IMG/VR virus record: IMGVR_UViG_3300017527_000439
Span: 1 to 36,179 of that record
Reading direction: 5' to 3' (one strand)
DNA: 36,179 nt
Origin: a virus
Made by a program: the position numbers and the translations under genes. Below are positions 1 through 36,179 of this stretch, one piece after another (within the stretch, counting starts at the first letter, position 1; each line of letters starts with the position of its first letter). Below the pieces are notes generated by a model. That model saw only the letters and a program-made list of their open reading frames with translations. It ran no database searches and had not been told where the DNA came from.

Positions 1-2
1 AA

Positions 3-200
3 GAGGTAGAGGCTTCCAGAAAAGCCATTGACTACGGTCTATCTACCCTCGCCGAAGAGGCCGCTGGCCAGGGTCGGGATTGGGAAGAAATCCTTGAGCA
101 GAGGTCCAAAGAGGACGAAAGGGCCGATCAGCTCGGGGTGTCAATCATGAAATCTCGGGACGACAACGAACCCGAGGGAAGTGAAAAGAACGATGAATGA
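3..200 (+). CDS. phage portal protein, C-terminal end (partial)
   Basis: The open frame enters from the left edge and ends at TGA, giving 65 residues. The stretch around residues 20-32 (AAGQGRDWEEILEQRS) matches my recollection of the end of lambda-family portal proteins, which carry a Q-G-R-D-W-E-E block followed by an acidic tail. The portal is the dodecameric ring at the capsid vertex through which DNA is packaged. The position just ahead of a protease, decoration and capsid run agrees with lambda-like gene order. The N-terminal bulk lies outside the window, so the family call rests on the tail motif and context only. Confidence 0.75.
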   Translation, partial: EVEASRKAIDYGLSTLAEEAAGQGRDWEEILEQRSKEDERADQLGVSIMKSRDDNEPEGSEKNDE

Positions 201-1002
201 TCTTGAAATCATAAAGCCGAAAGTATTTGAACGTGACGGTCAGCTTTGGACGACCTCTTTGTCTGTGGCTGAAATTTTTATGAGCGGGCGGCATGACAAT
301 GTGGTGGGGAAGATCAGGGATCTTGGACTTCCAGGTGATTTTGGTCTCCTAAATTTTAAGGAGACCTCTTATGTCGACAAATGGAATCGAAAGCAGCCCA
401 TGTACGAGATGACCCAGGACGGTTGGACGTTTTTGGTTATGGGTTTTACGGGAGCGAAGGCAGCAAAATTTAAAGTAAAATATATCGAAGCCTTTAACAC
501 AATGCGCGAAACAATTGAAACAAGCCTTATTCCAAAAGGCCAAGATGTAATCATTGCACAAAATCAAGAGATTTTAAAACGCTTAACAGATGTCGCCGTT
601 ATACATGAAACAAAACTTGCAAATATTGAAAAAACAACAAGTGAGGTCGCCTTTGACATGAAAGAAGTAAAAACAAGGGTTGGCCGGATAGAAAAACGAT
701 TCCGAAAAAAATTCACAGATAAAACGGTTTCAATCTGGAATGGAACAATTGACACATTTTATCAATACAAATGTCCAATGTGTATGAGGGTCGATATAAC
801 GGGGGATTACGAAAAAGACCACTATTATAATCCATCGTGGAACAAAGTGACAGAAGGTTGGATTATTTGTAAGGAGTGCCACAAAAAACTTACTTACGGC
901 GATGAGGGTCGAGAGGGTTGGGTGAAAAACGCCTTTACGCTTTTTCAGGATAGGGTGGCACAATTTATAATGCAGAGAACGCGGCAATTAGAACTTTTTT
1001 AA
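193..1002 (+). CDS. Rha-type phage regulatory protein fused to an HNH-like zinc domain
   Basis: The N-terminal ~100 residues (TTSLSVAEIFMSGRHDNVVG, then Y-E-M-T-Q-D-G-W-T-F-L-V-M-G-F-T-G-A-K-A) fit the phage Rha (pRha) family, known from lambdoid phages as regulators whose exact mechanism is unclear. A charged helical linker (about 105-175) leads to a C-terminal module with CPMC (C194, C197), E-K-D-H (H210) and C226-K-E-C229-H230. That spacing suggests a Cys4 zinc knuckle around an HNH-type beta-beta-alpha-metal fold. The ATG at 193 is chosen; it overlaps the portal stop by 8 bases. A GTG at 181 is in frame, but its only purine-rich site abuts it. The gene interrupts the portal-protease succession, like HNH genes found near packaging genes in other phages. 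Nuclease activity is inferred. Confidence 0.72.
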   Translation: MNDLEIIKPKVFERDGQLWTTSLSVAEIFMSGRHDNVVGKIRDLGLPGDFGLLNFKETSYVDKWNRKQPMYEMTQDGWTFLVMGFTGAKAAKFKVKYIEAFNTMRETIETSLIPKGQDVIIAQNQEILKRLTDVAVIHETKLANIEKTTSEVAFDMKEVKTRVGRIEKRFRKKFTDKTVSIWNGTIDTFYQYKCPMCMRVDITGDYEKDHYYNPSWNKVTEGWIICKECHKKLTYGDEGREGWVKNAFTLFQDRVAQFIMQRTRQLELF

Positions 1003-1028
1003 GGAGAAGAAAACGAGGAAGGTGAATA

Positions 1029-1388
1029 ATGGCTATTACAGTCGTTGAAAGTACGGTCGGTGGGAATGGATTTGCTTTAAATGGAACATCGGCAGATTTG
1101 TCCGGGTGTGAGGCTTTAAAGGCCGCACCGGGTGCCAGCAGATACATTTATATTGAATCCATCGTCATCAGTTGCGCTGCAGATGCCACAATTAGTATCG
1201 GCGCTGGCGAAACAACCGGCGCATTGACAACCGTAATCATCGGTCCGATCACATTTAAGGCTGCCGGCGGGAATAATCTCACGCTTGATTTAAAACGCCC
1301 AATAAAATTGGCCGCAAACACCGCACTTTGTGTTGATGGTGATGCCGGTGTCGCTGCGATTTTTATCGAGGGATATGTGGGTGGTTAA
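1029..1388 (+). CDS. small beta-rich phage structural protein, function unknown
   Basis: This 119-residue protein is rich in Ala, Gly, Thr and Ile with alternating hydrophobic residues typical of beta-strands. It has almost no charged helical sequence and ends in GYVGG. A GAGG-containing ribosome binding site (gaggaaggtg) sits just upstream of the ATG. I do not recognise the family. Its place between portal and protease, and its composition, suggest a virion component such as a small head or decoration protein, but nothing in the sequence proves this. It is tightly packed in the head operon, 12 bases ahead of the protease gene. Confidence 0.65.
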   Translation: MAITVVESTVGGNGFALNGTSADLSGCEALKAAPGASRYIYIESIVISCAADATISIGAGETTGALTTVIIGPITFKAAGGNNLTLDLKRPIKLAANTALCVDGDAGVAAIFIEGYVGG

Positions 1389-1400
1389 AGGAGCATAATT

Positions 1401-2561
1401 ATGCCAAAACCAAACAAAAATGAAGCTAAAGGGGATTTTTTGAAGCGGTGTACCGCTGAAGTAATTTCAGTCGAGGGCAAGGATGCTGAAGAGGCCTTCG
1501 CCGCCTGTAACCTGGCGTGGGACAATGAACACAGCTTGCGGTCTGTGATGACATTCGCATTGCCGTTTGAATTAAAAAAAGGCGATGAGGAAAGCAATCC
1601 ATCTTTCATGATTACTGCCTATACCGGTGCGCCGATTGAACGATATTGGGGCGAGATCATATTTGACATTGAGGGAATGCAGACAAAACAAAAAATTCCG
1701 GTTCTCAGGGAACATCAGCGTGACCGTGTTGTTGGGTTTGGAAAATCGTTCAAGGATGAAAACAATCTTTATGTCAGCGGTGATTTTTCTCAATCGACCA
1801 GCGACGCGAAAGAGGTGCTTTCCCTGGCAGAAGAAGGGTATCCTTGGCAAGCGTCAGTAGGTATTTGGCCGTTAAAGGTCAAGCTGTTGGAGAACTCAAA
1901 GTCTAAAGAAACTGTTAATGGGCGGGAAATATCCGGCCCTGCAGAAATATGGCTAGAATCTGAGGTCGGGGAAGTTTCGTTTGTGTCACTTGCGGCAGAC
2001 AGTGACACTTCGGCCATCAACTTAACTGAGTCTGCTTCAAAAGTGCCTGTTGAGATTGTCTCGGCGGGTAAACCATTAACGGAGGAAACAATAATGGATT
2101 ACACATTAGCTTTGTTAGAAAAAGACGCTCCAGAGCTTCTTGCAGATATACGCGAAGAGTCTCATCAGGCGGGACTTACTGAAGGTCAGGATGCGGGAGT
2201 AAAAATGGAAAGAGAAAGGGTGCTTGAGATCCTGGGCGCGGATGGCGATGCCACCGTATCCAAGGATGCTATCACAGATGGTACTGCAGCGCCCGATGTG
2301 TTCAAGCTGTTTTTCAAGGCAGAAAAAGCCAAGAGGTCTGAGCAGTTGGCAGATCTTGAGGAAGAAGCGCCTGACTCTGCCGGCCACGAAGACCCCATCG
2401 TTAAGGACGAGGACAATCGGGCCGGCGATGTGATCATTGCTGAGAAAGCAGCAGAACTTGCAAGCGAGAAAGGGATTTCCATTGCCGATGCAATGATTCA
2501 GGTAATGAATGATAATCCAGATCTTCTGGCAAAATACGAAAAGACCTATGAGCGTGAGTAG
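1401..2561 (+). CDS. prohead maturation protease with C-terminal scaffold domain
   Basis: The predicted role is cleavage of scaffold and capsid proteins during head maturation. Residues 1-45 form a short Cys-containing domain (F-L-K-R-C...A-A-C-N-L-A-W) often seen appended to phage head proteins. Residues ~50-215 resemble the HK97-type (S78) prohead serine protease: H105 in VLREHQRD and S152 in WQASVGI are the likely catalytic pair, followed by a VSFVSLAAD strand. From ~230 the protein becomes acidic and helical (PELLADIREES, AEKAKRSEQL), which is scaffold-like. The whole is longer than a stand-alone S78 protease because scaffold is fused to it. An internal start (described separately) could make scaffold alone. 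The major capsid gene follows after one small gene. Confidence 0.82.
   Translation: MPKPNKNEAKGDFLKRCTAEVISVEGKDAEEAFAACNLAWDNEHSLRSVMTFALPFELKKGDEESNPSFMITAYTGAPIERYWGEIIFDIEGMQTKQKIPVLREHQRDRVVGFGKSFKDENNLYVSGDFSQSTSDAKEVLSLAEEGYPWQASVGIWPLKVKLLENSKSKETVNGREISGPAEIWLESEVGEVSFVSLAADSDTSAINLTESASKVPVEIVSAGKPLTEETIMDYTLALLEKDAPELLADIREESHQAGLTEGQDAGVKMERERVLEILGADGDATVSKDAITDGTAAPDVFKLFFKAEKAKRSEQLADLEEEAPDSAGHEDPIVKDEDNRAGDVIIAEKAAELASEKGISIADAMIQVMNDNPDLLAKYEKTYERE
2094..2561 (+). CDS. predicted nested head scaffold protein (internal start in protease gene)
   Basis: Inside the protease frame, a textbook ribosome binding site GGAGGA (2081-2086) lies seven bases before an in-frame ATG at protease residue 232. 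Initiation here would give a 155-residue acidic, helical protein identical to the protease C-terminus, lacking the catalytic half. This is the arrangement of lambda C/Nu3 and of several other phages that make scaffold by internal initiation. The strong site, the placement at the domain boundary and the helical content support it. Direct evidence of the shorter protein is not available from sequence. Confidence 0.65.
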   Translation: MDYTLALLEKDAPELLADIREESHQAGLTEGQDAGVKMERERVLEILGADGDATVSKDAITDGTAAPDVFKLFFKAEKAKRSEQLADLEEEAPDSAGHEDPIVKDEDNRAGDVIIAEKAAELASEKGISIADAMIQVMNDNPDLLAKYEKTYERE

Positions 2562-2606
2562 GCTTTTTATAAACCAATAACTTTGTAAAATATACGAGGT
2601 GAAAAA

Positions 2607-3008
2607 ATGGCTATTGAATATAGCGGATTAGACCTTTCATTTGTCGCCGCAGAGGACCTTTCTGGGCATCAGTATTGCTTTGTGCATCAACTCACAGACA
2701 CGACAGTCGAGTTGAACGATGCATCGACGGAGCCACCGTTGGGCGTTCTTCAAAATGCGCCTGAGTCTGGAGAGGTTGCTGTGGTTCGTGTGACCGGGAC
2801 TTCCAAGCTGGTCATGAATGATGCGGTTGCGGTCGGTGTGTTTCTTAAACACGAACAAGTCGGTGCCTCCGATAATGGCAAGGGCGATGCGGCAGACACA
2901 GAGGGCGATCTTGTCAGGGGGTTGTCGATTATGGCAACTGGTGCCGAGGATGATGTTGGTGCCATTCTGCTTTGCGGTCCCTGGAAATTGTCGTTTGATG
3001 TAAGTTAA
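2607..3008 (+). CDS. capsid decoration (head stabilisation) protein candidate
   Basis: This 133-residue protein has the pattern of small phage capsid cement proteins: an N-terminal strand, then PPLGVLQNAPESGEVAVVRVTGTSKL. That 'low-valency beta-barrel' core recalls DUF2190 and lambda gpD-like decoration proteins, which bind the outside of the mature shell at threefold sites. It sits immediately before the major capsid gene, the standard place for such proteins. The ribosome binding site is GAGGTG. The family assignment is from pattern and context, not from a catalytic motif. Confidence 0.72.
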   Translation: MAIEYSGLDLSFVAAEDLSGHQYCFVHQLTDTTVELNDASTEPPLGVLQNAPESGEVAVVRVTGTSKLVMNDAVAVGVFLKHEQVGASDNGKGDAADTEGDLVRGLSIMATGAEDDVGAILLCGPWKLSFDVS

Positions 3009-3039
3009 TTTTAACATTTTTATAGAGGAGATATAGATT

Positions 3040-4044
3040 ATGCCTACTCCGAAATCGGCGCACAAAGATGCTGCGCTAACAAATATTAGCATCGGGTATC
3101 AAAACTCTATGCTTATTGGTGATCGGGTATTTCAGACGGTTCCGGTCGCCAAACAATCGGATTATTTCTTTAAATTTCTCAAAGGCGCATGGTTCAGGAA
3201 TGAAGCACGGGTTCGAGGGCCTGGCGGCAAGGCGGCCAGGGGAGACTATCCGGTAACCACCGATACATATAGTTGTATCGAACGAGCTTTTGCTCACCCG
3301 ATTCCCATTGAACTGATCAATAACGCTGACAGTGTCCTGCAGCCAATGGCAACCGGTGTTGGGTTTGCCACAAATGCCGTGATGCTTGCCAAAGAGAAGA
3401 TCATATCGGATCTGGTTGTGACAACCGGGACATGGACCGGCGAGGAAGATTGCGCCGCTGGTTGGTTGGCAACAGTAGACGGTTCCGGCAATACGTTTAT
3501 TGCAGATGTTCTCGGCGGCATCGATTCCGTCAGGCGCTTGATCGGCCAGACCCCGAATGTCATGGTTATGGATTACAAGACATTCAAGAATATCAAACAG
3601 GAATACACGGTTCTTGAAAGAATCAAGTATACTGGAACCTCCGGCAAACCCGCAGACGTAACCACCCAAACCCTGGCTCAGTTGTTTGAGCTGGACGAAG
3701 TTTTAATCGGCGGTTCTCTTTATTCTTCTGCCGAGGAAGTGGTTGCTGGAACAGACTTTACCGCTGTGGATCTCTGGGAGCAGACCGCAACCAAGGGATC
3801 AGCGTTCCTGTATTACAGACCACCCACACCGGCTGTTGAAGTACCGGCTGCCGGGTATGTTTTTAACTGGAAGGGTGATGCCGGCCAGGCAAGTCCGAAG
3901 GTTGCCGGCGGGATCAATCGTACCGTGCGGAGATGGTGGGAAGATGCCGAGAAACAATGGGTCGTTGAAGCGTCAGAGACATTCGATGCCAAAGCAACCT
4001 GTGCTGATGCTGGCTATCTTTTCGTGGATACCATCGTAACCTAA
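3040..4044 (+). CDS. major capsid protein
   Basis: The 334-residue product has the length and layout of an HK97-fold major head protein. There is an N-terminal arm, then FLKGAWFRNEARVRGPGGKA (possible E-loop region) and a long helix (ATNAVMLAKEKIISDLVV). A domain with NVMVMDYKTFKNIKQ...LAQLFELDEVLIGG follows, typical of capsid A-domains of the 'phage capsid E' type. It lies directly after the protease/scaffold and decoration genes. The start has a good GAGGAG site. The C-terminal residues are hydrophobic and may contact neighbouring subunits. The protein shares a one-base TAATG junction with the next gene, so the two are probably translationally coupled. Confidence 0.88.
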   Translation: MPTPKSAHKDAALTNISIGYQNSMLIGDRVFQTVPVAKQSDYFFKFLKGAWFRNEARVRGPGGKAARGDYPVTTDTYSCIERAFAHPIPIELINNADSVLQPMATGVGFATNAVMLAKEKIISDLVVTTGTWTGEEDCAAGWLATVDGSGNTFIADVLGGIDSVRRLIGQTPNVMVMDYKTFKNIKQEYTVLERIKYTGTSGKPADVTTQTLAQLFELDEVLIGGSLYSSAEEVVAGTDFTAVDLWEQTATKGSAFLYYRPPTPAVEVPAAGYVFNWKGDAGQASPKVAGGINRTVRRWWEDAEKQWVVEASETFDAKATCADAGYLFVDTIVT

Positions 4045-4343
4045 TGACCTTTGCTGACGATATCGCGAGTGACCTGGCCGCCAATCAGTTTAATACAGCC
4101 GATTTGGCGGTCACGGTCACTTATGCCGGTAGCAGTATCGCTGCGGTGGTGGAGTACGGTGAAAACGGCCCGGACTCTATTATGGCGGTGATTACTGTCA
4201 TGGTTAGCGATGTTGCAGCTCCTGCATATCGGGATGCTGTCGTTATCAGCGGAAACACCTGGCGGGTTCAGCAAACCATCAGCGGTGACGGTCATGTCTG
4301 GATTCTTTCGATTATGCGAGGTGAAAGGGTGGCAGAGCCATGA
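4044..4343 (+). CDS. head-tail joining protein candidate (gpFII-like)
   Basis: A 99-residue protein translated from the TAATG junction with the capsid gene. The first ~20 residues are helical (FADDIASDLAANQFN); the rest is beta, ending in a strand pair around GNTWRVQQTISGDGHVWILS. This size, position and beta-barrel look recall lambda gpFII and related connector proteins that close the head and receive the tail. No unique motif is present, so the role is inferred from synteny. It overlaps the next gene by ATGA. Confidence 0.55.
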   Translation: MTFADDIASDLAANQFNTADLAVTVTYAGSSIAAVVEYGENGPDSIMAVITVMVSDVAAPAYRDAVVISGNTWRVQQTISGDGHVWILSIMRGERVAEP

Positions 4344-4567
4344 TCATTTATAAGAATATCGAGATCGAAGAAGTCAGTATCAACGGCCCCATTATTACCA
4401 TAGCGGTGCCGGATATTCGGCAGCCAAATGTGGGCGATGTGATAAACATTGGTTCTGATTTTCTTGTTATCGAAAACGTGGGTATTGATTCCGGCAATTG
4501 GATTTTAACTGTCGAGGGATCTGATGAACATAATAACACTGAAGACGGAGATAGCGAGGGCGATTGA
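4340..4567 (+). CDS. small acidic phage protein, connector region
   Basis: Seventy-five residues, beginning at an ATGA overlap with the upstream joining protein. The core reads as beta-strands (EIEEVSINGPIITIAVPDIR); the C-terminus is a disordered acidic tail (EDGDSEGD). I do not recognise the family. It overlaps the following gene by 44 bases in another frame, which is unusual but common in compact phage operons. The coupling at both ends and its place in the head-tail connector block make it likely to be real. Confidence 0.58.
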   Translation: MIIYKNIEIEEVSINGPIITIAVPDIRQPNVGDVINIGSDFLVIENVGIDSGNWILTVEGSDEHNNTEDGDSEGD

Positions 4568-4997
4568 TTCTGACGATACGATTAAGACTTGGTGTCTGCA
4601 GAATTATAGCCAGGAGCATAAAGTCTACAGCGGGTGGGATAAGCGCAATCTGCCCGATGATGATGATTGTCCGTGTGTAATATTCAGGGTCAGCGGAAAA
4701 TCCACTGGCCGTGGGGTCGAGGAGAAGTTACATACGGTTATTGTTAAATGTGTTGTGTCTGATTCTTCCGAAAGGACTTACCCCGGCAGTAACAATTTGA
4801 CCGAATATATGGGCGAGAAAAACCTTGAAACTTTTAGGAAGTATGTTGAAACATCAATCGCAGACCTTTCAATTAATAACATTCTGCTCGATACAGTTGA
4901 TATCGAGTATGACATGGATGAGTTCCCGAAAATGTCTGCAGAAATGGAGTTAATTTTTATTGAACCGGTGATTCTGGGATTAGATCCGCTGGTTTAA
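4524..4997 (+). CDS. tail terminator/completion protein candidate
   Basis: A 157-residue protein with an N-terminal helix (LKTEIARAIDSDDTIKTWC), then CPCVIFRVSGKSTGRG and further strands, ending in an acidic strand pair (MSAEMELIFIEPVILG). Alternating helix and strand, plus placement directly before the tail tube gene, fit the lambda gpU / tail terminator group that caps the tail tube and joins it to the head. The match is structural and positional only. GAGGG lies upstream of the chosen ATG. The long overlap with the previous gene suggests coupled translation. Confidence 0.52.
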   Translation: MNIITLKTEIARAIDSDDTIKTWCLQNYSQEHKVYSGWDKRNLPDDDDCPCVIFRVSGKSTGRGVEEKLHTVIVKCVVSDSSERTYPGSNNLTEYMGEKNLETFRKYVETSIADLSINNILLDTVDIEYDMDEFPKMSAEMELIFIEPVILGLDPLV

Positions 4998-5009
4998 GGA
5001 GTATATAAA

Positions 5010-5957
5010 ATGACACAAGCATCAGGAGTTAATGCAAAACTTGCATTTGTGAAAGAGGCAACTTATGGCACTGCGCCGACAACCGGTTTCCTGTTGCCTT
5101 TCAATAGTTCGTCCGTGGCACCGTCCAGGGCGGTTAACACTCCCGCGACGATTACCGGGACGAGAAATCCGGTTGTGCCTTTTGAGGGAAATACCATTGT
5201 TCAGGGTACGGTTGTCGTGCCAGTGGACTACGCGGCTCTTTGGTATTGGTTGGATGCGACGTTTGCAACGATAGCGACAACTGGTTCTGATCCGTACACT
5301 CATGAGTTTAAGTATGCTGCAGCAGATACACAGCCGTCGTTCTCGATGGAGCATCAATTCCTTGATCTGGATACACCAGAATACAGTGAGTTCAATGGCT
5401 GTAAGGTTTCAAGCTGGAAGATGGATATCGGCGGGGATGGAGAGCTGACCACATCGTTTGATATCATCGGGTCTACATATACCGGGTCCGGGTCAAAGAT
5501 GCTTTCCGTATCGGAAACCGCCATCAGTTGTGGACGGCTGGATAACTTTGAAGCGGTCATCACTGAGGGTGGGGGCGCATTCAGCAACGGTACGGCAATG
5601 TCGTTCAACGTGGATTTTGGTTTGACACCGCAGTATGTGATCGGCGGTTCTGGAACCGCAGGGTCTATCTCTGAGGGTATGATATCAGCGACCGGAACCC
5701 TGACTGCTTTGTTCGAGGATGATTCTTTGATTACAAAAGCAGTGGCATCGACCGAGTCATCCCTGAAGGTGGTGATAACCACCGGGTCATATTCTCTCGA
5801 AGTTGAGTTTGCCGAATTGCAGTACGCCTTGGCAGCTCCTCCGATTGATGGACCGCAGGGCCTTTTACAAACATTTAACTGGACAGCATTTTACACTGAT
5901 GGTTCAGAAGCATCCGTTGTGCTGGCCGAATTGATTAACGCAGACGCCCACGCATAG
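5010..5957 (+). CDS. major tail tube protein
   Basis: At 315 residues this protein opens with AKLAFVKEATYGTAPTTGF, a signature I associate with phage tail tube proteins of the lambda gpV-related 'tube_2' type (variable first half with Ig-like additions). It is rich in Thr, Ser and Gly and dominated by beta-strands, as expected for subunits that stack into a hexameric tube. A GGAG ribosome binding site precedes it, and the chaperone gene pair follows 19 bases downstream, as is standard. Residues ~270-315 may form an extra surface domain. The call is well supported by the combination of N-terminus, size and neighbours. Confidence 0.85.
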   Translation: MTQASGVNAKLAFVKEATYGTAPTTGFLLPFNSSSVAPSRAVNTPATITGTRNPVVPFEGNTIVQGTVVVPVDYAALWYWLDATFATIATTGSDPYTHEFKYAAADTQPSFSMEHQFLDLDTPEYSEFNGCKVSSWKMDIGGDGELTTSFDIIGSTYTGSGSKMLSVSETAISCGRLDNFEAVITEGGGAFSNGTAMSFNVDFGLTPQYVIGGSGTAGSISEGMISATGTLTALFEDDSLITKAVASTESSLKVVITTGSYSLEVEFAELQYALAAPPIDGPQGLLQTFNWTAFYTDGSEASVVLAELINADAHA

Positions 5958-5976
5958 TGAGCGGAAAGGAATTCCC

Positions 5977-6276
5977 ATGAGGGAAGTTGAAATTAACGGG
6001 ACTATATTTGAAGTTCGGGGCTTAAAGCGCAAAGAGATTAAAAAGCTCCGAAAAGATGGCATTGTCTTGACAGGGCTTGACGCCGAAAAGGCTGATATTG
6101 CCATGGATTTAATCTTTGAGCTTTTGTTTGCGAATCAAATAGAGCTTATCGATGACATGGAAAATGCGGATGCTCTTAAATTGTGGGTTGCGGTTATGAG
6201 AGAAACATACGGCGCTTCGGATGAGGAAAAAAACTTACAGACGTCTGGGAATGGCATACAGACGGAAAGCGAATAG
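5977..6276 (+). CDS. tail assembly chaperone, short form (gpG-like)
   Basis: Ninety-nine residues, starting with EVEINGTIFEVRGLKRKEIK and continuing with helices (ADIAMDLIFELLF, ADALKLWVAVMRETYG). In long-tailed phages the gene between tube and tape measure encodes a chaperone that coats the tape measure, made as a short form and a -1 frameshifted long form. Here the slippery heptamer lies at codons 84-86 (E-E-K-N). Normal decoding continues 14 residues to the stop. No strong family motif is seen; the assignment rests on place, size and the frameshift signal. See the separate entries for the long product and the slip site. Confidence 0.72.
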   Translation: MREVEINGTIFEVRGLKRKEIKKLRKDGIVLTGLDAEKADIAMDLIFELLFANQIELIDDMENADALKLWVAVMRETYGASDEEKNLQTSGNGIQTESE

Positions 6277-6596
6277 AGTACTGCAAAAAATGCAATCAGA
6301 AAGACAAGTGCCATGATTGCGAATATTATAAACCCCCGGCGTTAATGCTGGATAATCTCGATGCCTTTGAGCTTTGGTTGGAAGTAAAAACACAGTGGAG
6401 GGCATCTGGATTTGGCTTGATCGGCTTAGATTATGTTGCTGTACAGCTAGAAGCTGACAGGCTTGAAATTGATCTAAGCCGTTCTTGTATGCGGAAGATA
6501 AAAAAACTTGAACGTGTAGAGCTAAAGAGGCAATCCCGTGAGACTGACAGCAGAAGTGAAGGGCCTGACAAATCTTGCAAAGTCGTTAAACGCTGA
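5977..6596 (+). CDS. tail assembly chaperone, frameshifted long form (gpGT-like)
   Basis: A -1 slip at A-AAA-AAC (6228-6234) moves ribosomes into a frame that is open from the slip site to TGA at 6594-6596. The product would be about 206 residues: the first 86 of the short form, then 120 new ones starting L-T-D-V-W-E-W-H. The extension begins with a compact CXXC...CXXC cluster (YCKKCNQKDKCHDC) and continues with helical sequence (LDNLDAFELWLEVKTQW). In lambda the T extension recruits the tube protein. The frame has no convincing start of its own before 6345, which fits a frameshift product better than a separate gene. Confidence 0.72.
6228..6264 (+). promoter_or_regulatory. programmed -1 ribosomal frameshift signal
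   Basis: The heptamer A AAA AAC (6228-6234) is in the exact X-XXY-YYZ phase relative to the zero frame (GAA AAA AAC). Seven bases after it begins a hairpin with a perfect 6-bp stem: CGTCTG (6242-6247) pairs with CAGACG (6259-6264) across an 11-base loop. A GAGG run just upstream (6223-6226) could act as a Shine-Dalgarno-like stimulator. Slip site, spacer and stem have the geometry of known phage and dnaX-type -1 signals. An alternative local palindrome (6238-6247) could compete with the stem. Confidence 0.75.
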
Positions 6597-7203
6597 AGAA
6601 AAGCGACAGAAGAAAGCGGTCGCGTCAGCGATTAAAGTCGAAGGATACAGGCTTATGCGGATTATGAAGGATGACATCAATCGGGGCCGCGCTGGCAGTA
6701 AAAGACAGAAACCCTTGAGTTACATTGCTGCAATGGGGGTTGGTAAATATCGGAAAACTCCACGGCCCAGGAGCCGGCCGATCAGTGCGCTCGGAAAAGG
6801 CGTTAGATACTATGTGCCGAATTCGTCAATCTTTGGTTATGAAGCGCATGTTGGGTGGACGTCACCCGGCACATCGAGGTCATGGCAACATCTTGCCGAT
6901 ATTCAACAGACCGGTTTTTCCAGGCCAGTTACAAAAAAAATGCGTGAATTGTTTGCTCAGATGGGTGGCGAATATAAAAAGAACATGGGTTTGAAAGATT
7001 CGTTTCGGGCCGGGAAAGCCAAGTATTTCTTTTTGAAAAAAAGCACAAAAACTCTAAGAACGCCGCCAAGGCCTATTATTGATCCGTTCTGGAAACGACA
7101 CAAACTTCAGGCGAAACGAAACATCACGGTTAATTTTAGGGCTAAAATGAGGGGCTTGAACATCATAAGAGACATCGATGTTAACACAAGGAAATTCGGG
7201 TAA
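6538..7203 (+). CDS. minor tail / virion morphogenesis protein candidate
   Basis: A 221-residue, very basic protein starting at GTG with AAGAGG upstream; the start overlaps the long chaperone frame by 59 bases. The N-terminus (LTAEVKGLTNLAKSLNAEEK) resembles HK97 gp10-like or lambda gpZ-like tail completion proteins, which begin with a short helix-rich domain. The remainder holds many Lys/Arg and aromatic residues. It lies directly before the tape measure gene and shares a one-base stop/start with it. The function is inferred from place and composition; the exact family is not certain. Confidence 0.5.
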   Translation: MRLTAEVKGLTNLAKSLNAEEKRQKKAVASAIKVEGYRLMRIMKDDINRGRAGSKRQKPLSYIAAMGVGKYRKTPRPRSRPISALGKGVRYYVPNSSIFGYEAHVGWTSPGTSRSWQHLADIQQTGFSRPVTKKMRELFAQMGGEYKKNMGLKDSFRAGKAKYFFLKKSTKTLRTPPRPIIDPFWKRHKLQAKRNITVNFRAKMRGLNIIRDIDVNTRKFG

Positions 7204-10200
7204 TGGCAAGGGATCATAGATTAGAAATTATTCTGGCGGCCAAAGATATTTCTGGAAAGACTTTTCAGAAATTCCAAGGCAGAATTAATAAGTTAACCAA
7301 GTCTGTTTTTTCACTCCACGGGGCTTTTGTGACTCTGGCCGGTGGATACGGTCTGCAGATGGTAGCTCGCGGGTTTTGGGATACCGGCATTAAGATGGAG
7401 CAGATGACCAGGGCGTTGAATGCTGCCACTGGATCTGCAGAAGCTGGCGCGGATGCCATGAAATATCTGCGGTTTGAAAGTGAACGGTTGGGTCTGATTT
7501 TTATTGATCAAGTGGATGCATTCGTAAAGCTGGCTGCCGCTGCAAAAAACACCGCGATGGAAGGTGAGGGGGTTCGCCAAATTTTCACAGCGGTAGCAGA
7601 AGCCTCTACGGTCATGCAGCTTTCCGGCGACAGCGCCCGTGGAGCCATATACGCCTTACAACAGATGATTTCTAAAGGAAAAGTGAGCGCCGAAGAGCTG
7701 CGGAGGCAGCTAGGAGATCGTCTTCCGGGTGCGTTTCAACTGGCAGCACAGGCTGCAGGGGTAACTACGGGTGAGCTTGATCGGATGTTGAAAGCTGGAG
7801 AACTTATATCCGAAGAATTTCTGCCAAAATTTGCTCTTGAAATTCGGAAAAGGTTTTCAGGGGATGCTACTGAGGCGGCAACCACGCTACAGGCGAATGT
7901 TCATCGTTTAAAAAATTCCTGGGTTGATCTTCAGAAAAAGTTTATGGATTCCGGTGCGACTGCAGAACTGACAGAGCAGATTATTAAATTAACAAAGAGT
8001 ATTGAGGTGTGGCTAAAGGATAACGATGCGCTTATAGAGCAAAGGATTCCTGAGTACATAAAAGAGATAAAAGAAGCCTTAAAAGGACTGTATGATTTTG
8101 CAATCACGATAGACTCAAAATCTTTGGGCTTTGGCGTGCTTGGGTGGGCGTTATTTGGCCCTGGTGGTGCGCTGGCCTTTTTTGATATTTCCCGGCGTAT
8201 GACCCAAGTGAAAGAGGACATCGATAAAGGCACTTTTGATCAAAATGCGGGAAAGCGCACCATGGCACAAATGCTCATGGATTGGTTTGTTGGCAGCGAG
8301 TATCAACAGGCAATATACAATCTCGACAAATTGAATAAAAAGATAGATGAGTATAACACACGCATACACGATATAGATGAAAGAGGTGGTGTGGGTTTTA
8401 CCGCAACACTGCAGGAAAAGCTGAATGACCTTATAAAGCAGCGAGATGCCTTAGAACAGAAAATAATTGGCAATATAGGCAAGATATATGATCTGGGAGA
8501 AAAGCAGATCAAACAAACCAAAGCACAATTGACGATTTTATCTGGCCCATATGCTGACAATCTGGACTACCTTATTGCAACTGTTTTAGAGTTTGAAAAT
8601 GCATGGGAGAGAATAGCCGAAGGTCCGATGCTTGAGTACCTTGGAATCTTGAAAGACATTGTTGATATAACTGATCTGTATGCAGATGCCTGGAAAAAAA
8701 TAGATGGTATAGGCATGGCTGCACAATCTGAATTCGGGCCGTTTGACCTTTCAGGTTTAGAAGAGATGGACGCCGCTGCAAGCGAAGTCATTGATCTTTG
8801 GGAGAACACGCGAGACACCATACAAGATTCAATTGCCGGTTCTCTGTCAAGTGTCATGCGCGGAGAGTTTGAAAGTGTAAGTGATTTGTTTCAAAATCTT
8901 CTTGATAATATGCTTAGTGCTTGGTCGTCTATGGTTGCCCAAATGATAATGCAGGGCAAGGCCCTCAAGGGCATGAGCCTTGTGGATTCAATCGGGACCA
9001 TGGCCGGGGCCGGGGCCATCCTGGGGATTGGTTCCTATATGATCAATGAATCACAGAAGCAGTCGAGAACTGAAAAATTTTGGGAGGAGTATGCTGCCAG
9101 GATAAAAAAAGCCGAAGAACAGGCCAGAAGTTTGTCTGACACAATAGCATCTTTTGAATTGTCTGAGTTGGATTATGCTCTCTATCAGGTCAATGAAAAA
9201 TATAAAGAACAAATTGATCTTGCAAAAGAGGTCGGGACTTCAATGGAGCTGGTTGGTAAGGCCATGTATCATGCGCTTCAGGCCGCCGCTGAAAGTTCAA
9301 TGGGTGGCCATACGCGATTGATTGGCAGGGCAAAAAGTTGGATTCAGGGTGTGGAGCGCAAAGAGTGGGGTGTAGACGAATATCTGAAAGAGCTTGGCAA
9401 TATAGGTAACAGTATCTCGGCACTCGACAAGGACTCTTCTGATTATTATGAAAAGTCGCTGATTCTATATGAGGATCAATTTAATGTTTTAATGTCAATT
9501 GATGGGCTTTTAGGCGAACAGGTTGATTTAACAAAAAGACAAATTTCAGACATCGATGCCCAGATTGGATCTATTGACGATATGATATTTCGATTATCGT
9601 CTGCTGGTGACCTTGCGGCAGTTCAAAGCATGGAAGGATTTCAAGGCAGGTTCGATGAGCTTTTTGGTGCGGGAGATGTTGCAGGGCTTCTTAGTTTTAT
9701 TCCGAGCTATTTAAATTTTTCCGGGGCATACGGAAACTCTAACCAGGGTGTTGTTGATTATATAACAGAAATGCTTTTAGAGCTTAAGGGCAGCCTATTT
9801 GAAGAGAAAGATGCCCTAACATTAGCATTAGGGGCGTTAGACGATACGGTTGATGCCAACACCACCGCAACAAGCGTAAATACTTCGTCGCTTATTGTAA
9901 ATACGTCTGCTCTTATTGAATCTGTTGCGGCTCTGGTTGGCAGCTTGGAGAAAGACAGAAAAAAGGCCCTTGTTACCGCATGGACTGCAAATAGTCCTAT
10001 GTCTCTTGGTTATGATCAGCCAGGGGTTTCTACTGGGGCCGCCGGTTCTGGTTCTGCCTGGTATCCAGCAACACAGCCCCAACATGCGTGGAGGGTTGCC
10101 ACTGAAGGGGATTATGCCGGCTACTCTGTTAGCGGAACCTGGGCAAGTGAAATGTCTGATTGGACAGGGTTAATGTCCGGTTGGTTGGCAACTGTTCCCC

Positions 10201-10631
10201 AAAATGCCGGGTTAAATTATGGCGCGATAAATTACTTTGTGAAGTGGCTTGAAAAAATACCAACTCATGAATCAGGCTTTCCTGCGGGTGGTGGTCCGTG
10301 GGACCCTCCAACCTATAATAACGCATGGTCAAATTGGCTTACCGGCAGACCAGAATTTACATTATATTCCAGGGGTGGATTGACTTCTGGGATGTCACTC
10401 GCCGGAGAATACGGGCCGGAATGGGTCATTCCAACATATGAGCCGCAGAGATCAAAATTTTTATCAGATGTTGGTGTTGATCCTGAAACGATTGGCAGGT
10501 CGATTGCAGGACACTTAGCTCCATTACTTACCGGTAACGAGATTCACATTTCAGTTGATGGCCGTGAAATAGCTCATGTTGTTGATCGTCAACTTGCGAT
10601 AAACAGGGACGAATTTAGGAATTTAAACTAA
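7203..10631 (+). CDS. tail tape measure protein
   Basis: At 1142 residues this is the expected long protein whose length sets tail length. Residues ~50-260 match the tape measure domain seen in lambda-type phages: T-G-S-A-E-A-G-A-D-A-M, ISKGKVSAEELRRQLGDRLP and AGELISEEFLPKFA are hallmark stretches. The middle is helical with coiled-coil character. A hydrophobic patch near DSIGTMAGAGAILGIGSYMI (about residues 595-614) could be a membrane-active segment. The C-terminus (SRGGLTSGMSLAGEYGPEWV...DGREIAHVVDRQL) is typical of tape measure ends. It follows the chaperone pair and overlaps the next gene at ATGA-like spacing. Confidence 0.92.
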   Translation: MARDHRLEIILAAKDISGKTFQKFQGRINKLTKSVFSLHGAFVTLAGGYGLQMVARGFWDTGIKMEQMTRALNAATGSAEAGADAMKYLRFESERLGLIFIDQVDAFVKLAAAAKNTAMEGEGVRQIFTAVAEASTVMQLSGDSARGAIYALQQMISKGKVSAEELRRQLGDRLPGAFQLAAQAAGVTTGELDRMLKAGELISEEFLPKFALEIRKRFSGDATEAATTLQANVHRLKNSWVDLQKKFMDSGATAELTEQIIKLTKSIEVWLKDNDALIEQRIPEYIKEIKEALKGLYDFAITIDSKSLGFGVLGWALFGPGGALAFFDISRRMTQVKEDIDKGTFDQNAGKRTMAQMLMDWFVGSEYQQAIYNLDKLNKKIDEYNTRIHDIDERGGVGFTATLQEKLNDLIKQRDALEQKIIGNIGKIYDLGEKQIKQTKAQLTILSGPYADNLDYLIATVLEFENAWERIAEGPMLEYLGILKDIVDITDLYADAWKKIDGIGMAAQSEFGPFDLSGLEEMDAAASEVIDLWENTRDTIQDSIAGSLSSVMRGEFESVSDLFQNLLDNMLSAWSSMVAQMIMQGKALKGMSLVDSIGTMAGAGAILGIGSYMINESQKQSRTEKFWEEYAARIKKAEEQARSLSDTIASFELSELDYALYQVNEKYKEQIDLAKEVGTSMELVGKAMYHALQAAAESSMGGHTRLIGRAKSWIQGVERKEWGVDEYLKELGNIGNSISALDKDSSDYYEKSLILYEDQFNVLMSIDGLLGEQVDLTKRQISDIDAQIGSIDDMIFRLSSAGDLAAVQSMEGFQGRFDELFGAGDVAGLLSFIPSYLNFSGAYGNSNQGVVDYITEMLLELKGSLFEEKDALTLALGALDDTVDANTTATSVNTSSLIVNTSALIESVAALVGSLEKDRKKALVTAWTANSPMSLGYDQPGVSTGAAGSGSAWYPATQPQHAWRVATEGDYAGYSVSGTWASEMSDWTGLMSGWLATVPQNAGLNYGAINYFVKWLEKIPTHESGFPAGGGPWDPPTYNNAWSNWLTGRPEFTLYSRGGLTSGMSLAGEYGPEWVIPTYEPQRSKFLSDVGVDPETIGRSIAGHLAPLLTGNEIHISVDGREIAHVVDRQLAINRDEFRNLN

Positions 10632-12244
10632 TGAGCAATTGGACACTAAAAGAAGCTAGCATCGATAATATAGTTTTGTGTGGCGTAAGAGTTACTGATT
10701 TAATCGGATTAGTTTTTTCGGGTAATGATGGGAAAATATACAAAACAGAAGATGGTGGTGTAGCCTGGACTAAAGTTAAAGAGCTTGGAAATGAATCTCC
10801 GGTTCAGACCTATATTCGATCTGCTACGCTTGTTGATACAGATATCATTATTTGTGGTTCGCAACCAGATATGCAGATATGGAAGTCGAGTGATGGTGGT
10901 GATACATGGACAATGAAACAGGACATATCTCTACATGCCTCATTCAATTATGATAATTTTGGGGGAACAAGTTTTGTGCTTGGTGAGGCTGTTACCTGGA
11001 ACGCAGGAGCAGATTCAGGCATCGTTGTGGCTTGTTCTAATGGCAATCCAACAGGCACTATGACAATAGCAATAGGATCTACGTCTGCGGCTACAGAAAA
11101 TAACGATTCTATTTCGGCTGCAGGAAGTGGGGCCTCATGTGATGTGAATGGCAGTATGACTTGGGAAACTGATGATTCCATTTTTTCTATGTGTACTGTT
11201 AATCCAAATGGTGCGAGTTCAATTTGTTTGTTGGGTACGGGTTCTGATGATGCTCAAATGTTTCGTTCAACAGATGCGGGGGACACTTGGTTGCCTGTGA
11301 CAATTGCGACAGCATCTGTAAGAATTAATGATATTAAAACGGTTTATGAACATGCGACAAACGGTGTTGTTTTGGCATCTGAGTATTCAACTTGTAAAAT
11401 TTGGAGGAGTACGGATTCTGGTGCGACATGGACAATGATAGAGGATATTGCGAGTGAGTCTAGGGTTTATTTTGCTGTAATGAAACAGAATGCAACAACA
11501 GGTGTAATTGTAGCCGCAGCTACAGGATCAGCAGAAATTTGGAGGAGTACGGATTCTGGTGCGACATGGACAAGAATTTCAAGTTTTTCAGGATATACCC
11601 ATCCATACAGCATATGTGTTATGTCTGAAAATGCAGTCATGGTTGCTTTACAAAATAGTGGAACTCTTGCCGCTGCGATATTTAAAAGTGTTGATCAAGG
11701 ATTAACATGGAGCCAAATTAACGATATTCTTGAGATTGAAGATACTACTGATAGTCGCTATTGGAGAATGCTTGTAAGGCTGTCAGATTCTAACTATATT
11801 GGTGGGGGATCTCTTGGAGATATTTATCTCTGGCAATTCACCGGCACCCCCGGTGATTACCTTGGATGGGTTGCCCCAGACAATGAAGAAATTCTCAGCC
11901 TTGCGCCGCATGAGGTTTTGTTCACGGAACCTATCCGACGCCAGGTTACATATACATTCGATGATACATCCGATGTGATAATTTCGTTAGATGACAGCTA
12001 TACGTTTTACGCCGACATTCAGTGGAATTTAATTTCGGCCGCGAATAGTGGTGTCGTGTCTGATTTTTATTATTCACCAGACAAGGGTGACGGGATCGCA
12101 AAGAGTTTTCTTTTTACCCACCCGGAAGACGGGTACACATACACGGTTCGGTTCGTCGCCGGACCCGGCAAAAGTCTTTATCCCGCAGGAAGACATACCA
12201 TTCCTGCCAGGCTAAAAATATTGGGGATTTACAATGGCGCATAG
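10631..12244 (+). CDS. distal tail protein with N-terminal Asp-box propeller
   Basis: A 537-residue protein. Residues 1-405 contain about six Asp-boxes (S-x-D-x-G-x-T-W) near 39, 86, 213, 260, 306 and 353, spaced 46-47 residues where regular; these mark blades of a sialidase/BNR-type beta-propeller. An inserted beta domain (105-205; GxSFVLGEAVTW...NPTGTM) separates blades two and three. Residues ~410-537 (YLGWVAPDNEEILSLAPHEV...AGRHTIPARLKILGIYNG) look like a distal tail / minor tail protein end. The gene stands between tape measure and tail hub, where a Dit or gpM/L-like protein is expected. The propeller may be a sugar-binding or spacer module; no sialidase catalytic set is evident. Confidence 0.65.
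   Translation: MSNWTLKEASIDNIVLCGVRVTDLIGLVFSGNDGKIYKTEDGGVAWTKVKELGNESPVQTYIRSATLVDTDIIICGSQPDMQIWKSSDGGDTWTMKQDISLHASFNYDNFGGTSFVLGEAVTWNAGADSGIVVACSNGNPTGTMTIAIGSTSAATENNDSISAAGSGASCDVNGSMTWETDDSIFSMCTVNPNGASSICLLGTGSDDAQMFRSTDAGDTWLPVTIATASVRINDIKTVYEHATNGVVLASEYSTCKIWRSTDSGATWTMIEDIASESRVYFAVMKQNATTGVIVAAATGSAEIWRSTDSGATWTRISSFSGYTHPYSICVMSENAVMVALQNSGTLAAAIFKSVDQGLTWSQINDILEIEDTTDSRYWRMLVRLSDSNYIGGGSLGDIYLWQFTGTPGDYLGWVAPDNEEILSLAPHEVLFTEPIRRQVTYTFDDTSDVIISLDDSYTFYADIQWNLISAANSGVVSDFYYSPDKGDGIAKSFLFTHPEDGYTYTVRFVAGPGKSLYPAGRHTIPARLKILGIYNGA
11397..11573 (+). repeat. 39-bp exact direct repeat, 138-bp period, in propeller gene
   Basis: The 39 bases at 11397-11435 recur without change at 11535-11573. 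The period of 138 bases equals 46 codons, one blade, and the repeat codes for I-W-R-S-T-D-S-G-A-T-W-T. The other Asp-boxes in the gene are diverged at the DNA level, so this pair is a recent duplication or gene conversion between blades four and five. Confidence 0.9.
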
Positions 12245-15200
12245 CTTTAACGCAGCTCAAGACGCAATACTCGCGCAAACCAACATGACTCCAACGTGGC
12301 TGTTTGAGACAAGCGGAGAGTATTGGTCTACCAAGGCGTACACATATAGTTCCCAGGACTATGATGCCAAGGTTATCCCTGAATCATTCGCCGGTATAAA
12401 GCTGACTCGCTCAAAGTCAGAGCATGGGGTCCAGACGCCGGATAAATTCACATTTACGATTGAAAATAAAGACCGGGTGTTGGCCGAGTCGGATTTTCAA
12501 ACCACCGGGGTTTTTAACGCTTTAACTGTAAAGCTGCTTTATGACGGCACTCTCTTTCTGACATGGACGTTCAAGATTACCCGAGTCGATGATGTCGATG
12601 AAACCTTGATTATTTATTGTGGCGATTATTTAACGCAATATCTTGAAGGCTCATGGCCAAATACTGAATTATTCACCGCCCTGGCACCGGACGACACGGG
12701 AGAGCATCCCTATTGTGTGCCAGTGGTGTTTGGTACTGCTTTTATTCCGACGCCATCTCTGTTCATCTCAGCCGACGACAGGTACTATATTTTAAGCGCA
12801 TCGGCATTGGGTACGACTTGGACCGTGGACGAAGTGAGATCCCCGAGAGATTGGGGCGGGTCATCCACATGGACATCAACAGATTACACGTTTACGAACG
12901 CTGAGAAGGCAATCAACGGCACGAATTACCGGGTATACCAACCGTTCATTGCCGGCGATGGAAACGATTCTGCGGGGTTCTGGTACTCAGGCAATAGGTT
13001 TTTAGCGCCATTGACGAAGTTTTCTGTCTCTGGTGGTTCCCCGGATATGTCCACCATGACGGATTTCGCCGATGTGCTTGAATATATCTTAGAGGACATG
13101 GGCGTACCTTCGGCCCGGATCGACAGCGCCGGCACATTCGCGACAGCACAGGGTGAAATTACGGCCGAGACATTGACTTTCAATTACGGGTTCTTTCAGC
13201 ATCAAGACAGACAAGCGGTGATTGCTAATATCCTGAACGCCTGTAACTGTTACATTTCAGTCACCGATAAGATTGAAATGCATTGGTATGACAACACTTC
13301 GCAGATGACCTTGACCGACGAAGACGTTAAAAACTTCAAAGTTGTTTCCAGCGCCACCGCGACAATTTATGACGGTGCCTATGTTGCATTTCAGGAATCC
13401 GGCGAACCCCAGGATGAGCTGACAAAATATGCGGTTGCGGCAGATAATTCCAGTTATTCAAATATTTCAAGCGATACGCTGAATATTCCGTATTATACTA
13501 ACGATCAGAAAGCCGTCCGGGCTTGTCAGTTGTGGCAACAGAGAAAATGGTACGGGGATAAAAAATTCTCGTTTGACGGAAAGCCGGCGCAGATAGAATT
13601 AATGCCGGATGACACGATTACAATTAATCAGGGAAGATATGGTGGCAGCTATACTGCCCTGGTAGACTCGATTTATATTGATCAGCTTGGAATGCCGCAC
13701 ATAACTATCTTGCGACTCGATACGACTGTTGAGAATTTTGACACCAACACCCCGAGTAATATGACGTTTGTGGCAGACGATACGACAATTCCATGGACTG
13801 CCGGCGAACCCATGGCCCTGCCAACAGATCAATATCTGGTGGGGTATTGGCCTTTAGACGACGGCCCAAATGCTGCAAAGGCTTTTGATCGTTCAAAATA
13901 TGGCAATCACGGCACTATGTATAGCTTGGCCGATTGGGTGGCGGGTGTCGCCGGGCAGTGCCCAGATTTTGATGGAAGCGCCGATTATATATCGGTTCCT
14001 GATGATGATGACCTCGATAGTATAAAAACTTTTGTTTGCTGGTTTTATCCTCCTTCAGAAATGTCCGCTGGCGGAGCATATCATCGAACGATCGTTAATA
14101 AATATTACGAAGGCAGACAACACGGTTTGGTTTTATGGGATTATACTACACCTGATGAAATAAGAATCTATTTTACCGATTCAACAAATTCAATGTCAAT
14201 TGCTTCATATGGTATCCCCGCTTATGGTAAATGGTATCATGTTGCTGGAGTGTTTAATTCGGACAATAAGTCAGAACTTTTTATAAATGGGGAGTCTGTA
14301 GATGTAGGCGGTTCAATCAATAATGCGTTAGGGTCAGATGATTATATGTCGGCATACCCACTTTTAATCGGTTCCGGCGATGAATCAAACACTTATTTAG
14401 AGGGGAGGGTTTGCCAGGTCCGGGTTTATGATAGAGCATTATCGGCCGATGAAATCAAGGCGCTTTATATCAGTACGTGTGGCGTTCAAGCCATGTCGGA
14501 TGCGACTCAGATCATAATTGAAGAGGGGTTGACCATCGCTTCAGGCGGTCTGATTCTGAACGCCGGCGGGTATATGAAAACCACCGGGAAAGATGATTAC
14601 GATGATGCCACATCGGGCGTTTACATTGGATACGATAATCCAGATTACTGTATTGGCATCACTGACGGCACAAGCCATTTTCATTTTGGTACGACCGATG
14701 GCTTTTCCATGAAGGTTGGTTCTGGAAAAACTGTTGATATTGACGGCACGATAAACATGGGTGTCGGTGCTGACATTTACATGGAGGCAACGAGTGGCGA
14801 CCGCGCAGTAATTGATTTTGAAGTGGACAATTCAAGGTCTATCAGAATAACGGCAGATCATGACGATGAAAGAATGGCAATTTTTCCGTCCACTGACGAA
14901 CAATGCTTATTTGCTGTCGGTTATGATCAATCTGGAACTGAAAAAAGGTTCAACGAAATACATTTAAGATCATATGAATATTTATGGGCAATTTGCACCT
15001 ATGATAGTACGCATGAGACAAAAATACTACAACACGCTGGAGCAACTTATGACTTGAATACAATCGAAATTCAGGCAGAGTGTGGTAGCGAAGTTGCAGA
15101 AATTACTGTTGGGTTTGGTGATGCAAATACATCAAAGATCCATCTTGATGCTGATGAAAGTTTGATTGAATCTGATATTCTTGAAATTAATCAAGGTGCA

Positions 15201-15860
15201 GCCGATGGTAATATATTGCAGTTTAAAAGTAGTGATGTCAGTCATAGTATGACTACTCAAGCAAGTGCAAGTGTTTACGGTACATTTGCAAAATTAAGCG
15301 CAACTGCTGGTGGTTTAAAAATTCAAGGTTTAAGAGATGACGAATCTGCTGGCGCAGGAGTTAGAATTGTCGGAATAGTGGAAGACCCCGGCCATGGCAC
15401 ATATGGCCCGGTTGAAATAGATACATATGAACATGATGATGGCACAAGCGCAAGAGCTTTAAGTGGAACAGATAAAGTTTTTGTTGTTCGAACAGGAGGA
15501 TCAGCAATTTTCCACATCGATGCTGATGGTGATATTTATTATAATACTGCACATGGTGGCACATATGACGATTACGAAGATATAGATGCTTGCCAGGATC
15601 TTGCCTTGATTGCTGCGGGTGATGAAGATAAAGTCAGTCGATATAATAAAGACGAATTAAAAAATATGGGGCTTGTTTGGATTGAAAACGATGTAATAAC
15701 TGAAAAAGAACAGCTTTTTATCAGCACAAAAAATACAAACATGCTTCAGCTTGGCGCCTTTAGAGAACTGACTGGCATAATGAAAGAATTTATGAAGGAA
15801 CTAAATATTGATTACACGACCATCAAAGATCGTTTTCGTAATAGTCTTGCTGTTGAGTAG
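12234..15860 (+). CDS. tail hub/tip protein with LamG domain and fibre-like C-terminus
   Basis: A 1208-residue protein. Residues 1-~510 have the layout of a baseplate hub or tail-tip attachment protein (W-S-T-K-A-Y-T-Y..., later W-Q-Q-R-K-W-Y-G-D-K-K-F-S-F-D and LMPDDTITINQGRYG). Residues ~533-745 are a LamG/concanavalin A-like domain, a known carbohydrate-binding fold: LVGYWPLDDG...FDGSADYISVPDDDD...GKWYHVAGVFN...QVRVYDRALSADEIKALY. Residues 760-1150 form a repetitive, Gly/Asp/Ser-rich shaft resembling fibres. The last ~60 residues (YNKDELKNMGLVWIEND...) are helical; I see no S74 peptidase motif. It overlaps its upstream neighbour by 11 bases. Host surface binding is inferred. Confidence 0.72.
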   Translation: MAHSFNAAQDAILAQTNMTPTWLFETSGEYWSTKAYTYSSQDYDAKVIPESFAGIKLTRSKSEHGVQTPDKFTFTIENKDRVLAESDFQTTGVFNALTVKLLYDGTLFLTWTFKITRVDDVDETLIIYCGDYLTQYLEGSWPNTELFTALAPDDTGEHPYCVPVVFGTAFIPTPSLFISADDRYYILSASALGTTWTVDEVRSPRDWGGSSTWTSTDYTFTNAEKAINGTNYRVYQPFIAGDGNDSAGFWYSGNRFLAPLTKFSVSGGSPDMSTMTDFADVLEYILEDMGVPSARIDSAGTFATAQGEITAETLTFNYGFFQHQDRQAVIANILNACNCYISVTDKIEMHWYDNTSQMTLTDEDVKNFKVVSSATATIYDGAYVAFQESGEPQDELTKYAVAADNSSYSNISSDTLNIPYYTNDQKAVRACQLWQQRKWYGDKKFSFDGKPAQIELMPDDTITINQGRYGGSYTALVDSIYIDQLGMPHITILRLDTTVENFDTNTPSNMTFVADDTTIPWTAGEPMALPTDQYLVGYWPLDDGPNAAKAFDRSKYGNHGTMYSLADWVAGVAGQCPDFDGSADYISVPDDDDLDSIKTFVCWFYPPSEMSAGGAYHRTIVNKYYEGRQHGLVLWDYTTPDEIRIYFTDSTNSMSIASYGIPAYGKWYHVAGVFNSDNKSELFINGESVDVGGSINNALGSDDYMSAYPLLIGSGDESNTYLEGRVCQVRVYDRALSADEIKALYISTCGVQAMSDATQIIIEEGLTIASGGLILNAGGYMKTTGKDDYDDATSGVYIGYDNPDYCIGITDGTSHFHFGTTDGFSMKVGSGKTVDIDGTINMGVGADIYMEATSGDRAVIDFEVDNSRSIRITADHDDERMAIFPSTDEQCLFAVGYDQSGTEKRFNEIHLRSYEYLWAICTYDSTHETKILQHAGATYDLNTIEIQAECGSEVAEITVGFGDANTSKIHLDADESLIESDILEINQGAADGNILQFKSSDVSHSMTTQASASVYGTFAKLSATAGGLKIQGLRDDESAGAGVRIVGIVEDPGHGTYGPVEIDTYEHDDGTSARALSGTDKVFVVRTGGSAIFHIDADGDIYYNTAHGGTYDDYEDIDACQDLALIAAGDEDKVSRYNKDELKNMGLVWIENDVITEKEQLFISTKNTNMLQLGAFRELTGIMKEFMKELNIDYTTIKDRFRNSLAVE

Positions 15861-16179
15861 CACGGCATACGCGGAACGAGAACCCTGGAGCAAGGAAACC
15901 TATATTTCCTTCGGTACGATGCTGTTCTTTTCAACCATCGACTGTTTGCAAACTTGTCAGATTGCAGAAAACCCGGAGGAGTATCAAGAGGCAAATGCAT
16001 TGCTGGACGATCATCCAAGCACGGGGGAAGTGATAGCATTTATGGTCGGTACAAAATTGCTGATGTACGGGGTATCATTTTTACTGCCAGACAAATGGCG
16101 TATCATGCTTTTCTCTGTGTCAGCGGGTGGTCATGCAGCTTGTGCGTGGCATAACAATGAAGTGGGGATAAGATTCTAA
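15808..16179 (+). CDS. small exported membrane protein near tail/lysis genes
   Basis: A 123-residue protein starting at TTG, with AAGGAA about eight bases upstream. The start lies inside the end of the tail-tip gene (53-base overlap). Residues 1-22 are a clear signal peptide (KIVFVIVLLLSS, cleavage after TAYA). The mature part has two hydrophobic stretches (VIAFMVGTKLLMYGVSFLL and MLFSVSAGGHAACA). This pattern, with signal peptide followed by P-W-S-K-E-T, recalls small unnamed phage membrane proteins often found near lysis or tail genes. The function is unknown. The stop shares a base with the next small gene. Confidence 0.65.
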   Translation: MITRPSKIVFVIVLLLSSTAYAEREPWSKETYISFGTMLFFSTIDCLQTCQIAENPEEYQEANALLDDHPSTGEVIAFMVGTKLLMYGVSFLLPDKWRIMLFSVSAGGHAACAWHNNEVGIRF

Positions 16180-16313
16180 TGGACAAAATTGATATTGAAG
16201 AATTGATAAAGGTGCTTGGCGAAAAGGATCTGGTGATTTTATCGCTTCGCCAGGAGATTAAGAGGCTGAAGAAAGAGGCTGCTCCTGTGATTAAAAATAA
16301 TAAAGTGGAATAA
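16179..16313 (+). CDS. 44-aa coiled-coil protein
   Basis: This gene starts on the TAATG junction with the membrane protein and encodes MDKIDIEELIKVLGEKDLV, then a Lys/Glu helix (LRQEIKRLKKE). The coupled start, helical heptad-like pattern and tight fit before the next gene support it as real. I do not recognise a family. A short helix of this kind could be a trimerisation or partner-binding peptide. Confidence 0.55.
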   Translation: MDKIDIEELIKVLGEKDLVILSLRQEIKRLKKEAAPVIKNNKVE

Positions 16314-16316
16314 TAA

Positions 16317-17885
16317 ATGGAAATTCTCGTAAAAGTTGGTGATAAAAGAGAAGTCGGTGATTTTATGCGCTCATATGATTGGTTGGATGGGCAGATAATT
16401 TCTATACGTCCCGATGGATATTATAAGGGAACTCGAACCAGAAAAAGTCACTGTGTCGTATCTACGCAACACGACTATAAAATTTTAATTGGGTACGACA
16501 CGGCAAAGGAAGCCGGTACAATTTGTGGAGCAAAGTGGCTTGATTTAAAAAAGTATATTTCCCCATATTACAATGACAAGAATAAGTGGGATGCCGGATA
16601 TACTGAGCCACGGAGCTTTGCTAGTGGAGATGCCAGAAAACGAGATTGGTTTATTGATTTCAAGTGGATGCTTCAGCAAGGGTGGATAACACAAAAACAG
16701 TATGATTCAATTTATAATAAAAAAGAGGATCATAATTTAATTTATATAGATAGAGATATTTCAACTTATATTTTTAATGAAGATAGCCGGGATCGAGTTG
16801 AAAAAACTGCCGAGGAAATAGCAAAGTCAGTTGGGACAATCCAGGAAGCCGGTACTTATACCATCGGTAACACCGGAGCTGGCGATCCTTATGACGATTG
16901 GTCGGATGCTGAAGCGGATCTTCCAGCTGATCTCGATGCTATGACTACTACCCCCGGCAGTATTGTTTTGCAAGGAAATACAACTGAAGAAATTGTTGAA
17001 GCTGCCGGGGTAACGTTTACTCTTGATTGTGGTGTCAATAGCTATTCGTTAAAGTGTACGGTTCATGCTAATCACAAACATAATGGCGGGGCGTATGGGT
17101 CTGGTCATAGGATATCCCTCACAGGGTATGATGAGTTTGAATTTGATGTTGCCAGCGGTGGCATAGGAAATTTTACAGTAGAAGATTTAGCTTTCAGTTG
17201 TACCGGTACTAATACACGAGGTGTATATTTCGAAGATGACCAATCCACATCAGCTCTTGCTAGTAATCTAGTTCAGAGATGTGTCATGGTTGGGGATGCA
17301 AATTCTTCTGCCGGAGTAATTCAATCAGGGAATTATGATTATTTGGTGGTCAGGAATAATGTTTGTTATGGCTTCACAGGTTCCGGTGATTCAGGGATGT
17401 TATTTGCTAATGAATTTACAATAACGACATCCTATGTGATGAACAACACCTGTTGTAAAAATGATATCGGCATTACAAATGGAGGGGCAAGCACCCCGTT
17501 TGTTACAAATGGGCGATTCCAAAATAACCTTTGCTATGGAAATAATAGTGCTGATTTTGACTGTGGTGCTGAATGGCCCACTTATACTCAGAATGTGTCC
17601 GGTGATGCAACTTCACCAAATAATAAAGATAATTGGGTCGGTACTGCTAATATGGAGGATTATGCGAATAATGATTTTCGGCTCAAAACAACAGACACTA
17701 CACTTGACGATGGCGACAACTTAAGTGCCATTGGTTCTCCTGAACAATTTAGTGACGATATCGAAGATCAGGCGCGTTCAACTTGGTACATCGGCGCAAG
17801 TGAGCTTCCAGCCGCCGGTGGCGCAAACGCACCAACAGGAAATATTTACGGTCCATTAGCTGGGCCATTAGGAGGAGTAACATAA
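16317..17885 (+). CDS. tail-associated right-handed beta-helix protein
   Basis: A 522-residue protein. The N-terminal ~170 residues are a mixed domain (YDWLDGQIISIRPDGYYKG...WMLQQGWITQKQYDSIYNKK) that may anchor it to the virion. From ~180 on, alternating hydrophobic strands with Asn/Gly/Cys turns (LVVRNNVCYGFTGSGDSG, MNNTCCKNDIGITNGGAS) are typical of a pectin-lyase-type parallel beta-helix, often used by phage tailspikes to bind or cut polysaccharide. It closes with IEDQARSTWYIGASELP, common at the end of such repeats. Active-site residues cannot be picked out, so enzymatic activity is not claimed. A one-base overlap links it to the next fibre gene. Confidence 0.65.
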   Translation: MEILVKVGDKREVGDFMRSYDWLDGQIISIRPDGYYKGTRTRKSHCVVSTQHDYKILIGYDTAKEAGTICGAKWLDLKKYISPYYNDKNKWDAGYTEPRSFASGDARKRDWFIDFKWMLQQGWITQKQYDSIYNKKEDHNLIYIDRDISTYIFNEDSRDRVEKTAEEIAKSVGTIQEAGTYTIGNTGAGDPYDDWSDAEADLPADLDAMTTTPGSIVLQGNTTEEIVEAAGVTFTLDCGVNSYSLKCTVHANHKHNGGAYGSGHRISLTGYDEFEFDVASGGIGNFTVEDLAFSCTGTNTRGVYFEDDQSTSALASNLVQRCVMVGDANSSAGVIQSGNYDYLVVRNNVCYGFTGSGDSGMLFANEFTITTSYVMNNTCCKNDIGITNGGASTPFVTNGRFQNNLCYGNNSADFDCGAEWPTYTQNVSGDATSPNNKDNWVGTANMEDYANNDFRLKTTDTTLDDGDNLSAIGSPEQFSDDIEDQARSTWYIGASELPAAGGANAPTGNIYGPLAGPLGGVT

Positions 17886-19303
17886 TGCTATACTTGGGAG
17901 ATTTTCCAACAGGCGAAACAATTTATATCCCGTTTCATACATTCAGCAGTGATGATCCTTCTGCATCGATGACTATCACGGGATTGGCCACTACAGATAT
18001 AGAAATTTATAAGGATGGTGGCACAACTCAGAGATCAAGTGATAGCGGGTTCGCGCTTCTTGATACGGATGGAATTGATTTCGACGGCATCACCGGTATT
18101 CACGGAATCAGTATTGATACGTCTGATAATACCGATGCTGGATTCTATGTTGCCGGGAGTGATTATTGGGTGGCTATTTCTTCTATTACACTGGACGGTG
18201 CAACCATTAATTTTATTGCAGCAATCTTTTCGATTGATAACAGGGGCCTTTTAAGGCCGACAACTGCCAGCAGAACACTCGATGTGACGGCCACAGGCGC
18301 AGCCGGTATTGATTGGGGCAATATCGAAAATAAGACCACTGCAAATGATCTAAGCGCGACAGACATTCAGTTATGCGACACGGTAACAACGCTGACCGGC
18401 CATACCGCACAAACCGGTGACTCATTTGCCATAGTTAATGGCGATCATGGGTTGGTCAGTATTCAAGATGATGTTGATGCTATCCTGGCTGACACTGGCG
18501 AACTCCAGACAAACCAGGGGAATTGGACTACTGTTACAGGTCATGCCACTGAAGCCAAGCAGGATATTATTGATACCAATGTTGATCAGATCGAGGCTGC
18601 TGTTATCACGAATGCTGCTGGAGTTGATGTCGCAGCAGACATCATTGCCCTTAAGGCCGAAACGGCCACTATCGTCGCAGACACCGGAGAGCTTCAAACG
18701 AATCAGGGGAATTGGGCCACTATAACAGGTCATGCCACTGAGGCAAAACAGGACATTATCGACACGAATGTCGATCAGATAGAAGCCGCTGTCATTACTA
18801 ATGCCGCCGGCGTGGACATTGCCGCAGATATTATCGCAATCAAGGCCGAGACTGCAACCATTGTGGCAGACACAAACGAGCTTCAAACAAACCAGGGCAA
18901 TTGGGCTACTGTCACCGGTCATGCCACTGAAGCCAAGCAAGATACCATCGACACAGTGGTTGATGGGATTCAAACGGACCTCAGTAACGGTACGGACGGC
19001 CTTGGAGCTTTAAAGGCGCTCATCGATGCGCTTAATGATTTAGATGCGGCAGCCATCAACGCCCAGGTGCTTGACGTACTCAACACAGACACCTTTGCAG
19101 AACCGGGGGATGAAGCACCGACAGCGACAACCACCCTGGTTAATAAGATCGGATATCTGTATAAATTTTTACGAAACAAAGTTGAAACGACTTCAACACG
19201 GATTCATGTTTATGATGACGCTGGATCTAATAAGGATCACTCGTCTGTTATCAGCGACGATGGATCAACATTTACCAGGGGAGAATTTGGGGCGGGTGAC
19301 TAA
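17885..19303 (+). CDS. repeat-rich tail fibre protein
   Basis: A 472-residue protein. The first ~140 residues look like a beta-rich attachment domain (YLGDFPTGETIYIPF...DNTDAGFYVAGSDYWVAIS). Then come 2.4 copies of a 63-residue unit whose core is ELQTNQGNW-x-T-x-TGHATEAKQD, predicted helical with Ala/Asp/Thr. The C-terminus has helices (AQVLDVLNTDTF, LVNKIGYLYKFLRNKVETTS) and a strand end (STRIHVYDDAGSNK). The same core recurs in the gene at 19514, so the two are related. Overlap with the next gene is one base (TAATG). The role as a side or tail fibre is inferred from repeats and location. Confidence 0.62.
   Translation: MLYLGDFPTGETIYIPFHTFSSDDPSASMTITGLATTDIEIYKDGGTTQRSSDSGFALLDTDGIDFDGITGIHGISIDTSDNTDAGFYVAGSDYWVAISSITLDGATINFIAAIFSIDNRGLLRPTTASRTLDVTATGAAGIDWGNIENKTTANDLSATDIQLCDTVTTLTGHTAQTGDSFAIVNGDHGLVSIQDDVDAILADTGELQTNQGNWTTVTGHATEAKQDIIDTNVDQIEAAVITNAAGVDVAADIIALKAETATIVADTGELQTNQGNWATITGHATEAKQDIIDTNVDQIEAAVITNAAGVDIAADIIAIKAETATIVADTNELQTNQGNWATVTGHATEAKQDTIDTVVDGIQTDLSNGTDGLGALKALIDALNDLDAAAINAQVLDVLNTDTFAEPGDEAPTATTTLVNKIGYLYKFLRNKVETTSTRIHVYDDAGSNKDHSSVISDDGSTFTRGEFGAGD
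18500..18955 (+). repeat. 189-bp tandem repeat unit (63 codons), 2.4 copies
   Basis: Copies begin at 18500, 18689 and 18878, exactly 189 bases apart; the third is partial and diverges after the first 26 codons. Copies one and two differ at only about five residues but at roughly 36 synonymous codons, by my codon-by-codon comparison. The repeated protein begins ELQTNQGNW and includes HATEAKQDIIDTNVDQIEA. Confidence 0.88.
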
Positions 19304-19509
19304 TGGCGGTTGACACGCGATTAAAAAGACAATCAGCAACATGCATATTAGTGCCATCTATGCTTTCCGGTGTATACCCGGACACCTCCGGTGTGGTTCA
19401 GACAGAATGGCAAGCGATAGCATGGATGTACAGCGGCATAACTGCAGCCGGCGCAGTACTGGCCGATGTTACAAATTACTTTTATATGAGACTTTTGTCA
19501 GGGAGTTAA
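19303..19509 (+). CDS. small tail-region protein, unknown
   Basis: Sixty-eight residues beginning at a TAATG overlap with the fibre gene: basic N-terminus (RLKRQSA), then VPSMLSGVYPDTSGVVQTEW and a hydrophobic C-terminus (ITAAGAVLADVTNYFY). Small proteins of this style recur between fibre genes in similar phages, but I know no function. Translational coupling and lack of any gap support it. Confidence 0.58.
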   Translation: MAVDTRLKRQSATCILVPSMLSGVYPDTSGVVQTEWQAIAWMYSGITAAGAVLADVTNYFYMRLLSGS

Positions 19510-19513
19510 AAAA

Positions 19514-20905
19514 ATGCAGAAAAATGTGTCAGGCCAAAAATGGATAGTGTTTGCGTTTGACAGAACGGATAACACCCCGAAAACAGGGGATGCAGCAAAC
19601 ATAACTGCAAACCTAAGAATTGACGGTGGGGGCGCTAACGCTGTTGATGACGCCAATCCATCAGAACTCGAAGACGGCTATTATGTATTTGATATCACTC
19701 AGGCAGAATGCAATGGAGATATGCTTGTCATATGTCCGGCCAGCGGTTCGGCAGACATCCAAGTGATCGGTGTGCCGGGTGCAGTATATACAACACCTGA
19801 AAATTTTCCTGCCATGGGTATCGAGTCTGATGGTGACTTGACAAAGGTTAATACGCTTGATGGTCATACGGCACAGACGGCAGACCATACAGCGGGGCTT
19901 GCAGATGTTCCGACAGTGGCAGAATTTGAAGCCAGGACGCTTGCTGCCGCTGATTACGTTGTAACCACAGACACCATTGCAGGTGTAACGACAGTGACAA
20001 ATTTAACCAACGCACCAACCAGCGGCGACTTAACGGCGACGATGAAAGCATCTGTCAATACAGAAGCAGATACAGCCTTGAGTGATTTTGCTCCTCCAAC
20101 AAAAGCCGAAATGGATACAGCACACGGTCTGCTTGCCACTGAGGCCAAGCAGGATGTCATAGATGGTATTGTGGATACCATTTTGATTGATACGGCTGAG
20201 CTTCAAGGGAATCAGGGCAACTGGGCTACAATTACCGGCCACGCTACTGAGGCGAAACAGGATATTATAGATGGTATTGTGGATAATATCCTGGTAGACA
20301 CTGCAGTCATTGGTGCTTTGGGCGCTGGCTTGACAGCCATTCCTTGGAATTCTGCGTGGGATGCAGAGGTTCAAAGTGAATGCGCTGACGCTCTTACAGC
20401 CTATGATCCTCCAACAAAAGCCGAAATGGATACGGCTCATGGGCTACTTGCTACTGAAGCCAAGCAAGATATTATAGATACAGTGGTGGATGCCGTTAAA
20501 GCCAAGACTGACAACCTCCCGGCAGATCCGGCCAGCGAAACCAACGTGGACGCAAACGAAACCAAGATTGATACCATCGACACGGTGGTGGATGCAATTA
20601 AGGTGGTCACAGACGCGCTGACGGCAGCGGCGGCTGCTAAACTGGCTCTGAGCGCCGGAACCATTGTGGTCGGCACTGTCAGCCACGACAACACAGCAGC
20701 CACGACCACGGTGTTTTATTCTGATGATGTGACCGAGGCAACTGCCGATCACTACAACGGCCGGCTGGTTTGTTTTACCTCCGGCGCATTGCAGAATCAA
20801 TATACGGATATCACGGATTATGAGCTGTCAGCCGGGGAAGGCAAGCTGACCGTCACTGCTTTGACCGAAGCGCCTGGCGACAATGCAACCTTTGTAATAG
20901 TGTGA
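19514..20905 (+). CDS. second repeat-rich tail fibre/baseplate protein
   Basis: A 463-residue protein. Residues 1-~100 (VFAFDRTDNTPKTGDAANI, ELEDGYYVFDITQAECNGD) form a beta-sandwich-like N-domain I associate with phage fibre or baseplate proteins. The middle is made of units containing PPTKAEMDTAHGLLATEAKQD (twice) and ELQGNQGNWATITGHATEAK, the same building block as in the upstream fibre. The C-terminal ~90 residues (LSAGTIVVGTVSHDNTA...YNGRLVCFTSGALQNQYTDI) make a separate beta domain, common as a phage fibre tip. Gene duplication with shuffling of repeats between the two fibres is likely. Confidence 0.62.
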   Translation: MQKNVSGQKWIVFAFDRTDNTPKTGDAANITANLRIDGGGANAVDDANPSELEDGYYVFDITQAECNGDMLVICPASGSADIQVIGVPGAVYTTPENFPAMGIESDGDLTKVNTLDGHTAQTADHTAGLADVPTVAEFEARTLAAADYVVTTDTIAGVTTVTNLTNAPTSGDLTATMKASVNTEADTALSDFAPPTKAEMDTAHGLLATEAKQDVIDGIVDTILIDTAELQGNQGNWATITGHATEAKQDIIDGIVDNILVDTAVIGALGAGLTAIPWNSAWDAEVQSECADALTAYDPPTKAEMDTAHGLLATEAKQDIIDTVVDAVKAKTDNLPADPASETNVDANETKIDTIDTVVDAIKVVTDALTAAAAAKLALSAGTIVVGTVSHDNTAATTTVFYSDDVTEATADHYNGRLVCFTSGALQNQYTDITDYELSAGEGKLTVTALTEAPGDNATFVIV

Positions 20906-20908
20906 TTT

Positions 20909-21079
20909 ATGCCAACTACTCAATTATCACCAACAGCGACACCAGGGGGCAGATACTCTTTCCTGGCAAAGACGGCGGCAGCTATCATTATCACAATAAA
21001 GTATGAGTTTGAAACGACAATGGAGCAGCCGGCCTTTGAAACAACCATGGAACAGCCATCTTTTGAGGTGACAGAATGA
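20909..21079 (+). CDS. 56-aa protein with tandem FETTMEQP repeats
   Basis: A small gene between the fibre and the next tail gene, joined to the latter by ATGA. The first 30 residues read PGGRYSFLAKTAAAIIITIKY; after that FETTMEQPA, FETTMEQPS and FEVTE repeat with a 27-base unit. Codon changes between repeats are mostly synonymous. I do not know the family. The coupling and conserved-looking repeat favour a real protein. Confidence 0.55.
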   Translation: MPTTQLSPTATPGGRYSFLAKTAAAIIITIKYEFETTMEQPAFETTMEQPSFEVTE

Positions 21080-21402
21080 CACAGGAAATGGAGCGTGTAG
21101 CGACAATCGAAGTATTTAAACCGCCATATGATGAATGGTTTGTCACAATCGATCTCAGCACCTGGCTGGATGATGATACGATTTCTGCTGTGGCCTATAC
21201 GGCAGTGAAGGATTCAGATGATTCGGACGCAACTGCGGCTGTTCTTGATGCCGGGGAAAATACAAACACTACGACTTTGTTAAAACCGTATATTAAAGGC
21301 GGGGCCGCTGGTGAAAATTACACTGTTGTCTGCAGGGTTGATACTGCGAATGGGGATCATGGCGAGTGGTACATAAAATTTTATTGTAAAGAGGAACCGT
21401 GA
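21076..21402 (+). CDS. small Ig-like tail/fibre accessory protein
   Basis: A 108-residue, acidic, beta-rich protein (FVTIDLSTWLDDDTISAV...ENYTVVCRVDTANGDHGEWY). Similar short proteins stand next to fibre genes in other phages and are sometimes described as fibre-tail adaptors; that name here is only a suggestion. It overlaps both neighbours by four bases or fewer, so it belongs to the tail-lysis operon. Confidence 0.55.
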   Translation: MTQEMERVATIEVFKPPYDEWFVTIDLSTWLDDDTISAVAYTAVKDSDDSDATAAVLDAGENTNTTTLLKPYIKGGAAGENYTVVCRVDTANGDHGEWYIKFYCKEEP

Positions 21403-21737
21403 ACGACAAACTAAAAACGGAAATGATTGCGGGATTTGTGAAGCAGGGGCCATGGGCGGTATCGTTCCTGGGCATATGCGTGGTGTTTTATTTCGTGGCG
21501 ATTAAGCCAATGGCAGAGGAACGGACATTGCTGGTGAACACGCTGCGAGAAACCAATATCACCTTGACACAAAGCACAGCGACAATGGCGCACAGTATTG
21601 AGCGTATGGAAAAGAATCTGGTGTCATTTACCGACCGCGTCGAACACAGCGATCACCCGGTGCAAACCATGCTGCTAAAAAAAATTTACGAGGATGTGGA
21701 AGAAATAAAAAACCGTGGGGGGTATGACAGCCGATGA
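21399..21737 (+). CDS. holin-like protein with one membrane segment
   Basis: A 112-residue protein from a GTG start (GAGGA upstream; GTGA overlap with the previous stop). Residues ~17-36 are one hydrophobic helix (PWAVSFLGICVVFYFVAIKP); the remainder is a charged coiled coil (ATMAHSIERMEKNLVSFTDR). Single-pass proteins with a soluble coiled coil, directly before an endolysin gene, are common candidates for holins or holin partners. No diagnostic motif exists, so the call is from topology and place. Confidence 0.58.
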   Translation: MNDKLKTEMIAGFVKQGPWAVSFLGICVVFYFVAIKPMAEERTLLVNTLRETNITLTQSTATMAHSIERMEKNLVSFTDRVEHSDHPVQTMLLKKIYEDVEEIKNRGGYDSR

Positions 21738-22165
21738 AACCCCGCATTCACTATCAGTCAGGATTTAAATACCAGCTTTATTATACCTACATTGACCAAC
21801 TCGACCTGATGATTCCGCAGGACGTTTCTTTCACTTGGTTTTCTATTTCCAAGACCGGACGGATAAAGATAAAAAAGGGCTACTCATGGGATGGGCCATC
21901 TGGACCTACGGCTGATACATTATTTCCCAAATTGTATAAGTCTTTCATGCGCGGAGCATTGATACACGATGTCCTATATCAATCAATACGCCTGGGACTC
22001 CTGCCGAAGTCATACCGGAAAACCGCTGACGAAATTCTGCAGGAGATTTGCATTGAGGACGGCATGAGTAAAATCCGGGCCTGGTGGGTTTACCATGGGG
22101 TTCATTTTGGTGCGTGGTGGGCAGCTAGTAAACGACATCGAAAAAAGGTATTGATAGCGCCATGA
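21734..22165 (+). CDS. DUF1353 family protein
   Basis: The 143-residue sequence contains the DUF1353 landmarks: KKGYSWDGPSGPTAD, then FMRGALIHDVLYQSIRLG, then RKTADEILQEICIEDGMS and a final aromatic helix (WWVYHGVHFGAWWA). Members are small phage proteins, often next to lysis or tail genes, whose role is unknown; the conserved His-Asp and Asp residues suggest metal or ligand binding. It overlaps both neighbours by ATGA, so it is coupled with the endolysin. Confidence 0.85.
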   Translation: MKPRIHYQSGFKYQLYYTYIDQLDLMIPQDVSFTWFSISKTGRIKIKKGYSWDGPSGPTADTLFPKLYKSFMRGALIHDVLYQSIRLGLLPKSYRKTADEILQEICIEDGMSKIRAWWVYHGVHFGAWWAASKRHRKKVLIAP

Positions 22166-22569
22166 CAGCCGATGATTGGAAATACATAATCCATTTTACC
22201 GTAGGTGAAAAATGGGGAGATCCTGAAAAAATGGACCCGGAATTGATTGGTTGCCTTGACGATCTCCGGGCGTTTTGCGGAAATCCTATTGAAATCCATT
22301 GCGGTTGGGAAGAAAGAGACACGGGCTATCATCCGTCAGGTAAAGCGGTTGATTTGCATATTGAAGGGATATCGTTATTTGATGCGTTTATGATCTCGCA
22401 GAGATTTCCAGTGTTTACCGGGATAGGGGTTTATCCGTGGTGGCATAATCCGGGTCTACACCTTGACACAAGGCCCAAATTAAAGAATCAGCCACGGTCG
22501 GTGTGGGGATCTACCGGGCCGAAAAAATATGTGGGGATCACACAGCAGTTTCTTTATCAGACTTTTTAG
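22162..22569 (+). CDS. endolysin, M15-type zinc peptidase
   Basis: A 135-residue protein matching the small Peptidase_M15_3 group, which cleaves peptidoglycan stem peptides. The zinc-site pattern is visible: H57-P-S-G-K-A-V-D64 (HxxGxAxD type) and G-L-H100-L-D102, preceded by GIGVYPWW. The short length is normal for the family. There is no signal peptide, so release through a holin is expected; the holin-like gene is two genes upstream. It is the last rightward gene here and converges with the leftward operon, with only 21 bases between stops and no obvious terminator hairpin. Confidence 0.88.
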   Translation: MTADDWKYIIHFTVGEKWGDPEKMDPELIGCLDDLRAFCGNPIEIHCGWEERDTGYHPSGKAVDLHIEGISLFDAFMISQRFPVFTGIGVYPWWHNPGLHLDTRPKLKNQPRSVWGSTGPKKYVGITQQFLYQTF

Positions 22570-22590
22570 GCGCACCTGTATCCCCAACCA

Positions 22591-22824
22591 TTAAATTTGT
22601 TTCTCTGGATTTTTGTTCAAATAAAAAATGCCCTCAACATGCTTTCCGTTCCATCTTGATATGATTTCATTATTTTTGTCATAAATAGCAAACCACAATT
22701 CGTATTCTTCGTAATAGGGTTGTATTTTTGTAATTTTTCCTTGACCGACCTTAAAATGAGATTCTGTTTGACCGGGGAAAAACAAGGTATTAATTTCTCT
22801 TTTATCTTGTACTATAAGTTTCAT
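22591..22824 (-). CDS. small unknown protein, last gene of leftward operon
   Basis: Seventy-seven residues (KLIVQDKREINTLFFPGQ...YYEEYELWFAIYDKNNEIIS), predicted beta-rich and without membrane segments. An AGGAGG site lies before the ATG, and this site is part of the leader shared with other genes of the operon. No family is recognised. Its position at the far end of an early leftward operon suggests an accessory, host-takeover type role, which is inference only. Confidence 0.6.
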   Translation of the reverse strand: MKLIVQDKREINTLFFPGQTESHFKVGQGKITKIQPYYEEYELWFAIYDKNNEIISRWNGKHVEGIFYLNKNPEKQI

Positions 22825-22865
22825 ATCACACCTCCTCCTTTTGGTTGCGCGGGTGGTGGGGTGGC

Positions 22866-23219
22866 TTAAAACTTTTTAGAATACATGGCATTTGTCATCA
22901 GAAAATCCTGTTTCCAACCCCAATCATCTCGGATAAACTGATTAAAACTGTTCAAATCAAGGTCAATCTTATCTTCCTCATTCCATTCAACTTGATCAAT
23001 AATTTCGTCATAATCTGGTGTATGATCAGTTGGTCGTGGTAAACTGAAATGTGTTTCATATTTTAATCCATCGAGTGCGTTTTTGTACGCTTTTTCAAGC
23101 TCTTTGCAAACACGCTCTTTCCATCCATTAAGGGCTTCTTCAAATTGCTCTTTATGGCTCTCACGATTCTCTCTCATTTTTGCTAATAGTTTTTCTTTTG
23201 AAACTGTAATTAATTGCAT
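22866..23219 (-). CDS. conserved-looking coiled-coil early protein
   Basis: A 117-residue protein. The first half is a Lys/Glu helix (SKEKLLAKMRENRESHKEQF...KELEKAYKNAL); the second half has PRPTDHTPDYDEIIDQVEW and DDWGWKQDFLMTNAMYSK. I recall unnamed phage and prophage proteins with the same plan: helix, then D-H-T-x-D-Y-D, then D-D-W-x-W-K. Function is unknown. The start has GGAG in the shared leader. Confidence 0.68.
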   Translation of the reverse strand: MQLITVSKEKLLAKMRENRESHKEQFEEALNGWKERVCKELEKAYKNALDGLKYETHFSLPRPTDHTPDYDEIIDQVEWNEEDKIDLDLNSFNQFIRDDWGWKQDFLMTNAMYSKKF

Positions 23220-23249
23220 CTTTATTCTCCTTTTGGTTGCATGGTGGGG

Positions 23250-23459
23250 TTATATTTTCATCTTAGCGGTACAATTTATAACACCATTCTCTGCCAAAAT
23301 TCTGCGCTCAATTTGATCCGCATCTATAAGTAAATTTTCAAGCTCAAAAATTCGTGATTCAAATTCGCTACATCGTTCCCAATTTTTATCTTTTTTGAAT
23401 CGCTCAAGCTGCGCCCTCCGGTTTTTTATTTTTGACTCAATATGTTCAAATAATATCAT
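23250..23459 (-). CDS. small coiled-coil protein
   Basis: The chosen ATG (23459) gives 69 residues beginning MILFEHIESKIKNRRAQLER and continuing as a charged helix (EFESRIFELENLLIDADQIE). It has GGGAG six bases upstream. A GTG at 23501 in the same frame would add 14 residues and sits almost on the GGAGGG of the shared leader, too close for good initiation. The leader may therefore serve a short upstream peptide here. No family is recognised. Confidence 0.55.
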   Translation of the reverse strand: MILFEHIESKIKNRRAQLERFKKDKNWERCSEFESRIFELENLLIDADQIERRILAENGVINCTAKMKI

Positions 23460-23535
23460 CTTAATCTCCCAGATGTTTAATTCATACAATTCCTGAACCA
23501 CATCCCTCCGTCTTTTGGTTGCGCGGGTGGTGGGG

Positions 23536-23814
23536 TTAATCTATAATTTCTCGAATCCCCTTTAAAACGTGCCTCATGTTACTGGCCGAAACAGCGTCAA
23601 GAGATATTCCACTGAATGTCAAAGCAAGGCGAGCTTCATTCATGTCTGGCTCAGGGAAAACATCCAGCGGGTATGCTTCGCACCAAGTTTTAATTCTACG
23701 CAATTTATCTTCAGCCGCTTCAGCACATCTAATTCTATTCGCCGCCCATTCAGGTTCCCTTTTTATCATTTGATACAATGAGCGCTCATTGCCACCTGAA
23801 TCGTGATATTCCAT
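23536..23814 (-). CDS. small early protein, unknown
   Basis: Ninety-two residues, helical, with W-A-A-N-R-I-R-C-A-E and KTWCEAYPLDVFPEPDMNEA; the C-terminus (SNMRHVLKGIREIID) is amphipathic. Similar short proteins occur in early operons of other phages, but I know no function. The start follows the shared leader with GGAG. Confidence 0.6.
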   Translation of the reverse strand: MEYHDSGGNERSLYQMIKREPEWAANRIRCAEAAEDKLRRIKTWCEAYPLDVFPEPDMNEARLALTFSGISLDAVSASNMRHVLKGIREIID

Positions 23815-23885
23815 TTTTTCACTCTCCTTTTGGTTGCGCGGGTGGGGTTAAGGGTGGCCCTGGAACCCAAGACCACCCCACACCA

Positions 23886-24083
23886 TTACCTACTCTCCAA
23901 TACGTTTCTCATAAAACCATTGAGTGCCTTGTTCATTGCAATCACACCTTTGCGTTCTATTTCTTTCCAACGCTTCAGTTGTATCTTGGTTGGTTTGCGT
24001 GTAAGCCCGCAATAAACGCACTCAGCCCACTTGCCTTTTTGCCGATATTTGTGTCGGTTGCCGTCAATACACTTTTGCATCAT
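23886..24083 (-). CDS. small basic zinc-finger-like protein
   Basis: A 65-residue protein (start at the ATGATG pair, AGGAGG four to seven bases upstream). It reads MMQKCIDGNRHKYRQKGKWA, then ECVYCGLTRKPTKIQLKRW. The C-H-C-x2-C pattern near the N-terminus suggests a small zinc knuckle; the rest is Lys/Arg-rich and could bind nucleic acid. The ATG overlaps the stop of the upstream gene (ATGA), so the two are coupled. Confidence 0.6.
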   Translation of the reverse strand: MMQKCIDGNRHKYRQKGKWAECVYCGLTRKPTKIQLKRWKEIERKGVIAMNKALNGFMRNVLESR

Positions 24084-24313
24084 GCCACCTCCTGTTCTCT
24101 GAACCATCCAAAGTGATCAACTCCGATTGGGATAAGCCCAAGGTTCTTAACCTCATGCTTAACCCCTTCAATAAAATCATCACGCCCCTCAGAATCAATC
24201 GGAATTTTCCCGCAAAGTGCCTTGAGATCAGCAACCTCTTGAACCTCTCTGCTGACATGAAACTCTGTCCACTCATCCACATCTGTCAATCGACAATACA
24301 CCTTGTTAAACAT
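24080..24313 (-). CDS. small early protein, first gene of the second leftward unit
   Basis: Seventy-seven residues starting MFNKVYCRLTDVDEWTEFHV. The start is chosen for its AAGGAGG site; an upstream in-frame extension to 24514 would run through the promoter described below and is rejected. The product is acidic and mixed alpha/beta, ending in LGLIPIGVDHFGWFREQEV. No family is recognised. It is the first gene after a consensus promoter and so is likely to be strongly expressed. Confidence 0.62.
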   Translation of the reverse strand: MFNKVYCRLTDVDEWTEFHVSREVQEVADLKALCGKIPIDSEGRDDFIEGVKHEVKNLGLIPIGVDHFGWFREQEVA

Positions 24314-24382
24314 AGCGACCTCCTTGTTGGGGTTATGAGAAAGAGCGAGTGCAGCCGGTTTCCCGATCTGCTGTATATGCCT

Positions 24383-24411
24383 ATTATAACATACAATATT
24401 CGCTTTGTCAA
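24383..24411 (-). promoter_or_regulatory. consensus sigma-70 promoter for the small-gene operon
   Basis: On the minus strand TTGACA (24406-24411) and TATAAT (24383-24388) are separated by exactly 17 bases. Both hexamers are perfect. The expected start of transcription is near 24376, about 60 bases before the ATG at 24313. Such a strong promoter is typical of phage early genes. Confidence 0.88.
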
Positions 24412-24480
24412 CCCCTAATATTTCGCAAACCCTTGATATCAGTGAATTTGCGGGTTTTGGTCGCTGTAAACCCTTGATAT
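24410..24480. repeat. short direct repeats around the promoter -35 (possible operators)
   Basis: The 13-mer AAACCCTTGATAT occurs at 24427-24439 and 24468-24480. A variant AACCCCTAATAT (24410-24421) overlaps the -35 element. An inverted pair CGCAAA/TTTGCG (24424-24429, 24448-24453) lies between. These sit upstream of and over the -35, where an activator or repressor would bind. Confidence 0.55.
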
Positions 24481-24571
24481 TAATAGGTCTGAAAAAAAAT
24501 AAAAAACTTTTCACGGCTTTTTTTCTTCCGTTGGTTGTAAGGGGAACGTGTAATATTTTGGGGCGAGTTTG

Positions 24572-25210
24572 TCAATGGTTAGCCTTTCGGTGATCAGCCC
24601 ACACCATTTGAATTAAGCGATGTTCTTGTTTTTCTTTTGCTGCGTCCATGGCTGCGTCCCTGGCCGCGTCCCAGGCTGCGGCACTGGCTGCGTCCTTGGC
24701 TGCGGCCCAGGGTGCGGTCCAGGCTGTGTCCCTGGCTGCTTCCCAGGCTGCGGCCCTGGCTGCTTCCCAGGCTGCGTCCCTGGCTGCGGCCCAGGCTGCG
24801 TCCTTGGCTGCTTCCCAGGCTGCGTCCCTGGCTGCGGCCATTAAAGATTCATCTTGAGTTTTTAAATATCTTTTAACAACATCGGGAGCGTCCCATAAAT
24901 GAATTACATCAAGAGCACACATACATGCGAATTTACGTAATAGACGTTCACCGTCAAGCCACCACAGAACCTTTCTTCTCTCTGCTACGGTTTTATCGTC
25001 TTGGTGCAGCATTTCACCGGCAAGTTCGACACGACAAATAATAGAACCAGGGGCATATTTTAATGCGTCAGTAATTTTTTTAGACGCATGTAAGCCAGAC
25101 TCACACATAATTAAATCCCCCTTATGCACAAGCCATTGACTTTTACGCGCAAGGCGATTATCGTCATAACCGAGCCTTCTATTCTTTGCCATGAAATGCC
25201 ATGCTTTCAT
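24572..25210 (-). CDS. DUF7666-like protein with Ala/Trp repeat tail
   Basis: A 212-residue protein. Residues 1-~120 match a phage domain I know as DUF7666-like: MKAWHFMAKNRRLGYD..., WLVHKGDLIMCESGLHASKK, DALKYAPGSIICRVEL, FACMCALDVIHLWDAPDVVK. The function is unknown; related proteins are widespread in phages and their hosts. Residues ~124-195 are a run of eight-residue units of the type AARDAAWE, which would form a long Ala-rich helix with regularly spaced Trp. The start has GGAGGAGGG. It is the last gene of the first leftward unit before the strong internal promoter. Confidence 0.75.
   Translation of the reverse strand: MKAWHFMAKNRRLGYDDNRLARKSQWLVHKGDLIMCESGLHASKKITDALKYAPGSIICRVELAGEMLHQDDKTVAERRKVLWWLDGERLLRKFACMCALDVIHLWDAPDVVKRYLKTQDESLMAAARDAAWEAAKDAAWAAARDAAWEAARAAAWEAARDTAWTAPWAAAKDAASAAAWDAARDAAMDAAKEKQEHRLIQMVWADHRKANH
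24640..24840 (-). repeat. degenerate 24-bp tandem repeat coding Ala/Trp helix
   Basis: GC-rich units around GCCTGGGAAGCAGCC (minus strand) repeat about eight times, coding A-A-x-D-A-A-W-E type octets. Because of the period and bias, all + strand frames also stay open here; these are not genes. Confidence 0.85.
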
Positions 25211-25302
25211 TTCCCTCCTCCTTGTGTGGGCGAGTTTGTCAAATCAATCCTCTGTGAAAAAGGCCGTAGCTTCGTTTTTTTTGATGATAAAATTCCACCC
25301 AT
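25207..25302 (-). CDS. possible 31-aa peptide coupled to the DUF7666-like gene
   Basis: The frame starts ATG, reads MGGILSSKKTKLRPFSQRID and ends at a TGA that overlaps the next ATG (ATGA). The coupling geometry is what real short phage genes show. However, no ribosome binding site precedes the ATG and the peptide is basic and low in complexity, so it may be chance. Confidence 0.3.
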   Translation of the reverse strand: MGGILSSKKTKLRPFSQRIDLTNSPTQGGGK

Positions 25303-25349
25303 ACTTGGCTATGGATTAAAAAAGTTTGCCCGAGAAAACGTACCCTACG

Positions 25350-25553
25350 CTATGTTTTATTCTCCTCAGAGCCATTTTTGATCACTGTTCCCATCCGAAA
25401 AGGCCATAACGCGCAATCTTTAGCTGGACATTTCCTAACTTCAGGTGCAAACCATCCAGAACACTCCAAACATTTCTGCCGAATAGCCTTACCACGGGTT
25501 AAAGTTTTTACCTCATGTCCATTCTTGGTTATGATTCTGTGTTTGATTGCCAT
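25350..25553 (-). CDS. small zinc-binding protein
   Basis: Sixty-seven residues with IRQKCLECSGWFAPEVRKC followed by P-A-K-D-C-A-L-W-P-F-R: four cysteines in a CxxC...C...C layout, then W-P-F-R. I recognise this as a recurring small phage protein with an S-G-W/V-R-K-C core; the role is unknown, probably zinc- and nucleic-acid-binding. The ribosome binding site is weak (GAGAC). Confidence 0.7.
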   Translation of the reverse strand: MAIKHRIITKNGHEVKTLTRGKAIRQKCLECSGWFAPEVRKCPAKDCALWPFRMGTVIKNGSEENKT

Positions 25554-25570
25554 ATCTAAACAGTCTCATT

Positions 25571-25636
25571 TCAGTTTTTTGTGAAAAAATCTCTCAACCC
25601 GTACTCATCAATCAAGTCATCCACAGACACTTGCAA
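25571..25636 (-). CDS. possible 21-aa micro-ORF
   Basis: Between two genes lies TTG then QVSVDDLIDEYGLRDFFTKN and a stop, preceded by AAGGAGAGGAG. The sequence is protein-like and the site is good, but the length and TTG start make it uncertain. Confidence 0.25.
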   Translation of the reverse strand: MQVSVDDLIDEYGLRDFFTKN

Positions 25637-25652
25637 CTCACTCCTCTCCTTG

Positions 25653-26108
25653 TCAATTAAGATCCTTTTGCTCGGCCGCAAACGCCGGACCATAGCCGAA
25701 GTCTTTGATTCTTTCTTCCCTTAACAAATCATCTGCGGTTATCATGCCGGCGATACGGTATTTCGGAAATTCGCCAATTACCAACGCATAGGCATCCGGC
25801 GGTTTATCCTGCTTGCCAAGCACCGCGATTAAATGGCCATTGTTGTATTTTGTAGCTTTTATATCGACCCGGCAGCCGTCTTTTGTAATCGCATCCTCAT
25901 TGTAAAATACGTTTACTTGAAGGTCTGGATAAATGTTATGTGCTTTGCAGAAAGCAATCTCAGCACCGATTCCTTCAAGGTCAGTTTGCTCATTAGATTG
26001 AGGCCCAATTTTTTTATTTTTAACGCCCCTCTGTCTGTTGGCCTGGTATCGAGACTTGGCCAGAAATTGAGAGAGGCGTTGTTCTGCCTCGTTTAACTCA
26101 ATCCACAT
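25653..26108 (-). CDS. PD-(D/E)XK superfamily nuclease-like protein
   Basis: A 151-residue protein with the signature of a small restriction-like fold: E50 in LEGIGAEIAFCK, then D77 and D82-I-K84 in TKDGCRVDIKATKYNNG. This is the E...D...DxK arrangement used for metal-dependent DNA cleavage, for example in phage resolvases and repair nucleases. It begins three bases after the stop of the annealase gene and so belongs to the recombination set, perhaps resolving recombination intermediates. Exact substrate is not deducible. Confidence 0.68.
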   Translation of the reverse strand: MWIELNEAEQRLSQFLAKSRYQANRQRGVKNKKIGPQSNEQTDLEGIGAEIAFCKAHNIYPDLQVNVFYNEDAITKDGCRVDIKATKYNNGHLIAVLGKQDKPPDAYALVIGEFPKYRIAGMITADDLLREERIKDFGYGPAFAAEQKDLN

Positions 26109-26111
26109 GGA

Positions 26112-27362
26112 TTACCCCATGGCCGCTACATTTTCATCATATTGATTTGAAAACTCTTCAACCCTCTTGTCTGTGTCCGGTTCGCCAGGGAAATCTTTCA
26201 TGGTCATATCAAAAGCATCAGAATGACTTGCCTTAAGTGCTGAGAGGTGTGCCTTGGCACCATCTGACAAGCCGTTTGGCGTTTTTATGTCCGGTTCTGG
26301 TTCCGGTTCAACATCCAAAACCGGGAACGGATTGTCATACATTCTGTCCCATTTTTCTTGCATTTCAAGCAGGATGTCTGCCGGGGCGTCCTTTAGGATC
26401 TCAATATTGCCTTTCTTCCAGATGAAGGTCGAAAAGCCCTTCTCTTTCAGGTTGATCCAGTTTGGACGATCCCATAGGGCCGGGTTCTCTTCTGTCGGCT
26501 GTGACTCCGGGTATGTTTTTTTTCTCCAATCCTCAAAGCTGGCCCAGAACATTTCAAAGTTTTTCACGGCCTCTTCTTTTAATTTTTCGATTGAGATGTC
26601 ATTCCCGGCTGCGGTTTCGTTCAGGAACCGCTCCATGGTTTTGTCTCCGGGCCAATCAATTTTTTCCATCACCATTGCGTCAAAATCACCATCGTCTTTT
26701 TGCTGTTCCCTTTGGAAAAACCCACCGGTCTGCTCCATGGGAATTGGATCAACCCTGGTTTCGGGCAAAATCTCTTCCTCGACAATTGAGTTCCCAACCG
26801 TATCACCCCACAGGGTTGACAGGCCCTGTGACTCCGCGACCTTTGCGATCATGCCGGCCTGTTTTTCGGGTTTCCAAAACGAGGTGATGCTGCCATCTTT
26901 GGTTTTTTTTATGTACTGTTTTAAATTGATCTCAAGGATAAACTCATCATCCCAATCGGTTGGGGTGGCTTTAAACCACCCGCCCAGGATTGTCTCATTT
27001 TCGAGTACCAGGCCATTCGAATAGCGAAGCCCGGTTTCCTTGTTGTGTACGATAACACCCTTTTTCCAGCCCCGGCATGTTGCATCCTTTCGGGCCTTGT
27101 TCCTTTTGTGTTGAATGGCTTCAACAATTTGGGCGTTTTCTTTTTGGGCGTACTTGATCAGCCACGCTTGACGGAGAAAGGGATTAAGGCGGCGTGCTTT
27201 GCATTCATGCATGAAATATAGTATCTCCGAATCAGTCACGAAATCCCTGTTGCCCTGAACGAGATATTTTCTCACAGTGTCAAATGTGAGCCGCATCTCA
27301 TCGCCGTTCTCCATAGTGTAAACCATTTCCTTTGCCTGTGTTGTTTGTAGTTGTTTGGTCAT
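26112..27362 (-). CDS. bet: RecT/Bet family single-strand annealing protein
   Basis: A 416-residue protein. Residues ~30-200 fit the lambda Bet branch of the RecT group: FMHECKARRLNPFLRQAWLI, then WKKGVIVHNKETGLRYSNGL and EKQAGMIAKVAESQGLS. These proteins coat ssDNA and pair complementary strands in phage recombination. The C-terminal ~200 residues are an acidic tail with Pro and Asp (FPVLDVEPEPEPDIK), longer than in lambda Bet (261 residues), probably for partner binding. The exonuclease partner is two genes upstream; a coiled-coil gene lies between them. Confidence 0.85.
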   Translation of the reverse strand: MTKQLQTTQAKEMVYTMENGDEMRLTFDTVRKYLVQGNRDFVTDSEILYFMHECKARRLNPFLRQAWLIKYAQKENAQIVEAIQHKRNKARKDATCRGWKKGVIVHNKETGLRYSNGLVLENETILGGWFKATPTDWDDEFILEINLKQYIKKTKDGSITSFWKPEKQAGMIAKVAESQGLSTLWGDTVGNSIVEEEILPETRVDPIPMEQTGGFFQREQQKDDGDFDAMVMEKIDWPGDKTMERFLNETAAGNDISIEKLKEEAVKNFEMFWASFEDWRKKTYPESQPTEENPALWDRPNWINLKEKGFSTFIWKKGNIEILKDAPADILLEMQEKWDRMYDNPFPVLDVEPEPEPDIKTPNGLSDGAKAHLSALKASHSDAFDMTMKDFPGEPDTDKRVEEFSNQYDENVAAMG

Positions 27363-27374
27363 GTTGATCCTTTC

Positions 27375-28112
27375 TTAGCTCGTTCTGAGGCTAATGTTTG
27401 ATTCTTGATAAATTTCAATTCCATCAATATTTCGATTGCCATTTTTTACGGAGATGTTTATTGCCGCCACATCTACTGTGAGAAAATCAATCGGCACTTT
27501 GTTAATATCTGCCAATTTCCATTTCCAAATTTTTCTAACACTCGCAGACCCTGATGATGTTCTGGTGACCGTACTCTCGGGCGTAATGATTTTTGGCGCG
27601 ATTGGTGCCTCGATGCCGGCCGCCTTGGCCTCTGTGTTTAATTTTTCTTGCAGCTTTTTCTGCTCCTCTTCAGCGGCCTTGACCATTTTTAAACGCTTGA
27701 CTTCCTTGTCATGCTGATAGCGGCCAATTTTATTTTTCAGATCCTTTTCGATGGCAACGAGGTCTGTGGTGAGTTCTCTTACAAATGTATCCACTCCTTT
27801 GCTAAATTTTTTTGGCCTTGCGACAATGTCTTTTCTGGCAAGGTCGATCTTTTTAAAAAGTTGCTTTGCTTGAGTGGCCATTTCAACGCCGGTCTTGTTG
27901 GTTTCGTCATCGACGATCTCCAGGGCGTTGGCCATGTCCAGCGTGAGCTTAATTGCATCCTTATACATTGCGAACCTGGACCTGACGGGAGCCAGGTCGT
28001 ATAGGTCGGTAGTTGCCAGCATGTCCTCAACGTTATTTTCTAATATAAGTCTTTCCTTCAATCCATTTACTGCCTTTTCTTTCATTGCTGCCCCGAAATC
28101 GATGTCTGTCAT
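27375..28112 (-). CDS. coiled-coil protein between exonuclease and annealase genes
   Basis: A 245-residue protein, mostly long charged helix (KKFSKGVDTFVRELTTDLVA, EEEQKKLQEKLNTEAKAAGI). The short C-terminal beta part (IWKWKLADINKVPIDFLTVD, NRNIDGIEIYQESNISL) looks like the end of unnamed phage proteins that accompany recombination genes. No catalytic motif is seen. Placement suggests a partner of the Bet-exonuclease pair. A GGA site inside the end of the upstream gene precedes its ATG. Confidence 0.68.
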   Translation of the reverse strand: MTDIDFGAAMKEKAVNGLKERLILENNVEDMLATTDLYDLAPVRSRFAMYKDAIKLTLDMANALEIVDDETNKTGVEMATQAKQLFKKIDLARKDIVARPKKFSKGVDTFVRELTTDLVAIEKDLKNKIGRYQHDKEVKRLKMVKAAEEEQKKLQEKLNTEAKAAGIEAPIAPKIITPESTVTRTSSGSASVRKIWKWKLADINKVPIDFLTVDVAAINISVKNGNRNIDGIEIYQESNISLRTS

Positions 28113-28116
28113 AATC

Positions 28117-28662
28117 TTATCCTTTCATAAAAAATTTATATGCGTTAAGCGCACATAGAAACGCTGACCAATCCATTGCTGAATTGATATATTCTTCAAA
28201 TAGAGCTGCAGTGCCGTCTGGCTTAAGCCGTATTGAGGCACCGCGGTGAGTCTGTATTCCCATATCAACTTCTGCCAATTGCCGATATGACGCGATCTGG
28301 GCCGACCAGACGAGGCCTTTCGCAATAGCCGTTTTCCAATCGATTAAAATCTGTCTGGCATCATTCTTGAGGGAACAGATCAGGTCCGGCTTACCGCAAT
28401 ATCCTAATTCTGAATCAATCAGGCGTTTTTCAACCAGGGTGACCTTATCCACCATGGCGTCTATCCATTTCATGCCTGAATCAACATACCCCTGCCATTC
28501 TTGTTTAACGGGAACAACCCAAACCCCGGATAGGTACGCAGAGAGGGCATCATGAACTGCGGTGCCTCTCTCTGCGTGTTCAGGTAGGAAATAGGATGTA
28601 TCAATGAAGGGACTCAATATTTGAGTCGATGACGGGAAACCTGTCTTGTTTTCGTAAGGCAT
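28117..28662 (-). CDS. RecB/Cas4-type PD-(D/E)XK exonuclease
   Basis: A 181-residue protein with the four landmarks of the RecB-like nuclease family: E31-R-G-T-A-V-H37, C89-G-K-P-D93, L-I-D108-W-K110-T, and Q122-I-A-S-Y126. Single-domain members serve as recombination exonucleases beside annealing proteins, replacing lambda Exo; they process double-strand ends to give ssDNA. The pairing with Bet two genes downstream supports that role. No helicase domain is present. Confidence 0.78.
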   Translation of the reverse strand: MPYENKTGFPSSTQILSPFIDTSYFLPEHAERGTAVHDALSAYLSGVWVVPVKQEWQGYVDSGMKWIDAMVDKVTLVEKRLIDSELGYCGKPDLICSLKNDARQILIDWKTAIAKGLVWSAQIASYRQLAEVDMGIQTHRGASIRLKPDGTAALFEEYINSAMDWSAFLCALNAYKFFMKG

Positions 28663-28664
28663 TT

Positions 28665-28928
28665 TTATCCCTTCTTTTTGATGGGCAAATCCATTTGAGG
28701 ATCTGAAATAATTCTCGTCGCCGAAGCCTTGATTCTCTCGGAAACAAAGTTAAGTTTTTCTTCAACCTCAAGGGTGTCTCCATCAATGTAGAGTTCGATG
28801 GAAACATTTATTTTGAGGTTCCCGTTATTTTTCTGAAAACCAACATCTATCTTGTCGGTCCAATCAAATAAAAGGTCCCTGCACAATATTGCACATTGAT
28901 CAAGGACGTCTGTGGTGATCTTTTCCAT
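28665..28928 (-). CDS. small unknown early protein
   Basis: Eighty-seven residues; alpha/beta with KINVSIELYIDGDTLEVEEK and a helical end (NFVSERIKASATRIIS). A GGGAG site precedes the ATG. No family is recognised. The stop lies two bases before the exonuclease start, and the exonuclease ribosome site is inside this gene, so the pair is coupled. Confidence 0.6.
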   Translation of the reverse strand: MEKITTDVLDQCAILCRDLLFDWTDKIDVGFQKNNGNLKINVSIELYIDGDTLEVEEKLNFVSERIKASATRIISDPQMDLPIKKKG

Positions 28929-28945
28929 TATATTCTCCCACTACC

Positions 28946-29422
28946 TTATGGTTTTAAAACATAGTGATCGTGTCCACATTTTGGACAAAATACATGGATG
29001 CCATTTTCTTCTGTTGTGGCCTCATTTTTTTTCGTATATCGCTGGAATTTTCTTCTACACGACTGACACAGACCGTGATATTTTGAACTTGGACCGTATG
29101 GCTTACCTGTGTCTTTTCTAATTAAGAGGGGTCGTTCTTTGCATCTTTTACAAAGTGGAATTGGTTTTTGTGTCGCCCGACGATCCGGTTCATTACTATC
29201 ATTTTCTGTTTGATTTTCGGTGGTTGTGTCGGGTGGTTCATTTTCGAACCGTTTCGCTTTTTTGATTTCAATCCACCATCTTTTTAATGTGCTAAATGGT
29301 ATGCCGCTTTCTTCTGAAATTTCTTTAAGCACAGAATTAATACTTCGTTGTTTTTTTTTTAAGTGTTGTTTTGCTACCACTGTTGTCTCAAACGATACCT
29401 TGCATGTATCTGCCCACGCCAT
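28946..29422 (-). CDS. HTH plus zinc-ribbon DNA-binding protein
   Basis: A 158-residue protein. Residues ~25-55 make a helix-turn-helix (SVLKEISEESGIPFSTLKRW). A disordered Thr/Asn/Glu linker (65-85) leads to a zinc part with CKRC (about 90-93), CQSC (about 118-121) and CPKCGH near the end. This suggests a phage transcriptional or structural DNA-binding protein, but the target is unknown. It starts one base after the preceding stop. Confidence 0.65.
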   Translation of the reverse strand: MAWADTCKVSFETTVVAKQHLKKKQRSINSVLKEISEESGIPFSTLKRWWIEIKKAKRFENEPPDTTTENQTENDSNEPDRRATQKPIPLCKRCKERPLLIRKDTGKPYGPSSKYHGLCQSCRRKFQRYTKKNEATTEENGIHVFCPKCGHDHYVLKP

Positions 29423-29423
29423 A

Positions 29424-30059
29424 TTATTTTCCCCTCTTTATATCCTGTAGTCTCTTTAAGTGGCACATCGGTTTTTTTGTATCCACCATTTCACAGACAG
29501 CAACGCGATCATATAGGTGTTCACAATATTTTGTTTGTTCCATATAGTTAAATTTGTAAAATTCTTCTTTTTTGTGATTTTGTTCAATGTGTGAAAGATA
29601 TAAGTTTGTCCCCGTACTGTCAGGGTTGAACAACTCAAAAAAAAGTATTGCACCAATTTTTGTGTTGTGAATTTTCAAGGATGTAATGGTCCAGACATCA
29701 ATGCCAAACATATTTGACAGGTCAGCAAAAACCTTATTCAATTCAAAGACACTATCAACACGGACGCTATTAATAGAAACGACCCGACTTTGCGATGTGC
29801 TTCCAGCGTACCCATTTTGAATTGTGATGCCACACGGAAGGAAAAGAGGCACACGCTTTGTATATTTTATCTTATCCTCTTCTCCGATGGATATGGTTCC
29901 CTTTGCAGAAAAGCCGCCAAGACCAAGTTTGTGTTTTTTAAAATAGTCGGCTTCCCAAGGAAATTTCTTTTGCCAAAATCGCAAGTCCTCACCAATCAAA
30001 ACCGAATAGTATGTCCCCATTTTTGCCATTTCTTCTTTCTGTAATCTTGAAAATCCCAT
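29424..30059 (-). CDS. unknown 211-aa early protein
   Basis: A mixed alpha/beta protein with FWQKKFPWEADYFKKHKLGL, a strand-rich middle (YTKRVPLFLPCGITIQNG) and a C-terminal section with several Cys and His (MEQTKYCEHLYDRVAVCEMV; C-H-L near the end). I do not recognise it. The last ~35 residues might bind a metal. The start has GGGGGG-TAGG, a polypurine site like that of the preceding small gene. Confidence 0.55.
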   Translation of the reverse strand: MGFSRLQKEEMAKMGTYYSVLIGEDLRFWQKKFPWEADYFKKHKLGLGGFSAKGTISIGEEDKIKYTKRVPLFLPCGITIQNGYAGSTSQSRVVSINSVRVDSVFELNKVFADLSNMFGIDVWTITSLKIHNTKIGAILFFELFNPDSTGTNLYLSHIEQNHKKEEFYKFNYMEQTKYCEHLYDRVAVCEMVDTKKPMCHLKRLQDIKRGK

Positions 30060-30101
30060 CCTACCCCCCCTTGTGTATAAATGGTTACAATCTCCTTGCT
30101 C

Positions 30102-30188
30102 CTAAAAAAGTTGCGCTAAAAGAAACATAAACGATACAAGCCCTACTAAGAAAAATGCGCCGAGAATTGCTTCGATTAAAATGTCCAT
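30102..30188 (-). CDS. 28-aa single-pass membrane peptide
   Basis: MDILIEAILGAFFLVGLVSF followed by MFLLAQLF: one hydrophobic helix with almost no loops. A polypurine site (AAGGGGG) stands five bases before the ATG. It is the first gene of the first leftward operon, just after the leader RNA. Tiny membrane peptides at this place are common in phage early operons. The function is unknown. Confidence 0.6.
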   Translation of the reverse strand: MDILIEAILGAFFLVGLVSFMFLLAQLF

Positions 30189-30199
30189 GTTACCCCCTT

Positions 30200-30398
30200 A
30201 AAAAAGGCCCGGCAGAGCGAATAAATATGCGGATCCGTAACTTATAGGGTTTTTCCATTTACTTCGATTTTTGGTTTTGTTACCGAGTTGGCTCTTAACA
30301 CTTAAAAAGTGTCTCGCTCGGGCCTACCGAGCTTTGTGAAATTTTATAGTACGATTAGTTGCCAGCCCTGCCGGGCCGTGATGCTTGATTGATTTCAT
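30200..30398 (-). ncRNA. putative structured early leader RNA or small RNA (~200 nt)
   Basis: The region between the leftward promoter and the first leftward gene has no gene. On the minus strand it can fold with its ends together: GGCCCGGCAG (30368-30377) pairs perfectly with CTGCCGGGCC (30206-30215), followed at once by six T (30200-30205). Inside are GCTCGG/CCGAGC (30316-30332, loop of five), ACACTT/AAGTGT (30298-30312, loop of three) and a GTAAC/GTTAC pairing. Because the closing helix meets a U-run, the molecule may end there as a free RNA or act as an attenuator. I do not recognise a named family. Confidence 0.5.
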
Positions 30399-30404
30399 GC
30401 CCAT

Positions 30405-30433
30405 ACTATAAATTTTTGAAATATGTTTGTCAA
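30405..30433 (-). promoter_or_regulatory. leftward early promoter
   Basis: TTGACA (30428-30433), a 17-base spacer and TATAGT (30405-30410) on the minus strand: eleven of twelve bases consensus. The start is expected near 30398, at the front of the structured leader. ATTTCA (30392-30397) and TGAAAT (30417-30422) form an inverted pair around the -10 and may be an operator. Confidence 0.82.
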
Positions 30434-30455
30434 GTGTTTTTTTTACTTTATTTAC

Positions 30456-30485
30456 ATTGTTCCGCAATTACTTGTTTTATTACAA
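30456..30485. promoter_or_regulatory. possible operators between divergent promoters
   Basis: Two small inverted repeats lie between the two promoters: ATTG-TTCCG-CAAT (30456-30468) and TTGT-TTTATT-ACAA (30472-30485). They are near where a Cro/CI-like protein would act and the first gene to the right encodes such a protein. Four-base arms in AT-rich DNA are weak evidence. Confidence 0.3.
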
Positions 30486-30507
30486 TATTTTTTTCTGAAA
30501 AAAATAC

Positions 30508-30536
30508 TTGACTTTTAAAATTCTGTAATTTATCCT
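30508..30536 (+). promoter_or_regulatory. rightward promoter, near-leaderless
   Basis: TTGACT (30508-30513), 17 bases, TATCCT (30531-30536). The predicted start of transcription falls on or next to the ATG at 30543, so the message would have essentially no leader, and no ribosome binding site is present. Lambda cI from PRM is a known leaderless example. Confidence 0.6.
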
Positions 30537-30542
30537 TACCGT

Positions 30543-30737
30543 ATGGAAAAATTAGAATTAGATATCCGAAAAATAAAACACCTTTTGGCGGCATACAACA
30601 AAAAACAAAAATGGATCGGTGAACAACTTGGCGTATCTGATCAGTTGGTATCATATTGGTTACGCAAAAAATCGTTGACCGGCGCAAGGCGTATAGCACC
30701 ACTCTTTAATCTATCACCCAAAGACCTGATTAAGTAA
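30543..30737 (+). CDS. small HTH repressor / Cro-like protein
   Basis: A 64-residue basic protein with a clear helix-turn-helix: WIGEQLGVSDQLVSYWLRKK, then S-L-T-G-A-R-R-I-A-P-L-F. The second helix (VSDQLVSYWLRK) is the recognition helix. There is no dimerisation/peptidase domain, so it is more like Cro or an antirepressor-type regulator than a full CI. It is the first gene rightward from the divergent region, seven bases after a promoter -10, and lacks a Shine-Dalgarno site. Confidence 0.75.
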   Translation: MEKLELDIRKIKHLLAAYNKKQKWIGEQLGVSDQLVSYWLRKKSLTGARRIAPLFNLSPKDLIK

Positions 30738-30789
30738 AATTAATTATTCAACTATGAATTGATGCTAAAAAAATACCCCGAGGTGTGAA

Positions 30790-31659
30790 ATGGCAAATTA
30801 TCGCCCAATCTGGACAAAGATATGGAAGGACCCGGATTTTGAAGAATACACGCCAGACGAAAAGCTGCTTTTTATTTATCTTTGCACAAATGAGATGACA
30901 ACCGACAGCGGTATTTATCCAATCACACCGAAGACAATTTCCAACGAAACTTGCCTGGATAAGCAAACGGTTGTCCAACGGTTGGCAAACGGTTGTATAA
31001 GGAATATTTTATACGATCAACAGTTGAAATATGTTTTTGTGGTGAATTTTCGTGAATATAACGCTGGCGGCCGGCCGGATCTTCTGGAAAAAGCAATCGC
31101 AAATGACTTCAAAAAGTCTAACACCACGTTTTTATGGAATAATTTCATTGAAAAATATCCACAGTATAAAAAAGCAATCCTAACGGTTGGCAAACCGTTG
31201 GCAAACGGTTGTAGCACGGTCGCTACTAATCCTAGTCCTAATCCTAGTCCTAATCCTAGAAAAGATAAACAACTTTCAGCCGGTAAAAAATCGGCTGTTT
31301 TTTTAAAATCAAAAACCAAACATTTCGAGAAAAAAATTCCCGCCTATCTTGACGATATAAAATCCGCTTGCGAAAAAATAGAAACCCTTCCTAAAAAAAA
31401 TGGCGCTAAATTCAATCCGTATCAATTCGTACAAAAATCTGTAAATGACAGTCTGCATCCTCAAGCTATTTTGGATATTTTAAAATCACTTTATAAAAAT
31501 TGGTCCGGGGTTAAAAAACCATGGCCGTATGTATCGAGCAGTGTCAAAAGCGTAAGCCAGAATTATAACGAGCAGGATCATATAGCGCAGTCGAAACAAT
31601 TCAAAGAAGTGATATCAACCGAAACAGTTCAAGCTATGTTTATGGGGAAAAGCATATGA
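30790..31659 (+). CDS. phage replication initiator protein candidate
   Basis: A 289-residue protein. The N-terminal ~110 residues (ANYRPIWTKIWKDPDFEEYT, DEKLLFIYLCTNEMTTDSGI, TPKTISNETCLDKQTVVQRL) are a winged-helix region like that of many phage replisome-organiser proteins. A low-complexity linker with NPSPNPSPNP follows, then a helical C-terminal domain (SVNDSLHPQAILDILKSLYK). Lambda O has the same plan: DNA-binding half, linker, helicase-loader half. Iteron-like repeats in its own gene strengthen the replication role. Ribosome site GAGGTG. No ATPase motif is seen. Confidence 0.68.
   Translation: MANYRPIWTKIWKDPDFEEYTPDEKLLFIYLCTNEMTTDSGIYPITPKTISNETCLDKQTVVQRLANGCIRNILYDQQLKYVFVVNFREYNAGGRPDLLEKAIANDFKKSNTTFLWNNFIEKYPQYKKAILTVGKPLANGCSTVATNPSPNPSPNPRKDKQLSAGKKSAVFLKSKTKHFEKKIPAYLDDIKSACEKIETLPKKNGAKFNPYQFVQKSVNDSLHPQAILDILKSLYKNWSGVKKPWPYVSSSVKSVSQNYNEQDHIAQSKQFKEVISTETVQAMFMGKSI
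30966..31259 (+). repeat. iteron clusters inside the replication gene (candidate origin)
   Basis: Three 11-bp repeats (core AACGGTTG) begin at 30966, 30977 and 30988; three more begin at 31182, 31193 (AACCGTT form) and 31204. Both clusters are phased at exactly 11 bases, one helical turn. They are followed by TAATCCTAGTCC repeats of 12 bp (31227, 31239, 31251) and then AT-rich DNA. Lambda and related phages have the origin iterons inside O; this looks equivalent. Confidence 0.7.
31277..31304 (+). terminator. terminator-like hairpin inside the replication gene
   Basis: CAGCCG (31277-31282) and CGGCTG (31292-31297) form a 6-bp stem with a nine-base loop, followed by seven T. It is in frame with the gene (S-A-G-K-K-S-A-V), so it may be a weak attenuator or an origin cruciform rather than a true end of transcription. 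Confidence 0.4.
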
Positions 31660-32015
31660 CACCCACACAACGCACTCTAAAACTCTTAAGAGATGACGGC
31701 TGGACGCTCGACATTGTGGAAAGGTCATTGCCGGGAAAAACTTTTCGTATACGCCGGGATTTTTTGAATTGCATTGACATTATTGCTGTCAGGCCAGGTG
31801 AAACAGCCGGTGTGCAATCCTGCGGTCAGGCATTCGCGGCGCACGACAGAAAAATCCTTGCAGAAGAAAAAGCGTTGAAATGGCTGAATGGTGGCAACAG
31901 GTTAATTCTGATTGGATGGCGCAAGCTTAAAGCCAAGCGTGGTGGCAGGGCAATGATTTGGAAACCAAGAATTAAAGAATATACAAGGGGGGATTTTTTA
32001 TGTGGTTTTTCATAA
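31656..32015 (+). CDS. small nuclease-superfamily-like protein
   Basis: A 119-residue basic protein starting at an ATGA overlap with the replication gene. The segment PGKTFRIRRDFLNCIDIIAV then AGVQSCG, followed by a helix and LNGGNRLILIGWRKLKAKRG, resembles a recurring phage protein I associate with Hjc/VRR-like PD-(D/E)XK folds (D35, D41, Q54 where E or Q and K usually sit). The missing lysine after V-Q makes activity doubtful; it may be a DNA-binding relic. Role in replication or repair is inferred from place. Confidence 0.58.
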   Translation: MTPTQRTLKLLRDDGWTLDIVERSLPGKTFRIRRDFLNCIDIIAVRPGETAGVQSCGQAFAAHDRKILAEEKALKWLNGGNRLILIGWRKLKAKRGGRAMIWKPRIKEYTRGDFLCGFS

Positions 32016-32155
32016 CAGCGTTTGTGTTTTTCTGGTTTGGCTTCTTAATGGCAGCCATGCTGTCGGCACAAAACCAAAATAACAAGTTTGATCCATGGAA
32101 CGACCAACACCCGGACAACATCGGTTATGGAGAAGAGCCTATGGACAAAAAATAA
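32000..32155 (+). CDS. 51-aa small membrane protein
   Basis: MWFFITAFVFFWFGFLMAAM is one hydrophobic helix; the rest is hydrophilic and Asn/Asp-rich (DPWNDQHPDNIGYGEE). The start overlaps the previous gene by 16 bases and has AAGGGGGG seven bases upstream. No known family. It may be a small membrane effector in the rightward operon. Confidence 0.55.
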   Translation: MWFFITAFVFFWFGFLMAAMLSAQNQNNKFDPWNDQHPDNIGYGEEPMDKK

Positions 32156-32195
32156 ACTCAGTCACTGTTGCGATAACAACATGGATCAAAAACTA

Positions 32196-32226
32196 ATCCC
32201 CGCCTTTTACCGGGTGTGGCGGGGAT
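32196..32226 (+). promoter_or_regulatory. hairpin before the spanin-like gene
   Basis: ATCCCCGCC (32196-32204) and GGCGGGGAT (32218-32226) form a perfect nine-base stem with a 13-base loop. No T-run follows, so it is not a classical terminator. It lies just ahead of the AAGGGGG site of the next gene and could control its translation or mark an mRNA end. Confidence 0.45.
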
Positions 32227-32244
32227 CACCCACAAGGGGGCAGC

Positions 32245-32535
32245 GTGAAAAAACTTATCGGAATTTTTACATTGATCACATTAATTGCCGGCAGCATCGC
32301 TGTTATCTGGCAGATTGATGCCAGGTATGCCACCGCTGAAGAGGTTGAGAAGTTGTGTGAGCGCCTGGACAACAAAATTGCACAGGACAAACTGGATTAT
32401 TTGGATCAACGCATTTGGAAAATCGAGGATCGATATCCGAAAGGCAAAATGCCAATTATGGTTCGAGATCAATACCGGGGGTTAAAAAAAGAAAGAGCCA
32501 AACTTGAACGACAAATGAAAAAGGAGAAACCATGA
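32245..32535 (+). CDS. inner-membrane coiled-coil protein, spanin-like candidate
   Basis: A 96-residue protein from GTG, with AAGGGGG upstream. Residues ~4-23 are one membrane helix (LIGIFTLITLIAGSIAVIW) and the rest is a charged coiled coil (EEVEKLCERLDNKIAQDKLD..., GLKKERAKLERQMKKEK). That topology is the same as inner-membrane spanins (Rz). The next gene encodes a lipoprotein, as expected for Rz1. The pair is far from the holin/endolysin cassette, so the lysis role is only a proposal. Confidence 0.5.
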   Translation: MKKLIGIFTLITLIAGSIAVIWQIDARYATAEEVEKLCERLDNKIAQDKLDYLDQRIWKIEDRYPKGKMPIMVRDQYRGLKKERAKLERQMKKEKP

Positions 32536-32906
32536 AAAACATTTTAATTCTTTTGTTGGCAATCGTGATTTGCGGCTGCGGAGCTATTCAGATTTCACCA
32601 GAAGCGGAAACCGTCCTGATAAAATCAGCAGCCAGGACGCTTGGGTATAAGACCGCGCAGGAATTTCCTGACGAAAAGGTCATGGCCATCGCCTTTATTG
32701 ACGTTTTAATAGCCTCAGAAGACGCCACAATCGACGCAATTTTGGATGAGGGGGTAAGGTACCTCATAAAAAGATATGCCAAGGAACCGCTTCTAAGGGC
32801 CAGCCTGATGGATTTAAAGGGTATGGTTAAGATCGAAACCGGGGAATATGACATCGGCAAGGTCAAAATAGCCGCTGCAGCGTTTCGAGAAGGGATGGAG
32901 TTATGA
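32532..32906 (+). CDS. predicted lipoprotein
   Basis: A 124-residue protein with a lipoprotein signal: KNILILLLAIVICGCG, lipobox I13-C14-G15-C16. The mature part is helical (ETVLIKSAARTLGYKTAQEF, DEGVRYLIKRYAKEPLL). It overlaps the upstream coiled-coil gene by ATGA, like Rz/Rz1-type pairs, but lacks the short Pro-rich form of classical Rz1. Outer membrane location is inferred from the signal. Confidence 0.62.
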   Translation: MKNILILLLAIVICGCGAIQISPEAETVLIKSAARTLGYKTAQEFPDEKVMAIAFIDVLIASEDATIDAILDEGVRYLIKRYAKEPLLRASLMDLKGMVKIETGEYDIGKVKIAAAAFREGMEL

Positions 32907-33067
32907 ACCGCTTCATCGCCATCCTGTTTCTCTGGCTTTGTATCCTGGCCATCATCGCTGGCATGGCTTTTGTCTGCAAAAAGGCCTTCGCTGTTAGCGG
33001 TGCGGGTGTTTACAGAATAACGAAACCGCCGGAGCCGGTGGTGATCAGGATTGTGCCGGATGAGTGA
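32903..33067 (+). CDS. 54-aa membrane protein
   Basis: MNRFIAILFLWLCILAIIAG continues as one hydrophobic helix; then K-P-P-E-P-V-V-I-R-I-V-P-D-E. It starts at an ATGA overlap with the lipoprotein gene. The short Pro-rich tail after a membrane anchor may project into the periplasm. Function unknown, but the coupling to the spanin-like pair suggests a common task. Confidence 0.55.
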   Translation: MNRFIAILFLWLCILAIIAGMAFVCKKAFAVSGAGVYRITKPPEPVVIRIVPDE

Positions 33068-33242
33068 ATTAGAATGGCATGAGTTGTTTTCGTACATGCG
33101 TAAATATAACCGCGATCTCGAGATCGAAATTGAACGTATGAGGCTTGAGAACGCAATCAACAAAGGAGAAGACAATGAAAAGAATTCCGATAGTACTGGC
33201 ACTGTTATTAATATCAACCGCGGCATGGACCGATACCCTTAA
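33060..33242 (+). CDS. 60-aa charged helical protein
   Basis: It overlaps the previous gene by eight bases. MSELEWHELFSYMRKYNRDL then EIEIERMRLENAI forms an acidic helix; the tail (TGTVININRGMDRYP) is read through the start of the next gene in another frame. The first 40 residues look like a real protein; the end may be incidental. Confidence 0.45.
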   Translation: MSELEWHELFSYMRKYNRDLEIEIERMRLENAINKGEDNEKNSDSTGTVININRGMDRYP

Positions 33243-33510
33243 GTGGAATGCATCACCAACAGCGGATGGATACAAGGTCTATTACAACGAATACAGCAAA
33301 ATCGTTGGCGATGTGACCGAGTGCGTCCTCGAAGAGATCGGAACTGTACCCGGCACCGAATACACGATCCACACTACAGCATACAACTCGGCCGGCGAAT
33401 CTGAGCCATCTAACAGCGTTACATGGACACGGCCGGTTTATACACCAACAGACAACCCGGCACCGACGGTAATTATTATTCCGGGGCCAGTTACGATAAA
33501 TGTGCAGTAA
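33175..33510 (+). CDS. secreted fibronectin type III protein
   Basis: A 111-residue protein. The ATG at 33175 has AAGGAG upstream and starts a signal peptide (MKRIPIVLALLLISTAAW); an earlier in-frame start is less likely. Residues ~22-87 are an FN3 domain (LKWNASPTADGYKVYYNEYS, YTIHTTAYNSAGESEPSNSV). A Pro/Thr tail follows. FN3 domains are common surface and carbohydrate-adhesion modules in phages; here export is predicted, so it may act in the envelope. It ends just before a minus-strand terminator. Confidence 0.66.
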   Translation: MKRIPIVLALLLISTAAWTDTLKWNASPTADGYKVYYNEYSKIVGDVTECVLEEIGTVPGTEYTIHTTAYNSAGESEPSNSVTWTRPVYTPTDNPAPTVIIIPGPVTINVQ

Positions 33511-33527
33511 AAAATATAAATATACAC

Positions 33528-33558
33528 AAAAAAACCTGGCCGGTTAATCCCGGTCAGG
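33528..33558 (-). terminator. Rho-independent terminator for minus-strand transcripts
   Basis: A nine-base stem (33535-33543 with 33550-33558, one G-U pair) and a six-base loop. On the minus strand seven T follow (33528-33534). On the plus strand the run of A precedes the stem, so it ends leftward transcription only. No leftward gene lies to its right within this window, which is odd; see findings. Confidence 0.72.
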
Positions 33559-33579
33559 TCACTCACCAAATAGAGAATA

Positions 33580-34695
33580 TTGCAAAAAAACACTACTCAA
33601 TTAAAACTCGATAGTATTGAAGAACCGCCCCTTACGCCAAAATCAAGGGTAGCGAAGGTCGGGTTCACCTCTATGGAATTAAGGGTGATAGAACTTAGAG
33701 AGCAATTCAAAACAACAGCCGAAATACAAAGGGCAGGATTACCATTCACCGCACCACAGATTAATTCAATTATTTATCGTAGATTTAAAGATGCCGACCC
33801 ATTACATTTATATATCATAAAAATGATAACTGATGGATTGGGGGGAAAGGAGATAGGCCGGCGTTTAAATTTAAGGCCTTCAACAATTACGAGGATTGCA
33901 AAAAAATACGACATTAGTTTGTGGGATAATTATTTAAAAAAAATAAATAAAAGATATAATCCTGTAGATAAAAAAGCAAGGGCAGAAGACCTTTATTGCT
34001 ATTTCTTACACGGGCTGTCGATTAAAAAAATAGCAGAGCAGACAGGGTATAATCCAACATCTGTATCGACGTGGTTAAATAGGTTTATACCAGAATATAA
34101 AAAATTCTCGGAGCATAGAAGGGCCACCTCTCGATATAAAAAAATTATGCATAATAGAAAATTGTTGTCTAAAAAATTTAAGTCAGAAAAAGCGTTTGCA
34201 AATTATTGTGCTACTGAGGTTTTGGGCGATGTTCACCATGAATTATCGGCAAAAGGTGAAAGTTATATGGAAATTGATCTTTTGGTGTATGGCGTCATCG
34301 AAACCTTAATAGAATTAAAGGTGTCTGCAAGAAAAGTAGATGAGGCGAGGGCAATTGGACAGGCTATTTTTACAAGAAGTGGGTATCCGCGCCCATGTAG
34401 ATCGGTCGTTTGTTTTGCTAGTGACCTAACTCTAACGGACTATATAAAAAAAGTGGCAAGGGAAAACGATATTGTGATTTGTAATGAAAAAGAATTAGCA
34501 GGTGTTGTTGGTATGGTTGCGGCCATAAAACCAACACAGGGTGTCAACCCAGAATATGAAGAGATTGAATGTTTTTTTTACGATTGCACAATTACGAGGC
34601 AAGAATGCTTAGATGTATCTGGTGATTTTGAGAACCATGATGCCTGTTTGAGTTGCGTCGTGGGGCAAAGAACGAAAGAATTACTTTTGAATTAA
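33580..34695 (+). CDS. triple-HTH protein with PD-(D/E)XK nuclease domain
   Basis: A 371-residue protein. Three helix-turn-helix segments can be read: residues ~33-68 (TTAEIQRAGLPFTAPQINSI), ~78-112 (GGKEIGRRLNLRPSTITRIA) and ~136-168 (SIKKIAEQTGYNPTSVSTWL). From ~205 comes a nuclease-like part: E221 or E213, D233 in MEIDLLVYGVIE, E245-L-K247, then Q261 in AIGQAIFTRSGYPRP. A final Cys cluster (C331, C336, C343, C356, C359) may bind zinc. The gene starts at TTG with only a weak site; an ATG at 33673 would lose 31 residues. Such a fusion suggests a site-specific nuclease or transposase-like DNA processor. I know no close named family. Confidence 0.65.
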   Translation: MQKNTTQLKLDSIEEPPLTPKSRVAKVGFTSMELRVIELREQFKTTAEIQRAGLPFTAPQINSIIYRRFKDADPLHLYIIKMITDGLGGKEIGRRLNLRPSTITRIAKKYDISLWDNYLKKINKRYNPVDKKARAEDLYCYFLHGLSIKKIAEQTGYNPTSVSTWLNRFIPEYKKFSEHRRATSRYKKIMHNRKLLSKKFKSEKAFANYCATEVLGDVHHELSAKGESYMEIDLLVYGVIETLIELKVSARKVDEARAIGQAIFTRSGYPRPCRSVVCFASDLTLTDYIKKVARENDIVICNEKELAGVVGMVAAIKPTQGVNPEYEEIECFFYDCTITRQECLDVSGDFENHDACLSCVVGQRTKELLLN

Positions 34696-34700
34696 CAACT

Positions 34701-34905
34701 CTCACCAAATTTTGACACTACGGAAAATTTTCACTCACCAAAATTCAATCCCCATGGAAACTTTCCGCTCACCAAAATTCAACTCTCACCAATTTTTCAC
34801 TCCCTGGAGATTTTGCCTGTCACCAAAATTTCATTCTCTGGGGAATTTTCGAACTTTCAAAATCCCATTTTCTGGCGAGATTTTTCTCTGGAGAAATTTA
34901 CCGGT
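34701..34905. repeat. degenerate ~34-bp noncoding repeat array
   Basis: Motif A (CTCACCAAAATTCAA and variants) begins at 34701, 34734, 34768, 34785 and near 34819; motif B (like CTCTGGGGAATTTTC) falls ~19 bases later at about 34720, 34753, 34804, 34838, 34872 and 34888. Together they make ~34-bp units with a half unit of 17 at 34768. Within units AAAATT and AATTTT can pair. One motif A copy lies also upstream of the nuclease gene (33562-33570). The spacing is not a multiple of three, so the array is not a protein repeat. Units are too variable for CRISPR. Confidence 0.72.
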
Positions 34906-35030
34906 CGTAAAAAAACCCAAAAACTCAAGATTTCAAAATGGATTTGAGAAGTAGTTTTTGAAAAAAAATACAACTGGTAAAACCACTTAAAAAACAACTA
35001 CCATTTTTTATACTTTGATATGCTACACCT

Positions 35031-35058
35031 ATTATATAGACAAAAAACGGGAAGTCAA
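35031..35058 (-). promoter_or_regulatory. strong leftward promoter facing the repeat array
   Basis: On the minus strand TTGACT (35053-35058), 16 bases, then TATAAT (35031-35036). A second TTGACA sits 14 bases upstream (35067-35072). Transcription would start near 35024 and run into the repeat array and then antisense to the nuclease gene. No leftward gene is present to explain it. Confidence 0.68.
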
Positions 35059-35097
35059 TACTTTTCTGTCAATATATCCTTTTATTTCAACTACTTA

Positions 35098-35113
35098 TTT
35101 ACGATAGCGTAAA
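35098..35113. promoter_or_regulatory. 16-bp palindromic operator, copy 1
   Basis: TTTACGATAGCGTAAA is an inverted repeat of TTTACG with a four-base centre. The identical 16-mer recurs exactly 200 bases downstream. It is followed by a TATAAA element at promoter spacing (16 bases from TTTACG) on the plus strand, so bound protein would overlap a promoter. Confidence 0.65.
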
Positions 35114-35297
35114 TCATGGTATAAAACAAATAAATAAAAACAGATAGTTATAAAAAAATACCGTCCCTAAAAAGGGATTGAGATATTTTTTTAACAACTA
35201 CCACCGGACACAAAAAAATCACTTCTAATAAAAACAACCACTTATAAAAAAACAGTGCTTTTTATGATCTTTTATTATATTTTTTTATTGCTTTTTA

Positions 35298-35313
35298 TTT
35301 ACGATAGCGTAAA
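35298..35313. promoter_or_regulatory. 16-bp palindromic operator, copy 2
   Basis: Identical to the palindrome at 35098, with a further identical flank (TTA before). A possible -10 (TAAATA) lies 17 bases after TTTACG. The small Cys-rich genes begin 50 bases downstream and are the likely target. Confidence 0.65.
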
Positions 35314-35365
35314 ATATAGTTAAATAATAATTGATAAAAGACCGACGGCCGAAAGGGGTTGAAAA

Positions 35366-35539
35366 ATGACAGAATATTATCAAAACAAAGACGGTAGTTT
35401 AGCACAGTGTGAAAACTGCGGAAAGTTTATAGCTACCAATGATGGCTATTACGCAAGATTGAACGATTCTGAATATTTTACAAGTATTTTTTGCAATGAA
35501 AATTGTTATCTTAAAAGGATTGAAAGGGGTAAAAAATGA
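35366..35539 (+). CDS. 57-aa zinc-finger-like protein
   Basis: MTEYYQNKDGSLAQCENCGK then ...S-I-F-C-N-E-N-C-Y-L-K-R: C15-x2-C18 and C43-x3-C47 fit a small treble-clef or MYM/FCS-like zinc finger. GGGG-TTGAAAA provides the ribosome site. It is joined to the next gene by ATGA. No function is known; nucleic-acid or protein binding is likely. Confidence 0.62.
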   Translation: MTEYYQNKDGSLAQCENCGKFIATNDGYYARLNDSEYFTSIFCNENCYLKRIERGKK

Positions 35540-35718
35540 ATTTTAAAAAAGATATTGAAAGAATATTAAAAGAACATGGAAAGAAAAAAGGCATAAACGA
35601 ATTAAAAAGGCACGCGCTGGTCAGTACGCGAAATAATCACTATTGTAATAGTTGTTTTTGCTGCGCTTGTGTCGACTATTTAAAACCTGAAAAAAATGAA
35701 AGGCAGGTGAAAAAATGA
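35536..35718 (+). CDS. 60-aa basic Cys-cluster protein
   Basis: It starts at ATGA with the preceding gene and ends at ATGA with the following one. The N-terminus is a basic helix (FKKDIERILKEHGKKKGINE); the middle has a dense cysteine knot HYCNSCFCCACVDYLK. This suggests a metal-binding element. I do not recognise the family. Confidence 0.6.
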   Translation: MNFKKDIERILKEHGKKKGINELKRHALVSTRNNHYCNSCFCCACVDYLKPEKNERQVKK

Positions 35719-36050
35719 AAACAGAAAAATTTTTCTATGATGCGGATAGGTATCAATTTGACTTTAATATCTGTAGTTACAAAAAAGGTTTTTTTCAATT
35801 AGACACCGGTCAAGATGCGGCATACTTTGGCCAGTGGGTTAACCCTGCCGCATTAAAGATTGTGTGTTACTGTGAAGGAGATGTATCAATAATTACCACT
35901 GAAAGTATACATGAATTTATTGAAGAGATTGAAAAAATTAAAATCTGGAATGAAGAGCAGGGGCATAAATTTTATGGAATTGATCCCGGTCTAAATGAAG
36001 AGAATGAAAAAAAAATGAAAAGTATAGGATTGGGTGAACATTTACATTAA
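35715..36050 (+). CDS. unknown 111-aa protein
   Basis: Acidic alpha/beta protein: FYDADRYQFDFNICSYKKGF, then ALKIVCYCEGDVSIITTESI and a helix (HEFIEEIEKIKIWNEEQGHK). GCAGGTG precedes the ATG. No family is recognised. It is the last of three coupled small genes downstream of the palindromes, and ends ahead of a strong hairpin. Confidence 0.6.
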   Translation: MKTEKFFYDADRYQFDFNICSYKKGFFQLDTGQDAAYFGQWVNPAALKIVCYCEGDVSIITTESIHEFIEEIEKIKIWNEEQGHKFYGIDPGLNEENEKKMKSIGLGEHLH

Positions 36051-36058
36051 AATAAAAT

Positions 36059-36092
36059 GGCCTTTCAAATGGCGGTAACCACTTGAAAGGCC
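36059..36092 (+). promoter_or_regulatory. 10-bp hairpin between genes
   Basis: GGCCTTTCAA (36059-36068) and TTGAAAGGCC (36083-36092) form a perfect stem with a 14-base loop. There is no T-run after it, so termination is uncertain; mRNA stability, processing or protein binding are alternatives. Confidence 0.5.
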
Positions 36093-36137
36093 TATCCCGA
36101 ATTTAACCCGCTTGGATAAAATAGGAGATAAAAAAAA

Positions 36138-36179
36138 ATGATATCAAATGAAATGCGATATGTAAAGGATATTGGTATG
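36138..36179 (+). CDS. start of a further gene (partial)
   Basis: An ATG with AGGAGA about nine bases upstream opens a frame (MISNEMRYVKDIGM) that runs off the right edge. Only 14 codons are visible, so no assignment is possible. Confidence 0.5.
   Translation, partial: MISNEMRYVKDIGM

What the first reader, a model, noticed from the sequence alone, without database searches (positions are those of the whole stretch)
33528..35072. Leftward promoter-terminator pair enclosing a repeat array and the antisense of a nuclease gene
A near-consensus promoter on the minus strand (TTGACT-16-TATAAT, 35031-35058) and a clear minus-strand terminator (33528-33558) frame a ~1.5-kb unit with no leftward gene. 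Transcripts would first copy the ~34-bp repeat array and then run fully antisense to the HTH-nuclease gene. This could be an antisense control RNA, a guide- or decoy-like repeat RNA, or a remnant. Nothing else in the window explains either signal.
Basis: partly seen in the sequence, partly recalled or inferred. Interest (0 to 1): 0.75.

Follow-up and report, generated by a model that had tools for sequence, protein, structure and literature searches.

The report
Leftward antisense promoter–terminator pair in phage
In an uncultured phage, a strong leftward promoter and a good leftward terminator enclose a repeat array and run against a predicted DNA-binding nuclease gene, which most likely gives an ordinary antisense or convergent-transcription control like lambda's pO/oop; no relative was found to show that it is conserved.

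Summary
The signals are real as sequence. The minus-strand promoter TTGACT-16-TATAAT (35058-35031) matches 11 of 12; about 0.06 such sites are expected in that intergenic stretch. The minus-strand terminator (33528-33559) is a -16.6 kcal/mol hairpin with a U7 tail, z = -3.4. No leftward gene lies between them. Three corrections. (1) The terminator is not unique: leftward terminators of -16 kcal/mol or better also lie at about 32197 and 36059. All three sit in gaps between rightward genes (3 found, 0.2 expected, none rightward), so the promoter-terminator pairing is not established. (2) The '34-bp' array is built on a degenerate 17-bp unit. Its RNA folds no better than shuffles (z = -0.6), Rfam finds nothing, and it looks more like an array of DNA sites than a guide or decoy RNA. 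One array 12-mer (TCACTCACCAAA) recurs just upstream of the nuclease gene, so array sequence flanks that gene on both sides. (3) The promoter is one arm of a divergent promoter region with two identical TTTACG-N4-CGTAAA operators, in the most AT-rich stretch of the window. Best explanation: convergent antisense transcription that damps the nuclease gene, analogous to lambda pO-oop-tO. No syntenic relative was found, so conservation remains untested. Interest is modest.

The parts
35031..35058 (-). Leftward sigma-70-type promoter TTGACT-16-TATAAT; predicted start near 35024; a second TATTGAC lies 14 bp upstream of the -35 box
34903..35024 (-). Predicted AT-rich leader of the leftward RNA; contains a weak A/U hairpin with a U7 tail (about 34956-34913) that might end a short RNA
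   Evidence: sequence; fold no better than shuffles, z -0.17
34696..34902 (.). Degenerate tandem array, 17-bp unit in alternating types (CTCACCAAAATTTCA / CTCCCTGGAGAATTTTC), giving a 34-bp period; abuts the nuclease stop codon
33580..34695 (+). Nuclease gene (P0001, 371 aa, TTG start): helix-turn-helix domains, then a PD-(D/E)XK-like motif (EIDLLVYG...IELKV) and a Cys cluster; fully antisense to the proposed leftward RNA
   Evidence: HTH by Pfam; the nuclease assignment is read from the motif only, no family matched
33559..33570 (+). Isolated copy of an array 12-mer, TCACTCACCAAA, between the terminator and the nuclease start
   Evidence: 12-nt exact match; 0.0012 of shuffled flanks; 0 of 955 other window pieces
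33528..33559 (-). Leftward intrinsic terminator: 10-bp stem with one A.C mismatch, U7 tail
35098..35113 (.). Operator-like palindrome TTTACGATAGCGTAAA overlapping the -35 of a likely rightward promoter (TTTACG-16-TATAAA), back-to-back with the leftward promoter
   Evidence: repeat D2
35298..35313 (.). Second identical operator in the next rightward promoter region, ahead of the genes from 35366
   Evidence: repeat D2
32197..32231 (-). Another leftward terminator (-19 to -20 kcal/mol) in a gap between rightward genes
36059..36092 (-). Another leftward terminator (-25 kcal/mol) in a gap between rightward genes

Best explanation
A leftward promoter in the divergent regulatory region at 35.02-35.36 kb transcribes leftward through the 17/34-bp DNA-site array and then convergent with, and antisense to, the HTH-nuclease gene. 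Transcription stops at a leftward terminator just before the nuclease start codon, so it does not invade the upstream rightward operon. The act of convergent transcription, and/or the antisense RNA, keeps nuclease expression low or timed. The array is most likely a set of protein-binding DNA sites (operator- or iteron-like), possibly bound by the HTH-nuclease itself. Shown: promoter and terminator signals, array, orientation, absence of a leftward gene. Inferred: that transcription occurs, that it reaches 33528, and that it regulates the nuclease.
For: Near-consensus promoter and strong terminator in the right order, with no leftward ORF. The nuclease gene lies wholly inside the unit. The terminator ends about 20 nt before the nuclease start. 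The array behaves as DNA sites rather than structured RNA. Array sequence flanks the nuclease gene on both sides. Two other minus-strand promoters of this quality (30433, 24411) lie ahead of leftward genes, so promoters of this kind are probably used by this phage. Lambda gives a precedent: the leftward pO near ori-lambda drives an antisense RNA and interferes with convergent pR transcription (PMC3985674).
Against: No transcript data and no syntenic relative, so no conservation test. Sites of this promoter quality also arise by chance at the scale of the window (4 seen, about 2 expected). Leftward terminators also occur at 32197 and 36059 without a leftward promoter of 11/12 or better to pair with, so the terminator may serve any leftward transcription. 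A weak A/U hairpin with U7 at about 34913 might end the RNA before the array.
Confidence: 0.4

Rival explanations
1. Unpaired ordinary signals. The promoter makes a short leader RNA or a weak transcript of no consequence, and the terminator is one of several that stop any leftward transcription entering the rightward operon.
For: Three leftward terminators, none rightward, in 30700-36179; terminator-like A/U hairpin at about 34913; 4 promoter-like sites of 11/12 or better in the window against about 2 expected.
Against: In the intergenic stretch itself such a promoter is unexpected (0.06), and it sits in an operator-rich divergent promoter region.
Confidence: 0.27
2. Remnant. A leftward promoter, array and terminator unit of roughly 370 nt (or a leftward gene) once stood alone, and the nuclease gene inserted into it as a mobile or homing-type cassette, leaving array sequence on both sides.
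For: 12-nt array copy between terminator and nuclease start, and CTCACCAAAT on both sides (33562, 34701); nuclease gene and region are AT-rich against the neighbouring upstream gene (GC3 0.32 against 0.51); HTH plus nuclease-like motif fits a mobile nuclease.
Against: No empty-site relative found; the AT-rich tract continues through the genes to the right, so the composition step is not cassette-specific; the copy may simply be a protein-binding site.
Confidence: 0.15
3. Replication-origin element. The 17-bp repeats are iterons beside the most AT-rich stretch of the window, and the leftward promoter modulates origin activity as lambda pO does.
For: Direct 17-bp repeats; lowest GC of the window at 34901-35350; DnaD-like helicase loader gene 3 kb upstream; lambda uses four 19-bp iterons near pO.
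Against: Repeats are degenerate; no initiator shown to bind; the cumulative GC-skew minimum lies near 31.5 kb, not at the array.
Confidence: 0.13
4. Repeat RNA effector: guide, decoy, or an antitoxin RNA of the type III toxin-antitoxin kind acting on the nuclease.
For: Repeat array of about 34 nt beside a predicted nuclease gene, downstream of a promoter.
Against: Array RNA folds no better than shuffles; repeats only about 65-77% alike; opposite strand and 3' side of the nuclease gene; no Rfam hit; no ToxN-type Pfam match.
Confidence: 0.05

Closest known systems
Bacteriophage lambda pO / oop RNA / tO
   Same: Leftward promoter in the replication region of a rightward operon, RNA antisense to a rightward gene, ended by a leftward terminator in that operon; direct repeats of 17-19 bp nearby (PMC3985674)
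   Different: Here the RNA would be about 1.5 kb (oop is a short transcript), it crosses the repeats, covers a nuclease gene rather than cII, and there is no sequence homology or expression evidence
Cis-antisense / transcriptional-interference units in phages and bacteria (P22 sar, lambda aQ; reviewed in PMC12197685)
   Same: Promoter on the antisense strand of a gene, non-coding RNA
   Different: Full-length overlap of a nuclease gene together with a tandem array
Type III toxin-antitoxin (ToxIN)
   Same: Repeat array of about 36 nt next to a nuclease gene (from general knowledge)
   Different: There the array is 5' of the toxin gene on the same strand with near-identical repeats; here it is 3', antisense and degenerate; no Rfam or Pfam match
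Phage or plasmid iteron arrays and operator arrays
   Same: Direct repeats of 17-22 bp next to an AT-rich stretch
   Different: Binding protein unknown; higher-order 34-bp alternation; degenerate copies

Membership tests
lambda oop-type antisense unit | leftward sigma-70 promoter inside a rightward early/replication operon | tested here: met
   (11/12 promoter between rightward genes; DnaD-like gene upstream); sequence signal only
lambda oop-type antisense unit | leftward intrinsic terminator ending the RNA antisense to a rightward gene | tested here: met
   (as a sequence signal only)
lambda oop-type antisense unit | short discrete RNA shown to be made and to act on the antisense gene | not testable with these tools
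   no transcript data
lambda oop-type antisense unit | homology or synteny with lambdoid immunity/replication region | tested here: not met
   no DNA match in 50,697 phage records
type III toxin-antitoxin | ToxN/AbiQ-type toxin | tested here: not met
   Pfam finds HTH families only
type III toxin-antitoxin | near-identical repeats on the toxin strand, upstream of the toxin gene | tested here: not met
   array lies 3' of the gene and is degenerate
CRISPR or guide-RNA array | identical repeats separated by unique spacers, or a structured repeat RNA | tested here: not met
   degenerate contiguous 17-bp units; RNA z-score -0.63
iteron replication origin | direct repeats of 17-22 bp next to an AT-rich unwinding stretch | tested here: met
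iteron replication origin | initiator protein binds the repeats | not testable with these tools
   needs binding assay
iteron replication origin | skew minimum at the origin | tested here: inconclusive
   cumulative GC-skew minimum near 31.5 kb, scanned from 20 kb; in a small phage genome skew mainly follows gene strand, so weak evidence

The most novel reading that the evidence does not exclude
The nuclease gene sits inside its own target array: the HTH-nuclease binds (and perhaps cuts) the 17-bp sites that flank it, and a leftward transcript through the array and the whole gene acts as its dedicated antisense control, a self-contained array-nuclease-antisense module not described before.
Probability: 0.07. 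Interest if true: 0.65.

Novelty: new member of a known kind. Interest (0 to 1): 0.3.

Why it matters
If transcribed, this is another case of a phage using a full-length convergent antisense unit to hold a nuclease gene in check, with a lambda pO-like layout in a phage far from lambda. The leftward terminators placed in the gaps of a rightward operon (3 seen, 0.2 expected) would be a simple, testable sign that this phage actively limits antisense transcription.

Tried and rejected
Relatives: P0001 by peptide patterns in viral and genome contigs and by tblastn in phages and plasmids: none. RecT-like and FN3 proteins in viral contigs: none. The DnaD-like protein gave one 51% relative (L002), whose downstream genes differ and which has neither array nor P0001 homologue; an alignment of the two found nothing further. 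The ORF at 35715 gave a relative in an unrelated phage (L003). Array motif pairs in viral contigs gave coding hexapeptide-type repeats and one other array (L117), with no P0001 homologue near any. Operator motif: 18 single hits, none in a relative. Structure: AlphaFold2 of P0001 alone was poor (pLDDT 43.5), so no fold search was made. Hypotheses rejected: known RNA family; type III toxin-antitoxin; CRISPR-like array; a hidden leftward gene; the array as a decayed coding repeat, because the 17-bp period breaks frame at each unit.

Full report
Source. The window is a whole virus record of 36,179 bp. It has no end repeats and no terminase was recognised among the ORFs scanned, so it is probably a fragment. 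Gene content is that of a tailed phage: head protease, major head protein, tape measure, a Rha-like regulator, RecT-like and exonuclease genes on the minus strand, and a DnaD-like helicase loader at 30790. No phage record matches at DNA level around the locus, and the best matches of the major head protein to known phages are only about 27-32% identical.

Promoter. TTGACT-16-TATAAT on the minus strand (35058-35031) is the best promoter-like site in 32.0-36.2 kb. In shuffles of the 670-nt intergenic region such a site appears 0.06 times; over the whole window there are four such sites against about two expected. Two of the other three (30433 and 24411, minus strand) lie ahead of leftward genes or ORFs, and one (14199) lies inside a rightward gene. 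The region between 35.02 and 35.36 kb holds two identical palindromes TTTACGATAGCGTAAA, each overlapping the -35 of a possible rightward promoter. The leftward promoter is thus one arm of a divergent promoter region, in the most AT-rich 400 bp of the window.

Terminator. The hairpin at 33534-33559 with U7 on the minus strand folds at -16.6 kcal/mol, z -3.41. One pair is A.C on the minus strand and G.U on the plus strand, which is why the pattern scan missed it. An energy-based scan of 30700-36179 finds three terminators of -16 kcal/mol or better, all leftward (about 32197, 33534, 36059), where shuffles give 0.2 on that strand and none of 80 reaches three. All three lie in gaps between rightward genes. 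The terminator is therefore real as a signal, but it is a member of a class and need not be the partner of this promoter.

Array. The repeat at 34696-34902 has autocorrelation peaks at 34, 51, 17 and 68 (0.52 at 34; the highest of 500 shuffles was 0.40), so the base unit is 17 bp in two alternating types. It starts directly after the nuclease stop codon. A 12-mer of the array (TCACTCACCAAA) recurs between the terminator and the nuclease start at 33559-33570; 0.12% of shuffled flanks and none of 955 other window pieces share a 12-mer with the array. By gapped local alignment the same copy is less striking (5.8% of shuffles). Transcribed leftward, the array folds no better than shuffles (z -0.63) and matches no Rfam family. 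This favours DNA sites over a functional repeat RNA.

Nuclease gene. P0001 has two HTH segments recognised by Pfam, followed by a stretch that reads as a PD-(D/E)XK motif and a cysteine cluster. The nuclease call rests on reading the motif; no family library, PDB search or structure model confirmed it.

Mechanism. The simplest reading is convergent antisense transcription over the nuclease gene, ended before its start codon. Lambda is the precedent: pO is a leftward promoter near ori-lambda whose RNA is antisense to cII and whose activity reduces convergent pR transcription (PMC3985674). The unit here works like that at most by analogy; it shares no homology, and no expression data exist. Rivals are unpaired ordinary signals, a remnant interrupted by the nuclease gene, and an iteron-type origin. 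A guide, decoy or type III antitoxin RNA is unlikely.

Conservation. Eight viral-contig scans, two genome-contig scans and ten record searches gave one phage related at the neighbouring DnaD-like gene (51%), with a different downstream region. The tools state that records very near the window's own may be left out, so close relatives may exist unseen.

Verdict. Observation confirmed, interpretation partly supported, probably an ordinary phage antisense or convergent control unit; interest 0.3.

Noticed in passing
window 32197-32231, 33528-33559, 36059-36092 (minus strand): Three strong leftward terminators, each in a gap between rightward genes and upstream of the next gene's start; 0.2 expected, none rightward.
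   Followed up: partly
window 35080-35139 and 35280-35339: Two 72%-identical 60-bp promoter regions 200 bp apart, each with the same palindrome TTTACGATAGCGTAAA; likely operators of an early regulator.
   Followed up: partly
L117:2356-3007 (IMGVR_UViG_3300005253_003381): 18-unit array with a 36-bp period: near-invariant TGGTGAGCG, 9-10 nt variable, semi-conserved TGTGTAACG, 9 nt variable; stops in all + frames; no Rfam or phage match. Non-coding, or a decayed hexapeptide-repeat gene; not shown to be related to the window array.
   Followed up: partly
window 24382-24411 (minus): A perfect 12/12 promoter (TTGACA-17-TATAAT) ahead of small minus-strand ORFs at 22.6-24.1 kb.
   Followed up: no
window 34980-35255: Several copies of CAACYACTTA / AACCACTTA-A-rich motifs on both sides of the divergent promoters, possibly sites of another regulator; they make the leftward leader partly complementary to the rightward leader.
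   Followed up: no
window 24639-24836: 12/36-bp tandem repeat (GCTGCGTCCCTG) over 200 bp, overlapping a minus-strand ORF (24572-25210).
   Followed up: no
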